Source: Pirellulales bacterium (GTDB lineage Bacteria; Planctomycetota; Planctomycetia; Pirellulales; PALSA-1355). Taken from it: a stretch of 64,000 nucleotides of DNA. Where the stretch lies: contig JALHMI010000013.1 in NCBI GenBank assembly GCA_022844125.1, forward strand, positions 1-64,000. The letters run 5' to 3'. The first letter of the stretch is position 1. Every line of letters starts with the position of its first letter. A program made the position numbers and the translations under genes. This document shows positions 1-64,000 of this stretch, piece by piece. The notes beneath the pieces were generated by a model, which saw nothing but the letters and a program-made list of their open reading frames with translations, had not been told where the DNA came from and searched no databases.

Positions 1-76
1 GCCACGACGACACCACGCCAGACAAAAATCCCATTCTTCCAAACTGTGCAATCTGTGGATCTGCCCCCTCCCTTCC

Positions 77-160
77 TCATCTGTGTTGATCTGTGTTCAT
101 CTGTGGTTCTCTTCGGGCCTCACCCTCTGTGTCCTCCGTGAACTCGGTGGCTAAATCTTC
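77..160. repeat. CTGTGTTCATCTGTGG-type dispersed intergenic repeat
   Basis: The spacer before the first gene carries the quasi-repeats ATCTGTGTTGATCTGTG and TTCATCTGTGG, then CTCTGTGTCCTCCGTGAACTCGGTGGCTAAA cut here into CTCTGTGTCCTCCGTG and AACTCGGTGGCTAAA. It resembles the CACAGAG/CTCTGTG theme of the inverted repeats at 3.7, 4.6-4.8 and 7.8-8.3 kb. Nothing else was seen in bases 1-222. No coding signal crosses it. Confidence 0.5.
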
Positions 161-222
161 TTCCCTTCCCGACCCCGCGCTCCGCTACAATACGCGTCAC
201 CACCAGCCCGAGTGATCCGGCC

Positions 223-933
223 ATGCCCGACGACGACTTCAATCTCGACAGCCTCGCCGCCTACCTGCACGTCGATCCCGGCCAGGTCCAACGGCTCCTC
301 GAGCGCGGCAAGCTCCCGGGCCGCAAGGTCGGCGGACAGTGGCGCTTCGCCCAGGCCGAGATCCACCACTGGCTCGAAGAGCGAATCGGTCTCTCCACCG
401 ACCAGCAGCTCCAGCAGATGGAAGGCGCGCTCGACCGTGCCGCCGGATCCGAGGGCGAAGCCCCCGTCTCGCTGCTCGAACTGCTCCCGCTCGAGGCCAT
501 CGCCGTGCCGCTCGAGGCCCGCACGCGCGGCAGCGTCATCACCTCGCTGGTCGACGTGGCCGCCGGCACCGGCTGGTTGTGGGATCCGGCCAAGATGGCC
601 GAGGCGGTCCGCGCTCGCGAAGACCTGCTGCCCACCGCGCTCGATGGGGGGATGGCCCTCTTGCATCCCCGCCGGCCGCTCTCCGCAATTCTGGCCCAGC
701 CGCTGATCGCCTTCGGCCGCACCAGTTCGGGCATTCCGTTCGGCGGCCCTCGCAGATCGCTCACCGACCTTTTCTTCTTGATTCTGTCGACCGACGACCG
801 CGGCCACTTGCGCGTGTTAGCAAGACTCAGCCGTTTACTCGGGGATTCCGAGTTTCTCGCGGCGCTCCGCGCGGCCGACGATGCCCGCGCCGTCCGACAG
901 TTGATTGCCGAGGCCGAGTCGCGGCTCGCATGA
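223..933 (+). CDS. HTH (excisionase-like) and PTS EIIA-type regulatory protein
   Basis: A 236-residue protein. Residues 5-55 form an excisionase/MerR-like winged helix that ends in the family's VGGQWRF turn, so DNA binding is likely. Residues 82-235 match the PTS EIIA (fructose/PtsN) fold, and His148 in ALLHPR sits where the phosphorylated histidine normally lies (usually IPHAR). PtsN-like domains take phosphate from HPr-type carriers and usually act as regulators when no sugar permease is nearby. None is nearby here, so I infer a regulatory rather than transport role. HTH-EIIA fusions are common in planctomycetes. The ATG follows a repeat-rich leader without a strong Shine-Dalgarno. Confidence 0.85.
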   Translation: MPDDDFNLDSLAAYLHVDPGQVQRLLERGKLPGRKVGGQWRFAQAEIHHWLEERIGLSTDQQLQQMEGALDRAAGSEGEAPVSLLELLPLEAIAVPLEARTRGSVITSLVDVAAGTGWLWDPAKMAEAVRAREDLLPTALDGGMALLHPRRPLSAILAQPLIAFGRTSSGIPFGGPRRSLTDLFFLILSTDDRGHLRVLARLSRLLGDSEFLAALRAADDARAVRQLIAEAESRLA

Positions 934-1265
934 AATTGCACTCGCCGCTGTTTGGCCCTGGCCTCTGGCCGGGGGTTCCTGCCGGCGCCACACGATCCCG
1001 CAAGCAGCAGAATTCCTTCCGCCTTTGTCCGCCGGGAAGGAGTCCGACCACCGGCCGCAAAACCACCCAGTTTATCAGCCGGATTTTGCCCGTGGCGATT
1101 CTGCGAAAATCCTTTGACAAGCCGCACAATTATGCAGATACTAATGGTCGGGCGTTTGCCATTCTGCGAACAGCCCATTGCGCCATTCTTTCAGATCTTC
1201 TATTTCGGCCACGAGTCCGCTTCGGCGTGTGTGGTGTCCCATCCATGACAAGGGGGTGTTTGGTT
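934..1265. other. Intergenic spacer, no gene seen
   Basis: About 330 bases lie between the PTS-IIA gene and the DUF1559 gene. Open frames run through it only as in-frame extensions of neighbours. I see no convincing RNA or repeat. The only support for the next gene's start is an AAGGGGGTG element at about 1249-1257. Confidence 0.4.
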
Positions 1266-2465
1266 ATGACGGGCAGAAAACGCGGCTTTACCCTGGTGGA
1301 GCTCCTGGTGGTAATCGCCATCATCGGAGTGCTGGTAGCTTTGCTGCTGCCGGCGATTCAAGCGGCCCGTGAAGCCGCGCGACGCTCCAAGTGCACGAAC
1401 AACATGAAGCAGTTCGGCATTGCGTTGCAAACGTATCACGACGCGCTCAAGACCTTCCCGCCGGGCGGCTGCATGCCCTCCACGAGCGAGATGGACGACA
1501 ACGATCTGTTCTCCAGTTTGCACACGATGTTGCTCCCCTACTTCGAAGAAGAAGGCCTGCGGCAGCTCATCAATCCGAAGACCGACTGGCAGCACCAGAA
1601 CTCGATTCTCGACCCGACTAGGGGCCCGAACTTTGCCGTCGTGCCGGCCACGGTCATTCCGGTCTACAACTGCCCCAGCTCCGATGGCGAAAATCCGAAG
1701 GAAGACAAGCAGCTCACGAGCGTGTTCTTGCTCGGTGTGGCTGGCAGCTACAAGAACGGTCAGCTCTACGGCACGACCCACTACATTCTGAGCAAGGGGC
1801 TTTATGACGGCTGGACCAAGCATCCCCAGAAGGTGCCCAAGCAGCTCCGCGGCATGTTCGACATCAACTGGGCTGTCCCCATTCGCAAAATTGCCGACGG
1901 CACCAGCAAGACAATCGCCATAGGCGAAGGTGCTGACGGCTCCAAGTGGGAAATCACCGGAATGCAGATGGGCCAGATTGGGAACATCAATCAGCGCTAC
2001 CAGCCAGTCGCTCAGACCAATCAGGGGCTGCCCTACAAGCCCTGGTGCCCGTGGATTTGCGGCCAGGTCGCGTTCGATTCGGTCGTGAATTCGAGCGTCG
2101 CGCTCTTTGAAGCGGGCCCCTACGCCAGCACGATCGAGCCGATGAACAAGAATCCGGTCACCAATACGATTGCCGCCAACACCGACATGGGATCGAGTAC
2201 CGTTAGCTTGCCCCAGGAAGTTCCTGGCCAGGCCTATCGCGGTGGTCCAGGCGCGGGCATCGCGGGCTTCCAACAGGCAAAAGGTTGGGACGTTGGCCAA
2301 CAAAGCGGTTGCACCTCCAACTTCCGCAGCGATCACTCCGGTGGCGCCATGTTCCTGTTCGTCGACGGCTCGGTGCACTTCTTGACCGAAGACATCTCGC
2401 CGACGATCTATCAGCAACTCTCGACCATTGCCGGCGGAGAAGTCGCCAGCGTGCCCGTGGATTAA
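1266..2465 (+). CDS. DUF1559 family pseudopilin-like protein (H-X9-DG)
   Basis: A 399-residue protein. The N-terminus is a classic prepilin leader, RKRG then FTLVELLVVIAIIGVLVA, with cleavage expected after Gly7 by a type IV prepilin peptidase. The rest is the DUF1559 (SBP_bac_10) body common in planctomycetes. The C-terminus has the family's H-X9-DG motif (HSGGAMFLFVDG). Such proteins are thought to be secreted or assembled by a type II secretion or pilus-like system; a function for this one is not known. The frame is open far upstream and another ATG lies at 1245, but the ATG at 1266 is preceded by AAGGGGGTG and gives the standard short leader. A strong terminator follows. Confidence 0.93.
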   Translation: MTGRKRGFTLVELLVVIAIIGVLVALLLPAIQAAREAARRSKCTNNMKQFGIALQTYHDALKTFPPGGCMPSTSEMDDNDLFSSLHTMLLPYFEEEGLRQLINPKTDWQHQNSILDPTRGPNFAVVPATVIPVYNCPSSDGENPKEDKQLTSVFLLGVAGSYKNGQLYGTTHYILSKGLYDGWTKHPQKVPKQLRGMFDINWAVPIRKIADGTSKTIAIGEGADGSKWEITGMQMGQIGNINQRYQPVAQTNQGLPYKPWCPWICGQVAFDSVVNSSVALFEAGPYASTIEPMNKNPVTNTIAANTDMGSSTVSLPQEVPGQAYRGGPGAGIAGFQQAKGWDVGQQSGCTSNFRSDHSGGAMFLFVDGSVHFLTEDISPTIYQQLSTIAGGEVASVPVD

Positions 2466-2539
2466 TGGTAGTAGCCAGCGGCTGGCGAAGAGGTTGCTCG
2501 TCCGTTGGCCGCCGGTCGATTGATTACGGTTGTTATCTC

Positions 2540-2575
2540 AAAGTGCCCCGCGCCTCGTGCGCGGGGCACTTTTTT
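2540..2575 (+). terminator. Rho-independent terminator after the DUF1559 gene
   Basis: A near-perfect 14-bp stem (AAAGTGCCCCGCGC paired with GCGCGGGGCACTTT) has a 5-base loop and continues into a T run. It lies about 75 bases after the stop codon. The A run at its 5' end means it could also act on the other strand, but no gene converges from that side. Confidence 0.9.
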
Positions 2576-2645
2576 GCGCGCCGCTCAACTGCGACCCGTC
2601 GGCATCGTGCAGACTGGCGTTCAACCGCTTTGCCCCCATGCGGTA

Positions 2646-2672
2646 CACTCCATTCCATTCCATTCCATTCCG
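2646..2672. repeat. CATTC pentanucleotide microsatellite
   Basis: Four consecutive CATTC units sit in the short spacer, about 45 bases before the ATG of the receiver-like gene at 2714. The tract is not coding in the chosen annotation. Pentanucleotide tracts can change length by slippage, and this one is close enough to a start codon to affect the leader. Confidence 0.7.
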
Positions 2673-2713
2673 AACCCATCAAAGACGGTCGGCGCGGCCC
2701 CGGCAGTTTGCTT

Positions 2714-3535
2714 ATGTCTTCGCCACGCATCCTCTTCGTCGAACCTCCCCAGGCAGTCGCCGCCGAGCTGTCGGGCATCGCCGCTGACCTGGCACGCGAA
2801 GGTCTGAGCGTGGAGCGCGTCGCCGATCTGTCGCAAGCGATCGCGCGATTGACGAGCGATGGCGCGCCGCCGCCCGAGCTGGTGCTTCTGGTTGAAGCAC
2901 GCGCCGGCATCTGGACCGAGTGCGATTTGCACGCGCTGCGCGCTGCCGCTCCGCTGGTGCGGGTGCTCCGCATTTCAGGAAGCTGGTGCGACGGCCAGGC
3001 GCGCAGCGGCCGACCGCCTGCCGGTTCGACCGGCATAACCTGGCATCAGGCCGCCAGCCGATTGCCGCGCGAACTGGAGGCCATCTCGTGCGGCGGCGTT
3101 CTGACTGCGCCACTCACCGCCACCAGCGAAGACCTGTGGCTCGCCCGCAACCGGCAAACCGCCAGCCGCACCCAGCGTGAGCGGATCGCGATTCATGCCC
3201 CGCGTGCCGCGCAGGCGGACGCCTGGGCAGTGCTCTGCCGGGGCCTCGGCTATCGGCCGGAGATCTTGTCTGGTCGTGCGAAGTCCGGCGAAGGCTTTAG
3301 TGACGCCGTGCTCTGGGACTGCGATCCCCGCGACCTGGCCGATGCACCCCGGGTGCGAGAGTTTGTCGAGTGCGCCGGATCCGCGCCGGTGGTTGCCGTG
3401 TGTGGGTTTCCGCGACCCGACGACGTCGACTCCGCCCTCCGGCAGGGCGTCTCGGCGGTGCTTGGCAAACCGCTGCTGGCGGCGGATTTGGAGTGGCTGT
3501 TTTCGCGGCTGTTCGGCGCCCGCGGCGCAGAGTAA
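2714..3535 (+). CDS. Receiver-like (CheY-fold) protein with two degenerate domains
   Basis: A 273-residue protein. Residues 4-75 begin like a receiver (RILFVEPP, later LVLLVEA) and residues about 160-270 form a second receiver-like unit. The second unit has a possible acceptor aspartate in VLWDCDP and the conserved-lysine region in VLGKPL, followed by a typical last helix. The acidic pair normally found at the end of strand 1 is missing in both halves, so phosphorylation is doubtful. There is no output domain and no histidine kinase next to it. The frame extends upstream, but the ATG at 2714 gives the expected receiver start. I infer a signalling pseudo-receiver, and the target is unknown. 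Confidence 0.6.
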   Translation: MSSPRILFVEPPQAVAAELSGIAADLAREGLSVERVADLSQAIARLTSDGAPPPELVLLVEARAGIWTECDLHALRAAAPLVRVLRISGSWCDGQARSGRPPAGSTGITWHQAASRLPRELEAISCGGVLTAPLTATSEDLWLARNRQTASRTQRERIAIHAPRAAQADAWAVLCRGLGYRPEILSGRAKSGEGFSDAVLWDCDPRDLADAPRVREFVECAGSAPVVAVCGFPRPDDVDSALRQGVSAVLGKPLLAADLEWLFSRLFGARGAE

Positions 3536-3662
3536 ACTCGGAGTCGGCTGCACCCGATTGTTCGGAGCCCGAGTCTCCGTTCTGTTCAGGCGTGCAACTT
3601 TGCCTGGATCCACGGTTCCGATTTCGCCGTGCTTCCGCTGGAATTTCGAATTTTCCTCCTCC

Positions 3663-3743
3663 GTTGTGTCGTCGTGCCGTCGTGGTTCCTTGCTCTATCG
3701 ATCCTGAAGAATCGAACCAACCACAACGACACAAAGACACAAC
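3663..3743. repeat. Short inverted repeat of the GTTGTGTC...GTGGTT type
   Basis: The 29-base left arm (3663-3691, starting GTTGTGTCGTCGTGCC) and the right arm (3715-3743, ending AAAGACACAAC) are imperfect inverted copies separated by 23 bases. The arms match at roughly 22 of 29 positions by eye. The structure lies in the spacer before the SDR gene. It has the same look as the longer inverted pairs at 4.6-4.8 kb and around the GxxExxY gene. Confidence 0.65.
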
Positions 3744-3788
3744 GCCCCAGCACGTTTTCTTACGCCGGTCATCCACGAGTCAGATTTC

Positions 3789-4604
3789 ATGAGTAAGAAG
3801 TACGCGATTATCACGGGCGCCGGCAGTGGCCTTGGCCGCGCACTGGCCGTGGCGCTGGCCAAGCGCGGCTGGCATTTGGCGCTCGCCGATGTGAACGACG
3901 CTGGCAGCCAGGAGACGCTCTCGCTGGTCCGCGCGGCCGGCGGCGACGGCCAGGTCGAACACCTGGACGTCACGAAAGTGGAAGCGTGGGAAGCTCTGCG
4001 CGAGCGATTGAAGTCCACCTGGCCGCAGCTCGATCTACTCGTGAACAACGCCGGCGTGGGCGTGGGCGGCGAGGTCGGCACGCTCTCCCTGGAAGATTGG
4101 CGGTGGATCGTCGACATCAACCTGTGGGGCGTGATTTACGGCTGCCACACCATGGTCGACTGGCTCAAGGCGAACCCGGCCGGCGCGCACATCGTCAACA
4201 CGGCGTCGATGGCGGCCATTGTCTCGGCGCCCGGCATGGCTTCGTACAACGTCACCAAGGCCGGCGTCGTGTCGCTGTCCGAAACGCTTTACGGCGAGCT
4301 GCGGCCGTACAACATCGGCGTCACGGCCGTGTGCCCCGCCTTCTTTCAGACAAACATCATCACCAGCGGCCGGTTTGCCACGCCCGCCCAGCGCGAGATG
4401 GCGAATAAGCTGATGTCGGGCTCAAAATGCACGGCCGACCAGGTCGCCGCGAAGATCCTCAAGGCGATCGACCGCCGGCGGCTCTACGTGACCGTGCCCG
4501 GCATGGCCACGTTTTTCTGGCGCTTGAAACGGCTGATGCCGGTCGGCGTGCTGAAGCTGATCTCGAAGCGCAACATTCAAGTCGCGGCCAAAGATCGCCC
4601 GTAG
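3789..4604 (+). CDS. Short-chain dehydrogenase/reductase (SDR)
   Basis: A 271-residue classical SDR. Visible motifs are the nucleotide-binding TGAGSGLG (residues 9-16), NNAG (86-89), Ser140, and the catalytic YNVTK (Tyr153, Lys157). Length and motif spacing fit NAD(P)-dependent oxidoreductases. The basic C-terminal tail (FFWRLKRLMP...) resembles SDRs that associate with membranes or lipids, but the substrate cannot be read from the sequence. It stands alone on its strand. The ATG at 3789 is the natural start, with the Rossmann strand beginning at residue 5. Confidence 0.9.
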   Translation: MSKKYAIITGAGSGLGRALAVALAKRGWHLALADVNDAGSQETLSLVRAAGGDGQVEHLDVTKVEAWEALRERLKSTWPQLDLLVNNAGVGVGGEVGTLSLEDWRWIVDINLWGVIYGCHTMVDWLKANPAGAHIVNTASMAAIVSAPGMASYNVTKAGVVSLSETLYGELRPYNIGVTAVCPAFFQTNIITSGRFATPAQREMANKLMSGSKCTADQVAAKILKAIDRRRLYVTVPGMATFFWRLKRLMPVGVLKLISKRNIQVAAKDRP

Positions 4605-4635
4605 CACAGATGAGTTCTGGCGAAAGACGGCAGAA

Positions 4636-4825
4636 ATCTCAACACAGAGTCACAGAGAAACAGAGCCACGAAGTTGTGATCAAGGCTCTTTATCACGCGG
4701 ATTGAAACGACGAGCTTGTCTTCCCCCGACCATCAACGGACACGGGGCACCACTGGGTGATGACAGTTGCAATTGAGCCAGTTTTCTCTCTGCGTCTCTG
4801 TATCTCTGCGACTCTGTGTTGAATC
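4636..4825. repeat. Gene-less inverted-repeat element (CAACACAGAGTC arms)
   Basis: The left arm (4636-4665) reads ATCTCAACACAGAGTCACAG and on to AGAAACAGAG. The reverse complement of the right arm (4786-4825) reads GATTCAACACAGAGTCGCAG and on to AGATACAGAG. The two differ at only a few positions. The 120 bases between them hold no credible gene. The arms are the same family as those flanking the GxxExxY gene at 7787-8282, so this may be an empty or decayed form of that unit. It fills the spacer between the SDR gene and the terminator of the convergent gene. Confidence 0.75.
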
Positions 4826-4853
4826 TTGTTTGAGTTCACGTGTGCGGCGCGCG

Positions 4854-4891
4854 AAAAAAAGCGGGCCACCGGAACTGGTCCGATGGCCCGC
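4854..4891 (-). terminator. Rho-independent terminator of the DUF4198-DUF3386 gene
   Basis: Read on the minus strand, GCGGGCCA pairs with TGGCCCGC around a 15-base loop that can itself pair further (CCGG/CCGG-like), and a run of seven T follows. It lies about 30 bases after the stop codon at 4924. Confidence 0.85.
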
Positions 4892-4923
4892 TGCAGGTTC
4901 TTGCCATGCGACTGCTCGCCAGA

Positions 4924-6285
4924 CTACTTCGCCAGCAACTGGCAGTTCGAGAAGTCGATCTGCTTGGCGCTTGCGCCACCCTTGTGGGCGTCGATCTCGA
5001 TGATCTGCTTGGGCAGGTCGAACGCCCCCACCCGCTGCCACGAGTTGAAGTAGGCCAGGCTTGTCCGCAGGTCGCCGCTCTTGGTGTCGAAGAAGTTCAT
5101 CGTGAACGAACGCGGCAGGTACTTGTTCTCCTGGTTGCGCTCGATCTCGAGCACGCTGATCGTGAACCGCATGGTCGGGCCGGCCGCACGATTCACTTCC
5201 ATGATCGCGTCTTCCCGAATGCGGTAAGCGCTCTGCAGGCTTGGATCCCCCAGATCGATCTTGCGGCCCAGCGGATGGGCATTGGCCTCCTCGGCAAACG
5301 TCACGTCCCCCTGCGAAACCTCGCCGTCCGGCATGCGGTGCTGGACCATCGAGTTGAGCTGCTCTTCGACCCAGTCGGTGAGCTTGCCCTTGGGCAGGTC
5401 AACCGTCACCACGCCGTCGGCGTCGATCGTGGCTTTGCCCTTGAGAGTTTCGGCCCCCGAGAGCACGGTCAGATCGGTTGTGAAACCTGGGAATTCGTTC
5501 CACATGGCGCGGCCGTCGCGAGCTCGCACGAGCAGATCCAGAGCCGACTCGCCGGCCGAAGGAGTCTTCTCGGCGGTCAGGGTCGTGCCGGGGACGTCGA
5601 GCGTCAGCGTGGCGTGGTGCGAGGTGTTGTCGAACTTCTTGCCGTCACGCTCGCCGCTCTTATCGGCCTCGATCTTCGCGCTGCGAACGGCCCAGGCCCC
5701 CGGTTTGGCGGTGATGCTTACCTTGCCTTCGGCGTCGGTCTTCAGGTCGTGATGTTCACCGGCCGGATCAACAAATTGCACCTCGGCATCGCCCACGGGC
5801 TGGCCGTCGAACAATACCTGCACGGCGAGTTTCTTGCCTTCCAGCGCGGGCACGATGTCGAGCTTCAGCTTCTCAGCCCGGGCCGTGGCGGCGCTATCGG
5901 TCCAGTCGCTGCCGAGAGCCTTGGCGTAGTAGTTGAGCAGCGTGGGCGCGGGGCCGTGCGTGAACACGCCGTAGTCCCAGTGGCCTTCCAGGCTTGCCCC
6001 AGCGGCATTGCAGGCCGCCACAAGGGCCGCTTCGTCACCTTCAGCGGCTGCCAGCGAGACCGGCGTCAGCTTGCCGTCGGCGCCGCGCAGCCAGACCTTC
6101 GTCTTGGCGGCCTTGGCGATCAGGTGCGGCTCGCCCGGCGCAGGCTCTTCAGAAAAATACAGCCGGGCCTGCGACTTGTCGGCATCGCCGCTGCGCAGAT
6201 CGAGCCAAAGAAAGTGGGCCTGAGCTTGAGCGCTGGTGGCCAGGACAACCACGAGTCCCAGCAGGGCCTTACGAAACGTCGACAT
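4924..6285 (-). CDS. Secreted DUF4198-like and DUF3386 fusion protein
   Basis: A 453-residue exported protein. Residues 1-24 are a signal peptide ending in AQA before HFLWL. The first half (about 24-240) resembles DUF4198/NikM-like periplasmic proteins, including an Ig-like stretch with LFDGQPVGDAEV. The second half (about 255-450) matches DUF3386: ARDGRAMWNEFPGF, a later HPLGR, and YLPRSFTMNF. DUF3386 is best known as a free-standing protein in cyanobacteria and plants, and its biochemical role is unknown to me. The ATG at 6285 has AAGGAC just upstream; the open frame continues further but only through the tandem-repeat leader. A strong terminator follows. Confidence 0.8.
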   Translation of the reverse strand: MSTFRKALLGLVVVLATSAQAQAHFLWLDLRSGDADKSQARLYFSEEPAPGEPHLIAKAAKTKVWLRGADGKLTPVSLAAAEGDEAALVAACNAAGASLEGHWDYGVFTHGPAPTLLNYYAKALGSDWTDSAATARAEKLKLDIVPALEGKKLAVQVLFDGQPVGDAEVQFVDPAGEHHDLKTDAEGKVSITAKPGAWAVRSAKIEADKSGERDGKKFDNTSHHATLTLDVPGTTLTAEKTPSAGESALDLLVRARDGRAMWNEFPGFTTDLTVLSGAETLKGKATIDADGVVTVDLPKGKLTDWVEEQLNSMVQHRMPDGEVSQGDVTFAEEANAHPLGRKIDLGDPSLQSAYRIREDAIMEVNRAAGPTMRFTISVLEIERNQENKYLPRSFTMNFFDTKSGDLRTSLAYFNSWQRVGAFDLPKQIIEIDAHKGGASAKQIDFSNCQLLAK

Positions 6286-6775
6286 GCTTTGGGTCCTTCG
6301 AATGAAACAAGTTCTGGCGAAATGCTGGCGGTGTGCGTTCGGCGAATTCATGTGCGGCGAATTCATGTGCGGCGAATTCATGTGCGGCGAATTCGAAGTC
6401 TTCGAAATCCTGAGCCGCCATCGGAGACAACTCAGGGCAGGAGCTTGCAGCGGGACTCGCCTCGAACAGTCCGGTCGGCGAACAATTTGCCGGTGAACCA
6501 GACCTCGCAGGTCCGGGGGCGAGAGGTCACCGAACAATATTGAGATTGGTTCTCAAGTCCCTCCATAGTAATGGTTTTGAACGACGCGTCAATCGGCTGG
6601 ATCCGCACATTCACGGCTCGCTTTAAGTACCCGTAGCAGCAACCACTTAGATGCGCCCTTCAGCAATGAGCCAAACACCGCACACTGCCTTGTTGACACT
6701 AAGTCTCAATAAGGATAGAACTACCCGCCGTACGTTGTTTCCCTCACGACTGGCCCAATTTCAAACAGGTGTACG
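6286..6775. other. Divergent intergenic region holding a tandem repeat
   Basis: About 490 bases separate the divergent DUF4198-DUF3386 gene and hemP. Apart from the 15-bp tandem array at 6341-6394 I see no gene. Promoters for both genes should lie here, but I cannot place the -10 and -35 elements with confidence. Confidence 0.4.
6341..6394. repeat. 15-bp tandem repeat, 3.6 copies, GGCGAATTCATGTGC
   Basis: Three exact 15-bp units run from 6341 to 6385 and a partial fourth (GGCGAATTC) ends at 6394. Each contains GAATTC. The array lies 56-109 bases upstream of the ATG of the minus-strand DUF4198-DUF3386 gene, so it is in its leader or promoter. The unit is a multiple of three bases, but translation in the gene's frame would need a far-upstream start without support. 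Confidence 0.95.
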
Positions 6776-6961
6776 GTGTTTAGCGATCCCCGCAGCGCGC
6801 CCGGCGAACCCAATGAAACAACCCCCACGGGTTATCCGTCAATGCGGGAGGTCAACTCCCAGGAGCTGATGCAAGGCACCCGCGAGATCATCATCCGCCA
6901 CGGCGAAGAGGCCTATCGCCTGAGCGTGACGCGCAGCGGCAAGTTGATCTTGCGCAAGTGA
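6776..6961 (+). CDS. hemP: Hemin uptake protein HemP family
   Basis: A 61-residue small protein. Its last 35 residues (QELMQGTREIIIRHGEEAYRLS cut here, then TRSGKLILRK) match the HemP family: a short DNA- or ligand-facing segment with the conserved E-YRL-T--GKLILTK pattern. HemP is linked to haem uptake and, in some Proteobacteria, to activation of haem-uptake genes. The chosen GTG start has an AGGTG just before it; the ATG at 6842 would give a 39-residue form covering only the conserved part. No haem receptor or transporter lies nearby in this window, so the partner genes must be elsewhere. Confidence 0.75.
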   Translation: MFSDPRSAPGEPNETTPTGYPSMREVNSQELMQGTREIIIRHGEEAYRLSVTRSGKLILRK

Positions 6962-6996
6962 GCGAGAACGGTTTGGACGGCCGAACGGCAGGCCAC

Positions 6997-7764
6997 CTAG
7001 AATGTCTTCACCAGGGCACCGCCGTCGACGACGAGCACTTCGCCCGTGATGTAGCTGCCAGCCTCGCTCGCCAGGAGCAATGCGGGGCCGGCCAGCTCCC
7101 GAGGGTCTCCCCAGCGGCCCAGTGCCGTGCGGTCGGCGAGAGCCTTCTTCTGCTCCGGTGAAAGGAGCGTGCCCGGCAGGTCGGTGAGAAACGGCCCCGG
7201 GGCAATGCAATTCACCGTAATGCCATCGGCGCCGAGATCGAGGGCGCTGGCCCGCGCCAATCCTAGCAGGGCGCTCTTGGTGGCCGAGTACGCATTGCGT
7301 GCGTCCTTCGACGCCAGGCCCATGATCGACGAAATGTGAATCACGCGTCCCCACTTGCGCTGCTTCATCTGCGGCACCAGCGCCCGGGTCAGCAGCATGC
7401 AGGAGGTGAGGTTCAGCTCGACGATCTGATCCCAGGCTTCGTCCGTAATCTGATCGATCGGCTGCGGGACGTTGCTGCCGGCGTTGTTGACCAGGATATC
7501 GATGCGGCCCATCTCCTGGAGTGCCTTTTCGGCCAGATTCTTAACGTCCGCGCGATCCGTCATGTCGGCGACGAAGTAGCTGACTTTGACGCTAAGACCT
7601 TCCTTGATCTCCGCCTGAGCCTTCTTGAGCTCATCTTCATGCCGGCTGGAGATGACCACGTTGGCGCCGGCCTCGGCGAAGCCGCGTGCCATAGCCTTGC
7701 CGAGCCCCTTGCTGCCGCCTGTGACCAGCGCCGCGCGTCCCGAGAGATCGAAGAGAGGATGCAT
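6997..7764 (-). CDS. SDR oxidoreductase, gluconate 5-dehydrogenase/FabG-like
   Basis: A 255-residue classical SDR with TGGSKGLG (residues 15-22), NNAG (93-96), the serine region HISS (143-146), and YSATK (Tyr159, Lys163). The C-terminus GEVLVVDGG is typical of FabG and gluconate-5-dehydrogenase-like members. Such enzymes reduce or oxidise a hydroxyl or keto group with NAD(P)(H). The substrate is not decidable here, but sugar-acid oxidation is a common assignment for this subgroup. It converges with hemP. Its upstream side is only 22 bases from the left arm of the repeat that brackets the GxxExxY gene. Confidence 0.88.
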   Translation of the reverse strand: MHPLFDLSGRAALVTGGSKGLGKAMARGFAEAGANVVISSRHEDELKKAQAEIKEGLSVKVSYFVADMTDRADVKNLAEKALQEMGRIDILVNNAGSNVPQPIDQITDEAWDQIVELNLTSCMLLTRALVPQMKQRKWGRVIHISSIMGLASKDARNAYSATKSALLGLARASALDLGADGITVNCIAPGPFLTDLPGTLLSPEQKKALADRTALGRWGDPRELAGPALLLASEAGSYITGEVLVVDGGALVKTF

Positions 7765-7786
7765 TGCCGAATCCTGAGAGAAAGAA

Positions 7787-8282
7787 TCTTAACACAGAGT
7801 CGCAGAGGCGCAGGAGGAAAGCAGAATTCAAGACTTCAGACGCCATTGATCACGCGATGAATTCCGTCCTTGAGTAGCCTATCGCCAAAGTTGATAACGA
7901 GCGCCAATTTCAGGTTCGTCAAACGAAGATAGGTCAGTGCCTGAGCTTCAAAAATCGAGTTGTACTGAGTTACCGCCTTGCATTCGACGATGACCGAACG
8001 GTTCACCAGCAAATCGAGTTTAAGGGGCGTTGCCAGTTGTTGGTCCTTGTATCGAATCGGCAAAAGCAACTGCCGTTGGACCTCAAACCCTCGTAAACCA
8101 AGCTCCCAAACCAAGGCCTCCTCGTAGACACTTTCCAGCAATCCAGGCCCACCGAGCGTGCGATGAACCTCGATCGCTGCATCAACAATTTGCCCGCTAA
8201 TCTCGTTCTCTCGTATCGCGCGCTCCCGCATTCTTCTGCCCGTTTTCTCTGCGTCTCCGTGCCTTTGCGACTCTGCGTTAGA
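7787..8282. mobile_element. GxxExxY gene bracketed by inverted repeats (putative element)
   Basis: Left arm 7787-7816 reads TCTTAACACAGAGTCGCAGA and on to GGCGCAGGAG. The reverse complement of the right arm 8255-8282 reads TCTAACGCAGAGTCGCAAAG and on to GCACGGAG. Only about six positions differ. The pair encloses one gene, the GxxExxY protein at 7836-8231. The right arm lies immediately upstream of its start codon. There is no transposase and I see no clear target-site duplication, so calling it mobile is inference from the inverted arms, the related pair at 4636-4825 and the patchy occurrence known for this protein family. Confidence 0.55.
7836..8231 (-). CDS. GxxExxY family protein (PD-(D/E)XK-like)
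   Basis: A 131-residue protein. The name-giving motif is seen as GLLESVY near residues 29-35, after an amphipathic helix (IVDAAIEVHRTLG). A nuclease-like core follows: KLDLLVNRSVIVECKAV has the spaced D and ExK residues of PD-(D/E)XK folds. The C-terminus (ALVINFG...DGIHRV) is also typical. Biological function is not established; the fold suggests a nuclease or nuclease-derived protein. The ATG at 8231 is directly downstream of the right-hand inverted repeat, so the repeat forms its 5' leader. It shares a strand with leuB but is separated from it by the repeat. Confidence 0.9.
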   Translation of the reverse strand: MRERAIRENEISGQIVDAAIEVHRTLGGPGLLESVYEEALVWELGLRGFEVQRQLLLPIRYKDQQLATPLKLDLLVNRSVIVECKAVTQYNSIFEAQALTYLRLTNLKLALVINFGDRLLKDGIHRVINGV

Positions 8283-8298
8283 ATTTTTTGTACTTGGC

Positions 8299-9372
8299 CT
8301 ACAGCGCCTCGCAGACGAGATCGCCCACCTCGCTCGTGTTGTACCCCATCTTCCCCGCGGCCTGGCTCTTCATCTTCGTCCCGGTGACGACCTGAATCGC
8401 CTTGTTGATCCGCGCGGCGCTCTTGGCGTGGCCGGTCTGCTCCAGCAGCATCGCCATCGCGTTGATCGCGGCAATCGGGTTGATCTTGCCCGTGCCGGTG
8501 TACTTCGGAGCGCTGCCGCCCATCGGCTCGAACATGCTCGTGCCGCCCGGATCGGGGTTGATGTTGCCACCGGCGGCGACGCCCATCCCGCCTTGCAGGA
8601 TGCCGGCCAGGTCGGTAATGATGTCGCCGAACATGTTCGTCGTCACGATCACGTCGAAGTACTCGGGATTCTTCACCATCCACATGCAGGCCGCGTCCAC
8701 GTGGTTATAGTCCGGCTTGATGTCCGGGTATTCCTTGGCGACTTCCTGGAACGTGCGCCACCACAAGTCATGCCCGTAGGTGAGCACGTTGGTCTTCGCG
8801 ACCAGTGTGAGCATCTTCTTCGGATTGTTGCGTTTGCGGGTGAAATCGAAGGCCCAGCGAATGCAGCGTTCGCAGCCCTTGCGGGTGTAGACGGCAGTTT
8901 GAATCGCCACTTCGTCAGGGGTGTTCTTCTTGAGAAATCCGCCGGTCCCACAGTACATGTCCTCGGTGTTCTCGCGAACGACGACGAAGTCGATGTCATC
9001 CGGTCCCTTGTCGCGGAGCGGGGTCTCGACGCCCGGAAACAGCTTCACCGGCCGCAGGTTGATGTACTGATCGAGCTGGAAGCGAAGCTCGAGCAGCAGG
9101 CCTTTCTCGAGGATGCCGGGCTTCACGTCCGGGTGACCGATGGCACCCAGATAGATCGCGTCGAACTTGCGCAATTCGTCGACGGCCCCTTCGGGCAGCA
9201 CTTCGCCAGTTCGCAGGTAACGATCGCCGCCGAAATCGAAGTTGGTTGTGTCGTACTTGATGCCGTCCAGTTTGGCGACGGCCTTCAGAACCTTAAGACC
9301 TTCGGCGGCGACTTCAGGACCAGTACCATCGCCACCAAGGACGGCGATCTTCAGCGATTGATTGGCGTTCAA
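8299..9372 (-). CDS. leuB: 3-isopropylmalate dehydrogenase family
   Basis: About 357 residues of the isocitrate/isopropylmalate dehydrogenase family: KIAVLGGDGTGPEV at the N-terminus, RENTEDMYCG, and the metal-binding NMFGDIITDLAG followed by GSAPKYTGTGKINP. LeuB oxidises and decarboxylates 3-isopropylmalate in leucine synthesis using NAD+. The length fits LeuB better than the longer NADP-isocitrate dehydrogenases, though the paralogous tartrate or homoisocitrate enzymes cannot be fully excluded. No ATG fits: I favour TTG at 9372, which has a GGGGG stretch upstream, over TTG at 9396. No other leu genes are nearby. Confidence 0.82.
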   Translation of the reverse strand: MNANQSLKIAVLGGDGTGPEVAAEGLKVLKAVAKLDGIKYDTTNFDFGGDRYLRTGEVLPEGAVDELRKFDAIYLGAIGHPDVKPGILEKGLLLELRFQLDQYINLRPVKLFPGVETPLRDKGPDDIDFVVVRENTEDMYCGTGGFLKKNTPDEVAIQTAVYTRKGCERCIRWAFDFTRKRNNPKKMLTLVAKTNVLTYGHDLWWRTFQEVAKEYPDIKPDYNHVDAACMWMVKNPEYFDVIVTTNMFGDIITDLAGILQGGMGVAAGGNINPDPGGTSMFEPMGGSAPKYTGTGKINPIAAINAMAMLLEQTGHAKSAARINKAIQVVTGTKMKSQAAGKMGYNTSEVGDLVCEAL

Positions 9373-9442
9373 AGGGAACCCCCGGGTTTGCGGCAAACGT
9401 GATGCACGAAAACCCGGATTTTAGCAGTGCAGGGAAGAGCCC

Positions 9443-9931
9443 TCAAGGAGCGGTTGCCGACGACCAAATACCTCGCCGCGCGTCCCTCGCCTCCTCTTCA
9501 GCCGCGCGGAACCGCTGCTTCTTCTCGCCGGAGTAATTGTAATTCCGCTCCCAGCGGGCGAGCCCTGCGCGAAGCAGCTCTTCGTTGAGCATCCGGTCGC
9601 CAACCCAGACGTACGCCAGCGGTCGGCCGTACTGATCGAAGCGTTCGCGGTCGTACTCCAGCCGCGCGACACCGCCGGAGACAAACTGCTTGGTGAACTG
9701 ACTCGCCTCGGGACCGAAAGGTTCGACGGGGCTCTCCGGCTTCACACTTTCCGGAGCGTTCACGCCGATCAGCCGGACACGCATGTCAGGCTCAAACAGA
9801 ATCGTGTCGCCATCGACAACGCGCCGCACCGCCAGCTCGGTGGTGGCCGGCAGATTGTGCGGCGAGTAGCTGGGCTCCGGTCCTTGCCACTGCCGATAGG
9901 CAATGAGCGCCAGGAGCGCAATGCCGATCAC
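9443..9931 (-). CDS. Membrane-anchored or secreted thermonuclease (SNase-like)
   Basis: About 162 residues. The start is uncertain: the only plausible in-frame start near the domain is GTG at 9931, directly before a hydrophobic stretch (IGIALLALIAY). The frame stays open upstream, but there it runs under the neighbouring gene. The staphylococcal-nuclease fold is clear: VVDGDT (39-43), RVRLIGVNAPE (51-61), YDRERFDQYGRPLAYVW, then LNEELLRAGLA. Such enzymes cut DNA and RNA with Ca2+. The hydrophobic N-terminus suggests a membrane anchor or an uncleaved signal. It follows the zinc-ribbon gene on the same strand and may be co-transcribed. Confidence 0.82.
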   Translation of the reverse strand: MIGIALLALIAYRQWQGPEPSYSPHNLPATTELAVRRVVDGDTILFEPDMRVRLIGVNAPESVKPESPVEPFGPEASQFTKQFVSGGVARLEYDRERFDQYGRPLAYVWVGDRMLNEELLRAGLARWERNYNYSGEKKQRFRAAEEEARDARRGIWSSATAP

Positions 9932-10049
9932 GATCGTGCGGTACGGGGTACGCCGGAATCGTCGGGCAGGGCGGTTCGTGGCTCGCCTCGCATCGTGGCT
10001 CGAGTCGCGCGGGCTCGCCCGCGACGAGCGAGTCGGTCGGAACCGAGCG

Positions 10050-10355
10050 CTAGTTGTTGCTGAAATCGAACTGCTTCGCGCCTTCGCGACCGAGCGGGTT
10101 CTTGACGAACTTCTTGCGGCACTCGGGACACAGATCGAACCGCAGCTCGTCGTAGACGTCGCTGCCGATCTGCGGGTCGACGACGTCGCCGGCACGCTGC
10201 AGGATATCTTGGATCTCGGCCAGGTGATCTCGATCGTCGTCGAGATCGTCGGCAGCGGCCGGATCGATCGCCGCATAGACTTCCATTTTCACGACGTAAC
10301 GCAAATCGTCGGCTTCGAGAGTCTTTTTGCAGCAATCACACGTGTAGTGAATCAT
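10050..10355 (-). CDS. Small zinc-ribbon-like protein
   Basis: A 101-residue protein with two cysteine pairs, CDCC at residues 6-9 and CPEC near residues 76-79, spaced as in a zinc ribbon. An acidic linker (AAADDLDDDRDH) lies between them. I do not recognise a named family with certainty; similar short proteins recur in planctomycetes. DNA, RNA or protein binding are all possible. The ATG at 10355 places the first cysteines at the N-terminus. The thermonuclease gene follows on the same strand after about 120 bases. Confidence 0.75.
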   Translation of the reverse strand: MIHYTCDCCKKTLEADDLRYVVKMEVYAAIDPAAADDLDDDRDHLAEIQDILQRAGDVVDPQIGSDVYDELRFDLCPECRKKFVKNPLGREGAKQFDFSNN

Positions 10356-10923
10356 CGACTACGTTCCCCGCGGTATGAATTCGTAAGGCTTCCGTTCTGA
10401 AAACTCGCCTGCCGGTCCCGACAGAAGTTGCCGAGTCCTGACAGAAAACGAACACTGGCCTGCGCGCTTTCGTTAGCTTCTTCTTCTGGCGGAATACGAA
10501 GCATTTGCGCGTTCTCTGTTCCGTTTACTGCGCCGGATCAACTGGCAAGTTCACCGCCGCAGTTCATCCTAATGTCGCCGCGCGCAGCGGAGCAAGTGAG
10601 AATGCAGGATTTTGAACGATCTTTTGCGCGCGACGGATGGGGTGTGCTATCGACCCGCCAGTGGCGTCCGGCAGACCTTGTGGAGTGCGAAAAGTTAGCC
10701 AAGTGTGAACCACGTGCTTCGCCTGCGGATTGGGCGGTTCGTGCCCTATGCGGTGACTGCTGCGACGGTTACAATAAAAGTCATCAGGTACTGCCACAGG
10801 TAAGTTCCTGGCCTGGATGAAAAGATTGCTGGCCGCGCGTCGGTTAGCCGGTTCGCTTGTAGGCTGACGCGTCGCGTGGGCGGCAGGGGAGATTCCCTTT
10901 AGCCACCGGGGGGCGCATTGCCC
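10356..10923. other. Intergenic region without a convincing gene
   Basis: About 570 bases separate two divergent genes. A 130-codon open frame (10428-10820) crosses it but has a composition and sequence unlike the neighbouring proteins, and I do not accept it. I see no RNA gene, repeat or terminator. Confidence 0.4.
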
Positions 10924-11574
10924 ATGAGTTCAGCGCTAACGGCGAGTGCCGGTCCGACCGATCCCTTGAGTGCCAGCGTGCTCGTGCTCAACCGATTCTA
11001 CATGGCCGTGCACGTGGTCAACGTGCGGCGCGCCGTCGGTCTGCTTTGCCGCGAAATGGCCGAAGTCATCCACTTCGACCAGGGACAATTCGCCAATTAC
11101 GATTTCGAATCCTGGCGCGAAATCAGTGAACTGCGGGCGACGTTCAAGAAGCCTCACGAAGACTGGATCTCCTCCGTCAATTTCGAGATCCAGGTGCCGC
11201 GCGTGATTCGGCTGCTCAAGTTCGATCGCGTGCCCAAGCAAACAATTCGCTTCAACCGGCGGAACATCTTTGCCCGCGACGGAAACCGCTGCCAATACTG
11301 CGGCAAGAGCTTTCCCACCAGCGAACTGAGCCTCGACCACGTTGTGCCGCGCAGCCGCGCGGGCGCCACTTGCTGGGAAAATATCGTCTGCGCGTGCGTG
11401 GCCTGCAACGTTCGCAAGGGGGGCCGCACGCCGCAAGAGGCGAACATGAAGCTGATCCGCCATCCGGTGAAGCCCAAACGCAGCCCGCTGCTGGCGATCA
11501 AGCTCGGAAACCCGAAGTACGAAAGCTGGAAGACGTTCCTCGATAGCGCCTACTGGTCGGTCGACCTGAAATAG
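10924..11574 (+). CDS. HNH endonuclease family protein
   Basis: A 216-residue protein with a C-terminal HNH core: CQYCG (Cys123, Cys126), LDHVVPRS (Asp138, His139), the asparagine at 153, and the second zinc pair C-VAC-N (Cys158, Cys161). The N-terminal 110 residues (LNRFYMAVHVVNVRRAV...) are the extended form often found in bacterial HNH proteins of unknown role. Biochemically these are metal-dependent nucleases. Whether this one acts in repair, restriction or another process cannot be told here. The ATG at 10924 is preferred over a TTG two codons earlier because it has a GGGGGG upstream. Confidence 0.88.
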   Translation: MSSALTASAGPTDPLSASVLVLNRFYMAVHVVNVRRAVGLLCREMAEVIHFDQGQFANYDFESWREISELRATFKKPHEDWISSVNFEIQVPRVIRLLKFDRVPKQTIRFNRRNIFARDGNRCQYCGKSFPTSELSLDHVVPRSRAGATCWENIVCACVACNVRKGGRTPQEANMKLIRHPVKPKRSPLLAIKLGNPKYESWKTFLDSAYWSVDLK

Positions 11575-11595
11575 CGGGCATTCCGGACGGGTCAA

Positions 11596-11636
11596 TAAAA
11601 AACGCCTCGGCGGAAGTGAACTCTTCCGCTGGGGCG
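11596..11636 (-). terminator. Rho-independent terminator of fdxA
   Basis: CGCCTCGGCGGAAG (11603-11616) pairs over its full 14 positions, allowing GU pairs, with CTTCCGCTGGGGCG (11623-11636) around a 6-base loop. Six A precede it on the plus strand, so on the minus strand the stem is followed by six T. It lies about 85 bases after the ferredoxin stop codon and only 20 after the convergent HNH gene. Confidence 0.88.
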
Positions 11637-11722
11637 AATTGTTTATGGAAAGGCGCGATTATCAGCGCACGCAGCTTTACGCGCGCGACGTCGCGGCCCG
11701 AAGAATGCCGAGCACTCACCGA

Positions 11723-12001
11723 TTAGGAGCCGGCGAGGGGCTCTTTCTTCTCGGTAATCACCGGGCACTGGGGCGCCATTTCGGCGTTCAGGGCCGTAAA
11801 ATCCTTCCACTCTTCGGGAAGGTTGTCCTCGTGAAAGATCGCCTCGACCGGGCATTCCGGCACGCACGCTTCGCAGTCAATGCACTCATCCGGATGGATA
11901 TAGAGCATCTTTTCACCCTCGTAGAAGCATTCCACGGGGCACACCACGACGCAGTCGGTGTATTTGCAAGCGAAGCACGGCTCGGCAACAACGTGAGTCA
12001 T
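11723..12001 (-). CDS. fdxA: Seven-iron (3Fe-4S/4Fe-4S) ferredoxin
   Basis: A 92-residue ferredoxin with the FdxA pattern: Cys9, Cys12, Cys17 and Cys21 in [14 protein letters not shown], then Cys40, Cys43, Cys46 and Cys50 in [12 protein letters not shown]. The sequence between them ([17 protein letters not shown]) is diagnostic. In this family one cluster is 3Fe-4S and the other 4Fe-4S, and the protein carries electrons at low potential. It is transcribed alone toward a strong terminator. The C-terminal acidic tail is typical of FdxA. Confidence 0.95.
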
Positions 12002-12341
12002 TGAGACTGCTCTCCATACTGGTGTCTTGAACGCGGGGCATCCAGATCACCCGCCAGACACTGAACAAAAGCCCTTAAAATTCAAGTACTTGAAGATTCT
12101 TCCGGGGTCCGTCGCGCGAATTCTAGTGCTGTCGCAAAACACTGTCAAGCGCGCGACCATGCCATCTATCGGCGCGCAGTGAACTCCGACTTGCCCCGAT
12201 CATGGACTCCACTTAAAATCAAGAGCGTTAATGCTTTCGGCACGCACCTCAACCGCTCGCCTCCACTTCAACGCAGTCGGATGGCGAACTGATGGGCCGT
12301 ATCGGTTGGCAAACGCTGGGGCGGCTTATAGGATCGCAAGT
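12002..12341. other. Divergent promoter region between fdxA and the ECF sigma gene
   Basis: About 340 bases separate divergent starts. An alternative ATG for the sigma factor exists at 12231 but the extension is unlike ECF N-termini. I see no repeat or RNA; promoters are expected but not placed. Confidence 0.4.
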
Positions 12342-12908
12342 GTGGCACTGTCCGAAATCGACCGCAGCTTGCTTCAACGCTGTCTGGCCCGTAAGTCCCG
12401 GGCCTGGGAGGACTTCGTTGACCGCTTCATGGGGCTCGTGGTCCACGTCGTGAACCATTCAGCGCAAAGTCGCTCGGAACGGCTGGCCCCCGAGGATCGC
12501 GAAGACCTGGTCGCTCAGGTCTTTCTGACCCTGGTGAAAGACGATCTGGCTGTCCTGCGCCATTTTCGGGGGGAAAGCAGCCTGGCTACGTACTTGACCG
12601 TCATTGCTCGCCGCGTGGTCGTCACCGAACTGCTGCGGCAGCGAGCCCAGCGGGGCGGAAGTCATCAGACACCCGAACGCGAATATGCAATGGCCGGCGC
12701 GGAAGTCGAACAGCGTCTGAACGACCGCGACCAGATCGAGCGGATGATGGCCGATCTCGATGCTGCTGAAGCAAACGTCGTACGGATGTACCATCTCGAA
12801 GGCATGAGCTACCGGGAAATCAGCTCTGCAGTGGGTATGCCGGAAAACAGCGTGGGGCCAATGCTCAGTCGCGCCCGCCGCAAGATGCGCACGAGCGCCG
12901 AAGAGTAG
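12342..12908 (+). CDS. ECF-type RNA polymerase sigma factor
   Basis: A 188-residue group 4 sigma factor. Region 2 spans about residues 8-95 (FVDRFMGLVVHVV, then DLVAQVFLTLV and FRGESSLATYLTVIARR). Region 4 spans about 130-185 (LDAAEANVVRMYHLEGMSYREISS cut short, then NSVGPMLSRARRKM). GTG at 12342 is chosen: AGGATC lies 7-8 bases upstream and the product starts as ECF factors usually do. The longer ATG form from 12231 adds 37 residues without family support. No anti-sigma with a transmembrane helix follows; instead the next gene, 69 bases on, encodes a degenerate phosphohexomutase-like protein, which may be its partner. Confidence 0.88.
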   Translation: MALSEIDRSLLQRCLARKSRAWEDFVDRFMGLVVHVVNHSAQSRSERLAPEDREDLVAQVFLTLVKDDLAVLRHFRGESSLATYLTVIARRVVVTELLRQRAQRGGSHQTPEREYAMAGAEVEQRLNDRDQIERMMADLDAAEANVVRMYHLEGMSYREISSAVGMPENSVGPMLSRARRKMRTSAEE

Positions 12909-12977
12909 GCCTGGCGCAGCGTCGATGCGGCCAGCTCGCCACAACCGACGAATTTCGCCGCTGCCCCCGAGACCGTC

Positions 12978-14228
12978 ATGGAAGACCGGTTGCCATTTGC
13001 TTCGACAGCCACCCAGCAGTTTATCTGTCCCGGGCAATCTCGTCCGATCGACCGAGCTGTCCACCTGTCACGCCTGGCGGCGTTCGACCCGGCCTGTCTG
13101 GCGTGCGCCGATCGTCACGATACCGCTGGACTGACCTCCCTGGAACTTGCCGCTCGCGCCGAGGTCGAGCGGCGCGCTTCGCCTGGTTGGCAGTGGACCA
13201 CCGAAGGGTTGCTAACCTCCGAGCGGGGGCAGCTCGATCACGAGATGCCCCGTCAGTTCGCCTTTGCACTGGCAGACATTCTGTGGAGCACGGAGCACCA
13301 GCGGCCGAGTGTGCAAGTTGGCGCCAGCGGCTCCCGGCATGCCTCGGAACACCTGGCCGCCACGTGTCGCGCACTGGAACTCGCTGGCTGTGACACGTGC
13401 GAGGTGGGCGAAGTTACAGTGCCATGCCTGGCCGCAGGCATCGCGCATGCCAAAGCGAGTGGTGGCATCTGGATCGGCAACGCGAGCGGTCGCGAGCACG
13501 AGCTCGGCTTGCTCGCGCTGGGGAGAATGGGACTGCCTTGGTCTCACCCAGGCACCCTCGGCGAAATCAAGTCGCGACTCGCCGCCGGCGCCGTCCGGCC
13601 GCGGAGATCGGGGGGCAGCCTTCGCCGCTTCCACGCCGCGGCGTGTTATCTGCCGCTTTTTCGTGAGACATTTCACGGCTTGCGGGCCCTCGAACTCGTT
13701 CTGCACACGGTTAACGCCTCACTAGGTGATAATTTGAAGTCGCTCAGCGGTGAAACGGCGCTTCGCGTGCGGCGGCTGGACGAGTCCTTTGCGCTTGCAA
13801 CGTCCAACGACTTAGGCGAATGGCCCGCAGCCGAGCTAGCGGCAGTGGCGCGAGAAGTCGTCCTGAGTGGAGCGCACTTCGGACTTTGGGTCGACGGTGC
13901 GGGTGAGCGTTGCGGCCTGGCCGATGATTGCGGAAACACTGTCGAGCACAATCGGCTCGCCCGGTTGTTAAACCATGCAATTTCATCCCATGGCAGCGAA
14001 CCTTGGCAGGCGCCTAACGCTCTCGATGAGGTAACACGAGAACACTTGGGCCGCCGAATGCTGGCCGACCAGACCACCGCCGTGCTCGGCGACGGCCGCG
14101 GATGTTTCTGGTTCGCGGGAAACGCCGCCCCCGATGCCCTGGCGGTGCTCTGCACTTTGCTCTCGTTGCTCAGTCGCTCCGATCAACCCCTGTCCGAAGT
14201 TCTCGACGCCGGTGCGCCCACCTTGTAA
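12978..14228 (+). CDS. Degenerate phosphohexomutase-like protein with N-terminal Cys motif
   Basis: A 416-residue protein. Residues 17-43 hold CPGQ...CLAC, a possible metal site. Residues about 110-190 follow the first phosphoglucomutase/phosphomannomutase domain, but the catalytic TASHNP loop is replaced by IGNASG (166-171), keeping a serine yet losing the context. Around 298-330 the Mg-binding DGDGDR loop of domain II is replaced by VDGAGER (305-311). So the fold appears kept and the chemistry lost or altered. It lies 69 bases after an ECF sigma gene on the same strand, suggesting an operon and a possible regulatory role. A true sugar mutase is unlikely. Fold assignment is by eye. Confidence 0.6.
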   Translation: MEDRLPFASTATQQFICPGQSRPIDRAVHLSRLAAFDPACLACADRHDTAGLTSLELAARAEVERRASPGWQWTTEGLLTSERGQLDHEMPRQFAFALADILWSTEHQRPSVQVGASGSRHASEHLAATCRALELAGCDTCEVGEVTVPCLAAGIAHAKASGGIWIGNASGREHELGLLALGRMGLPWSHPGTLGEIKSRLAAGAVRPRRSGGSLRRFHAAACYLPLFRETFHGLRALELVLHTVNASLGDNLKSLSGETALRVRRLDESFALATSNDLGEWPAAELAAVAREVVLSGAHFGLWVDGAGERCGLADDCGNTVEHNRLARLLNHAISSHGSEPWQAPNALDEVTREHLGRRMLADQTTAVLGDGRGCFWFAGNAAPDALAVLCTLLSLLSRSDQPLSEVLDAGAPTL

Positions 14229-14316
14229 AACGGGTTGGCCTGGCCGTCTGCTGGCGGCGGCATCAGGGCGATTATGTGATCAGTTCACCAATCTCGTTTT
14301 CGGAGCCTTCTCACTG

Positions 14317-15429
14317 ATGAGTCATCCCTGGATCGCCGACCGAATACAGCATTTCGACAGCTCGGGCATTCGCAAGGTGTTCGACCTGGCTGCGACGATG
14401 ACCGATCCGATCAATCTCTCGATTGGACAGCCGGACTTTCCGGTGCCCGAGGCGGTGCAAGAGGCGGCGATCAAGGCGATTCGCGAGGGGAAGAACGGCT
14501 ACTCGCCCACGCAGGGCATCGCACCGCTGCGCGACGCGCTGACCGATCGCGTGCGTTCGCAATACAACCATTCGACGCGGCAACTATTCATCACCAGCGG
14601 CACCAGCGGCGGGCTCGTCCTGGCGCTGATGGCGCTTGTGAATCCTGGCGACGAAGTGATCGTGTTCGATCCCTACTTCGTGATGTACAAGTCGCTAGTA
14701 GGCCTGGCTGGCGGCAAGTGCGTGATGATCGACACTTACCCCGACTTCCGGATCGACCTGGAGAAAGTTACTGCGGCGATTACGCCCCGGACAAAGGCAA
14801 TCCTGTTCAACAGTCCCGCCAATCCGACCGGGGTGACGGCCAGCGCAGAGGAGATTCGCGGCCTCGCGCAGCTGGCCGCCGAGCGGAACATCGCGCTGAT
14901 CAGCGACGAGATCTACAGCCTGTTCAACTACGACGAGCCGTTCGTTTCGCCGGCCCAGTTCAATCCGCAGACAATCGTGATTGATGGCTTTTCGAAGAGT
15001 CACGCGATGACGGGCTGGCGGGTCGGTTGGATTCACGGTCCCGGCGAAGTCATCCAGCAGATGATCAAGCTCCAGCAGTATACATTTGTGTGCGCTCCAC
15101 AGCCGGCGCAGTGGGCCGGACTCGCGGCACTCGAGGTGGACATGCGCCGCGAGATCGACGCCTACCGGCGCAAGCGGGACCGGATCGTGGCCGGCTTGCG
15201 GGAGCACTACGAGGTTTCGGTACCGGGCGGGGCGTTCTATGTCTTCCCTAAGGCCCCCTGGGGCACTGCCGACCATTTTGTTCACAAGGCGATCGAGAAC
15301 AAGCTGTTGATCATCCCGGGCAGCATCTTTAGCGGCCGCGACACGCATTTCCGCATCTCCTACGCCGCCAGCGACGCGACGATCGATCGGGGGCTCGAAG
15401 TCTTGCGCCGGTTAGCGACCAGAACCTAA
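14317..15429 (+). CDS. Class I/II PLP-dependent aminotransferase
   Basis: A 370-residue fold-type I aminotransferase. Visible landmarks are INLSIGQPDFPVP, GYSPTQGI, the cofactor-binding SDEIYSLF (Asp197, Tyr200), the Schiff-base lysine Lys227 in GFSKSHAMTGWRVGW, and the C-terminal arginine in THFRISYA that binds substrate carboxylate. These belong to the aspartate/aromatic aminotransferase AT-I group; the amino-acid donor is not decidable. The open frame extends 61 codons upstream under the previous gene, but ATG 14317 gives the correct family start. It lies about 90 bases after the mutase-like gene. Confidence 0.92.
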   Translation: MSHPWIADRIQHFDSSGIRKVFDLAATMTDPINLSIGQPDFPVPEAVQEAAIKAIREGKNGYSPTQGIAPLRDALTDRVRSQYNHSTRQLFITSGTSGGLVLALMALVNPGDEVIVFDPYFVMYKSLVGLAGGKCVMIDTYPDFRIDLEKVTAAITPRTKAILFNSPANPTGVTASAEEIRGLAQLAAERNIALISDEIYSLFNYDEPFVSPAQFNPQTIVIDGFSKSHAMTGWRVGWIHGPGEVIQQMIKLQQYTFVCAPQPAQWAGLAALEVDMRREIDAYRRKRDRIVAGLREHYEVSVPGGAFYVFPKAPWGTADHFVHKAIENKLLIIPGSIFSGRDTHFRISYAASDATIDRGLEVLRRLATRT

Positions 15430-15525
15430 AGGAGTTCTCCGCAGGGTGGCTGTTTTCACTCGTTGATCGGGCCGAATTGGCTTGTTAGATTGACTCGGAA
15501 CCACGTGCCCCCAGGAGAATCAGCC

Positions 15526-16230
15526 ATGCGCTCCCGCTTTGCCCCGTTGTATGCTTTGCTGCTTTGTGTCACCGTTCTGGCCACGGTCGCCTTCGCGGAG
15601 ATTCGCGAGTGGTCCGACTTCACCGGCGCCTTCAAGTCCAAGGGGGAACTCATCGCCTTCGACGGAAAGGTCGCACGTCTCTCACTCGATATCGGCCAGA
15701 CCGTCAATCTGCCGATCGAGAAGCTCAGCACGGCGGATCAAGACTATCTGAAGTCGTCTTTTCCAAACGGAAAATCGCCCGAACTGCTGAAGATGAAAGC
15801 GCCGGCCAAAGGGGCCGCCGCCGCCGCCGGCAAGACCTCGGTAAAAGTCGAACTCGCGGGCGTCGCCGTGGTAAAGCCTTCCGCCAACCTGCCGCCTGAA
15901 GTCGCACCACTGCCGCCGGGCACTCACCTCTGGCTGCTGGTGTCCGATCCCGAGGGTACTTTGGCTGGAGTCGACACGGCGAAAAGCAAGATCGCCTCGT
16001 TTACCGATAACAAGGGAACGGACCTGACCGAAGGTGAGTCCACCGAGGCGGCTTTCGAGTTCACTCCGCTGCCGGACGGAAAGAGCGGGCTCGTGCATCT
16101 GCATCGTCCGCAAGTTCCTGAGGTGAAGTCAGTGCGCGCGACCCTCAAAGGCCAATTGCACTTGCAGAGCGGCCCGGATGGAAACTCGATTCCGGTGCCT
16201 TTGAATCTGGAAGTGACACTTGGGCTATAG
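15526..16230 (+). CDS. Secreted SHD1-domain protein
   Basis: A 234-residue exported protein. Residues 1-24 are a signal peptide ending in AFA. Residues 25-76 (EIREWSDFTGAFKSKGEL cut short, then DGKVARLSL and PIEKLSTADQDYL) match the SHD1 (SLA1 homology 1) domain frequent in planctomycete exoproteins. The remaining 150 residues contain an Ala-rich linker (KGAAAAAGKT) and a beta-rich tail I do not recognise. A binding role is inferred from SHD1 in eukaryotes. AGGAGA lies 8 bases before the ATG. Confidence 0.8.
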   Translation: MRSRFAPLYALLLCVTVLATVAFAEIREWSDFTGAFKSKGELIAFDGKVARLSLDIGQTVNLPIEKLSTADQDYLKSSFPNGKSPELLKMKAPAKGAAAAAGKTSVKVELAGVAVVKPSANLPPEVAPLPPGTHLWLLVSDPEGTLAGVDTAKSKIASFTDNKGTDLTEGESTEAAFEFTPLPDGKSGLVHLHRPQVPEVKSVRATLKGQLHLQSGPDGNSIPVPLNLEVTLGL

Positions 16231-16296
16231 AGGCAGACGCAGAAGTCTTTTGTATCAGATAGCGCTGGGCTGGCGAGTCGGCCGACAAGCTGCCAG

Positions 16297-17277
16297 TCAC
16301 TCTGCACTCGAGACGGTGTCAGAGGGCTCTTGATGCAAACTAGGCGTGACGTATCTGCGACCCGGCGTTTCCGCAGGCTCGGCAAATGATGCCTGCTGTA
16401 CGTCGGTGCCCTTCACTTCGCGCTCCACGAGTTCGGTCTGAGCATCCTGCCGTTCGGCTTCACGGCGGGCCAGCATGGCTCTGCCAGTCGCATTACCTGC
16501 GGCCCCACCCGCAATGCGAACCAGCGGTATTCCCCACCACACGGGCACGAACAATCCGGCACCGACAACGGCCTCCGAACCTACCTTTGGGTAGATCTGG
16601 CGATAAGCCTCCTCCTCGAGCTTCCAGTTCTCTTCTGCTTGTGCGTAGCCGACGACCTCTCGCGCGGCATTGATATCACACCAGGTACGCAGAACAGGGA
16701 GTTGGCTAGCGACGGCGTGTGCGCCAGGCAACTTGCGCAGACGGATGTCTTTCGCGAGAGCGGCTTCATGCACGATCAGAGTCGGCGCCTCGGAATTGAT
16801 GTACAGCGTATCCGTGTAGGGGCTATACCAATTCGCGTTGAACAACTTGCCCGGAAAAAGCGTGTAGCCGATGACGCCCAGTGAGCCGAACGTGTATCGC
16901 GACAGAGGAGACGTGACCTGGCTGTCGCGCAGCCGGCGCCATTGCTCGCGCGGCTGGTAGTCGCGAACCGAAACGTGAACCTCGCTCAGATCGTTCTTGT
17001 TGAGATATTCGGCGACCTGCTCAAGCGTCTCGGGCTTGATCTCGCGTTTGTCCGGCAACTTGGGAAACAGTCTTCGGCGCGGCCAACTCAGTGTGTCCGA
17101 GATTTTGTCGATCACTTTGTGCTGTCCGCCGCGCTGAACTACGACTTTCTCCGGCGCGCCCGGACGATTGGTGAAATTTCCGTATTGGTACGGACCTTGA
17201 GCGCAGCCGATGAACCAACTCGGCAAGAGCATGAGCGCAGTGAGAACTGTGCAACGCACGCGCGTGCTTCGACGCAT
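16297..17277 (-). CDS. Predicted lipoprotein, function unknown
   Basis: A 326-residue protein. The N-terminus has positive residues, a hydrophobic core (VLTALMLLPSW) and a lipobox FIGC, so Cys25 should be lipidated. The middle contains conserved-looking stretches (TLYINSEAPTLIVHEAALAKDIR) without a metal motif. A glycine-rich hydrophobic segment (GIPLVRIAGGAAG) near residue 265 may associate with membrane. The C-terminal 60 residues are charged. I do not recognise a family. The upstream 39 codons of the frame are rejected because they precede the signal peptide. It lies alone between SHD1 and clpX. Confidence 0.7.
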   Translation of the reverse strand: MRRSTRVRCTVLTALMLLPSWFIGCAQGPYQYGNFTNRPGAPEKVVVQRGGQHKVIDKISDTLSWPRRRLFPKLPDKREIKPETLEQVAEYLNKNDLSEVHVSVRDYQPREQWRRLRDSQVTSPLSRYTFGSLGVIGYTLFPGKLFNANWYSPYTDTLYINSEAPTLIVHEAALAKDIRLRKLPGAHAVASQLPVLRTWCDINAAREVVGYAQAEENWKLEEEAYRQIYPKVGSEAVVGAGLFVPVWWGIPLVRIAGGAAGNATGRAMLARREAERQDAQTELVEREVKGTDVQQASFAEPAETPGRRYVTPSLHQEPSDTVSSAE

Positions 17278-17392
17278 TCTGCACCGACTGACGTGTACGA
17301 TCGGGCTGTACCAGAAGGGGGCGAAAGGATACTGGCCCGGCCCGTCGCTGGCAAGACGGCTGCGGCAGCTATCAACCGCAGCCAGCAAATGC

Positions 17393-17432
17393 AAAAAGCC
17401 CGGGACGCGGCCGTGCGCGTCCCGGACTTTTT
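17393..17432 (-). terminator. Rho-independent terminator of clpX (bidirectional shape)
   Basis: CCGGGACGCG (17400-17409) pairs perfectly with CGCGTCCCGG (17416-17425); one mismatch and one further pair lead to an A run on one side and a T run on the other. It lies about 60 bases after the clpX stop. The A/T flanks let it act in both directions. Confidence 0.88.
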
Positions 17433-17490
17433 AGGCTAGCACGTAACTCGAGAGATTCCGCCGGCCTTTGCAGGAGGGCGGACTTGAACG

Positions 17491-18777
17491 TTACGCGCTT
17501 TTGTTCTTGGGCTCGACGATCGGAAGCTTCAGCTTGCGGCCTTCGATGAAGTCTTTCGTGATCACGTAGCGATTGCCCGGTCCACGTTCCGGCAGATCGA
17601 ACATGATGTCGAGCATGACCTCCTCGATAATCGACCGCAGACCACGGGCTCCGGTATCTTTTTCCTGAGCGCGGCGTGCGATTGCTTGAAGCCCCTCGTC
17701 AGTGAACTGCAAGTCGGCATTCTCCATCGAGAACAACCGCTGATACTGCTTGACCAGAGCGTTCTTGGGTTCGGTGAGCACCTGCACCAGCGCGTCCGCA
17801 TCGAGCGGAGCCAGCGACGAGATGACCGGAAGACGTCCCACAAGTTCCGGAATCAACCCGAACTCGAGTACGTCGTCGCTGGTCACTTGTGGCAGGAGAG
17901 TTTTCATCTCCTGCGTGGCCTGCTGACCGCTCTCCTGGCCGAAGCCAATCGTGCGCTTGCCAAGTCGCTTGCTGATGATCTTGTCGATTCCCACAAAGGT
18001 CCCACCGCAGATAAACAGGATGTTGCTCGTGTCCATCTGGATGTACTGCTGCTCGGGATGCTTGCGGCCGCCCTGCGGAGGAACATTGGCCATCGTGCCT
18101 TCGAGCATCTTCAGCAGGGCCTGCTGCACGCCTTCGCCGCTCACGTCGCGGGTGATCGAGACGTTCTGGCTGGTCTTGCCAATTTTGTCGATCTCGTCGA
18201 TGTAGAGCACGCCGCGCTGTGCGGCCTCGAGATCAAAATCGGCCGCATGCAGCAGCTTCAGCAGCAGGTTCTCAACGTCTTCACCGACGTAACCCGCTTC
18301 GGTGAGCGTCGTGGCATCGCCAATTGCGAAGGGGACATTGAGGATTTTGGCCAGGGTCTTGGCGAGCAGCGTCTTACCGCAACCGGTGGGACCGAGGAGC
18401 AAGATGTTTGACTTCTCAATCTCGATGTCACCGCCTTCAGCGCCGAGCATCAGACGCTTGTAGTGGCTATGGACCGCGACGGCGAGCACTTTCTTGGCGT
18501 GGTCCTGGCCGATCACGTACTCGTCCAAGTGCGTGACGATCTCACGCGGCGTGGGGATCTTCGTGAAGAGCTGTTTGCTCGTGCCACGCCGACGCCGTTC
18601 CTGCTCGAGAATCGACTGGCAGAGTTCGATACATTCGCCGCAGATGTAAACGTCGCCGGGCCCTTCGACCAAGGGTCCAACGTCGCGATAGCTCTTTCGA
18701 CAGAATGAACAGAACGCGTTCTTTTTGGTGGTGCCGCCGCCCCGCCGACCCGCGCCAATATCCCTACCTGAGGGCAT
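17491..18777 (-). CDS. clpX: ATP-dependent Clp protease ATP-binding subunit ClpX
   Basis: A 428-residue ClpX. The N-terminal zinc domain has Cys23, Cys26, Cys46 and Cys49 (CSFC...CGEC). The AAA+ core has Walker A GPTGCGKT (129-136), Walker B with YIDEIDKI, and the pore-loop-type GFG in RTIGFG. The C-terminal small domain ([14 protein letters not shown]...) is complete. ClpX unfolds tagged substrates and feeds them to ClpP; clpP is not in this window. The ATG at 18777 follows AAGGAG, and a 12-codon upstream extension is discarded. A glycine-rich N-terminal tail (GAGRRGGG) precedes the zinc domain. Confidence 0.98.
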
Positions 18778-19050
18778 GTCTACTCCTTCTAAGTGTCCGC
18801 ACGCCCGGTGCATTCCCGGCGGGAAGCTGGCAAGCGGAGGGAATCCAAGGTGTCACTCGAAGTGGCCACACTGGCGCGTCATTGCAAATGGCCGATCTCG
18901 CTTCCCTGACCGAGGTTATTTCGAGTTATCGAAGCCACAAGTCACAACCAAACTTTCGGAGGGGCCCCTAGCTGGCATGGTCGCAAAAGCTCGCCAAGCC
19001 CCTAGAGTCTGCCTCGTCGGCGGCGGTTACGCCGCCCCGGGGTCGTCCGT

Positions 19051-19320
19051 TCAGCGAGGTTCGTCAGGCTCGCTTTCTTTCAATTCCTTCTGCAACCGCG
19101 TCGTCAAGGTCGCCTTAATCGTTTTGTATTCGGCTTCGTCGAGTTCGCCGCGAGCGTAAAGCTCGCGAAACTCGGTCAAATGCTCGCTCGCATCAGGGTC
19201 TCGCTCGTGGATGCCCGCTCGGACTTTACTGATGATGAAAATGCCGATCGCAATCAGTACGCCGGTGAGGGCGAACAGGAACACGACCGAGGCAAGCGGG
19301 CTCGAAAGGAATTCTGCCAT
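19051..19320 (-). CDS. Small membrane protein with SHOCT-like C-terminus
   Basis: An 89-residue protein. Residues 8-30 form one transmembrane helix (ASVVFLFALTGVLIAIGIFI). The C-terminal EFRELYARGELDEAEYKTIK resembles the SHOCT short motif often found at protein C-termini and associated with oligomerisation. Function is unknown. It is divergent from eda across a 246-base spacer. Confidence 0.75.
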   Translation of the reverse strand: MAEFLSSPLASVVFLFALTGVLIAIGIFIISKVRAGIHERDPDASEHLTEFRELYARGELDEAEYKTIKATLTTRLQKELKESEPDEPR

Positions 19321-19566
19321 CGCCGACTTGCATTCCGCAGCGACTTTCGCTCGGAACCTCCCGTTGCCCCCTGACTTTCCTTGTCATTATGCACCTGTCC
19401 GGTATCCCAGTCCAGATTTTTACGCCAGACGTCGCCCCCCCGACAATGCATAAACCCATGCCCGCTCGGCGGATGTCCCCTTGAAGGCCAGCGCCGGGCG
19501 GTGCAAATTATGTCGACAGGCGCTACTTCGCTCCGCCGTGAACGCACTATTCCCCAGGCTCAATCC

Positions 19567-20214
19567 ATGCAACCGTCCGAACCACTCTCCAGGATTCATT
19601 CCACAGGCATTGTCGCCGTCATTCGTGCAGCCAGTGGCGAGCGATTGGTCGAAGTGGCCGAAGCCCTGGTCGCTGGCGGCGTCGAGGTGATGGAAGTCAC
19701 GTTCACCGTCCCGCAGGCACACCGCGTGCTGGAACAGGTAGCCAGTCGGCTGGGAAACCGAATCCTGCTGGGTGCCGGAACCGTACTGGACACCGAAACT
19801 GCCAGGATCGCGATTCTGTCCGGAGCCGAGTTCATCGTCTCGCCTGCTGTGAACCTCGACGTGATCGAGTTATGCCGTCGGTATGGCAAGCTAGTAATGC
19901 CCGGTGCGTTTACGCCCACCGAAGTCGTCACTGCCTGGCAGGCCGGAGCGGACATTGTGAAGATATTCCCCTCGGAGTTTCACGGACCGGCGTATCTGAA
20001 AACGCTCAAGGCCCCGCTGCCGCAGGTGCGGATGATGCCCACCGGCGGCGTCAACGTGAACACTGCTAAAGACTACCTGGCCGCAGGCGCGTTCGCGGTC
20101 GGGGTCGGCAGCTCGCTGATCGACGCCAAGGCCGTCGAGGCAGGCGACTTCGCTAAGATCGAATCGCTCGCCCGTCAATTCTCCAAATCCATTCGCGACT
20201 ACTACGCCGGCTGA
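19567..20214 (+). CDS. eda: KDPG/KHG aldolase
   Basis: A 215-residue class I aldolase. IVAVIRA leads the barrel, Glu43 in EVTFT and the Schiff-base Lys132 in ADIVKIFPSE are in place, and MPTGGVN marks the phosphate site. The enzyme cleaves 2-keto-3-deoxy-6-phosphogluconate to pyruvate and glyceraldehyde 3-phosphate in the Entner-Doudoroff route, or related keto-hydroxy acids. An ATG at 19510 would add 19 residues; 19567 fits family length better. edd is not in view, so the pathway genes are dispersed. Confidence 0.93.
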   Translation: MQPSEPLSRIHSTGIVAVIRAASGERLVEVAEALVAGGVEVMEVTFTVPQAHRVLEQVASRLGNRILLGAGTVLDTETARIAILSGAEFIVSPAVNLDVIELCRRYGKLVMPGAFTPTEVVTAWQAGADIVKIFPSEFHGPAYLKTLKAPLPQVRMMPTGGVNVNTAKDYLAAGAFAVGVGSSLIDAKAVEAGDFAKIESLARQFSKSIRDYYAG

Positions 20215-20463
20215 ATTTGGGCGAATCTGCCGCTTGCAGAAGCCAGATAACCTGGAGAGCCGGTTCGGCTGGTCTCTGTCACCGCCAGAACGCCCGATTT
20301 ACGCATCCTGACAGCGGCGGCAACTCTTGCTCAAGCGGTAAGGTCGAGTGGGGCGATAAGCATAACGAGTGCGCCCATTCTCGGTTATCGCGCGTGCGCG
20401 CAGCCGAACTGGGAGCAGGGAATTCGCCCGGGGCATGCGCCGGCAAGGATGCCGGAGCATCGA

Positions 20464-22194
20464 ATGATCGCGAGCCGCAGGATGCGTTTGCTGCGACAAC
20501 TTGCTGCTGCTCTGCTACTGTCCGCACTGGGTCAGTTGGTCGTCGTTGCGCAAGCGCCGCCCGCAAGTTCGCCGCTCCCGACAGCTCCGCTGAGCACCGC
20601 TACCCGCCAAAATGCGTTTACGATTCCCTTCCGGATCGATCCGCCGGCATCGTCTGCCGAGCAGGCCGTGGAAGCGATTCTGAACGTTTCGACCGACCAA
20701 GGCGCGACGTGGTCGATCTCCAGTCGCGTTAAACCGGACAAGGGCGCCTTCGTTTTTCGCGCTCCACACGACGGCGTGTACTGGTTCAACATTCGTACGA
20801 TTGACGCCCAGGGCGTGACGCGCCCTTCGGGACCGATTCAGCCGCAGCTGAAGGTGACGGTCGATACGGTCGCGCCGCGGCTGGACCTGTCGGTGATCCG
20901 GGGGCCAGCCGGTGAGATCGTGGCCCGCTGGCAGGCCGTCGACCCGAACCTTAGGCTCGCCAGCTTCAAGCTCGAGTACCAGATCTCATCGACGGGGCCG
21001 TGGGAAAAAGTGGCCGTCGAAACTCCACCCACGGCAATGCAGCACACGAACTCGGGTGAAGCCACCTGGTGGCCCAGTGGCGCGAGCGGCCCGATATTGG
21101 TCCGAGCCGAAATTAGCGACACCGCTGGCAACCCGGCCGTAACGCAAGCCGTGGCCAAGGCGGGAGCGACGACCGGCACGCCGACATTGGCCAGGCAACC
21201 CGAACCAACGCCGGCGACGGCTTCGGGAGTACGCACGGAAAGCGCCGACGGCTGGCGGGCGAACACGACGACCGGCGAGCGAACACCGTGGCAGCCGGAT
21301 CGCACGGCCCCCGATCCGCTGACCCCGTCGCGCGCTAGCGCCATTAACGCTCCGAGCGGTAACTTTGCTCCGGTGCAGCCTTCGAACCTTCCGCCCGATG
21401 CGTACTCGGGCCCGGCTCCGGCAGGCTTTCCAGCGGGCTTTCCGGATACACCGTCAGCGGCGAGCGCTCCACGCACGACCGCCCAGCCAGTCAGTCAAAG
21501 CCGTCCAACCCCCGCACCATCTCGCAGCGGTAGTTCGTCCCTCGACTTCTCAGTGCTGCCTGCGGCCGTGCGCCCAAGGATGGTTTCGTCCTCGGCCTTC
21601 GAACTGGAGTACGAGATCGAATCCGTCGGCCCGTCGGGCGTGGGTAAAGTCGAGCTCTGGGGCACGCGCGACGGCGGCCGCAGCTGGAGCGACTATGCCG
21701 TAGACACCGACAAGCAAAGCCCGATGCCGGTGGCGGTCGATGGTGAAGGGATCTACGGCTTTCGCATCCTCGTGCAAAGCGGTACGGGCTTTGGCGGACG
21801 GCCGCCTGTTGAAGGCGACTTACCCGACGTCTGGATTGGTGTTGATCTGACGAAGCCAACCTGCCAGATCACGGGTAGCGAGGTTTCGCCCGCCGGCACC
21901 GAACTGGTCATTTACTGGGAGGCCGCTGACGACGCGATCGATCCTCGCCCCGTCTCGCTGTTATTCAGCGAGAGCACGAACGGACCCTGGACGCCCATCG
22001 CATCGGGCCTGGAGAACACGGGCAGCTACCAGTGGAGTCTCGACAGCCGCGTGCCTCCGCGAGTCTTCCTACGAATTGAGGTTCGCGACGAGGCGGGCAA
22101 CACGGGCAGCCACGTGCTGGCCGATGCGGTTACCCTCGACCGCAATCGTCCTTTAGGCAAAATTCGCGGCGTGCGCGCGATAAACACGCCGTAG
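20464..22194 (+). CDS. Large secreted beta-rich protein, unknown function
   Basis: A 576-residue exported protein. Residues 1-25 are a signal peptide (LLRQLAAALLLSALGQLVVVAQA). The first part (about 45-130) and the last part (about 360-560) contain Ig/fibronectin-like beta repeats, recognisable from recurring patterns such as GVYWFNIRTIDAQG, GIYGFRILVQSG and SGSYQW-like turns, plus DTAGNPAV and DEAGNTGS. A Pro/Ser/Thr-rich linker spans about 230-360. No catalytic motif was seen. Related proteins recur in planctomycetes without known role. GGAG lies 7 bases before the ATG at 20464. Confidence 0.75.
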   Translation: MIASRRMRLLRQLAAALLLSALGQLVVVAQAPPASSPLPTAPLSTATRQNAFTIPFRIDPPASSAEQAVEAILNVSTDQGATWSISSRVKPDKGAFVFRAPHDGVYWFNIRTIDAQGVTRPSGPIQPQLKVTVDTVAPRLDLSVIRGPAGEIVARWQAVDPNLRLASFKLEYQISSTGPWEKVAVETPPTAMQHTNSGEATWWPSGASGPILVRAEISDTAGNPAVTQAVAKAGATTGTPTLARQPEPTPATASGVRTESADGWRANTTTGERTPWQPDRTAPDPLTPSRASAINAPSGNFAPVQPSNLPPDAYSGPAPAGFPAGFPDTPSAASAPRTTAQPVSQSRPTPAPSRSGSSSLDFSVLPAAVRPRMVSSSAFELEYEIESVGPSGVGKVELWGTRDGGRSWSDYAVDTDKQSPMPVAVDGEGIYGFRILVQSGTGFGGRPPVEGDLPDVWIGVDLTKPTCQITGSEVSPAGTELVIYWEAADDAIDPRPVSLLFSESTNGPWTPIASGLENTGSYQWSLDSRVPPRVFLRIEVRDEAGNTGSHVLADAVTLDRNRPLGKIRGVRAINTP

Positions 22195-22214
22195 CGACCG
22201 CGCGTTTGGAGCGG

Positions 22215-23102
22215 CTACTTCCAACTGAAGGTGGCCCCGGTCAGCCGTTCGTACGCTTCGATGTACTTGTCACGCGTGCGCACGACAATCTCGTCCGGCA
22301 ACTGGGGTGGCGGGCTGTTTTTGTCCCAAGTGGTTGCTTCCAGCCAATCGCGCACGAACTGTTTGTCGAACGACGCTTGTGCACCGCCGGGGAGGTACGC
22401 ATCCGCTGGCCAGAAGCGCGAGCTATCGGGCGTTAGGACCTCGTCGATCAGAATCAGGTCTTCGCCGAGCCAGCCCCACTCGAACTTGGTGTCGGCGATG
22501 ATGATGCCCTTGGTGCGGGCATACGCCGCGCCCCGGCCGTACACGGCGAGGCTTCTCCGGCGGAGTTCGTCGGCCACGTTGCGCCCCACGACATCGGCCA
22601 TCTGGTCGAAAGTGATGTTGATGTCGTGGCCGCTTTCCGCCTTCGTCGCTGGGGTGAAGATCGGTTCGGGCAGTTGGTCGCTCTCGCGCAAACCGGCCGG
22701 AAGCGTGACGCCGCAGACGCTTTGCGTTTTCTGGTACTCTTTCCAGCCGGAACCTGACAGGTAACCGCGGACGACGCACTCGATCGGTACGACGCTGGTC
22801 TTGCGAACGACCATGCTGCGACCGGCAAGCGGTGCGGTATCGACTTCGGGTGGCAAACCGGCCACTGCGATGTCAGTGCTTAGCAGGTGGTGTGGTTCGC
22901 CCAGCCGCCCGAACCAGAAGGCACTAATCTGTGTTAACACGCGTCCTTTGTCCGGAATGCCGCTGGGCAGAATCCAGTCAAAAGCACTGATCCGGTCGCT
23001 GGCGACCAGCAACAGCCGGTCGCCAAGATCGTAGATATCGCGCACTTTGCCGCGCCGGACGGGGAGATTTGCCAGATTGGTTTCCAGGACCGGGGCACGC
23101 AT
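22215..23102 (-). CDS. purC: SAICAR synthase (phosphoribosylaminoimidazole-succinocarboxamide synthase)
   Basis: A 295-residue Pur[12 protein letters not shown] at the ATP loop, [17 protein letters not shown], the substrate-binding DTKFEWG and [13 protein letters not shown] motifs. It joins aspartate to CAIR in purine synthesis, using ATP. The length matches the yeast-like long form rather than the 240-residue Escherichia coli form. The frame is open for 81 more codons upstream, but the ATG at 23102 starts just before the conserved N-terminus. No other pur genes are adjacent. Confidence 0.95.
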
Positions 23103-23364
23103 GCGCGGGAACACCCTCTCGAAAAAGCCGATATGCAACGACAGCGGGCGAGTATAGCAAAACGGCGACCGACCCGGCAGGCAGCCCAGCCTGCCAGCAA
23201 CTGCGGTTGCCCACAGTTGTCTCGCGCACTGCCGTGCATTAGACTCGGCAGTTAAGGGCTGGGCGCGGTGATTCACTCGGAGTTGGACGGCAATGCATTC
23301 ACTCTGCGCGCAAAGCGGTTGGCCATCCGCGAAGCATGCTTCCACTCGAGGGCGTTAGGCGTCG

Positions 23365-24843
23365 ATGGGTTTGCTCCACTTTCTGGTTCCCAGGCGCGAT
23401 CGTGTGGGGGCGAACGCCGCCCAAAGGGCATACTTCGCCGGCATGGACGAAGTTCCCTGGACAAGTCGCATTCGCTGGAACGATCACGGACTGGTTCTGG
23501 AGCGCGAGGAGTTCGAGTCGGGCAACTTCTATGTGCCGTATGTGGTCGACGGGCGCGGCGAACTGATGCTCTCGACCGCCTCGCTGATGGAGCGGGCGCG
23601 TCCTTATCACCTGCACGTTGAACTGGCCCGTGGCACGTTGAATCGACTGCGCAATCAAGTGGCCTATGCCCCGCCGGCGGCCGGTTCACCACTGGCCAAG
23701 CAGCTGGCCGCGGCGCACGGCGAGCTCTCTCAAGCCGTAACTCATCAGACCGATTTGGACGCTGCCGCGGAGTTTGCCGATCGATCGATCGCCCATTCGC
23801 TGGCCGGTATCGAAACTCTGGCTGCCGCACAATCGGTTCAATTGATCGCGGCCAGGCGCCAGGGCGGGGTGCGCCTCAGCACACTGCTGGGAGTCAATCT
23901 CGGAAATTGGACGCCGGGAGGGCCCCTGACCGAGAGCGTTAGTGCTGCCTTTAACACCGTGCAGATTCCACTGACCTGGCGCGATCTCGAAGCCCACGAG
24001 GGGAAGCGAGACTTCTCGGCGGCCGATGCCCAGATCGACGCGGCTCGTGCGGCCGGCTTCAAGATCTGCGGCGGGCCGCTGCTCACGCTCGACAAGCAGG
24101 CGCTACCCGACTGGACTTACCTGTTCGGCGAAGACGACATCGACAGTTTCCGGGCTTGCGTCGCGGAGCACATCCAGGAAGTGGTGAGCCACTTTCGCGG
24201 GCGCGTGCATTTGTGGATTTGCTCCTCGGGGCTCAATATCGTGAGCGAGTTCACGCCCAGTGAGGAGGAACGACTGCGTCTGGCCGTGCTGACGATCGAC
24301 AGCATTCGCCGCCAAGACCCCCGCTCGCCGATCGTGCTCTCGATCGACCAGCCCTGGGGCGCATTTATGAGCCGCCACGAGTACGATCTTTCTCCACTGC
24401 ATTTTGCCGATGCACTGGTTCGGGCGGAACTCGGACTCTCCGGTTTGGGGCTCGAGCTGAACGTCGGCTATACCCCGGACGGCAGCGAACCGCGAGACGC
24501 CTTGGAATTCGCCCACCAGATGGAGCGCTATGCCTCGCTGGGCTTGCCACTTTTACTATCGCTCACCGTTCCCAGCGGCAGCGAGCGAGATCCCAGAGCG
24601 GCCCGCAAGAACGAGGTGATTCACTACGACGCGGATCCGCTCTCACCGGCGAGCCAGCTTCACTGGGCGGAACAAGTGCTGCCAACGCTCCTCTCGAGGC
24701 AGCCCGTGCAAGGGATCCTGTGGAATCAGCTTCGGGACAGTCAGCCGCACATCCTGGCCCACGGCGGCCTGGTCGACGAGCGAGACCAGCCCAAGCCGCT
24801 GCTGCACTACCTTGCAAAACTGCGCCGCGACTATCTGGCGTAG
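23365..24843 (+). CDS. GH10-like protein lacking the acid/base glutamate
   Basis: A 492-residue protein. The first about 150 residues are a helical and beta region I do not recognise. From about 165 the sequence follows a GH10 TIM barrel: LLGVNLGNW, FNTVQIPLTWRDLE, then KICGGPLL. In GH10 xylanases the acid/base motif WDVVNE would align with W284-ICSSG289, so the catalytic Glu is Gly. A glutamate at 364 in GLELNVGY may match the nucleophile. It is therefore probably not an active retaining xylanase. There is no signal peptide, so it may act in the cytoplasm. Its stop codon lies 27 bases from the convergent phosphatase gene. Confidence 0.65.
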   Translation: MGLLHFLVPRRDRVGANAAQRAYFAGMDEVPWTSRIRWNDHGLVLEREEFESGNFYVPYVVDGRGELMLSTASLMERARPYHLHVELARGTLNRLRNQVAYAPPAAGSPLAKQLAAAHGELSQAVTHQTDLDAAAEFADRSIAHSLAGIETLAAAQSVQLIAARRQGGVRLSTLLGVNLGNWTPGGPLTESVSAAFNTVQIPLTWRDLEAHEGKRDFSAADAQIDAARAAGFKICGGPLLTLDKQALPDWTYLFGEDDIDSFRACVAEHIQEVVSHFRGRVHLWICSSGLNIVSEFTPSEEERLRLAVLTIDSIRRQDPRSPIVLSIDQPWGAFMSRHEYDLSPLHFADALVRAELGLSGLGLELNVGYTPDGSEPRDALEFAHQMERYASLGLPLLLSLTVPSGSERDPRAARKNEVIHYDADPLSPASQLHWAEQVLPTLLSRQPVQGILWNQLRDSQPHILAHGGLVDERDQPKPLLHYLAKLRRDYLA

Positions 24844-24869
24844 TGCAGGCTGGCAGCAAGCCGATCTCT

Positions 24870-26540
24870 CTACCCTTCCGAGCGGCCGAAGCAGGCCAGG
24901 CACATGTCGTCGCTCTGCGAGCGGCCGCCGACAAACAGCTTGACGTCGTCAAGAATGAGCCGGCCCAGTGCGTCAACGCTCGCCGATGGCTGCGCCAGTT
25001 GATTGCGCAAGCGATCGAGCCCATAAAGTTCGTTGGCGCCGTTCATGGCCTCGCTGATGCCGTCTGTGAAAAGCGCCAGAAATTCGCCGGGCGCGAAACT
25101 GCGGGTGAATTGCTCATACTGGTAGTCGGCATCCACACCTAGCGGCAGGCCTGCTTGTTCATCGCCGATCTCTTCGACCACGCCTGACGATTGGCGGAGC
25201 AGGGGGGGCATGTGTCCTGCGTTGACGACCGTAAGCTCGCTACTGCCCACATCGAGCACGGCCAGCACGAATGTCACGAAGCGATCCTGCCAGCCGCTGC
25301 GACTAAAGCTGGCGTTGATTCTGCTCACAGCCTCGGCCGGAGTCGGCTCGCTGGCCAGGCAGTAGCGAACCTCGCCCGAAAGCTTGGCCATCAACAAGGC
25401 CGCGGACACGCCCTTGCCGGAAACATCACCAATCACGACGGCGATGCGGTTGTTCGAGAGCTCTACGTAGTCGTAATAATCGCCGCCAACCTGGTTGGCC
25501 GGCTCATAGAAATCGAAGAACCGGTACCCCGTTAGCGATGGCGGCGCGGCGGGGAGCAGGCCGCGTTGAACCTTGTGAGCCAGTTCCAGGTCGCGTTCCA
25601 TCGCCTGTTGCCGGAGCGTCGTCTCATGCATCTGGGCGTTGTCCACCGCGATGGCCGCTTGCGAGGCGATACTCGCGAGCACATCCAGGTCCTCACGCTG
25701 AAAGCGGTGGCGGCTGTCCTTGGTGTCGATCTGAATCACACCCAGCGACGTACCTTCGCTGTCCACCAGTGGAGCGCACATCATCGAGCGGATGCGCAGG
25801 TCCGCGATGCTCTGGCTGGTGTCGAAGCGTGCGTCGCTGGCCGCGTCGGCGGACAGGATTGCTTCCTGCGTCTTCATCACCTGGTTGACGATCGTGCGGC
25901 TGACACGAATCTGGTCCTCGTCGCCGGCCCGGCGATGCTTGACCGCCTTGGGAATCAGCGAGCCGTCTAGCCCCTTGAGGATGATGAGCCCGCGGTCAGC
26001 CTGCAAGAAGATTTTAAAGACGCTGTCGAGCAGTTTGTTGAGAACTTCGTCGAGGCTGAGCGCCTTACCGAGGTTCTGGGCGATCTCAATCAGAGCTCGC
26101 AGCTTGACTTCAGGGTTGACGGTCAGCCGCACACCGGAGTTGCTGGCCGAAACGTCAAGCTTGGACATGATCGACGAGGCCGGGGAAGCGTCCTCGTCTT
26201 CCATTAACGCCAGTGCCGACGTTTCGGTGAGCTGCAGCCTGTCGCTCGGCTGGTTGTTATAAAACGTGAACGTGAGATCGCAGATCTTGAGCCGGTCGCC
26301 GTCCTGCAGCAGCTTACGGCCGGCAATGAGCTGGCCGTTCACGAACGTGCCGTTGCGGCTGTGCAGATCTTCGATGAAGAACTGTCCGTCCTGCTTGATG
26401 ATCATGGCGTGCTGTCGGCTGACGCTGGCACTTTCCAGCACGACCTCACACTCGGGATGACGCCCCATTACGTTGCGGTCGCTCGGCAGTTCAAGTTGCT
26501 CGCTGCCGCCAGCGGGATTCACAATTTGCAGAATGGCCAT
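24870..26540 (-). CDS. FHA-GAF-PP2C (SpoIIE-type) serine phosphatase
   Basis: A 556-residue signalling protein with three domains. FHA (about 22-92) has VMGRHPECEV, SVSRQHA and LHSRNGTFVNG, binding phosphothreonine. A GAF domain (about 165-310) follows, with VIQIDTKD. A SpoIIE/RsbU-type PP2C phosphatase (about 330-555) has GGDYYDY, VIGDVSGKGVSAAL, NAGHMPPLL and FTDGISEAMN with the metal-binding aspartates. Such proteins read phosphorylation and a small ligand or redox cue and dephosphorylate an anti-anti-sigma-like partner. No such partner lies beside it. The ATG at 26540 leads straight into the FHA strand. Confidence 0.95.
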   Translation of the reverse strand: MAILQIVNPAGGSEQLELPSDRNVMGRHPECEVVLESASVSRQHAMIIKQDGQFFIEDLHSRNGTFVNGQLIAGRKLLQDGDRLKICDLTFTFYNNQPSDRLQLTETSALALMEDEDASPASSIMSKLDVSASNSGVRLTVNPEVKLRALIEIAQNLGKALSLDEVLNKLLDSVFKIFLQADRGLIILKGLDGSLIPKAVKHRRAGDEDQIRVSRTIVNQVMKTQEAILSADAASDARFDTSQSIADLRIRSMMCAPLVDSEGTSLGVIQIDTKDSRHRFQREDLDVLASIASQAAIAVDNAQMHETTLRQQAMERDLELAHKVQRGLLPAAPPSLTGYRFFDFYEPANQVGGDYYDYVELSNNRIAVVIGDVSGKGVSAALLMAKLSGEVRYCLASEPTPAEAVSRINASFSRSGWQDRFVTFVLAVLDVGSSELTVVNAGHMPPLLRQSSGVVEEIGDEQAGLPLGVDADYQYEQFTRSFAPGEFLALFTDGISEAMNGANELYGLDRLRNQLAQPSASVDALGRLILDDVKLFVGGRSQSDDMCLACFGRSEG

Positions 26541-26767
26541 GGTCAGGCAAGCTCGAGTCGTATCTGCCGAGTGGTCGCCGGAGAAAAGAACCGGCGCACC
26601 TTTGCAGGAGGGTCACCGTCAGCGGACGCTAGCTGCGGACGCCACGATGGTTTCACTCATAATAATGCAAATCGGAATCCCAAACTACGGGGCGCCGTCA
26701 GAGCTGTGACGACGCCAGCCAAGTCGCTCTTGACTCGATCGGCGAGGATGCCTACCGTTCGCTTCCC

Positions 26768-28054
26768 ATGCGAAAATATCTCGTCGTTCTCGGCTGCCTG
26801 ATCGGGTCAAGCGAGCTTGCCACTGCCGCGGGTCCGCCCTCGGTCGCGCCGCGCGAAGGCGTCGTGCTGTTGAGCAACGGGGAGATCATCCGCGGTACGA
26901 TCATCCCGGCCGGCGACCGGTATGACGTGCACCTGGAATCGGGCGAGATCAGCCTGCGCAAGGCCGATATCGCTGCCGTTTGCCAAACGGTTGAGGAATG
27001 CTATCGGCATAGGCGGGCCGACATCGACTCAGGCCGCGTGCAAGACCATCTGGAGCTGGCCGAGTGGTGCGTGCGGAATCGGCTGTTCGCGGAAGCCGAG
27101 GCGGAGCTGGCTGACGCTCGCAAGGCCGATGCTTCGCATCCCAAGTTGCGACTCGTCGAATCGCGTCTCGAACTGGCCCGAACGCCGGCTCCGACGGCAC
27201 CTGTGGTCGACAGCAGCAAAATCGATCGCACGGCTGCTGTGGCATCCATCGAGACGGCGGCTCGCAATCTGCCACCGGGGACGATGGAGACCTTCACCAA
27301 CACCATACAACCTCTGCTATTGAACACTTGCTCGAAGAGCGGCTGCCACGCCGGCCGCAGCGAAGGTGGATTCAAGCTGGAGCGGATGCACCCGCGATTC
27401 TCGAGTCGCTCGGCTACCCAACGTAATCTGGAGCAAGTCCTGTCGCTGGTGAACCGCAACGATCCTCCGCAGAGCGCACTCCTGCAGACGCCCATCCATC
27501 CGCACGCCAATGTGAAAGTGCCGGTCTTTACCGACCGGCATCAGGGTCAATACCGCCAAATCGTCCAGTGGGTCTATGCCGTCGCAGGCAGTTACACTCC
27601 GACCGAGGCGCCCTCGCTGGCCGAACGCACCTCGCCGCTGTTGCAGAACGTACCAGGTGCAAGCGGCGTCATGACCGGTGCCAGCAACCTCGTCCTGGAC
27701 GCCACCGAGCTCGAAGCCGAGTTGCCAGCTGCGACGAGAGAAATGACTCCGGCAGAATTATCAGCTGCCGGACCTGACACTCCACCTGCCGAGAGTCTTC
27801 CGACGGAAGGAGCCGGCGAGAACGCCACCGTTGATCCAACCGCCTCACAAAGAGCCTATACTCCGCAGCAATTGCGAGCGATGGGGCTCGATGAGTCGGG
27901 TCTGCCAGTGCATTCAGGGGCGAGCGTCGTGCAGCGCGGAGCAGCGGGCCGTAAAAGCTCCCACTTGCAACGCGGCGCCCAGGCGCCCGCCGGGTTCACG
28001 CCTCGGGATGAGTTTGATCCCGAGATCTTCAATCGGCGGTACTTCAGCCAATAG
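26768..28054 (+). CDS. Exported PSCyt1-like protein with CX4CH motif
   Basis: A 428-residue exported protein. Residues 1-20 form a signal peptide. Residues 30-80 form a small beta region (VLLSNGEIIRGTI...DVHLESGEISL) and residues 95-145 resemble a short helical repeat. Near residue 195, CSKSGCHAG followed by GGFKL resembles the planctomycete PSCyt1 cytochrome region, but the haem site is CX4CH rather than CXXCH. Haem attachment is therefore uncertain. The C-terminal 150 residues are low-complexity and probably disordered. No DUF1549/1553 or PSD1 domain follows as in full-length PSCyt1 proteins. Confidence 0.65.
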   Translation: MRKYLVVLGCLIGSSELATAAGPPSVAPREGVVLLSNGEIIRGTIIPAGDRYDVHLESGEISLRKADIAAVCQTVEECYRHRRADIDSGRVQDHLELAEWCVRNRLFAEAEAELADARKADASHPKLRLVESRLELARTPAPTAPVVDSSKIDRTAAVASIETAARNLPPGTMETFTNTIQPLLLNTCSKSGCHAGRSEGGFKLERMHPRFSSRSATQRNLEQVLSLVNRNDPPQSALLQTPIHPHANVKVPVFTDRHQGQYRQIVQWVYAVAGSYTPTEAPSLAERTSPLLQNVPGASGVMTGASNLVLDATELEAELPAATREMTPAELSAAGPDTPPAESLPTEGAGENATVDPTASQRAYTPQQLRAMGLDESGLPVHSGASVVQRGAAGRKSSHLQRGAQAPAGFTPRDEFDPEIFNRRYFSQ

Positions 28055-28066
28055 CGGAATGTTCAG

Positions 28067-28501
28067 TCAGCTCAAGCTGATCTCTCCGGCCGCAATTGCG
28101 TCGAGGAACAGCCGGTTGCTTTCTAGAAGCTCTGGCAGCGTGAGCATCTCGTCACGCAGTAACCAGTGGACGGAGTCGACTTCGGCCGGATTCGGCACGA
28201 TCGTCGCCGTGTCCGTCAGTGCACTGAACCACCACGACAGTGCCACTCCCCAGGGGGTGACGCTACGCCAGATACACCGCAGCGGCTGAACCTCTGCGGC
28301 CAGTTCTTCCAGCAATTCCCGGCGCAGAGCTTCGTCCTCTAATTCTCCCGGCTCGATGCCGCCGCCGGGAAAGCAGTATTTGCCCGGCGCCGCGATACCA
28401 GCAGCGCGGCGGATCACGAGAAACCGCTCCTCGCGCATGATGACTGCAACTACGCCGTGGCGGCGAATCGTGAGCTCCGTTTTCGGGTCGGCAGGCGGCA
28501 T
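28067..28501 (-). CDS. Nudix hydrolase
   Basis: A 144-residue protein with a Nudix box starting at Gly47: PGGGIEPGELEDEALRRELL cut short, then EELAAE. The REUXEE core is intact, with Arg61, Glu62, Glu65 and Glu66; the usual glycine after it is Ala68. Nudix enzymes hydrolyse nucleoside diphosphates linked to another group; the substrate is unknown. The frame is open for 57 codons upstream, but these overlap the divergent gene's leader and lack family similarity, so ATG 28501 is chosen. Confidence 0.88.
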   Translation of the reverse strand: MPPADPKTELTIRRHGVVAVIMREERFLVIRRAAGIAAPGKYCFPGGGIEPGELEDEALRRELLEELAAEVQPLRCIWRSVTPWGVALSWWFSALTDTATIVPNPAEVDSVHWLLRDEMLTLPELLESNRLFLDAIAAGEISLS

Positions 28502-28626
28502 GGCACCATCGTCTGCAGCGGCTCTTCCCGTGTCGAGAGTCAAAAGATGCAAAAGGGTGCGATTGAACTGGGAATAAACCAGCTTGCCGTGGAATCTTCC
28601 AGAATAGAACAAATGGAGGTCCGGCC

Positions 28627-29088
28627 ATGAACGATTCTTCGGCTTCAGTCCGACCGCGCAGCTCGTTTCCACGCTGGCACGAATGGTTGGCAGGCGGGCT
28701 ATTGCTTCTGGTGGCGTTCGGCTACTTCGTCGTTCGGCCCGCTACGGAGCGTCTGCTCCAAGGACTGGGGGGGCTCGCGGCTGCAATTGCCACGCAGACG
28801 TTCGAGTCGCTCAGCCAAACCCACGCACTGGCGTGCCTGGCAATCGAGTTGGACCCTTCTGTCCAGCACCTGTTGGGCGGCGAGATCACATGCGCCCCGG
28901 TAGATGGCGTGACTTGGCGACAGCCCCGCGACGGCGAGACGCTCGAGTTTGAATTCTCGGTCACGAGCGATTCTGGCAAGAAAGGAACCGCACTCGTGGT
29001 CGCCAGACTGCATCAGGACGGTCCTGAAATAGAAAGCATCGTGGTAAATGGAGACGAGGGGAGCGTTTTGCTCCTGCAGCTGCCCTAG
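28627..29088 (+). CDS. Membrane-anchored protein, Coa1-like
   Basis: A 153-residue protein. One transmembrane helix lies at about residues 19-36 (WLAGGLLLLVAFGYFVV). The soluble part (about 65-150) has the order of the Coa1/TIM21-like family: IELDPSVQHLLGGEI, a short beta strand, then EFEFSVTSDSGKKGTALVVA and a terminal strand. Coa1 helps assemble cytochrome c oxidase in eukaryotes, and bacterial versions are uncharacterised. I regard this match as suggestive only. GGAGG precedes the ATG by seven bases. It may form an operon with recQ, 127 bases downstream. Confidence 0.6.
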   Translation: MNDSSASVRPRSSFPRWHEWLAGGLLLLVAFGYFVVRPATERLLQGLGGLAAAIATQTFESLSQTHALACLAIELDPSVQHLLGGEITCAPVDGVTWRQPRDGETLEFEFSVTSDSGKKGTALVVARLHQDGPEIESIVVNGDEGSVLLLQLP

Positions 29089-29215
29089 CGGTCAGCGCAG
29101 CCGCTTCCGCGGTCGCAATGGTTGTTCGCCTGCGGCCACGACTTATAATGACCTCAGCACTGTTCAAATGTGCGGGTGTAGCCGCACGACGTAGGCCATG
29201 AGCTGAGGGTTTCGG

Positions 29216-31780
29216 ATGACTCTGACGGCGGACGATCCCCTCACGAAGCATCTTGCATGTTTCGGCTTGGCGGCGTTTCGCCCCGGTCAGCGTACGGTCA
29301 TCGAGACCGTGCTCTCCGGTAAAGACTGCCTGTGCGTGATGCCCACGGGCGGGGGCAAGAGTCTGTGCTACCAACTGCCGGCAATCGCCCGCGATGGGGT
29401 GACGCTCGTCATTTCGCCGCTGATCGCCCTGATGAAGGACCAGGTCGACAGTCTTACGGCCCGGGGCCTGCCCGCCACGTTTATCAACAGCACGCTCACG
29501 CCGGACGAACAGTCTGAGCGTCTGGCTGCGATGGCGGCGGGCGAGTACAAGCTGGTGTACGTCGTTCCCGAGCGGTTTCGCAGCAATCGTTTCGTTGAGG
29601 CGGTGCGCGAAAGCGGGGTGCGGCTTTTGGCCGTCGATGAAGCGCACTGCGTGAGCGAGTGGGGGCACGACTTTCGCCCCGACTATGCGCGGCTCGGCAG
29701 CTTTCGGCAGAAGCTCGGCAACCCGCCCACGATCGCGCTCACGGCCACGGCCACCGACGCGGTCCGACGCGACATCGTCGAACTTTTGAATCTGCGTGAG
29801 CCGGAAGTGTTCATCACTGGATTTGCCCGGCCGAACCTGCACTACAGTGTCAGCGTGTGCTCGACCGATCGCGACAAGGATCAGCGACTGTTCACGTTCC
29901 TCAAGCAGCATCCCGGTTCAGGCATCGTTTATGCTTCGACGCGGAAGCGCTGCGAGGATCTTGCCGAGCGGATCGCCACGGAAAGCGGACGCTCGACCGT
30001 CGTCTACCATGCAGGTCTCCAACCGCAGGATCGCCGCGCGGCTCAGGATGCATTCATGGGCGGCAAGCGCGAGATTGCGGTCGCCACGCTGGCCTTCGGC
30101 ATGGGCATCGACAAAGCCGACGTACGCTTCGTCATCCATTACAACCTGCCGGGGAGCCTTGAGGCCTACTACCAGGAGGCCGGCCGCGCGGGACGCGATG
30201 GCCAGCCGGCGAGCTGCCTGCTGTTGTTCGGCGGGGGCGACCGCAACATTCATGCGTTTTTCATCGAGAGCTCGTACCCCGACCGGAACGTCGTGCGGCA
30301 GGTGTACGACTATCTGCGAGGACTGGATCAATCGCCGATCGAGATGACGCAACAAGAAGTCAAGGAGGCGCTCGGCCTGCAGATCAGCGGCGAAGGCGTG
30401 GGTGCGTGCGAGAAGTTGCTGGAAAGCGCCGGGGCGCTGGAACGGCTCGAGTCGAGCGAGAACACGGCCGCGGTCAGGCTCTCAAGCGACGTGCCCACGC
30501 TCGTGGAGCTGTTGCCGCCGCAGGCCAAGATCAAACGGCGCGTGATGCGGGCAGTAGAAATATTTGTTGGGCCGAGGCGGCATGAGTGGTGTTACCTGCA
30601 ACCTCGGGAGCTTCTGCGCGAGCTCCCGGAGCTCGATAGCGCCGACCTCTCGCGGCACCTGCGCGAACTGACTTCGCTCAGCGCGTTCGACTATGTTCCG
30701 CCGTTCCGCGGCCGAGCTGTTCACATCCGTGATCGCACGATTCCATTCCAGAAGATCGAAATCGATTTCGAGACGCTCGATAAGCAGAAGGCCGCCGAAT
30801 ATGAGCGACTCGAGCACGTGCTCAGGTTCGCCCGCGATCATCGCTGCCGGCAACTCCGGATCCTGGAGTACTTCGGCCAGGAAGATGGGGAGCCGTGCGG
30901 CAATTGCGACAACTGTCATCCGCGTGCCCAGGCTGGCGCGCACGGTCGAGCCCGCCCGGCAGACGCCAAGGTATTGGAAACGGTCCGCATGGTGCTGAGC
31001 GGAGTCGCCAGGGCTTCGCAGCGTCGCGTGGGTTGCGGCAAACAGCTCATCGCGAAGATGCTCTGCGGCTCAAGTGACAAGGCCGTGATTCGCAACCGAC
31101 TTGACCAGCTCACCACATTCGGGCTGCTGGGTCATTTGAAGCAATCAGAGGTAGCCCAGCTTATGGACGCGATGCTCGCGGCGGGATTGCTGGAGCAGAA
31201 CGAAATTGAGCCGTTCCGGCCGATCGTGCAGCTCACCGCACGGGGACTGGAAGTCATGGCCGGCCGTGCCGATGAGACGCTGGCACTCGCGGTCCCCGAT
31301 GCACTGTGGCGAAAAATCGGCGGCTCGACGAAGGCGAACGCGACCGTCGCGCCGCGAGTGGAATCATCATCGAAGCCGAGCGCCAAGCCTGTCTCTCAGG
31401 ATGTGCGTGAAGAGCCGATCGTCCCGCAATTGGACTTGCAAAGTAGTTCAGCCCCATTGGCTGCAAACCCGCAGTTCACAGCGCCAGCAACCGCTCAACC
31501 CAGCCACTATTGGACGTGGCGGCTCTTGGATGCCGGGTTTACACCAACCGAATGCGCCGCCGCGCGGGGTCTGGCTGAGGAAGTCGTGCTCGATCAGGCG
31601 CTCCGCGCCGCCGATGGCGGGCTGGAAATTGATGCTCTCTGGTTCCTAGCCGAGGAACAGATTGCAACGATTCGCAGTGTCGTGGGCAGCACTCCACCTG
31701 AGCGCATTCGCCCGCTTTTGAGCAAGCTTCCGCGTGGAACGCGCTACGAACATGTGCAACTGGTGCTGAAATCACGATAG
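29216..31780 (+). CDS. recQ: RecQ family ATP-dependent DNA helicase, long form
   Basis: An 854-residue helicase. Motifs: Walker A MPTGGGKS (42-49), DEAH (141-144), ALTATAT, and in the second RecA domain GRAGRDG. The zinc-binding cysteines are Cys544, Cys561, Cys564 and Cys567. A winged-helix-like RQC segment follows (VRMVLSGVARASQRRVGCGK cut short). The C-terminus (about 775-854) carries another HTH-like unit (AGFTPTECAAARGLAEEVV) instead of a clear HRDC domain. RecQ unwinds DNA 3' to 5' in recombination and repair. It ends one base before the upstream limit of the ftsH frame. Confidence 0.93.
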   Translation: MTLTADDPLTKHLACFGLAAFRPGQRTVIETVLSGKDCLCVMPTGGGKSLCYQLPAIARDGVTLVISPLIALMKDQVDSLTARGLPATFINSTLTPDEQSERLAAMAAGEYKLVYVVPERFRSNRFVEAVRESGVRLLAVDEAHCVSEWGHDFRPDYARLGSFRQKLGNPPTIALTATATDAVRRDIVELLNLREPEVFITGFARPNLHYSVSVCSTDRDKDQRLFTFLKQHPGSGIVYASTRKRCEDLAERIATESGRSTVVYHAGLQPQDRRAAQDAFMGGKREIAVATLAFGMGIDKADVRFVIHYNLPGSLEAYYQEAGRAGRDGQPASCLLLFGGGDRNIHAFFIESSYPDRNVVRQVYDYLRGLDQSPIEMTQQEVKEALGLQISGEGVGACEKLLESAGALERLESSENTAAVRLSSDVPTLVELLPPQAKIKRRVMRAVEIFVGPRRHEWCYLQPRELLRELPELDSADLSRHLRELTSLSAFDYVPPFRGRAVHIRDRTIPFQKIEIDFETLDKQKAAEYERLEHVLRFARDHRCRQLRILEYFGQEDGEPCGNCDNCHPRAQAGAHGRARPADAKVLETVRMVLSGVARASQRRVGCGKQLIAKMLCGSSDKAVIRNRLDQLTTFGLLGHLKQSEVAQLMDAMLAAGLLEQNEIEPFRPIVQLTARGLEVMAGRADETLALAVPDALWRKIGGSTKANATVAPRVESSSKPSAKPVSQDVREEPIVPQLDLQSSSAPLAANPQFTAPATAQPSHYWTWRLLDAGFTPTECAAARGLAEEVVLDQALRAADGGLEIDALWFLAEEQIATIRSVVGSTPPERIRPLLSKLPRGTRYEHVQLVLKSR

Positions 31781-31880
31781 GTGGGGATGCCCTCGCGTGT
31801 GCCCGGGGTCGAAAAAGAGACCCTCGTGGGATACAATCCCTCACCGAGCGGCGCAAGCGGTGCTGCTCTTTGTTCCCCTC

Positions 31881-31885
31881 GGAGG
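31881..31885 (+). promoter_or_regulatory. Shine-Dalgarno that decides the ftsH start
   Basis: GGAGG lies six bases before GTG 31892. It supports this start over an earlier GTG in the same frame at 31781, whose 37-codon extension has no match to FtsH N-termini. Confidence 0.8.
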
Positions 31886-31891
31886 AAACCG

Positions 31892-33901
31892 GTGTCGACC
31901 GACAAACCCACGGGTCCCCCTGCTGCGAAGCCAACCAAGCAGCCGCCTGCGCCTCGTCTCAGCACATCAACCATGTTGATCGCCGTCGTGGCGGTGTTCG
32001 CACTTCTCCTGTGGTGGCAACTCAACAATCCGCAGCCGCGGCAGCAGATCACTTACAGCCGGTTCATGCAGGAACTGAACTCGGATAATATCAAGGAAGT
32101 CGAATTCAACGGGCTTTACGTGCTGGGAAAATTCCGCACACCCCCCGTGGAGACGACTAAAAAACGTGGCGAAGACGGGAAGGAACGCGAAGTCCACGAG
32201 GCGATGCATCCCGATTTTTCGGTGACGCTCAGCCCACTGGTGGGTGAGGATCTCGACAAGAAACTACTGCAGAACAAGGTCGTGGTCCGCTCGCAACAGA
32301 GCACCGACGGTACGGGGCTGTTGGTAATCGCCTACTTGATCGGCACCGTATTGATCTTCGGCTTCGTGTGGATGATGTTTCGCCGAGCTCGCGAACAATT
32401 CATGGGCGGCGGCATTCTGGGCGGATTTGCCAAGAGTCCGGCCAAGCTTTATGAGCTTTCAAACAAGCCCGTGACGTTTGCCGACGTGGCCGGCCTCGAA
32501 GGCGTGAAACACGACCTTGAAGAAATTGTCGAGTTCCTCAAGAACCCAGAAAAGTTTCAGCGACTGGGCGGCCGCGTCCCCAAAGGCATCCTGCTGATGG
32601 GGCCTCCCGGCACTGGCAAGACGCTGCTGGCCCGGGCCGTGGCGGGTGAAGCCGGCGTGCCGTTCTTTTCCATCTCCGGCAGCGAGTTCATTCAGATGTT
32701 CGTGGGCGTCGGCGCCAGCCGCGTCCGCGACATGTTCAAGACCGCCAAGGAATCGTCGCCCTGCATACTGTTCATTGATGAAATCGATGCGGTCGGTCGG
32801 GTGCGCGGGGCTGGACTTGGGGGTGGGCATGATGAACGCGAGCAGACGCTGAACCAGATCCTTAGCGAGATGGATGGCTTCAGCCAAACCGAGGCAGTGA
32901 TCGTACTGGCGGCCACGAACCGGCCCGACGTGCTCGATCCGGCCCTTTTGCGCCCCGGTCGTTTTGATCGCCACATTACGGTCGATCGACCGAATCACAA
33001 GGGAAGGCTCGCGATTCTCAAGGTGCACGTTCGTGACGTGCCGCTGGCCGACGATGTCGATCTCGACCGGCTCGCCAGCGCTACCGTCGGTCTCACCGGA
33101 GCCGATATCCGTAACCTGGTGAACGAGGCCGCGCTGTGGGCCACGCGCAAGAACAAAGACAAAGTCGACATGAGCGACTTTGAGTACGCTCGGGACCGCG
33201 TGCTGATGGGTCCCAAGCGAGAAGAAGTCCTCGCCGGCAAGGAGAAGCGAATGACCGCGATTCACGAAGCAGGACACGCGCTGTTGGCTTGGATCGTGCC
33301 TGGGGCCGATCGTGTGCACAAGGTCACGATCATTCCGCGCGGGCGAGCACTGGGCGTAACACAACTGGTGCCCGAGGAAGACCGAATGAATATCAGCGAG
33401 TCGGAGATTCACGGCCGGCTGTGCTTCATGCTGGGCGGCCGCGCTGCCGAAAAGTTGATCTACGACGAGTATAGCGCCGGCGCCGAGAATGACCTGACCC
33501 AGGCCACGCGGCTCGCCCGGCGGATGGTCACCGCCTGGGGCATGAGCAAGCGGCTGGGGCCCGTCGCCTATCGCACCAGCGAGGAGCATCCGTTCCTGGG
33601 GAAGGAAATCCACGAGCATCGCGACTTCAGCGAGCACAGCGCACAGCTCATCGACGAAGAGGTATCGAAGATCCTGCACGCGGCTTCGGATCGAGCCGAC
33701 ACGCTGCTGCTCAAACATCGCGATCAGCTCGAAAAGCTTGCCGGCGCGCTCGAGGAACAAGAAGTCCTCGACGAGCACGAGATCGAACTGCTCCTGGGCC
33801 CCTCGATTAACAAGCGAGCCGAGTCGAACGGCAGGCCGGTGGATGTGGCGCCGACGATTGGTGGATCAGACGTGCAGCCCGCCCAGCAGTCGAAGCCGTA
33901 G
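31892..33901 (+). CDS. ftsH: ATP-dependent zinc metalloprotease FtsH
   Basis: A 669-residue FtsH from GTG 31892. Two membrane helices lie at about residues 22-42 and 142-160, bracketing a periplasmic domain. The AAA+ core has Walker A GPPGTGKT (237-244), IDEIDAVGR and the second region of homology ([18 protein letters not shown] cut short). The protease site is HEAGH (His458-His462) with a downstream aspartate in the SAGAENDL region. FtsH degrades membrane and short-lived cytoplasmic proteins. The C-terminal tail after LLLGP is low-complexity. It may be read with recQ, which ends about 110 bases upstream. Confidence 0.97.
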
Positions 33902-33903
33902 GC

Positions 33904-35370
33904 CTAATCTGCTTTCCGGCCTGTGAACGTCAGGTCATCAAGGTAAATCTCGACCGCGTGACCGCCGGACTGCAGGTTGAAGATACCGAAGCGGTCGAAC
34001 CGCGCTCCGCGCTGCCGATCGCCTGGCCGAAGCTCTAGCGTGTCGCTCTCGCCATCAAAAGTTGTTTCGATTGTTCCATGGCCACCTGCTGCCAGCGGCC
34101 GGTAGTGAATGCGAAACTCGTGCGGCTTTCCATCGGGAAACACCACCGGCCAGGTGCGGCCGGTGGACGAGGTCTCGCCGGCAATCTGCCCGACGCCGTC
34201 AGCGGTGCTGTAGGCTGGACGAAAGTAATGCCCCGCTCGACTCGGACCTTCAACGAGAGCCGCCAGGTAGTTCGATTGCGGTTGCTCATAGTCGGGCGTC
34301 ATCTTGGCTTGCTTCGCAGCCGAGTTGAACCAGCCCAGGTACACACCGCTGTCGCTGGCAGCTTTGTTCAGCGAAAAGTGTCCGCTGGCAATCAGCTCGT
34401 CCTCGAGCGTGAGCATTTCGATGGACGTGCCATAGTAACTGGGCCGTTCGTCGCGGAAGACAATTCCACCAATCTCGCCGAGCCCGCTGCCGGCATGCTG
34501 GGTGAGGCTGAATCCGAAGTCGTGAAACGGCCGGACAAACCGCTCGACGTACCTGGTGTCGTTGCGCCGGGCGTCCCACCGTGGATCGGCGTCGAAGGCA
34601 AACCGCTTCCCGTCCACTTCCAGATCATCCACGTACAACTCGAGCCGGTCGCCTGGTGTCTGGACGTTCCAGATGCCAAAGTGATCGAATTGTGCACCAT
34701 CCGCGCGGTGTCCGTCGGCGAGCGTGGCATGGTAGACACGATCGTCGACGCGAAACACGAGTTGTCCGCGCCCGTCGGCTCCGGCAGGGTCGTAGTCGAG
34801 CGACCAGCGGTGCGGCTTGCCATCGGCAGGGAAGGGTGGGGTTGGCGTCTTCTGGTACTGTTCGCCTTCGAATGCTCCCCCGCCGCCGGTGCGCCAGCGA
34901 CTCGTGCCATATTCGTAAAACATCCAGAACTTGCCGCCGTTGCCGTCAATTCGGAAGGCGAGCGAGTTCGGCGTGCGCCATGAAGGGGGCGGAGCCCGGA
35001 ACCAGCCGATCATCGCGCCGCTGCCGCCACCCGCCGCGGGCACAGCCAGAACACCCGAGGCGTGCAGCCGGTCGTCCAGCGATTTTGTCTGAATCGGCAG
35101 TGCATAGAATGCCGCCTCGCTCGAACGTTGAATGACACCGCCGATTTCACCTGCTGCAGCGCCCCCTGCCCGGCTGGAAGGTTGATAGCCGAATTTTTGC
35201 TCCGCCTGCTGTGGTTGCTGCTGCTCGAGGCGATTGCGAAAGCCATCCCACTGGGGATCGGCGTCGAAGTGCCTTACCGCGTGATGCCCAGGCTCGTCTG
35301 CCTTAATGGAACTCAGGGCACAGCTTGCGAGGATCGACAGCAGGAAGATCAGGTGTTTCTTGCCCATCAT
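33904..35370 (-). CDS. Secreted protein with two tandem LamG-like repeats
   Basis: A 488-residue exported protein. Residues 1-25 are a signal peptide (MMGKKHLIFLLSILASCALSS cut short). The rest is an internal duplication: both halves contain FDADPQWD/FDADPRWD, GEIGGV/GEIGGI, a DGxGQ-type strand and a closing FDHFGIWN/FDRFGIFN then EL/EI-YVDDL/YLDDL. This is the concanavalin/LamG-like fold by eye. Carbohydrate binding is the usual inference; no catalytic residues are seen. The gene converges with ftsH with only two bases between the stops, so they may share a terminator. Confidence 0.78.
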   Translation of the reverse strand: MMGKKHLIFLLSILASCALSSIKADEPGHHAVRHFDADPQWDGFRNRLEQQQPQQAEQKFGYQPSSRAGGAAAGEIGGVIQRSSEAAFYALPIQTKSLDDRLHASGVLAVPAAGGGSGAMIGWFRAPPPSWRTPNSLAFRIDGNGGKFWMFYEYGTSRWRTGGGGAFEGEQYQKTPTPPFPADGKPHRWSLDYDPAGADGRGQLVFRVDDRVYHATLADGHRADGAQFDHFGIWNVQTPGDRLELYVDDLEVDGKRFAFDADPRWDARRNDTRYVERFVRPFHDFGFSLTQHAGSGLGEIGGIVFRDERPSYYGTSIEMLTLEDELIASGHFSLNKAASDSGVYLGWFNSAAKQAKMTPDYEQPQSNYLAALVEGPSRAGHYFRPAYSTADGVGQIAGETSSTGRTWPVVFPDGKPHEFRIHYRPLAAGGHGTIETTFDGESDTLELRPGDRQRGARFDRFGIFNLQSGGHAVEIYLDDLTFTGRKAD

Positions 35371-35471
35371 CCGGGAACCTTGTGAGGAGCAGGAGGGGGT
35401 GGTATTCTCGCGGGCACGTGTTGTACCACGCCGTCAAGTTTCCGCCCAAGCATTTGAAGGAAAAAAGTTCG

Positions 35472-35777
35472 ATGCTCGCCCACATGGTTTACTTCTCACT
35501 CAAGGACAAATCGCCGGAAGGCGTTCAGCGTCATGTCGACGCCTGCCAGAAGTATCTCGACGGACACGAAGGCGTGGTGTTCTTCGGCGTCGGCACGCGC
35601 ACTCCCGATTTGACTCGACCGGTGAACGATCTGGAATTCGACGTCGGACTGCACGTGGTATTTGCCGACCGCGCGAGCCACGACACCTATCAGGCGCATC
35701 CGCGGCACATTCAGTTCATCGAAGAAACCAGGCCGACCTGGGCTGGTGCGCGGGTATTTGACGCCGATCTAAAGTAG
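35472..35777 (+). CDS. Dabb (stress-responsive A/B barrel) protein
   Basis: A 101-residue single-domain protein of the Dabb family: MLAHMVYFSLKDKSPEG, then the family's GxxF-like strand with FGVGTRTPDL and ALFDVG-like DVGLHVVFADRASHDTY cut short, then the HPRHIQFIEE helix. Dabb proteins form dimeric barrels related to small monooxygenases; the function is mostly unknown. AAGGA lies eight bases before the ATG. Confidence 0.85.
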   Translation: MLAHMVYFSLKDKSPEGVQRHVDACQKYLDGHEGVVFFGVGTRTPDLTRPVNDLEFDVGLHVVFADRASHDTYQAHPRHIQFIEETRPTWAGARVFDADLK

Positions 35778-36015
35778 CCAGGTGGGCTCTCTTCGAATTG
35801 GATAATATTGGTTGGTTTGATTGCGGAGGCGACTGACTAAGCCCCCGCTACAGGCCGAACAATCCGCACCAGCGGCCGTTCGCAGTGAAATCTCTCGGCC
35901 CCAGATTTACCAGCTCGCGCCATTCCACTCCTTGGTCCCAGGATGCATACCACCCAAGCTATGCTTTCTGTGAAGGGGCAAATCGGTCAAGTTCTGCAGG
36001 CACCTGGTTCTTGGT

Positions 36016-36378
36016 ATGGAACGAATGCTGCAAGAGATTCCGCGCAGCGGGATGGGCATCCACGAGTTAATCGTGGAGGCGCATCAAGATGTGCGGAAGG
36101 ACCGACGTTCCGAAACTCGCTACCCGTTCTTCCGCAAGGTCGAGATGAACGCTGGCGGCGAAGCACCGTGCGTCGCCTTCACGCGGGAGATTTCCTCGGT
36201 GGGCGTGGGCCTGTTGCACAACGTGCCGCTTACTCCGGGCGAGGTCGAACTCTCAATCCCGAGCAAGAAGGGCTATTCCATCCGCATCCGCACCAAGATC
36301 CTCTGGTGCCAGGCTTGCGGAGAAGGCTGGTTCGTGAGCGGCGGACAGTTCGTCGGAACCGCGTTCGTCGACCAGTAA
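36016..36378 (+). CDS. PilZ domain protein (c-di-GMP receptor candidate)
   Basis: A 120-residue protein. The c-di-GMP-binding signature is present in altered form: RSETR (Arg31, Arg35) for RxxxR, and EISSVG (58-63) for (D/N)xSxxG, with Glu replacing Asp/Asn. The rest (LTPGEVELSIP, IRTKILWCQACGEGW, GTAFV) follows the PilZ barrel. If it binds c-di-GMP, the diguanylate cyclase at 48.4 kb is a possible source. There is no output domain, so it is probably an adaptor. Confidence 0.85.
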   Translation: MERMLQEIPRSGMGIHELIVEAHQDVRKDRRSETRYPFFRKVEMNAGGEAPCVAFTREISSVGVGLLHNVPLTPGEVELSIPSKKGYSIRIRTKILWCQACGEGWFVSGGQFVGTAFVDQ

Positions 36379-36406
36379 CGCTTAGTGGTCTCTTGTCAGA
36401 ATCTGC

Positions 36407-36811
36407 TCACGGGTGGCGATCATAGGCTTCCCGCTCGAATGGATTGTCGCGATATCCGTCTTTGCCCTTGAGCCACAACACGAACCAACAGCTCAGATAC
36501 GCGGGGATGAACAGCGGTCCCCAGCGCTCGTACTGCCGGACGTGAACGAGTTCATGCGGCTGGGCGATATCCAGCGACGCTTCGGTTAGCCCGAGCACCG
36601 TGTGCCCGAGCGTCATTGCGAACGGCTCGGCAGGCAGGCGGAGCAGCAGCCATCGCACCGCGCCACCATGAAATTCGACGATCCCGGGACCTCGCCGAGC
36701 GCTGCCGCCGGTGAGAACGCCGATGAGCCCCAATGCGAGCCCCACGAGCGTCCAGGGAGAAGCCCACAAGACCACCGCAGTACGAACCACGATGAAGCCC
36801 ATCGACCCCAT
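36407..36811 (-). CDS. Small membrane protein with HExxHxxQ motif
   Basis: A 134-residue protein with two or three hydrophobic segments (residues about 6-34, and 105-115). Between them HELVHVRQYERWG contains HExxH, a zinc-binding motif of metallopeptidases, followed by Gln and Glu in the pattern HExxHxxQYE. It is too short for M48 peptidases and I do not recognise the family. A membrane metallopeptidase or an HExxH-containing structural protein are both possible. It lies convergent to the PilZ gene and may share transcription with the next minus-strand gene. Confidence 0.7.
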   Translation of the reverse strand: MGSMGFIVVRTAVVLWASPWTLVGLALGLIGVLTGGSARRGPGIVEFHGGAVRWLLLRLPAEPFAMTLGHTVLGLTEASLDIAQPHELVHVRQYERWGPLFIPAYLSCWFVLWLKGKDGYRDNPFEREAYDRHP

Positions 36812-36870
36812 GCGTGAATCCCGGACTGCGGCGGACCTGTTGGTGAACTTGAGCGAAGTCCCAGGCGGAC

Positions 36871-37389
36871 TTACTTGGGGGCCGGTTTGGCGAAATGCTG
36901 CATCAATTTTTCGTGCTCGGCCTGCGCACTTTTTAGTGCGGCAGCGGCAGCGTGAGCGGCATCGCCAACCGCGGCAGGATCACCCTTGCCGCTCGCGACG
37001 TGCTTGTCGATTGTGTCGACTTGCGACAGGGCTGCCTTGTGGTGGGCGTCGATCGCGTCGAGCTGGGCGTTGGCTCCCTTGTGGTTGCCGGCCAACTTGC
37101 GAAGCGCGGCATATTTCTTGTTGGCAGCTTGGATGCTCGAGCGAATCGCAGCCGTGTGCTCCTGGGCCACGTCGGCAGGTATTGGCTCGCCGTAGCCGAC
37201 GCTCTCGCGCAGTACGTCCGCATGCTGGTAGGCAGTCTCCTGATAGGCTCCGGCTGAACGGTAGAAATAAGGATACTCGTAAGCGGTGCCCATGATCTTG
37301 CTGCCAGCGCTGCGCTGTGCCGAGGCTGTGGGACAAACTGCCAGCAGGGCCGCGAGGGCCATCATGCCCGTCAAGAGTTGTCGTTGCAT
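36871..37389 (-). CDS. Secreted helical protein, unknown function
   Basis: A 172-residue exported protein. Signal peptide residues 1-24 (LLTGMMALAALLAVCPTASA). The mature part is rich in Ala and His, with long helices (AAIRSSIQAANKKYAALRKL cut short) likely to form a coiled coil or four-helix bundle. It could bind metals, but no clear motif is seen. GGAG lies six bases before the ATG at 37389; the upstream frame (46 codons) is rejected. It is divergent from the FG-GAP gene. Confidence 0.75.
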   Translation of the reverse strand: MQRQLLTGMMALAALLAVCPTASAQRSAGSKIMGTAYEYPYFYRSAGAYQETAYQHADVLRESVGYGEPIPADVAQEHTAAIRSSIQAANKKYAALRKLAGNHKGANAQLDAIDAHHKAALSQVDTIDKHVASGKGDPAAVGDAAHAAAAALKSAQAEHEKLMQHFAKPAPK

Positions 37390-37589
37390 TTCAAGCTCCA
37401 CGATTCTCGTGCGTGAGGATTCGAACAAATCATCCCGTTCGCGACATGCCAGTCCGCTGCCGCCGCGGCCGCTCATGATATCGCGCCAGCAATCGCCTTC
37501 CAAGCGACTCACGCTCATCGCTTGCAAACGGTCGCCGGCTGAAGTCTACTCGCGGACGCGGGCCACCTATTGCCAGGAGAGTCATTCCG

Positions 37590-38837
37590 ATGCTGCGCTG
37601 CTCATTTGCTTGCCTGATACTGTCGTCGATAGTCGCCCGGGTGGCGATTGCTGAAATTGCCTTTCGCGTCCAGGAGATCTCCAGCCGCCTGACCGTGGGG
37701 TACGCGGTGCAGCTCGTGGATGTCAGCGAGGACGGCAAGCCGGACATCGTCGTGGTCGACAGCGACCGCGTCGTGTGGTTCGAGAACCCTACCTGGAAAA
37801 TGCACACGATCATCGACGGACTTACTAAGCGCGATAACGTCTCACTTGCGCCGGCCGACATCGACGGCGACGGCCGAATCGATTTCGCGCTGGCTGCCGA
37901 CTGGCGTCCCTCGGACACGCGAACCAGCGGCACGCTCCAGTGGCTCACGCGCGGCCCTGAGGGAAGCGAGTGGTCGATCCATGAAATTGGCACGGAGCCC
38001 ACAATTCACCGGATTCGCTTCGCAGCGCTCGATGGAGATTCGCGGCCGGAGCTGCTCGTCGTGCCACTGTTCGGACGAGACTCGGCGGCGCCGCAGTTCA
38101 GTGAGGCCCCGGTGCGAGTGCTGTCCTACAAGATCCCCGAGGATCCGGTTCAGGGGCCCTGGACGCCAACGGTCATCAACGAAGAACTGCACGTCGCGCA
38201 TAACTTTCTGCCGACAGACATGAATCGCGATGGGCTGCTCGATCTGCTCGTGGCCAGCTTCGAGGGCGTGAGCCTCGTCGAGCAGGATTCGGCCGGCGGG
38301 TGGAAGCGAAAGTTGATCGGCTCGGGCAACCAGGAAACATCGCCCAATCGCGGCGCGAGTGAAATCAAGCTGGGACACCTGGCCGACGGCCGCGATTACC
38401 TAGCCACGATTGAGCCCTGGCATGGCTCTCAGGTTGTGGTCTACACGCCCCCAGACGGCGGCGTGGCGAGCGACGAGCTTTGGACCCGCCATCTGATCGA
38501 CGAGCAGCTCAAATGGGGGCATGCCGTGTGGTGTGCGGATCTGGATGGTGACGCGGACCAGGAGTTGATCATCGGAGTTCGCGATAATCTCGGCGCTGAG
38601 CACCGCTGCGGACTGAGGATCTACGACCCCCACATTGGCGCGGCAGCTGCTGGCGATGCAGCGATTGATATCACTTGGAGCAGGCAACTGGTCGATTCTG
38701 GCGGAGTCGCAATCGAAGACCTCGCCGTGGGCGACCTTAACGGTGACAGCCGGCCAGATATAGTCGCCGCCGGGAGGGCCACGAAGAACGTGCGGATTTA
38801 TTGGAATCTAGCGCCAGCCGTGGCGGAATCTCCCTAG
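37590..38837 (+). CDS. Secreted FG-GAP/VCBS-like beta-propeller protein
   Basis: A 415-residue exported protein. Residues 1-21 are a signal peptide. At least four FG-GAP/VCBS-type turns occur: LVDVSEDGKPDIVVVD, APADIDGDGRIDFALA, TDMNRDGLLDLLVA and GDLNGDSRPDIVAAG, each with the Ca-binding D-x-D/N-x-D pattern. The fold is a beta-propeller, usually for binding or adhesion. AGGAGA precedes the ATG by nine bases. The gene stands alone. Confidence 0.85.
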   Translation: MLRCSFACLILSSIVARVAIAEIAFRVQEISSRLTVGYAVQLVDVSEDGKPDIVVVDSDRVVWFENPTWKMHTIIDGLTKRDNVSLAPADIDGDGRIDFALAADWRPSDTRTSGTLQWLTRGPEGSEWSIHEIGTEPTIHRIRFAALDGDSRPELLVVPLFGRDSAAPQFSEAPVRVLSYKIPEDPVQGPWTPTVINEELHVAHNFLPTDMNRDGLLDLLVASFEGVSLVEQDSAGGWKRKLIGSGNQETSPNRGASEIKLGHLADGRDYLATIEPWHGSQVVVYTPPDGGVASDELWTRHLIDEQLKWGHAVWCADLDGDADQELIIGVRDNLGAEHRCGLRIYDPHIGAAAAGDAAIDITWSRQLVDSGGVAIEDLAVGDLNGDSRPDIVAAGRATKNVRIYWNLAPAVAESP

Positions 38838-38998
38838 AAGTTCGCCGGACTCGCAGGTTCTGCAAATTCGTCAGGTTGCCGACAAACACTTCGACCGCGT
38901 GCGGAAATCCTTACACGCTAGGCCCTTATGCTCACGATCGGATTCCCGCACGGTCGATAAATTAACGCGTCAGGCGTGTCCATTTCATCAGGCGGAAC

Positions 38999-39376
38999 GT
39001 GGGTGGATTGACCAACGTGAAGAGCAACCAGAGAAAGTTTTCCGTGAATTCGTTGGCCAGCAGTTGGCGCACGCATTGCCAGAAGTCGGGCGGCGAATTT
39101 GCTCAACTCGCAGGCCCGGCAGCACAGGTTCGCAGAACTGAGCGATTTGAAGTGCAAGCGATCTCACAACTGTTGTGTGACTTCGAAACCACCGAGGTCC
39201 GCGCCTCCGCGCTGCGTTTGATCTCCGCGCTGCGGGATTGCAGCCTCCGCCAAGTGGCGATGTTTTTCGAAATTGAGGTCGAGGTCGTCGTGATGGCATT
39301 GATGCTTCAGCCGGACGCCGTGGCGACGGTTGCTGTACCGATCATGCCCAGCGAAGCGCTGATCAAGGCGGCTTAA
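38999..39376 (+). CDS. Hypothetical protein, weakly supported
   Basis: A 125-residue frame. Its codons favour G/C at the third position like the neighbours, which supports coding, and the sequence (FEVQAISQLLCDFETTEVRA cut short, FFEIEVEVVVMALM) looks protein-like. There is only a weak GGCGGA before the GTG. I recognise no domain. It lies between the FG-GAP gene and the convergent TPR gene. Confidence 0.4.
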   Translation: MGGLTNVKSNQRKFSVNSLASSWRTHCQKSGGEFAQLAGPAAQVRRTERFEVQAISQLLCDFETTEVRASALRLISALRDCSLRQVAMFFEIEVEVVVMALMLQPDAVATVAVPIMPSEALIKAA

Positions 39377-39397
39377 CGAATGCCGCCGCGTTAACCG

Positions 39398-41041
39398 CTA
39401 CTTCGTCGGCTCACAATCTGCGCGCCGCCAGGCAACCTTAAATTTTTCGGTCGCAGCATCAGCTTCCGCTGTCTTGTTCTGCGCGCGGAGGCTCTTCTCG
39501 AGCAGTGCGAGCGACCAGCCGCTATTCGGGTTGCGCAGCAGGTCTTCTCCCAAGACCTTCTCAGCCTCTTCGGCCTTGCCCGCCGCGAGCAGGGCCTTTG
39601 CCAACTGCTCGCGCTCGGAATAGTGCCACGGCGGCGGTTCGTCGTAGAGCAGGTGATCCTGCAGGAGCACGGCCGTCCTCAGATTGGAAATCGCTGCCTC
39701 GTTCTTGCCGGCCGCCCCGGCAATGCATGCGGCCAGGTCATGCTGGGCGATGCTGAGCAGCCTGGCGGCGGAGTGTCGCATCAGCAACTTGTCTTGGGGC
39801 GTGGCGGCAAGCGACTCTTCGAGGGAGGCCAGTTCTGATTCGGCCTCAGCGGTCATGCCTTTCCCGCAGTATGCGTGTCCCCGAGCGTAGTGCCACATCC
39901 CGCGGGCAAAAGTCAGCTCCTCCGGCGGCGCGGCAGTCTCGGCCAACATCTCATCGTGCTTCTCGAACCTCGTGAGGGCATACCACTTTACCGGCAGGAA
40001 GTACTCAACTTCGGCCATCAGCGTCACCATCTCGGGCGAGAGCTTCTCCGACATCCTCGTCGCGGCGGCTAGTGCGTCGGCGCTGCGTCCTTCCATCGTG
40101 GCCGATGCCCATAGGAAGTGAATGTTGTGCGGATAGTACATCATCGGGTAGGGACCCGTCGGCTTTTGCGCGGCGATATAAGCTTCGTCAACTTTCACCG
40201 CCTCACGATTGGACTCCGTGGCGTCTTCATACAAGCCGAGCCGGAAGAAGATGTGCGATGGCATGTGCACCAGATGCCCGGCGCCGGGAGCGAGCTTGCC
40301 CAATCGCTGGGCGCTTTCCAGCGCCCGCCCGGGATGCTGAGACGCTTCGCAGACGTGGATGTGGTAATGGTTCGCGCCCGTGTGCGACGGGTTGCGCGCG
40401 AGCACCTTTTCCAGCCGCTCAACGATCTCCAACGTTCGCGGCATGGGCGTGCTGCCGTCCGCCGTCCACAAATCCCAGGGGCGAAGCTGCATCAGCGATT
40501 CCGCTGCCAACGTCGCGGCATCCAGGTCGTCGGGGTACTTGGCTGCCAGGTCGCACATCGCATTGGCATACGCTTCGTCGAATGGTTTGCGGTCCGCCTT
40601 GGGGTCCTCGGAGTAGCGATTGGCCAGCGCTGCGACGTAGTCTTGCTCCTTCGGCGTGGCGTCTTTCACCAATTGCTGGGCCTTGCGGAGCGCTGCGATC
40701 GTGGCCTCGGCTTTCTCGGGATCGGCAGCCAGGTTGTAGTTCGGCCCTAATGCAAGCGCGATACCCCACTGAGCCATCGCACAGTCGGGGTCGATCGTCT
40801 CGGCGGCGCGAAACGCCCGGACGGCTTCCTCGTGATTGAAGGCATACATCAATCGGAGGCCTTGATTGAAGTAGGCCTGGGCCATGGAATCGGCGGTCGT
40901 GACCTTATGGTCAACCGATCCAAGCCCTTCCATGAGCGGCGGCATTGGCTCACTTGGCTTAGCACCACCGTGCTGGGCCAGCGCCACGGGCGGAGAGGCT
41001 AGTAGAAGCGACACCAATAAAAATGTTCCAAACCATCGCAT
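39398..41041 (-). CDS. Secreted TPR-repeat protein
   Basis: A 547-residue exported protein. Residues 1-23 are a signal peptide ending in ALA. Several TPR-like helical pairs are seen: AQAYFNQGLRLMYAFNHEEA cut short, AAETIDPDCAMAQWGIALAL, HPGRALESAQRLGKLAPGAG and LLAAGKAEEAEKVL near the end. TPR domains hold protein partners. The central part (HLVHMPSHIFFRLGLYEDA) recurs in this protein group, whose function is unknown. ATG 41041 has GAGG upstream. It diverges from the DUF1080 gene. Confidence 0.82.
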   Translation of the reverse strand: MRWFGTFLLVSLLLASPPVALAQHGGAKPSEPMPPLMEGLGSVDHKVTTADSMAQAYFNQGLRLMYAFNHEEAVRAFRAAETIDPDCAMAQWGIALALGPNYNLAADPEKAEATIAALRKAQQLVKDATPKEQDYVAALANRYSEDPKADRKPFDEAYANAMCDLAAKYPDDLDAATLAAESLMQLRPWDLWTADGSTPMPRTLEIVERLEKVLARNPSHTGANHYHIHVCEASQHPGRALESAQRLGKLAPGAGHLVHMPSHIFFRLGLYEDATESNREAVKVDEAYIAAQKPTGPYPMMYYPHNIHFLWASATMEGRSADALAAATRMSEKLSPEMVTLMAEVEYFLPVKWYALTRFEKHDEMLAETAAPPEELTFARGMWHYARGHAYCGKGMTAEAESELASLEESLAATPQDKLLMRHSAARLLSIAQHDLAACIAGAAGKNEAAISNLRTAVLLQDHLLYDEPPPWHYSEREQLAKALLAAGKAEEAEKVLGEDLLRNPNSGWSLALLEKSLRAQNKTAEADAATEKFKVAWRRADCEPTK

Positions 41042-41274
41042 ACCCGCACCTCGCAGGACTCTCGGGAAAAAAGCAACCAATTGATCAAAACGCCCCCACG
41101 GCCGCGCTTAGCTTGGCCCTTAGGACCCACTGAGTCAACTGCCGGTTCGGTTGACTTCTCGTCAACCCCAGGCGGAAATCGGGCAAGGCGGTTGTCACTG
41201 CTGCTGAGGCGAGGTTAGGCTGGTGGCGGAACGAGTTGGCGAAAACATCCCGAGATCTCGTTTTCTTGATTCTC

Positions 41275-42630
41275 ATGAACAGAACGCTACAGGCAGGCTG
41301 GCTTTGTGTCGTGATTTCACTCGCGTGTCTGAAGGCTGATGCCGGAGAGGATGGCTTCGTGTCCATTTTTGACGGCCGCACTCTCGCCGGCTGGCAGGGC
41401 CAGGACATGAGCTTTTGGACCGTCGAGGACGAGGCGATCACCGGCACGATTTCGCCTGAACACGCGCCACCGATGAACCAGTACCTGGTTTACCAGGGCG
41501 GACTCGTCGAAAACTTCGAGCTCAAGCTGGACTTCCGCCTCACCGGTTCGACCACGCCGAATACGAACGGCGGATTTCAGTTTCGCAGCCGACGATTGCC
41601 GAACGGAGACGTGGCCGGCTATCAGGTGGACAACAACTTCGGGCAACCGTGGAAGGTGCGGCTGTATGACGAGTTCGGACGCCACGATTTGGCACTCGAA
41701 GGCGAGCGCAGCCGGTTCGACGAACTGGGAAAACGGCATGTGCAGCCGCTCACGATGCAGGCAGGCGCCCGCGAATTTGAGCTTGATCAGTGGCACGAGT
41801 ATCACTTAATCGCCGACGGCAACAAGCTATCTCTCGCGATCAACGGCAAACTGGTGGCCGAGTGCACCGACGATGATCCGCAGCAATTCGAGCCCGGCGG
41901 CGTGCTGGCGATGCAATTGCACACCGGCCCGCCGATGAAGGCGCAGTTTCGCAACTTGCGGCTCAAGACGCTGCCACGCGTGCCAGCGGCAGCGCCGCGC
42001 GAAGTGCTATTCGCCACGGCCGCGATGGACTACCAACTCGGCGATCGCGTCGAGACGCATCAGCCACCGCTTGCCGTGCACGGCGATGTGAGGCCGAACG
42101 GGTCCTCGGCTGTCGTCCAGGGCGGCTGGTTTGACGCCGGCGACTGGAGTACGCCGGGCGAGGCGATCACCGTGTATTTGCGGGTTAAAGCGGCGGACGG
42201 CAATTGGTCGCACGGATTATTCGCCAAGCGGGGCTCACACGACGAGACCAACTTCAATCTGTTTGGTGTCGACCTGCCGGGAACGAAGGGAGACGACCTT
42301 GGCTTCGAGATTCACACCGACCAGGGGTTCTTCCAGGTATCGTTTCCAGCGAGCGAGATCGACACCTCGGCGTGGCATGACCTGGTCGGCCGCTACGACG
42401 GCAAGTCGCTCGCGATCTTCTGCGATGGAAAACTGATGGCTAGTATGCCAGCCTCGGGCTCATTGACGCAGAACCGCGAGCCGATCCTGATCGGCGCCGA
42501 GACCGCCGGAGGCCAGGCGGTGCGGCCGTTCAGGGGGCAACTTGAACGCGCGAGCCTGTGGACGAAAGCGCTCACGCTCAACGAGATCGCCTTAGTCACC
42601 GCTCAAGATCCGGCAGTCACGGGCGAATAA
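41275..42630 (+). CDS. Secreted DUF1080 (3-keto-disaccharide hydrolase) and LamG-like protein
   Basis: A 451-residue exported protein. Residues 1-22 resemble a signal peptide (MNRTLQAGWLCVVISLACL cut short). Residues about 25-225 match DUF1080: FVSIFDGRTLAGWQG, NFELKLDFRL, NGGFQFRSR, DGNKLSLAINGKLV. DUF1080 domains occur in 3-keto-disaccharide hydrolases and related proteins. Residues about 255-445 form a LamG/concanavalin-like domain (ITVYLRVKAADGNWSHGLF cut short, then AWHDLVGRYDGKSL, FRGQLERASLW). A polysaccharide-related role is likely. No strong Shine-Dalgarno is visible; ATG 41275 is chosen because it leads into the signal peptide. Confidence 0.85.
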   Translation: MNRTLQAGWLCVVISLACLKADAGEDGFVSIFDGRTLAGWQGQDMSFWTVEDEAITGTISPEHAPPMNQYLVYQGGLVENFELKLDFRLTGSTTPNTNGGFQFRSRRLPNGDVAGYQVDNNFGQPWKVRLYDEFGRHDLALEGERSRFDELGKRHVQPLTMQAGAREFELDQWHEYHLIADGNKLSLAINGKLVAECTDDDPQQFEPGGVLAMQLHTGPPMKAQFRNLRLKTLPRVPAAAPREVLFATAAMDYQLGDRVETHQPPLAVHGDVRPNGSSAVVQGGWFDAGDWSTPGEAITVYLRVKAADGNWSHGLFAKRGSHDETNFNLFGVDLPGTKGDDLGFEIHTDQGFFQVSFPASEIDTSAWHDLVGRYDGKSLAIFCDGKLMASMPASGSLTQNREPILIGAETAGGQAVRPFRGQLERASLWTKALTLNEIALVTAQDPAVTGE

Positions 42631-42671
42631 CCTTCGGCAGCGCTCAAGATTTTCTCTCGGATCGCACTCGC

Positions 42672-43304
42672 ATGGTAACGCTCTGGGGCATTCTGGCGGT
42701 GACGATTGTTGGATTCGTCGCTCTGAGCTTCGCCTGGCGCACAGCGAGCCGCCGCTGGGCGATGCCTTGTCCAGCCGCATTAGCCTGGACGCTCGAAGGT
42801 GGATTGGCCGATTTCATCGCCGGAACCGAGCGCACGCTCGAGCGGATGCGGCTGCAGCCGGGACAGTCGATCCTGGAGATCGGCCCCGGGCCAGGCAGAT
42901 TGCTGATCCCGGCGTCGTTTCGCATCCTGCCCGGCGGGCAGGCGATGGGCATCGACCTGCAGCCGAAGATGATCGATCGTCTGACAGCCCGGGCGAAAGC
43001 CGCGGGCGCCAGCAACCTGACGGCGCAGGTCGGCGACGCCACGCGGCTGGAATTGACCGATGGCTCTTTCGATTTGGTCTACATGTGCACGGTGCTGGGC
43101 GAGGTGCCCGACCGGGCTGCGGCAATCGCGGAGTGCGTTCGCGTGCTGAGGCCCGACGGCACGCTGGCGATCACCGAGATCATCGGCGACCCACACTATC
43201 AATCGCGGAGCAAGGTCAGACAGTTAGCCGAATCGGCCGGCCTGATCTGGCTCAGCGAAGAGGGAAACTGGCGGATCTATACGGCGCGGTATCGCAAGCC
43301 GTGA
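42672..43304 (+). CDS. Class I SAM-dependent methyltransferase with N-terminal membrane helix
   Basis: A 210-residue protein. Residues 4-22 are a transmembrane helix (LWGILAVTIVGFVALSFAW). The methyltransferase has motif I ILEIGPGPGR (67-76), GIDLQPKM for motif II, GDATRLEL, and the downstream FDLVYMCTVLGE and RVLRPDGTLAITE strands. It belongs to the Methyltransf_11 type. The membrane anchor suggests a lipid or membrane protein substrate. It follows DUF1080 by 41 bases on the same strand; a functional link is not shown. ATG 42672 is preferred to the upstream frame. Confidence 0.85.
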   Translation: MVTLWGILAVTIVGFVALSFAWRTASRRWAMPCPAALAWTLEGGLADFIAGTERTLERMRLQPGQSILEIGPGPGRLLIPASFRILPGGQAMGIDLQPKMIDRLTARAKAAGASNLTAQVGDATRLELTDGSFDLVYMCTVLGEVPDRAAAIAECVRVLRPDGTLAITEIIGDPHYQSRSKVRQLAESAGLIWLSEEGNWRIYTARYRKP

Positions 43305-43334
43305 GGCGTTATCAACTCCCGCGCAAGGCAGAAG

Positions 43335-44168
43335 CTACTTAGCTTCGACCGTCTGGCCAACCTGCTTCGCTGCGCGAAGCGCACTAAAAAGATCGAGTAT
43401 TTCGTCATGCACTTCGCGAGTCTGCGAAACTACTATGCATTTCGCGGCTACAAATCCTGAGATCGATCCCGGGCCCCCCACTTCGTCCCAGGTCTGTGGT
43501 TTCACCGTTGTGACAATGACCTCGATCAGCGAGTCGAAGTCTGGAACCATTCTGGCGGGTTCCTCCTTTGTCACGACGACTGGCGTGGCAGGACTCTCCG
43601 GCTCGAATTTCGTAGGCTCTTCGGTTAAAGCTGCATCCGAGGCCTTCTGGCCGCCGTAGACCGATCCCATTGGCCTTGACGACCTGCGCGCAGTTGCAGC
43701 CACCAGTGGCGTCAGATCGCCTACGGGATACACGCGCGTTATGAGCTGCGTCTCCGCATTATCTTGCGTCGTGATCAAGATTGCGCCGTCTTGTTCCAGA
43801 TAAGTCAGATCCAAGTCGTCGAGCACCAGCTTCAAGGCAGCCCGCGCGCTGATTCCATCGACCTTGCGCGTGACGGGTGTCTCGCTGCCGATGCCCGCAT
43901 CCTCCAAGCTGCGATGATCCAAGATCACAGGCGCTTCCAACTTGCTGGCGAACCACGTCGCAACGTCTGCCAGGGGCGTCTCTTGAAAGGCGATCGACAG
44001 ATGCTGGGCGAGCGCGGCATCGAGCCGAGCTTCGCGCTCCGTCGGTTGCGGGAAGTATTCCTTAGCCGGGGCGGGAGTGGGAGCAGGCTCATCTCCCCAG
44101 ACTGCACTATTCGAGATCACGAAGGCCGAGCAAACAACCGCAACAAGAAGTGTTGTCGACGCAGGCAT
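43335..44168 (-). CDS. Exported STN (secretin/TonB short N-terminal)-like protein
   Basis: A 277-residue exported protein. Residues 1-25 are a signal peptide. Residues about 55-130 resemble a secretin/TonB N-terminal domain (LSIAFQETPLADVATWFASK cut short, then KVDGISARAALKLVLDDLDLTY). The rest (LITRVYPVGDLTP, DFDSLIEVIVTTVKPQTW cut short) resembles secretin N1-type repeats. There is no outer-membrane secretin barrel, so it is not a complete secretin. GAGAGGA precedes the ATG at 44168. Confidence 0.75.
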   Translation of the reverse strand: MPASTTLLVAVVCSAFVISNSAVWGDEPAPTPAPAKEYFPQPTEREARLDAALAQHLSIAFQETPLADVATWFASKLEAPVILDHRSLEDAGIGSETPVTRKVDGISARAALKLVLDDLDLTYLEQDGAILITTQDNAETQLITRVYPVGDLTPLVAATARRSSRPMGSVYGGQKASDAALTEEPTKFEPESPATPVVVTKEEPARMVPDFDSLIEVIVTTVKPQTWDEVGGPGSISGFVAAKCIVVSQTREVHDEILDLFSALRAAKQVGQTVEAK

Positions 44169-44347
44169 AGTTCCTCTCCCGTTCCAAAGGGGTGACAGCG
44201 CATCGCGGACGCACGTGTCCGCGGGCCAAAGCACACCCTATGTTGTAGCAACCGGGCAGGGAAAGCACCGCGCAAGATCTGGCAAAAAGCAATCGCGGCG
44301 GCCCGGATATGCCAGTCAAGACTTCGGCAATGCCTGGATGGGCCCGC

Positions 44348-45295
44348 CTACCACGCGCTGGGGCTGAAGGCAATGCCGACACCGCCAAAGCCGCCGGTAT
44401 AAAAAGACATCCCGGTGCCGATCGGAGTGTTATTCAAACGCTGATTCACGTTTGAATTGCTGGAGTAGGGCGAGTAAGCGACGGGGCCGGTGTTCCAGTC
44501 ACGCACGAAGTTCTGCTGGTTAATTCGATCGGTCTGCACCTGCTGCGCGACCTGAGCGGCTTGCCCCTTTTGAAATGCGGCCTGTTGGTTGTCCATCACC
44601 AAGCGTTTCTCTTGAATTTTGGAAAGCTCTGCCGAGAGTTGGGCCGCCGTCATCGTGGCGACGTTCGGGACGTCTTTGAGGACATCGGCCCGCTTCCGAT
44701 CGCTCATCACGGATAGGTACTGCGCCATCCAGGCTCTGGCTTCGCGCGCCTCGGGCGTGTTGATGAGCTGCATCTTGGCTTCCAGATCATTCAGCAGGTA
44801 GGTCAGCTCCTCGGCATTCATTTCAGCAACTCGACGATTGAACTGATCTTTGATCTGGGCGACTTGTTGTGGCGTGTAGATCGGCTGCGCCGTGAGCCAC
44901 TCGTTGAATTCGAAAATCGCGCGGCGGAATGGCAGGCTATTGATGATCTCGGCTTTGGTCGGGAGGCCCTGTGCCGGCGACTTGTCTTGTGACTTCACCG
45001 GCTGATCTGGCTTGGCGACAGGAGACTCCGCTGCTGCCGCCGTCGGTTGCGCGGCCGGCTCAACTTCCGCTGCCGCCGTCTTGGCATCGGTTGTGGAATT
45101 GATGACGGAATCAGATGCAGTTTGCTTGGCGATCTCTACTTTCGCTGTCTCAATGGCAGGAGCGTCCTCTTTCGCCACTTCCACCGTGGACGATGGCTCG
45201 GGAGCGGGCAATTTTTCCCCGACCTTCTCCGCACGCTGGCAGCCGAGTGACACGGCTAACAATCCGCACACAAGAATCCAAGACATCGTTCGCAT
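44348..45295 (-). CDS. Predicted lipoprotein, unknown function
   Basis: A 315-residue protein. A lipobox (LLAVSLGC, Cys19) ends the signal. Residues 20-115 are an Ala/Lys/Glu-rich, low-complexity linker, likely disordered. Residues about 120-235 are helical (RAIFEFNEWLTAQPIYTPQQ cut short, then NRRVAEMNAEELTYLLNDL). The tail ends in a Gly-rich GFGGVGIAFSPSAW. GGAG lies eight bases before the ATG at 45295. It is the middle gene of three minus-strand exported proteins (43.3-46.3 kb). Confidence 0.75.
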   Translation of the reverse strand: MRTMSWILVCGLLAVSLGCQRAEKVGEKLPAPEPSSTVEVAKEDAPAIETAKVEIAKQTASDSVINSTTDAKTAAAEVEPAAQPTAAAAESPVAKPDQPVKSQDKSPAQGLPTKAEIINSLPFRRAIFEFNEWLTAQPIYTPQQVAQIKDQFNRRVAEMNAEELTYLLNDLEAKMQLINTPEAREARAWMAQYLSVMSDRKRADVLKDVPNVATMTAAQLSAELSKIQEKRLVMDNQQAAFQKGQAAQVAQQVQTDRINQQNFVRDWNTGPVAYSPYSSNSNVNQRLNNTPIGTGMSFYTGGFGGVGIAFSPSAW

Positions 45296-45366
45296 AAGAA
45301 TCACTCCGCAATGCCGAGGCCAGCCTGACGCTTGACCACCGCTTTCCCTAGGATTGAATCGTTTTC

Positions 45367-46296
45367 TTAGTTTGCCGTCGCGGTTGAGCCATTTCGCTCA
45401 AGCTGGATTTCGAAGTCGGGCATTGCTTGGCCGGCAGCGGTTGCGCCGAGCGACTTCCAAAGGAATTTATCCGGCCCCTCGGGCCTATAGATGTTCGTTC
45501 CAGTAGTGCGGCGACCGTCGGGAGTAACACCGGTGGCCTGGACAACCCAGGTGTCGCCGTGTTTGGTCCACACTCCCTCGCCGTGGCCACCATCTTGATC
45601 GTGCATCCAACTGCGAATCTGTCCGCTGGCCGGATCAATGCCGATCCGCTGCTGGCCATTGACGACTGTTTTGCCGTCGACCGTCACGGTCAGATCGCGA
45701 ATGAGGAAGGTGTGCTTTTCATTCCAACGGGCAGAGACTTCAAACTTTGCGCCGCCGGTTTCGCCCAGCCATTTGCCAACCATCCAGTCGAGTCCATCGA
45801 GCATGGCCCCAGGGTGTCCCTGGAGTTGCACTTCGCGAAGACTGGCGAGTTTCCACTGGTCGCCCTGTTTAACCCAGATTGCGGTGAAACGACCCTGTCG
45901 CGCAGTTCCGCCTTCCCCATCGGCTTCGACGCGACCATCTTCAATGGCGACGTCATCGGTAATGAAGCGAATCGAGTTGTCGATGAGTTTGGGGGGAGTC
46001 GAGTTGGCCTGACCGTTGCCGGCCGCTTCGATCCTCGCTGCAGCCGCCTCTGGAATGACCTCAGTTGCCGGGCGCGAGTTTCCCAGGGGATCGACCACGT
46101 CGCCGCCGGCGGCCCACATGCCGAGCATCGCCTGGCTGTCTCCGGCCGCGAGCGCCTCGACATATTTCATGGCAGAGGTGCGAATCGCCTCCTCGGCGGC
46201 ATTATGGTCGGCAGCTTGCGCGGCCGCGGCACTCACACCGCCAGCGCAGAACAGTAGGGCGGTGATGATCGAGAAGCACGGCAATCGCAGGGACAT
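45367..46296 (-). CDS. Secreted NTF2-like (SgcJ/SnoaL-type) protein
   Basis: A 309-residue exported protein. Residues 1-28 are a signal peptide. Residues about 32-160 form an NTF2-like cone domain (AEEAIRTSAMKYVEALAAGD, then FTAIWVKQGDQWKLASLRE), matching SgcJ/EcaC-type and DUF4440 proteins. Residues about 165-305 (DWMVGKWLGET, LTVTVDGKTVVNGQQRIGID cut short, QDGGHGEGVW) form a second beta domain resembling DUF1579. No catalytic residues can be named. GGAGG precedes the ATG. Confidence 0.82.
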   Translation of the reverse strand: MSLRLPCFSIITALLFCAGGVSAAAAQAADHNAAEEAIRTSAMKYVEALAAGDSQAMLGMWAAGGDVVDPLGNSRPATEVIPEAAAARIEAAGNGQANSTPPKLIDNSIRFITDDVAIEDGRVEADGEGGTARQGRFTAIWVKQGDQWKLASLREVQLQGHPGAMLDGLDWMVGKWLGETGGAKFEVSARWNEKHTFLIRDLTVTVDGKTVVNGQQRIGIDPASGQIRSWMHDQDGGHGEGVWTKHGDTWVVQATGVTPDGRRTTGTNIYRPEGPDKFLWKSLGATAAGQAMPDFEIQLERNGSTATAN

Positions 46297-46525
46297 GGTA
46301 GTCCTCCAGACGCAATATCGCTATCCGTACCAGGCAAAGATCGGCTCCCGGCCGGCGAACACCCTACAAGAATAGGACATGCTAGGTCGCCCCGGCCGTC
46401 AAGAAACCACTGAAAAAATCAGTATATCCGGCTGACGCCGGCGAAAGAACAACCGCTATATTTAGTGCGCCTTCCCCCCAGGCACCCGGCCCGTCAACCA
46501 CCGTTTACGCCTAGGAGTGCCCATC

Positions 46526-47245
46526 ATGCGAATGTCAATCCGCCTCCTCGTTGCCACGCTTTTCGTCAGTCTGCTTGCCGCTAGCAACATTAGTCGAGGA
46601 GCTGAAGACACGCCAGCCAGCGACAAACCAGCGGCCAAGAAAACCCGCACGCTCGGGATCGTGCTGTATCCGCGATTCGAACTCTTGGACGTCTACGGTC
46701 CGGCTGAAGTGTTTGGGAACCTGCCGGGCAAGCTGAAGGTGGTCATGGTCGCCGAGAAGGCCGGGCCTGTGACCAGCACCCAAGGGCCACAGGGCGTTGC
46801 CGACTACGGATTCGAAGACTGTCCGCCGCTCGATTTGATTCTGGTTCCGGGCGGATTCGGAACAATTGCTGAACTGAAGAATCAGCAGCTGCTCGATTGG
46901 CTTCGTGCGCGATCAGGTTCGGCAGAACTCACCATGTCCGTCTGCACAGGCTCGACACTGCTGGCCGGAGCGGGCTTGCTCGATGGTCGCCGAGCCACGT
47001 CAAACAAACAGTACTTCAGTTTCGCCACCGCGCGGGCGCCGCAGGTTCAATGGGTAAAAGAAGCCCGTTGGGTCGACGACGGAAATATCGTGACGTCTTC
47101 CGGCGTATCTGCCGGGATCGATATGTCGTTGCACGTGATTGAGCGGCTATTCGGCACGGAAACGGCCGAGCGAATCGCCAATGCCACCGAGTATCAATGG
47201 CACCGCGATGCGGACAACGATCCATTCGTCCAGTTCGCCAAGTAA
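46526..47245 (+). CDS. Exported DJ-1/PfpI family protein
   Basis: A 239-residue protein. Residues 1-26 form a signal peptide. The DJ-1/PfpI domain (about 40-230) has LGIVLYPRFELLDVYGP, LVPGGFG and the nucleophilic elbow SVCTGS with Cys140, followed by LLDGRRATSNKQY. This order fits the AraC-regulator-type amidase subgroup of DJ-1/PfpI. Substrate and reaction are unknown; the signal peptide means it works outside the cytoplasm. GGAG lies eight bases before ATG 46526; a GTG three codons earlier is in the same frame. It diverges from the SgcJ-like gene. Confidence 0.88.
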   Translation: MRMSIRLLVATLFVSLLAASNISRGAEDTPASDKPAAKKTRTLGIVLYPRFELLDVYGPAEVFGNLPGKLKVVMVAEKAGPVTSTQGPQGVADYGFEDCPPLDLILVPGGFGTIAELKNQQLLDWLRARSGSAELTMSVCTGSTLLAGAGLLDGRRATSNKQYFSFATARAPQVQWVKEARWVDDGNIVTSSGVSAGIDMSLHVIERLFGTETAERIANATEYQWHRDADNDPFVQFAK

Positions 47246-47270
47246 CTCGGTTCGCGAAGTAAGCCGCAAT

Positions 47271-47570
47271 TCAGCGAGTGCGCTGCACGAGTGATGCTGC
47301 CGACGAATCGAGTCCCTTTACGCGCCGCACGATGCGCGAAAGCTGCTCGAGTTGCCGGCAGTCGTAGTCGAACAGCACGCGGGCGACCTGCATCGCGGAG
47401 AGCGACTTGAGGTTCATCGTGCTCTCCAAGGCTGGAGTGCCAAAAACGGTGAATTCGTTCTGCGTCCGATTGTCGACCGCCAGCACGATGTCCGCCGCGG
47501 CGAGCGCAGCCCGGGCATGCGAACTCATTTGTGGCACGATCGAATCGAGCGTGATCGATACGGTATGCAT
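47271..47570 (-). CDS. Small hypothetical protein
   Basis: A 99-residue frame with GGCGGG just before its ATG and codon usage like its neighbours. The sequence is helical with one strand (MHTVSITLDSIVPQ; IVLAVDNRTQNEFTVFG). I recognise no domain. It ends 25 bases from the convergent DJ-1 gene. The upstream frame on the minus strand is not chosen. Confidence 0.5.
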   Translation of the reverse strand: MHTVSITLDSIVPQMSSHARAALAAADIVLAVDNRTQNEFTVFGTPALESTMNLKSLSAMQVARVLFDYDCRQLEQLSRIVRRVKGLDSSAASLVQRTR

Positions 47571-47802
47571 TGCCCGCCGCCTCCGGTGCGCAATACGTGG
47601 GGTGAATTCCGACCGTTGAGATCGGCCTGGGAACCAGCACCGGGCATTATAGCGTCGAACCAGCAGATCTCTCTGCAGATTTCATCCACGCCCCGCAAGA
47701 GTCGCTCGGGCAGAAAAAATGGCACGACCAGCGGAGCGCTGATCATGCCTTTTGGATCGAGTCGATGGCGGCACGTCCGGCAGGACTGACCGCGGTTTCT
47801 AG

Positions 47803-47876
47803 CGAGGGTGAAGGGACTTGAACCCTCGGCCTCTAGCGTGACAGGCTAGCGCTCTAACCAACTGAGCTACACCCCC
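47803..47876 (-). tRNA. tRNA-Asp (anticodon GTC)
   Basis: A 74-base cloverleaf on the minus strand. The acceptor stem pairs GGGGGTG with CACCCTC (one GU); the anticodon loop CTGTCAC sits on a 5-bp TAGC-type stem, giving anticodon GTC. The T-arm GGTTCAAGTCC and D-arm AGCTCAGTTGG are normal, and the discriminator base is G. The 3' CCA is not encoded. Confidence 0.97.
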
Positions 47877-48148
47877 TTACGACGCCCGGGCCACCGGCAA
47901 CGCCCCTTCGGGAAGCCGCCTGCAAGCCAAAACGTGCTTGGACGTGAAATTATAGCTGCCGGTCAAGCACTCGCAAGGGGAGGCCGGATATCAGGGTAAG
48001 TCCACTCGTAACGGCAACTCTCCCCGAGCCGCGCCTGCGAATCCGGTATCACCCGGCCGCCGTGGCCGCAGAGCTGGTCAATCTCGCGGCAATTCGTCGC
48101 AATCTCGCTTCGTGACCTAGATTTTTTTACATCCATCAGGTGTTTGTC

Positions 48149-48289
48149 ATGAGCTTCAACGACCTTTATCGCACCGTCTTCACGCGGCTCGAGCATCTCA
48201 GCCTGCACCAGTTCGTGCTGCTGGCTGTGATCATCGTGTTGTTCGGCATTTTCTGCATGCGTGGATTCGGCTCGCGATCGAATTACTGA
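48149..48289 (+). CDS. 46-residue single-pass membrane microprotein
   Basis: A 46-residue open frame below usual cut-offs. It begins MSFNDLYRTVFTRLEHLSLH and has one transmembrane helix (QFVLLAVIIVLFGIFCM), then a short basic tail RGFGSRSNY. AGGTG lies eight bases before the ATG. The tail and helix pattern remind me of short planctomycete proteins found next to diguanylate cyclases, but I cannot confirm that here. Its stop is 100 bases before the GGDEF gene on the same strand, so the two could be co-transcribed. Confidence 0.6.
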   Translation: MSFNDLYRTVFTRLEHLSLHQFVLLAVIIVLFGIFCMRGFGSRSNY

Positions 48290-48389
48290 CCGCACGAGCA
48301 AACCCGTCAGCGAGTGCCACGTAGTCGACGTAACGCTGCCCCAACGTCAGGCCAGTCGAACGCCGACTGGCCGCAAGGAACCCGAGCGA

Positions 48390-49298
48390 ATGGATTTCCC
48401 CTACCACATTCCGTATCCCGTGGCCTTGGCGATCATTGCCGTTCTCGGTTACTTCGCCGGCCGTCGCTCTCGAAATCACGCCATCAGCGAAGCCGACAAG
48501 GCTCGCCGCGAGCTGCGCCGGGCGAAAGTCGTGGCCCGCGAGCTCGAGCAAATCGCCGAGGGCATTCGCAAACACCTGGCCACGCACCATCTGAGCGTCG
48601 CCAGGTTCAAGGACCGCGTCAGTAAGCTCAGCTCCGAGGAACAGGAAGCCGCCTGGCAGGACCTGTGCGTCGAGGCCGAGCAGATCCTGAAGCCCACGCT
48701 GCGGCTCGCCGAGCAGATTGCCCTGGCCTACGACGAAATTCGCCAGCAAACCGGCCAGCTCATGACCTTCAGCGAAGTGCGGACGGACCCTTTGACGCGG
48801 GTCAGCAATCGACGCTGCCTGGACGAAACGCTCGAATCGCTGCTGGCGATGATGGAACGCTACGGCGAGCCGTTCAGCGTGGCCATCATCGACATCGACC
48901 ACTTCAAGCAGGTGAACGACAAACGCGGCCATCTGCAAGGTGACCGGATGCTGCAGGCCGTGGCCCGGCTGCTCGACGAAACGGTGCGCGACACGGACAT
49001 CGTGGCCCGCTACGGCGGCGAAGAGTTTGTCGTGGTGATGCCGCACACCTCACTGGAGAATGCGTGCCATTTTGGCGAACGCGTCCGCCGGCTGATCGAG
49101 AAGGAAATCGCCCTGACCATCTCCGGCGGCGTGACCGCGGCGTTCGACGGCGACAACGCCCAGAGTCTGCTCTCGCGGGCCGACACCGCGCTGTATAGCG
49201 CAAAGTCTGCCGGTCGGAACCGGATTTACCGCCACACGGGCGTCGACATCGAGCCGATCGTGGTCGACGAGGCCGAGTTGGCCGCCGCGGCGAACTAG
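48390..49298 (+). CDS. Diguanylate cyclase (GGDEF) with N-terminal membrane helix
   Basis: A 302-residue protein. A transmembrane helix lies at residues 8-24. A coiled-coil-like segment (about 35-130) links it to the GGDEF domain (about 140-285). The active site is GGEEF (209-213), and the inhibitory RxxD site is present as R200-DTD203, five residues before the GG. It should make c-di-GMP from two GTP and be inhibited by product. AAGGA lies eight bases before the ATG at 48390. No phosphodiesterase is in view; a PilZ protein is at 36.0 kb. Confidence 0.93.
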   Translation: MDFPYHIPYPVALAIIAVLGYFAGRRSRNHAISEADKARRELRRAKVVARELEQIAEGIRKHLATHHLSVARFKDRVSKLSSEEQEAAWQDLCVEAEQILKPTLRLAEQIALAYDEIRQQTGQLMTFSEVRTDPLTRVSNRRCLDETLESLLAMMERYGEPFSVAIIDIDHFKQVNDKRGHLQGDRMLQAVARLLDETVRDTDIVARYGGEEFVVVMPHTSLENACHFGERVRRLIEKEIALTISGGVTAAFDGDNAQSLLSRADTALYSAKSAGRNRIYRHTGVDIEPIVVDEAELAAAAN

Positions 49299-49518
49299 GT
49301 CCGCCGCCGCATCCCACGCCGGATCCCCTTGGGCGGAGAGGTTTCCGACCGCGCGGCGCCGCTTTCGCCGCTTGCGTTGACGCGTCCGCGGGCAATATTT
49401 AGGATGACGGAAGAATCCCAGCCAGTGCGCCACCGCGTTTGGCTATCCCGCCGGCGGCCGTAGCATGTTCGGGCTAGTTCGACTGCCGGCGTCCGACCCA
49501 GTTTAGGAGGGTAGTGTT

Positions 49519-49845
49519 ATGCCGCTTTTCGAAGTCGAGACCGATTGCCACATCATCATCACCTGGGCCAGCGACGAAGACGCAGCCACCGGCGTGGTCA
49601 GCGAAGCCTATCCGAGCGACCGGGTGATCCGACTCACGAAGCGTCCCCGCGATACCTGGGTAATCAGCAAGACGGCCCTCGGCATCAGCAACGGCACACC
49701 GGACGTTTGCTCAACGGCGCGCGACTGCCTCAGCAAAGCCTCGGGCGACAAAGTGCACGCCATCCGTCTGTACATGCACGAGACCGGCACCGATCTGGAA
49801 CGTGCGCGAAAAGTGATCGAATCGAATATGGTTATGGGTTGGTAA
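49519..49845 (+). CDS. Small hypothetical protein
   Basis: A 108-residue protein of mixed fold (HIIITWASDEDAATGVVSEA, then VHAIRLYMHETGTDLERARK), with no domain I recognise. AGGAGG lies ten bases before the ATG. Its last codons (MVMGW stop) are within the first copy of a sequence that recurs at the edge of the tandem array downstream. Confidence 0.75.
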   Translation: MPLFEVETDCHIIITWASDEDAATGVVSEAYPSDRVIRLTKRPRDTWVISKTALGISNGTPDVCSTARDCLSKASGDKVHAIRLYMHETGTDLERARKVIESNMVMGW

Positions 49846-49886
49846 GGCCAACATGGTCATGGGTTGGTAACAGAAGAGTTGTTGGG

Positions 49887-49990
49887 TCGGAAGACCGACG
49901 CTATTGGTCGGAAGACCGACGTGATTGGTCGGAAGACCGACGTGATTGGTCGGAAGACCGACGTGATTGGTCGGAAGACCGACGTTGGTT
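49887..49990. repeat. 21-bp tandem array, five units with hairpin core
   Basis: Five 21-bp units starting TCGGAAGACCGACG run from 49887 to 49990; units 2-4 are identical (ending TGATTGG), units 1 and 5 differ slightly. Each unit contains GGTC-GGAA-GACC, able to fold as a short hairpin. The array is bracketed by copies of TGGTTATGGGTTGGTAA at about 49829 and 49986, with a third variant between. Confidence 0.95.
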
Positions 49991-50135
49991 ATGGGTTGGT
50001 AAGCCGAACTCAGTTCGGTCTCGCCAGCCGATCACCCGGAACAAGCCCCGCCAGGCGCGCTCTCCAGCGCACGAGAGCAGGGTTTGCTCGTTTTGCGGTC
50101 CAAGCAAGTGCGCGGGTCGCGTGGCGCGAGCGGCA

Positions 50136-50198
50136 GCCCCCGGCATTGCCGATCAGGCCCCCGGCATTGCCGATCAGGCCCCCGGCATTGCCGATCAG
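50136..50198. repeat. 21-bp tandem array, three units (GCCCCCGGCATTGCCGATCA)
   Basis: Three near-identical 21-bp units follow one another from 50136 to 50198. The unit length equals that of the upstream array but the sequence is unrelated. There are no spacers, so this is not a CRISPR array. Confidence 0.93.
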
Positions 50199-50863
50199 GC
50201 CAGCTTCGCATGGCGACGCGATGCGGTTCGAATTTTCAAAGAGCTGCGGGGCTGGATTCTGCCGAGATCGCGAAAAAGTTCAGGCGGTTGTTTTTCGGCG
50301 CTGCATTTTTCGGGTGTGTGGGTTCAAAAATGCGCGCAAATGATGTTTCGGGCGCACACACACGCCCCTCGCAGGCCTCTTGCGGTAGCCTGCAGGTTTC
50401 GCGGTTCCTCCAGTTTGCCAGGGGTGTGGGTGTTCGTGGCGATCATGACTCAGTCCCTATCTAGTGTCGTGACCTTACACTATCCGAAGTCCTGGCCTGT
50501 TTTCTAGATCTGGTGGACACCTGGGCGGTGTGCGCGGTGCGCACGCAAGATCGCGCAGCGCCAACGAGTTGCGCCGGCAGCGCGCCACACTCGCGGGCAA
50601 GAGCGTTTCGGAATGCGAATTTTTCAGATGCGGATGTCCCGACTCGCGGCAGGGTTGGCGAGACGCAAAGGCACAGACACGCCAAGGCGCGGCAGAAATG
50701 GTCGGCGGCTATTCTTCGCTGAGTGCTTTGAATTCGACTCACGCGGATCTCAGCTGCGGAGCAGCGACGCCGTGCAGGCATCGAGCGGTCTTGGGTGCCA
50801 CAGGTGCTGCGCAGCAGTCACCTGTGCACGTTGCGACCTAGAAGGTCCCGAGCTGCCAGAGCC

Positions 50864-51173
50864 CAGGTGAGCCGCGCTCACGGCCACCTGTGGCACGCTG
50901 ATCCTTACGACACGCACGAGTCACAGCAAGGAAAGGGTTAACGGCGTAGGGTGGCGGCGTAGGGTGGCACTGACAACTCGCTTGTCAGTGGGCCCTGGCC
51001 CAAGAGGGATCAGGCCATGCGCAGCTCGAGTTGAAGTTTCCCTTCCAATACGCTCCCCCTGAACCCTCCAATGCTGCGCACACCGACAACAAGTTGCCGC
51101 TGCTACCCAAGGGACCCGCGAAACGGGTTAACTGCGTTGGGTGGCACAGCTGGCCGTGAGCGCGGCTCACCTG
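50864..51173. repeat. 33-bp inverted repeat flanking a short hairpin region
   Basis: CAGGTGAGCCGCGCTCACGG and on to CCACCTGTGGCAC (50864-50897) and the reverse complement near 51141-51173 match at nearly all positions. Between the arms is a perfect 9-bp hairpin (CACTGACAA and TTGTCAGTG) at 50968-50990. The structure resembles a small non-coding palindromic element. Confidence 0.7.
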
Positions 51174-51256
51174 TGGACGGCGACTTCCCCTGGGCCGTAC
51201 CCCGCAGCACCGGTAGCACCAATCCCATCGATGGTTATCGGCGACGCCAGAGCGGT

Positions 51257-51358
51257 GGCCGTTAATTGCCGCTCTGGAGGAAGCCCCTGGACCGAAACGC
51301 GATCCCTCGATCTCTTTAATCCACCGAAGCCCTGGCAGCGCGGCAGATCGGGGCGCAC
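51257..51358 (+). repeat. Copy 1 of a ~100-bp dispersed repeat
   Basis: Begins GGCCGTTAATTGCCG and ends GATCGGGGCGCAC. It shares with 57612-57710, in the same orientation, GGCCGTTAAT, GGACCGAAACGCG and GCCCTGGCAG as collinear blocks with spacing variants. It lies outside any gene, with possible short hairpins. Confidence 0.75.
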
Positions 51359-51567
51359 TGTTGGGGTTTGTAAATCGCCAAGCCGCGGGAGAGTGGATCG
51401 GCGGATGACGCAGCGCAGAACTGGGACGATTCACGCTGACTCGAAGTGACTTCCCTCACGAAACGTGGGTAGTTTCAAAATTCGGCTACTCTAGAGATCT
51501 TCTGGCTTCCGTGTTGACTTTTCGTCATTCGCGGACATTAGCCTAGCGGAGGCCCACAGCGACTTGT

Positions 51568-52095
51568 ATGAGCGTTCCGTCCCAAGACATTGTTGCGAGA
51601 GAACTTGCGCGGCATCAGCCACGCCTGAGGGGATTCGTCAGATGCCTGCTGATCAGACCGGCGGACGTGGATGATGTACTGCAGGAGATCAACGCTGTCA
51701 TCTGGGAGAAAGCTCCTGAGTTTCAAGAGGGTACCGATTTCTGGGCCTGGGCCAGTCAGATCGCTCGCTTCAAGGTGCTGAACCGAATTCGCAGGTACGG
51801 TCGAGATCGGCTTGTTTTCGACGAAGAGGTACTTCTTCAGTTGGCGGAGGTTGCGCAATCTCGACTCGAGGCGTTAGACCGACGGAGCGTTGCTTTGGAC
51901 CACTGCCTTCAGCAGTTGCCTCCCGCACAACGTCAATTGATTGGTCTGCGATACGAAGGTGGCCATGCAATCGAAGTCATCTCGGAAATGATCGGTCGCC
52001 CCAAAGGTTCGGTTCGACAATCGCTATATCGGATTCGCAACGTACTTCTCGCATGTATTGAAGGCCGACTGGCGATGGAGGGAGACGCATCATGA
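51568..52095 (+). CDS. ECF sigma factor, Rhodopirellula/Verrucomicrobium type
   Basis: A 175-residue ECF sigma factor. Region 2 is at about residues 10-75 (VRCLLIRPADVDDVLQEIN, then FWAWASQIARFKVLNRIRR) and region 4 at about 108-160 (LDHCLQQLPPAQRQLIGLRY, GRPKGSVRQSLYRIR). The pattern matches the planctomycete/verrucomicrobial TIGR02989-like family. Its stop overlaps the next start by four bases (ATGA), so translation is coupled to the anti-sigma-like gene. The nearest Shine-Dalgarno-like GGAGG lies 15 bases before the ATG. Confidence 0.9.
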   Translation: MSVPSQDIVARELARHQPRLRGFVRCLLIRPADVDDVLQEINAVIWEKAPEFQEGTDFWAWASQIARFKVLNRIRRYGRDRLVFDEEVLLQLAEVAQSRLEALDRRSVALDHCLQQLPPAQRQLIGLRYEGGHAIEVISEMIGRPKGSVRQSLYRIRNVLLACIEGRLAMEGDAS

Positions 52096-53174
52096 ACACC
52101 AATAACTCGGACGACCTTCGGGGGCTACTGTCCGCGCTGTTGGACGGCGAGTTGTCGGACAACGAAGTACGAGAACTAAACGAGCTCATCGCGCACAGTC
52201 CATCGGCACAGAAAGAGCTCGTTGATCATCTGTTGCTGGACTCACTATTGGTTGAGCAAGTCGGCGCCGAAGCGCTGACGGCGCTCGTCGACATGCTGGC
52301 CACGGACTCACCTCTAATCACCTTATCTCGGGAGTCGCGCCAGGCAAGCAGGAGTGAGCATCGTTGGCGCGTGCCCGCGAGGTTGCGGAAGTTTTCCGGC
52401 TGGCTGGCGGGGATTGCTGCTGTTGTCTTGGTCGCGATTCTCGTGGGACGGTGGGAGAAACACGCTCTTGCCGGCGCAGAAGCCGTGGTGCGCGCAGCCA
52501 TTGAAATCCACTCCGAGCCCATTGAAAGAGTTTATGCGGTCACGATTGATCGTGCAGCTTTCGAAGACGACGGTATCGGTTTGCGGCACGCACTCGTCGC
52601 GACTCAAGGCGACCGCTTCTACGTCGAAATGATCCAAGCAGAACGGCAATGCTTCTGGAGCCGTAACCGAAATGGTGGAATGTGGCTGACTCTCGGGTCT
52701 CAGCGCGCAATCGTCGTCGAACAGGAAGAAATCGGGGCTCCACTACAGCGCATCAGTGACCTCTGCGCCTTAGAACTAGAGACGTTACTCCAAAACTTCC
52801 TCAAGCATTGCCGGCTGAACGAAAGTGATGCGAGTGGATCATCGTTGCGGATCGAGGCCATACCCCGTAAGCGTTGGCGCGATCGTCGAATGAAGCACGC
52901 CGTAATCGAAATAGACCGCAAAACAAAAGTCGTTCGCAGCTTGGTGATCGAACAGGATCGTCCACGGCAAGGTCCGTCCACTGTGACGTTTACGTTGATT
53001 GATACTCGCATAGCCGATGAGTCAAAGTTCCAGCCAGAGGGACATCTCGTCGAGCCCTTTGAACTGATTACTCGCGACACACAGCCCGACATGCGACGGG
53101 AACTAGCTGTCGGTTGGTTCGGCGCCGTCGCTAGACGCTGGATCAAGACGCCGGGAACGAATTTAGATGAATAG
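52092..53174 (+). CDS. Anti-sigma-like membrane protein
   Basis: A 360-residue protein that begins with an acidic, helical cytoplasmic part (LLSALLDGELSDNEVRELNE) typical of zinc-free anti-sigma domains, followed by one transmembrane helix (104-119, WLAGIAAVVLVAILVG). The extracytoplasmic part (about 125-360) is beta-rich and has no FecR motif I can name. The four-base overlap with the sigma gene is the strongest evidence for its role. It probably holds the sigma factor at the membrane until a signal arrives. Confidence 0.85.
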   Translation: MNTNNSDDLRGLLSALLDGELSDNEVRELNELIAHSPSAQKELVDHLLLDSLLVEQVGAEALTALVDMLATDSPLITLSRESRQASRSEHRWRVPARLRKFSGWLAGIAAVVLVAILVGRWEKHALAGAEAVVRAAIEIHSEPIERVYAVTIDRAAFEDDGIGLRHALVATQGDRFYVEMIQAERQCFWSRNRNGGMWLTLGSQRAIVVEQEEIGAPLQRISDLCALELETLLQNFLKHCRLNESDASGSSLRIEAIPRKRWRDRRMKHAVIEIDRKTKVVRSLVIEQDRPRQGPSTVTFTLIDTRIADESKFQPEGHLVEPFELITRDTQPDMRRELAVGWFGAVARRWIKTPGTNLDE

Positions 53175-53282
53175 TATGCGGGGTTTCGTACCGTTCGCCC
53201 GGATTCGCCGGCACTTGTACGAGGCCAGTGGTTTGCCGATCGAGCATAACCATGTGTGGCCCCATCGGGAGGAGTTCGGTCA

Positions 53283-55943
53283 ATGAAGTCGGTTAACCAT
53301 TCGAAGTTTCGGTTCGGCATCGAGGTTCTTGAAGACCGTCAACTCCTGACGGTGTCTGTTGCCGGCGGACCCTACATCGTCGACGAAGGGCAGTCTCTAA
53401 TACTTGACGCATCACAGTCGTCGAACGTGAGAGGCGGCCTCCTCGCCTACACTTGGGACATCAATGGAGACGGTGTCTACTCAGATGCGTCCGGTGTAAA
53501 TCCAACCATCGATTGGTCACTGTTCAAGGCGCTTGGCATCACCGATGGTCCGGACACTCGTGCGGTTAGCGTTCGTGCGAACGATACAACCTTTGACGGC
53601 AGTGCCGTCGCGGCACTCTCACAAAGTTTCTACCAACAGAACAGTATTTTTCTGCCAGGTCTGGGAGTGCTGATCGGTCAAGGAAATCAAACGCTCTACG
53701 AAAGCTATTGGGGCAATTACAACAACAATACGGTCGTTCAAATCGCGTCTGGCTCGAAGTTGATGACTTCCGTCGTCTTTATGCGGCTCGTCGGCGCCGG
53801 CCTGATGGAACTCGATGCTCCGCTGGCCAACCATCTCCCCGGTCTGACATGGAGCGATCCACTCAAGCAAACTATTACGCTTCGGCAGGCGCTTTCGCAT
53901 ACCACGGGACTACCAGGTAACAGTAACTCGATGGAGAATGCCTCCTCAATACAAACCGCGGCGGTCGTCATCGCCTCATCGAGCGTTGCGATGGAAGCAA
54001 TTCCCGGGACATCCTTCGAATATGGAAACGTCGGAATGCAACTTGCCGCTGCCGCGGCGGAGCATGTCACCGGGTTGTCTTGGGAAAACGTGTTTCAGCA
54101 GTACGTCGCCACGCCATTGGGCATGTCCGCGACCTACGGGTCGAACAGTAATCCAATCGTTGCGGGGTCGGGACGGGTGAAAGCGCAAAGCTACGGCTCG
54201 ATGCTGAACATGTTGGTGCATCATGGGACACACAACGGCCAGCAATTCCTTCCGGCCAACTTGATCGAGGAGATCACCACGGTTCAGCCTGGCTCGACCA
54301 ATAATCGAGGCAACTTCTACCAAGACACCGCTTTTGGATACGGATTTGGCCAATGGATTATTGGGCAAGATCCCCAGGGCCGCACCACACAACTCCTGCA
54401 TTTCGGATCTAACGGCTTCAAGGGAGCATGGGACCGAGAGACCGGGCTTTGGCTTGTCGTGCTCATGAGGGACACCGTAGGCATCGCGGCGAATAACTCT
54501 GGCCCGTACTTCCAAAATCTCGTGAACCAGGTCAAGTCACAGATCAACCCTACACTCGTGATCTCGCCCTCGACAGCACTGACCGTATTGAACGTGGCGC
54601 CAACAGCGAATGCAGGAGGCCCTTATTCAATCACCGAGGGGGATCCGCTTACTCTCAGTGGATCGGGGATCGATCCGGTCGATAGTTCTTTGACCTACGC
54701 GTGGGACATCAACGGTGACAGCGTATTCGCGGACGCCACCGGCGCCGCCCCGTCGCTGTCGTGGCCTGAGCTATCGTTGCTTGGGATCACCCCGCCCAAT
54801 TCGTACAATGTCCGGCTGCGTGTGGACGATGGCGATGGCGGTATCACGGATTCATCGCCCGCGCACCTAACCGTTTCCGGTCCCGTAGTTGCCACGATTG
54901 CTGGCCGCCACATCTTCTACAACCAGTCGAAGTTCGACGGCAACGACGCCGGAATCACGGCCGGTGACGACGGGGCGATTGCCACCGACAAGGCTGCCCT
55001 GCAGTTCAGTGGCAGCACCACCGCTCCGCTAACTGCCTTCACCAGCTACAGCCGCGGTATCAACGGCATCATGGTCGACGTCGCCGATTCGACTGGCACG
55101 CTGACCTTGGCAGACTTTACGTTCAAGGTGGGCACGTCCAGCACGGTCAGTGGCTGGGCCAACGCTCCGGCTCCGTCCGGCTTCTCGGTCCGGGCAGGTG
55201 CAGGTGTGGGTGGTTCCGACCGCGTCGAGATCATCTGGGCCAACAATGCCATCCAGAACATCTGGCTGCAGGTGATCGTCGAAGGCAACGACACGCTCGG
55301 TGGCAACAACACCAATACCGGCTTGGCGGCTAGCGACGTGTTCTTCTTCGGCAACAAGATCGGCGATACGTTCCTCGGCTCGCCGCCGGCAATCGTCAGC
55401 ACCGCCGCGGCCGACGCCCTGGCTGCCCGGAACAATCCGGGCATCTTGCAGCCGATCACCAATGTTTACGACTTCGATCGTAATCAGACGGTGAGCGCCG
55501 GTGACGAGCTCATCGCCCGCGGTAACGCGGGTATCTTGACTCGCAACCTGACATGGACTCCGCCGGCAGATCCGCTCGTCGCCGAAGGTGGCGACGACTC
55601 AGGTTCGGCAGTAGCGTTGGCCCTGGCGTTTAAGCGTGATGATACACAGACTGCGCACGTAATCAGCACGCTGGCTAACGCGCGTGCTGAGCGCGGATCG
55701 CCAGCCGCGCCGGACGACGATCCCGCGCCTTTATTGATGGCACACCGTGTACGCACCTCCGCGAACCTCGATGAACAATCGCAAGACCTGGAGCTCGATG
55801 TTGAACTTCTGAAATCTCTAGCCGCTGGTTTTAGTGTCGCCCGCACCGAAGGAGCCAAGTTGCGACCGAAGATCGAACAACGACTGCTCAAGGGAAGCCA
55901 AGGAGATTTGTGGGAGCCACTTTTCGCAATCGACGACCCGTAA
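53283..55943 (+). CDS. Exported PKD protein with inserted class C serine hydrolase
   Basis: An 886-residue exported protein. The leader carries the LEPR-XLL-type signature LEDRQLL. A PKD-like domain (AGGPYIVDEG...WDINGDGVYSDASG) is interrupted near residue 110 by a beta-lactamase-like serine hydrolase (about 113-425): SGSK (Ser156, Lys159), YGN (Tyr247) and HFG (His373). The PKD end (STALTVLNVAPT) then resumes, followed by a second complete PKD. A later region has the EF-hand-like DFDRNQTVSAGDEL. No cell-wall anchor is seen. GGAGG precedes the ATG at 53283. This may be a cell-surface esterase or penicillin-binding-like enzyme. Confidence 0.88.
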   Translation: MKSVNHSKFRFGIEVLEDRQLLTVSVAGGPYIVDEGQSLILDASQSSNVRGGLLAYTWDINGDGVYSDASGVNPTIDWSLFKALGITDGPDTRAVSVRANDTTFDGSAVAALSQSFYQQNSIFLPGLGVLIGQGNQTLYESYWGNYNNNTVVQIASGSKLMTSVVFMRLVGAGLMELDAPLANHLPGLTWSDPLKQTITLRQALSHTTGLPGNSNSMENASSIQTAAVVIASSSVAMEAIPGTSFEYGNVGMQLAAAAAEHVTGLSWENVFQQYVATPLGMSATYGSNSNPIVAGSGRVKAQSYGSMLNMLVHHGTHNGQQFLPANLIEEITTVQPGSTNNRGNFYQDTAFGYGFGQWIIGQDPQGRTTQLLHFGSNGFKGAWDRETGLWLVVLMRDTVGIAANNSGPYFQNLVNQVKSQINPTLVISPSTALTVLNVAPTANAGGPYSITEGDPLTLSGSGIDPVDSSLTYAWDINGDSVFADATGAAPSLSWPELSLLGITPPNSYNVRLRVDDGDGGITDSSPAHLTVSGPVVATIAGRHIFYNQSKFDGNDAGITAGDDGAIATDKAALQFSGSTTAPLTAFTSYSRGINGIMVDVADSTGTLTLADFTFKVGTSSTVSGWANAPAPSGFSVRAGAGVGGSDRVEIIWANNAIQNIWLQVIVEGNDTLGGNNTNTGLAASDVFFFGNKIGDTFLGSPPAIVSTAAADALAARNNPGILQPITNVYDFDRNQTVSAGDELIARGNAGILTRNLTWTPPADPLVAEGGDDSGSAVALALAFKRDDTQTAHVISTLANARAERGSPAAPDDDPAPLLMAHRVRTSANLDEQSQDLELDVELLKSLAAGFSVARTEGAKLRPKIEQRLLKGSQGDLWEPLFAIDDP

Positions 55944-56255
55944 GCATCGAATCGATCCGGCAGCCGGCACAGGCGATGACTCTGAGTCAGACTATTTAAG
56001 AAAGCTCAATCCGGGGTACCGGCGTGGTGATTTCCTTATCTGCTTTACCGAGTATTCATGGACCAATGTGACTGCGTTGGGAGGCACATTTCACGCCAGC
56101 AGATGTGCTGCGTTACCGGCAATGCGGAATCCTGGCGCCGAAATGCGCGCATGGCGACTTGCGTAAATGCGAACAATACCCCGACGAGCTGTTAACCGTT
56201 CGGTCGCGAGTAGAGGTTTAGCGCGATCATGGGAGTGCGATCGGAGGAGAACACG
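55944..56255. other. Intergenic spacer
   Basis: About 310 bases between two serine hydrolase genes. Only weak remnants of repeats are seen (ACTGCGTTGGGAGGCACA resembles the sequence at about 51130). No gene or terminator is convincing. Confidence 0.35.
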
Positions 56256-57359
56256 ATGAGAATTGACACAACCGTCTTGCTGGCTATCGCCGTCTTGTCT
56301 TGTACAGCGCCGGCTCCATGGGCTGCGGAACAGCTTTACTTTCCTTCCTCGGACGCAGACTGGGCCACAGTCGCCCCTGAATCACTTGGATGGGATGTGG
56401 CGGCACTGCAGGACGTCTTCACATTCGTTGAAGAAACACATGGCAAGTCATTCCTGATTCTGAAAGATGGCAAGATTGTCGCCGAACGGTACTGGACACC
56501 CGCCGGGGCCGCGCATGCTCAATACGTCATGTCATGCGGCAAGAGCATCACTGCATTTCTGGTCGGCATCGCTCAGGAACAAGGGAAGTTGAAAATCGAG
56601 CAACCCGCATCCGATTTTCTTGGTGAAGGGTGGACCGAATCTTCGAGAGCCCAAGAGCGATCCATCACGATCAAACACATGCTGAAGATGACAAGTGGTT
56701 TGACCCCCGGCAAAGCATTTCAATCGCCACCCGACACAAAGTGGTTTTACAATACGACGGTTTACCAGGATCTTCATCCACTATTGGAAAAAGCGGTCGG
56801 CAAAACAATGCAGGAGTTTTCCGATCAAGTGTTGTTTCGGCCAACCGGCATGTCCCATTCACAATTCCGGGTCCATAGTTTCCGAATGACGGCCCGCGAT
56901 ATGGGACGCTTTGGTCTCCTGATTCTTGCGGACGGAAACTGGAACGGCCAGCAGATCATGAAACATCAGAAGTATTTCGAAGCGATGCTCAATACGTCGC
57001 AAGACCTAAACCTCTCTTATGGCTATCTGTGGTGGCTCAATGGAAAAGACTCCCGAATGACGGTTGGTCGAAGGGGCAGCGTTCTAGCCGGGCCGATCGT
57101 CCCGGCCGCGCCACGCGATATGGTGTGCGCAAATGGCAAGGGAGGCCAACACATCTACATCGTCCCCAGCCAAAATCTGGTTGTGGTGAGACTAGGAGAC
57201 AGTCCGGTCGGTGCTGCGCCAGACACCCGCGTAGGAGCGACCGGCGGCGCACCGACGGATTTCAACAATCAGGCGTGGACCAAATTGATGGCCGCAATGC
57301 ACCCGCGTCGCGATGCTGATGAAAAAGGGGAGAGCAATCGTGTCACAACTGCTCCGTGA
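56256..57359 (+). CDS. Secreted class C beta-lactamase-like serine hydrolase
   Basis: A 367-residue exported protein. Residues 1-25 are a signal peptide. The SxxK motif is SCGK (Ser93, Lys96). A tyrosine in FYNTTVYQDLHP may be the second motif, though it is not the usual YxN/YSN. A later HxG-type triad could not be placed with certainty (GGQHIY is a candidate). These proteins include esterases and D-aminopeptidases as well as beta-lactamases. GGAGG lies nine bases before the ATG at 56256. It belongs to the same family as the hydrolase inserted upstream, but the sequences are not close. Confidence 0.82.
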   Translation: MRIDTTVLLAIAVLSCTAPAPWAAEQLYFPSSDADWATVAPESLGWDVAALQDVFTFVEETHGKSFLILKDGKIVAERYWTPAGAAHAQYVMSCGKSITAFLVGIAQEQGKLKIEQPASDFLGEGWTESSRAQERSITIKHMLKMTSGLTPGKAFQSPPDTKWFYNTTVYQDLHPLLEKAVGKTMQEFSDQVLFRPTGMSHSQFRVHSFRMTARDMGRFGLLILADGNWNGQQIMKHQKYFEAMLNTSQDLNLSYGYLWWLNGKDSRMTVGRRGSVLAGPIVPAAPRDMVCANGKGGQHIYIVPSQNLVVVRLGDSPVGAAPDTRVGATGGAPTDFNNQAWTKLMAAMHPRRDADEKGESNRVTTAP

Positions 57360-57611
57360 GAAACCCGGGACTCCCTTCGTCTAGAGAGGAATCAACGCGA
57401 TGAGCAATCCCAGCGCACACACTGCGCAAGTCAAGCCCGGCGTACTGCGAACTCCCGACAAGTGCTTCGACAACCTGATCGACTTTCCATTCATACCAGC
57501 TCCACGTCGATGTCATGAATGGTTTCGTGCGAGCGCTCGGCCCAAATAAGATTACGTCGTTTGTACAGGACTGGGGCGGCTCCGTACTTTCCTTCTCAGC
57601 CCCGGAGGGGC

Positions 57612-57710
57612 GGCCGTTAATAGCCGGGGGTGGAAACTCCCGGACCGAAACGCGCTCCCCCAATTTTTTTGATCTACCAGTGCCCTGGCAGGGCGATCGA
57701 TCGGGGCGCG
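57612..57710 (+). repeat. Copy 2 of the ~100-bp dispersed repeat
   Basis: The block begins GGCCGTTAATAGCCG and ends TCGGGGCGCG, and matches the copy at 51257-51358 in the same orientation, with clear shared segments (GGACCGAAACGCG, GCCCTGGCAG, GATCGGGGCG). It fills most of the spacer between the serine hydrolase and the convergent DinB-like gene. Confidence 0.75.
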
Positions 57711-57718
57711 CAGCCGCG

Positions 57719-58210
57719 CTAAAACAACGGCGGCTTGCCGAGCTTGCGGCGGACGATGGCCCACTGTCCGCCATGCATCAGCCAGTGCGAGCCCTGCATC
57801 GTGAAGACCGATCCGATCGTCGGACAATAGCTGCGCATCGCTTCGGGGCCGGGCTCGCTCAACTGCTCATCGCTCAGCGAATCCAACAGCGCGTAGGTCG
57901 CCGCGCGTTGCTCCTGGGCCAGCCTCTGGTATTCGGCCTTCGTCAGGAAGTCGGCCGGATTGTCGCTGGCCGCGGTCTCTTTGCTGTGTTTGGCGGCAAA
58001 GCCCTCGGGCAGCGGGGGCATGGCGCCCGGCTTGACGCCCGAGAGCATGTCGTGTTCCGCGGCGATCAAGTGCCCGAGTTGCCAGGCGATGTGGTTGGCG
58101 CCAGGCAGCGGGCGTTCCAGCAGTTGGGCGTCTGAGAGATCGTCGAGATAGGCGGTGCAGACGAAGGCCGCCATCTCGATGCCAGCTTTCGTCGCTTCTC
58201 GGGCGTTCAT
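57719..58210 (-). CDS. DinB-like family protein
   Basis: A 163-residue helical-bundle protein of the DinB/YfiT superfamily. Landmarks are HIAWQLGHLIAAEHDML near the N-terminus and HWLMHGGQWAIVRRKLGKP at the C-terminus, which supply the histidines of the metal site. DinB-like proteins act as thiol-dependent transferases in some bacteria; the role here is unknown. CCGGAG lies seven bases before the ATG at 58210, and the upstream frame is rejected because it crosses a tandem array. Confidence 0.85.
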   Translation of the reverse strand: MNAREATKAGIEMAAFVCTAYLDDLSDAQLLERPLPGANHIAWQLGHLIAAEHDMLSGVKPGAMPPLPEGFAAKHSKETAASDNPADFLTKAEYQRLAQEQRAATYALLDSLSDEQLSEPGPEAMRSYCPTIGSVFTMQGSHWLMHGGQWAIVRRKLGKPPLF

Positions 58211-59068
58211 GGATTGCTCCGGGTTGGATAGAAGATCGTTGAATGGAAGGTCGTTCGATGGATGGTCGCGTGTTGGATGGTCGCCTGTTGGAAAGGTGCG
58301 GTCGGCCGCCGGTCGTTGCCGAAGGGGAACGATCCGCGGTGTTGGTCCGTGATTGTTGTACACGAGCCAGCGAGATTTCGCACCCGCCGCCCGTTGGATT
58401 GTTGCCCGATGAATCTGCAACAGGCTGCGCAGGACTGGCGGGAGGCGAGTCCCAGCGCACGAACGGGAAGGCACCACAACCACGGGCCGGACCAGCCAGG
58501 ACGCGAGGACGAAGGCGCGATCGGAAGTGATCCGAAGCTTTGACGGCGCACGCGGGCTTGATCGATTGTCGAGAGTATCAGCTGTTGGCCGAACCGACGC
58601 AACGCCGTGGCAAAGCCAAGTCGCCAGGAAACTGGGGCTGAAATACATGTTTCGCAACCTTGGTCGCCAGTAAGTCCAGGCGAGGACTCGGGCACCCGCA
58701 AGGCTTCCGAGATTGCCACTCTGTCGTTGGCACAGATCCCGCAAGTGCTTGCCACGCCGAAAGCAAAAAAACTTTCGGGATCTTCGTCCATAAAAGCCTT
58801 TCAGTCTCGCCCAGGCATCTAAGGGGCGAAGATGACACGGCTGCGTCTGTCGAAATTTATTTCGATTGTGCTGCTATCGCATCGAATAAGAGAGCCCTTG
58901 ACGGCGGTTAGGCAAAGAATGTTTGGGCGACAGATTCCCGCCGTATGGTTGGTTCGATTATCTCCGATCGCCCGAAACATTCGCTTGATTGTTGAGTCAA
59001 GTAGGTCGCACTACCCGGTTAAAGTCAGCCTGAATCCTTCCTCGGACTCGGTACCAATAGAGAATCAC
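58211..59068. other. Divergent intergenic region with a 15-bp tandem array
   Basis: About 860 bases between the DinB-like gene and the large mosaic protein. Apart from the tandem array next to the DinB start I see no gene. A long in-frame extension of the next gene is rejected in favour of its ATG at 59069. Confidence 0.4.
58224..58298. repeat. 15-bp degenerate tandem repeat (GGATGGTCG core)
   Basis: About five 15-bp units, the clearest being TTCGATGGATGGTCG and CGTGTTGGATGGTCG, run from 58224 to 58298. The array lies within 90 bases upstream of the DinB-like start codon. Its unit length equals that of the array in front of the DUF4198-DUF3386 gene, but the sequence is unrelated. Confidence 0.8.
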
Positions 59069-62000
59069 ATGTCCCGCGATAAGCACTCGAAGATCAAAAC
59101 TGCAGGAAATGTGCGTCAATTTCAATCGCGGGTCAATCGGTCGAGAGGTTTGCGCATTGAACCACTCGAAAGTCGCCAGCTTCTCGCTGTCGACATCATC
59201 GGAGCGACGACAACTGCGGTGACTGCGGGCAACGACGGGGCCAATGCCATGGCACTGCAATCTGACGGCATGCTCGTGGTCGGAGGTACTAGTTCAAGCA
59301 GCCCTGGCGTGGCCAACGATTTCGCTTTAGCTCGATACAATGTTGGCGGCAATTTAGATCTCAGCTTTGGCGACAACGGTACAACCACGATCCCGTTAGG
59401 CGCTGGCGACAATCGCCTCAATGCGCTAACCGTGTTGCCTGATGGCAAGATTCTCGCCGCCGGGAAAGCAAAGCAGAGCGGCCTTAATAACGACGACTTC
59501 ATCGTCGTGCGATTGCTCTCAAACGGTTCTCTCGACGCCACTTTCGGTGACGCTGGGAAGTTGATGATTGATCTTGGCACCGGCGATTCAGTGTCTTCGA
59601 TGGTGCTGCAATCCGACGGCAAGGTCTTGCTGGCAGGCCATACGAATGCACTGGGCGATTACAATTTTGCAATTATCCGCCTCAATCCTGATGGCTCTCT
59701 CGATTCGAGCTTTGATGATGACGGGACACTCATCGTGTCGGTTGGTTCGGGCCAGGGTTTTGCAAGTGACTTGACGCTTCAGGCGGATGGAAAAATCGTT
59801 GTCGCTGGGCACAGTCGCGATGGGGCAGAAACTGATCTCGACTTTTCGGTGATCAGGTTAAATCCCGATGGCTCACTCGACGCTTCTTTCGGTAGCGACG
59901 GGCGGGTCATCACGCCCTTAGGCGGGGGCGAAGACTATGTATCCGCAGTCGCAACTCAAGCGGATGGCAGAATCCTCTTGGGTGGATACGGATTCAACGG
60001 CGACACCGATGCTGTCATCTTGACACGCTACAACGGCGACGGCTCACTCGACACCAGCTTTGGTGCTGCCGGCGTCTCGCGTCTCAGTACTCAAGGCAAT
60101 ACCACCTACGGGAGCAGCTTAGCAATTCAATACGATGGTCGCATCGTCGTAGCCGGTACCTCGATATTAGGATCGGAATCGCAATTCGCAGTCTTACGAT
60201 ACCTGACGGATGGCTCACTCGATACGACCTTCGGAAGCGGCGATGGGGGCACCAACTACGACTTTTCGCCTGACACATCGCACTCGAGTAGCGGAGCGAA
60301 AGTCTTAGTGCAACCGGATGGCAAGCTCTTGGTTGCGGGGACTGCTGAAACGGCAACCAAGACGAACATCGCGCTGCTCCGGCTGCTTAGTGATGGGACC
60401 CCAGACGGTCTTTTCGCAAACCCTATCGAGGACCATATCCAGCCAAACTCCGATCAGAGGCAGATTTGGATTCATGGGTCTGACGAGGATGACAAGGTTG
60501 ACATCTTTCAGGTTGGCGAGACGTTAAGCGTCCTTGGGCACCTGGCTGGGGTTCCATTCTCGGCGCAGTTTCAACTCGCTGCGATTGACCGAATCTTCTT
60601 CGACGGGCGATTTGGCAGCGACCGAATTGTGAATCATTCCGCTGTGCCGCTTGTCGCTAATGGCGGTCCAGGAGACGACGATCTCGTCGGAGGATTCGCC
60701 GCGGACGTGTTGTACGGTGGTCTCGGCGATGATTTTCTCGTCGGCCGTGACCGGGCAGACTTCCTTGACGGCGAAGATGGGGATGACGAGATCTTTGCAG
60801 GGTTCGCTGCAAATATTCTGCCCGGCGATGGCACCGGCGACGGTGTCGTCGACGGCGCTGACTACACGACCTGGGCAGACAACTATCTCATGCCGAATCG
60901 CTTCGGCCCAACCGTCGGTGACTTCAATTCCGACGGCATCGTTGACGCAGCAGACTACACGATTTGGGCCGACAACTTCGATGGTGGAGGAGTCAGGCCA
61001 TCAAGAGATGAATCCGGCAAGGTCGCACTGGGTGGGGAGGGAGATGATCTGCTGCTCGGCTCCCTAGGTGATGACTACCTCGATGGACAGGCGGGCAACG
61101 ATACGCTTTTTGGCGGCCTGGGAGACGACCAGCTTATCGGCGGGCTCGACGATGACCAACTCGACGGTCAGGAAGGAGACGACGTTCTCGCTGCACAAAC
61201 GGGAGAAGGCGAGTCGGTAAACTTCAACGACGCATATTTAGATCTCCTCGGTGAAAACACCTTGCTAGATTTTGCTCCGCGAAACTCGGCAGGGCCTGGT
61301 TACACTCCCGAGCCAGGCATTTCCTTGACCGTGTTTCACGAATTCGTCGCCTTCTCGTTCAACTTCCTGGGTGCCGGATGGACCCCCGAACTACAAGCTG
61401 CAGCGGACAACGCAGCTGCAGCCTGGGCGAATAGTCTCTTGGCATCTTATCCAGGAGAGACGATCACCGTCGACCTCCGGTTCGCTGATCTGGGCGGGCG
61501 TCGGCAAGACGGCCTGATCACTCTCGCCCGCGGGGGGTCTGATTGGGTCGTGATTGATAACTTCAGCTATCCGCGACCACTTGCCAATCATCTTCGTGGC
61601 CAGGATGAGAACGGACCGCAATCTGATGGGCGGGTCACCTTCAACTCCAATATCGCAGCGACCAATTGGGCTGCCAACATTCCCGAGTTCACTAGTACGC
61701 TCACGCATGAATTGGGACATACACTCGGATTTCTTACTGGAGGGACAAGATTCACGACAATGGGGCCGATAGGGTCCGTAAATATTGGCTCGAGTGTTTA
61801 TCGTCCATCTATTTTCACAAGCTTCGTTAAGAATTCGGTCGGAGTATCGCTGGCGGAGCTAGAGTTTGTGAACACGCAAAGCACCTTCGGTGTAGGAAAT
61901 GACGTGGGCTGGTACGGGACGTTTGGGATTCTAGGAAATGACAACGCCGTTCCAAAAATTGAAGCCACGTTCCCTTACGACGCGGGCTCCGATCTGAGCC

Positions 62001-62857
62001 ACTTGGACGAACTCACCTTTGATCTTTCCATCATGAGCCCAATAGACGATTCGGGGACCAGACGCACCCCCTCTGCAACGGAGCTCGGCATTCTGAGGGA
62101 TATTGGATGGGACATTCGTCCAGCCGGACTTCAATTGCATTCGCTTGGGCAGGCCTTGGAAATCGGTAGCAACAGTGCAAAAAACAACCTGTGGGTGATC
62201 GGAACCAATCCCGTGGGCGATGGAGCAGATCACGGCGTGCACCGCTTCGATGGTTCGGGGTGGGTCAATGAGGGTGGCGGAGGAGTTCAGATCGCCCTGG
62301 CTGCGGACGGGAGTCCATGGCTGATCAACTCGGTAAATGACATCTTTCACAAGGTAAATGGTGCCTGGCAGCAAGTCATCGGAAAGGCACGAGACATCGG
62401 CGCTGGTGCCAACGGAAGCATTTGGGCGATAGGTACAGACCCCGTGGGAACGGGCGGTGACTATGGAGTGTATTCGTGGAACGGAAGCTCTTGGGACAAT
62501 GCCGGCGGCGGCGGAGTGAAGATCGCTGTCGCGGAGAATGGTACCGCCTACATGGTCAACTCCGCGCATGACATCTTCAAGCGGGTCGGAAATGGGTGGG
62601 AGCAAATGATCGGCAAGGCGCGCGACATCAGCGTTGGCGCGGGCAATGTGCCTTGGGTCGTTGGTACGGACCGCGTCGGCGACGCTGAAGACTACGGCAT
62701 TTATTACTGGAACGGCAGTTTTTGGGCCAACGCGGGTGGAGGCGGAGTGGCTTTGGCCATAGGCAACGACGGGACACCATGGCTCGTCAATTCAGCACAC
62801 GACATTTACTATCGCGAAGGCGGACAGTGGAACCTACACAAACCAGTGTGGGTGTAG
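59069..62857 (+). CDS. Mosaic exoprotein: propeller, RTX, dockerin, metalloprotease, tectonin
   Basis: A 1262-residue exported protein. Residues 31-39 have the LEPR-XLL-like EPLESRQLL. Seven delta-60-type repeats (G-SLD-SFG) span about residues 46-450. RTX-like calcium repeats (GGPGDDDLVGG..., later GGEGDDLLLG...) span about 530-582 and 655-711, with two dockerin-type motifs (DGVVDGADYTTW, DGIVDAADYTIW) between at about 588-641. A zinc metalloprotease-like region follows, HELGHTLGF at 880-888. Three tectonin-like propeller units (VIGTNPVGDG, AIGTDPVGTG, VVGTDRVGDA) end the chain at about 1022-1256. ATG 59069 starts the leader. I do not know a family with this whole order. Confidence 0.85.
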   Translation: MSRDKHSKIKTAGNVRQFQSRVNRSRGLRIEPLESRQLLAVDIIGATTTAVTAGNDGANAMALQSDGMLVVGGTSSSSPGVANDFALARYNVGGNLDLSFGDNGTTTIPLGAGDNRLNALTVLPDGKILAAGKAKQSGLNNDDFIVVRLLSNGSLDATFGDAGKLMIDLGTGDSVSSMVLQSDGKVLLAGHTNALGDYNFAIIRLNPDGSLDSSFDDDGTLIVSVGSGQGFASDLTLQADGKIVVAGHSRDGAETDLDFSVIRLNPDGSLDASFGSDGRVITPLGGGEDYVSAVATQADGRILLGGYGFNGDTDAVILTRYNGDGSLDTSFGAAGVSRLSTQGNTTYGSSLAIQYDGRIVVAGTSILGSESQFAVLRYLTDGSLDTTFGSGDGGTNYDFSPDTSHSSSGAKVLVQPDGKLLVAGTAETATKTNIALLRLLSDGTPDGLFANPIEDHIQPNSDQRQIWIHGSDEDDKVDIFQVGETLSVLGHLAGVPFSAQFQLAAIDRIFFDGRFGSDRIVNHSAVPLVANGGPGDDDLVGGFAADVLYGGLGDDFLVGRDRADFLDGEDGDDEIFAGFAANILPGDGTGDGVVDGADYTTWADNYLMPNRFGPTVGDFNSDGIVDAADYTIWADNFDGGGVRPSRDESGKVALGGEGDDLLLGSLGDDYLDGQAGNDTLFGGLGDDQLIGGLDDDQLDGQEGDDVLAAQTGEGESVNFNDAYLDLLGENTLLDFAPRNSAGPGYTPEPGISLTVFHEFVAFSFNFLGAGWTPELQAAADNAAAAWANSLLASYPGETITVDLRFADLGGRRQDGLITLARGGSDWVVIDNFSYPRPLANHLRGQDENGPQSDGRVTFNSNIAATNWAANIPEFTSTLTHELGHTLGFLTGGTRFTTMGPIGSVNIGSSVYRPSIFTSFVKNSVGVSLAELEFVNTQSTFGVGNDVGWYGTFGILGNDNAVPKIEATFPYDAGSDLSHLDELTFDLSIMSPIDDSGTRRTPSATELGILRDIGWDIRPAGLQLHSLGQALEIGSNSAKNNLWVIGTNPVGDGADHGVHRFDGSGWVNEGGGGVQIALAADGSPWLINSVNDIFHKVNGAWQQVIGKARDIGAGANGSIWAIGTDPVGTGGDYGVYSWNGSSWDNAGGGGVKIAVAENGTAYMVNSAHDIFKRVGNGWEQMIGKARDISVGAGNVPWVVGTDRVGDAEDYGIYYWNGSFWANAGGGGVALAIGNDGTPWLVNSAHDIYYREGGQWNLHKPVWV

Positions 62858-62983
62858 CTTAGACAGACCTTAAGGAGGCGCTAACGACCCACCCCGGGCA
62901 AAGTGCAAGTGGATTGGTTATCACCGCGTTCTCGACAACGATACCAACATCTGTGTGACCAGAAACCGAATGGAGACTATTCC

Positions 62984-63613
62984 GTGAAGACACTGTTCGT
63001 GCTCACTATTGCGATGATGTGGACTGTTACCTGCCATGGTGGAACCATTGAATTCTCGAATGGCAGTAGTGTTGTTGATCTCAATTACACGTCCATCGAC
63101 ATTGGCGGCGGCTTGGTACGTCACGATGTCTTTATCGATGATCCCCTGAATGCGAACGCATCCTACTTCCTTCAGTCGCTCGGCTTCACGGGGGTGATCG
63201 CGCAGAATCAGGCATTCGCTTTTTTGGCGGTTGATTCTTCAGTTCAGGCTGCAGTGTTCGATGCGAACGCCGCGGCTGGCTACAGCAAGTCCTCAGACAG
63301 CTTCTTCTTTTCGCCGTTTGCGGAGAATACGGTTGCACCGGGCATTACCGATTCGGCGGGAGCCGGCCTGCTGCAGCGCACCTACAGCATCAATGCGGGC
63401 TCGGGAGGTGGCAGCCAACTCGATTTGGTCCAGATCGCTCAGATCGTCACGTCGAGCGATGTCCTGGTGGCGGGAGCCATCGGTCGTAGTGGCAAAACGT
63501 TTGTCGGCTCGGGAGTGATGCAAGTACCGGAGCCCTCGAGCCTAGCGCTATTCGCGATTGGAACCATCTGGATGGTGCGGCATGCGTTGGTGCGTCGCCG
63601 ACGGAGAAGCTGA
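62984..63613 (+). CDS. PEP-CTERM sorted protein
   Basis: A 209-residue exported protein. The N-terminus is a signal peptide (VKTLFVLTIAMMWTVTCHGG). The C-terminus has the PEP-CTERM sorting signal VPEPSSLALFAIGTIWMV followed by a basic RRRRRS tail, recognised by exosortase. The body (LNYTSIDIGGGLVRHDVFID) is beta-rich, of unknown function. GTG 62984 is preceded by GGAG; the upstream frame to 62903 is rejected. It lies 126 bases after the mosaic protein on the same strand. Confidence 0.88.
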   Translation: MKTLFVLTIAMMWTVTCHGGTIEFSNGSSVVDLNYTSIDIGGGLVRHDVFIDDPLNANASYFLQSLGFTGVIAQNQAFAFLAVDSSVQAAVFDANAAAGYSKSSDSFFFSPFAENTVAPGITDSAGAGLLQRTYSINAGSGGGSQLDLVQIAQIVTSSDVLVAGAIGRSGKTFVGSGVMQVPEPSSLALFAIGTIWMVRHALVRRRRRS

Positions 63614-64000
63614 CTCGCGATCGGGACTCAAGGCAATCGGGCCGAGAGCCGTTCCTCTTCGGTCCATCTAGCAAATGCCTTCGGCTGCACTTCTTGCCCC
63701 CTTTTTGATACCGACGCCACTACCATAGCGCAGGCGAAGAACCCGACCGACAAATTTGGGGCTGCGACGAGCATGCGTCGGCCCGATCAAATCTGGAAGA
63801 GAGGTGATGTGGCGGTCTCGTCCCCGGGGCTTCCTCAAGAGTGGCTATTAATGCTCGGCCCCGCCGGCCCCGCGGGGGCGAAGAGCACGTGCGCCCGGCC
63901 GGAATGAAAGTGGAAGCCGGCTTCGCCAATGCAAGCGCAGACCCCGCCGGCAAAGCCGGGGGCTGTGGGGAAGGAACGAACAGGGGCGAGCTCGCAGCGA
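63614..64000. other. End of window, no gene seen
   Basis: The last 390 bases are GC-rich and contain self-complementary stretches (GCCCCGCCGGCCCCGCGGGGGC) but no accepted gene. Short minus-strand frames here lack support. Confidence 0.35.

Follow-up and report, generated by a model that had tools for sequence, protein, structure and literature searches.

The window analyzed here is a stretch of 64,000 nucleotides from a Pirellulales bacterium (assembly GCA_022844125.1, contig JALHMI010000013.1, positions 1 to 64,000, forward strand), in which a small gene of the GxxExxY family lies between an SDR gene (6997-7764) and a LeuB-like dehydrogenase gene (8299-9396). The gene is enclosed by two inverted arms made of short tandem units, and the parts of this unit, together with related repeats elsewhere in the window, are as follows.

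7790-8280, minus strand: the whole element, 491 bp, consisting of the GxxExxY gene with its two inverted tandem-repeat arms.
7790-7819, plus strand: the arm on the 3' side of the gene, TAACACAGAGTCGCAGAGGCGCAGGAGGAA, in 8-9-bp units.
8247-8280, minus strand: the arm on the 5' side of the gene (its leader), four units, inverted relative to 7790-7819 and reading TAACGCAGAGTCGCAAAGGCACGGAGACGCAGAG in reverse complement.
7836-8231, minus strand: the GxxExxY gene, 131 aa, predicted PD-(D/E)XK fold, with E33, D73, E83-x-K85 and Q97 conserved.
4639-4822, no strand assigned: a gene-less palindrome of 184 bp with the same arm type, MITE/REPIN-like.
4639-4665, plus strand: the left arm of the gene-less palindrome, TCAACACAGAGTCACAGAGAAACAGAG.
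4786-4822, minus strand: the right arm of the gene-less palindrome, holding the only other exact CACAGAGTCGCAGAG in the genome.
77-150, minus strand: the right-hand arms of what looks like a nested pair, with an inner CACAGATGA type (77-110) and an outer CACGGAG/CACCGAG type (125-150), whose left arms would lie beyond the contig edge; the contig may have broken at this repeat.

We examined the locus in more detail to assess whether the arms are a genuine feature of the gene. The protein matches TIGR04256 (GxxExxY) with 134.6 bits against a cut-off of 35 and PF13366 (PDDEXK_3) with 125.9 bits against a cut-off of 22, and in 58 sequences G30, E33, Y36 and D73 are invariant, with E83, K85 and Q97 conserved in at least 90%. 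The arms lie 15-16 bp from the start and stop codons, and each is a run of 8-9-bp units of the form C(A/G)C(A/G)(G/A)AG, with a matched 20-bp core that is 18/20 identical. Hence, the observation made in the sequence-only reading, that near-identical inverted arms bracket exactly one GxxExxY gene, is confirmed, although it needs correction in that the exact 15-mer CACAGAGTCGCAGAG occurs only once at this locus (7793-7807), the other arm carrying it with 2 mismatches. A search of the 6.4-Mb genome for this 15-mer returned only one other exact copy, at 4804-4818 in the gene-less pair, a result that on its own would have suggested no pattern. With up to 3 mismatches allowed there are eight matches in the window against 2.5 expected, and 0 of 100 shuffles reached eight. 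Short perfect or near-perfect tandem repeats at 6340-6394 (15 bp x 3.7), 49885-49985 (21 bp x 4.8) and 50136-50201 (21 bp x 3.1) have no evident link to the element.

At this locus alone the arm score is modest (14, reached by 0.8% of control intervals), so that an accidental pairing might be considered from this site in isolation; the decisive evidence is the repetition of the pattern at other GxxExxY loci. The genome has five such loci. Two others have clear arms of quite different sequence, with the locus at position 82838 of contig C13 carrying AGAACCACAGATGAACACAAATGAACACAGATAAGA, an exact inverted match, and that at position 20511 of contig C25 carrying ATTAACCGCAGAGGACGCGGAGGTACGCAGAGG, whereas the remaining two are degenerate copies without a clear pair. 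The sequence-only reading had proposed looking for the same arms around other GxxExxY genes, but each element has its own arm sequence (CACAGAG, CACGAAG, CGCCAAG, CACGGATGA and others), matched only within the element, and a search for identical arms would wrongly refute the idea.

We therefore tested for matched arms rather than for shared ones, by aligning the 400 bp upstream of each gene to the reverse complement of the 400 bp downstream with a +1/-2 score. A looser score (+1/-1, 500-bp flanks) gave spurious long matches from complementary coding DNA in G+C-rich flanks and was rejected. A score of at least 13 was reached by 28/32 loci from the same order, 60/74 loci from about 15 phyla and 29/31 further loci, and by 118 of 139 (85%) taken together, this last count also admitting loci with shorter flanks. 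In contrast, the threshold was reached by 0.8% and 2.5% of random control intervals, by 2.4% of 251 size-matched ORFs (90-160 aa) on the same contigs and by 1 of 28 ParE toxin genes (Fisher p 5e-17 against ParE). The threshold was chosen after seeing the score distribution, but the contrast holds at every threshold, and at 18 or more the figures are 55% against 0%. When the upstream flank of one locus was paired with the downstream flank of another, only 7.5% and 17% reached the threshold, so the match is specific to the locus. Of the 139 loci, 21 fall below threshold, a few of them because of weak arms or contig ends, and a GxxExxY gene on a fusobacterial plasmid (CP102406.1) appears to carry direct repeats (AGATTTAATCCGTGTACCTAT) rather than inverted ones. 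The median element length is 503 bp. The multi-locus test refutes the view that the pairing is accidental.

Given that the arms differ between loci but match within each, we asked whether arm type is related to the protein. For 97 loci, arm similarity rises with protein identity (Mantel rho 0.48, permutation maximum 0.23), and between sets of mostly different phyla rho is 0.43 against a permutation maximum of 0.26. For example, a clade ending LExKR(I/V)V has ...GAT units, often with longer spacing; loci L036, L293, L297 and L138 (the last from an Akkermansia record) have CGCCAAG; and loci L041 and L305 have CACAAAG. This fits recognition of the arms by the protein, although co-inheritance of gene and arms would give the same correlation without any recognition.

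The distribution of the element indicates that it spreads. In three genomes of the same family (G001, G002 and G003) the same two flanking genes lie 73-122 bp apart without the element. In Thioalkalivibrio, an element between one gene pair is present in genomes G057, G083, G081, G079, G101, G087 and G078 and absent in G086, G073, G082 and others, and at that one site three protein lineages carry three arm types, CACAGAG, CACGAAG and AACAGGAAG. The gene is multi-copy in many relatives of the order and patchy. Proteins from Acidobacteriota and Chloroflexota records are 69-71% identical to a copy from the window's order, whereas copies within that order can be below 40% identical to the window protein, which fits horizontal transfer, although many of these records are metagenome bins and misbinning cannot be excluded for single cases. 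The gene is under purifying selection (dN/dS 0.06-0.20), although the G083 copy looks degenerate. Vacant sites that resolve the ends of a GxxExxY element to the base were sought in plasmids and phages, but no close enough pair was found, the GxxExxY sites being too diverged.

Arms also occur without the gene. The palindrome at 4639-4822 has no significant GxxExxY remnant, and the interiors of the gene-less copies that were read are mostly unlike one another. In Thioalkalivibrio, gene-less palindromes of about 130-300 bp are numerous, and those with CACGAAG arms often enclose CACAGAG arms, which sometimes enclose a GGTAGGATGCG...CGCATCCTACC palindrome that resembles a REPIN (loci L216, L219 and L225). 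CACGAAG-pair counts are 25-214 in seven of nine genomes of the genus that have a GxxExxY gene and 0-9 in 20 of 21 without it (p = 0.001, not corrected for phylogeny); the exception, G089, has 92 pairs and no detectable GxxExxY, which another protein or loss of the gene may explain. At one gene-less site, related species hold different arm types, two are vacant and G101 (contig C27, 33745-34045) keeps only a scar, AACCACGAAGCGCGTGG, suggesting deletion between the arms. The sequence-only reading would have taken arms occurring equally often around unrelated genes, together with GxxExxY genes lacking these arms, as a sign of accident; the gene-less palindromes point instead to non-autonomous copies.

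These palindromes could alternatively belong to the host or to another, REPIN-like, system and act as insertion hot spots, with GxxExxY genes landing in their middles. In keeping with this, many palindromes have no gene, nesting is common, different palindromes or genes occupy the same intergenic site in related species, and Thioalkalivibrio also carries RAYTs (PMC3116915). However, arm type tracks the GxxExxY clade across phyla, size-matched ORFs and ParE genes lie inside such arms only at the low control frequencies given above, and in Thioalkalivibrio high CACGAAG-pair counts nearly always coincide with a GxxExxY gene, and we regard this reading as unlikely.

As a comparison, we applied the test to TIGR02436 genes (S23/four-helix-bundle, the protein family of 23S rRNA intervening sequences) outside rRNA. 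Matched inverted arms were found at 30 of 30 loci, with a strict 7-bp period in 50 of 52 arms, against mostly 8-11 bp for GxxExxY. One such element, with arms GCAAATT..., occupies in genome G007 (contig C276, 1711-2022) the same LeuB-SDR spacer that holds the GxxExxY element in the window. On cyanobacterial plasmids that are 97-98% identical, a 428-bp four-helix element of Trichormus variabilis plasmid C is absent from Fremyella and Nostoc linckia; the vacant site reads AAAAAGTAATTAACAAAT and the occupied site AAAAAGTAAT[AAATCAG...TTCTTT]GTAATTAACAAAT, a clean insertion with a 5-bp direct repeat (GTAAT). The other two resolved sites of this class show insertion with about 8 and 45 bp of target replaced, so that a fixed target duplication is not established. 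As these elements have the same architecture without a nuclease, a nuclease is not needed for the arms.

The resemblance to 23S rRNA intervening sequences, the closest architectural analogue, raises the possibility that the arms act at the RNA level, folding the insert into a hairpin that host RNases cut out of polycistronic transcripts so that insertion inside operons is tolerated, with spread by host processes and another role for the protein. The intervening sequences likewise have one small ORF between terminal inverted repeats and are patchy and horizontally acquired (PMC4990558), and some elements do sit inside operons, with a GxxExxY gene between fabD and fabG in Sphingomonas parapaucimobilis, a four-helix-bundle gene between cas6 and cas4 on an Anabaena sp. 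90 plasmid, and a further element in an nrdB-nrdA neighborhood; a GxxExxY-domain gene next to a CRISPR reverse transcriptase has also been reported (PMC8934634). However, intervening sequences sit in rRNA helices and are cut out by RNase III, whereas these elements lie between protein genes, the window element between SDR and LeuB-like genes with no Rfam match in 4000-9500, and GxxExxY is an unrelated fold. An RNA-level role does not explain why arm type follows the protein clade, nor gene-less palindromes outside operons. We consider it unlikely as the main explanation, although it could be true in addition to mobility.

We next examined the protein itself. The structural model (pLDDT 96) is a PD-(D/E)XK fold, and Pfam lists PF13366 alone. 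It shares the fold and the conserved first-helix E, D, E-x-K and Q with nucleases of the Cas4/Hjc/lambda-exonuclease type, but no PDB chain is related by sequence, and the structural matches are weak: the nearest are Cas4-type SSO0001, restriction enzymes and Hjc, with a best Z of 9.2 at 4.9 Å and, for Hjc, a Z of 6.8 over 87 residues at 3.3 Å, a middling value of a kind that is common, so we claim no membership. A domesticated repair or defense nuclease that acts on the palindromes, for instance trimming or homogenizing them, with no part in their spread, would be in line with the Hjc/Cas4-like fold, the strong purifying selection and the single copy per Thioalkalivibrio genome among many gene-less palindromes. 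Against this, the gene is multi-copy in many relatives of the order, patchy and more than 60% identical between phyla, and a PADLOC search gave no defense-family hit. This reading is doubtful.

The closest working analogue is the REPIN/RAYT system (PMC3116915), in which a gene is likewise flanked by palindrome-forming repeats, with many dispersed gene-less inverted pairs, diverse repeat types that go with distinct protein clades, and horizontal spread. RAYT, however, is a Y1 (HUH) transposase with REP hairpins, whereas here the protein is PD-(D/E)XK nuclease-like and the arms are tandem 8-12-bp units that match only as a pair. With insertion sequences and their MITEs the element shares terminal inverted repeats, one gene, gene-less derivatives and vacant sites, but the only recognized gene between the arms is GxxExxY, with no DDE, HUH, serine or tyrosine transposase, no fixed target duplication was found, and the end sequence is not conserved in the family. 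Tandem TAACTGA heptamers of Beggiatoaceae and cyanobacteria (PMC4679880) are also intergenic 7-bp repeats with an unexplained, apparently horizontal distribution, but were described as possibly regulatory and without an associated element. Searches with arm sequences, S23 and heptamer terms found no description of such elements in the open-access literature, to which the search and hence the claim of novelty are limited; of the papers there that contain the term GxxExxY, one does not bear on these elements and another concerns an algal virus genome.

Together these data suggest, with moderate confidence, that the interval is one copy of a widespread and apparently undescribed family of small single-gene mobile elements. 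The analysis establishes directly the element and its paired, element-specific arms, their link to protein clade across phyla, the location of elements between genes at sites vacant in relatives, and the dispersed and sometimes nested gene-less palindromes. We infer, no transposition having been observed, that the tandem units are binding sites for the encoded putative nuclease, that it cuts at or near the arms, perhaps as hairpin or cruciform DNA, and that host repair or replication copies the palindrome into a new site without a fixed target duplication; the same protein would spread gene-less palindromes in trans, and so work like the proposed RAYT/REPIN partnership with a different enzyme and different ends. 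The interpretation in the sequence-only reading is thus partly supported: a unit of arms plus one GxxExxY gene, with the arm in the gene's 5' leader, is strongly supported, as is its multi-copy, patchy and cross-phylum spread, but that the GxxExxY protein itself mobilizes the unit remains inference.

A broader reading, which we hold only tentatively and at somewhat less than even odds, is that GxxExxY genes define a new class of mobile element in which a small PD-(D/E)XK nuclease moves itself and gene-less palindromes by recognizing fast-diverging tandem-unit arms, and that S23/four-helix-bundle genes define a parallel class with 7-bp units; together they would account for many of the short tandem repeats of unknown origin in bacterial intergenic regions. 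GxxExxY proteins are common, often multi-copy and without known function, and the arms give them a physical context and a specific, testable candidate substrate. If the nuclease drives the spread, this is a transposase-free route for small elements across many phyla, for which natural arm/protein pairs give a ready specificity code to test. The parallel with four-helix-bundle/S23 genes extends the 23S intervening sequences, known for decades, to a much larger set of non-rRNA insertions, and may offer an origin for unexplained heptamer repeats.
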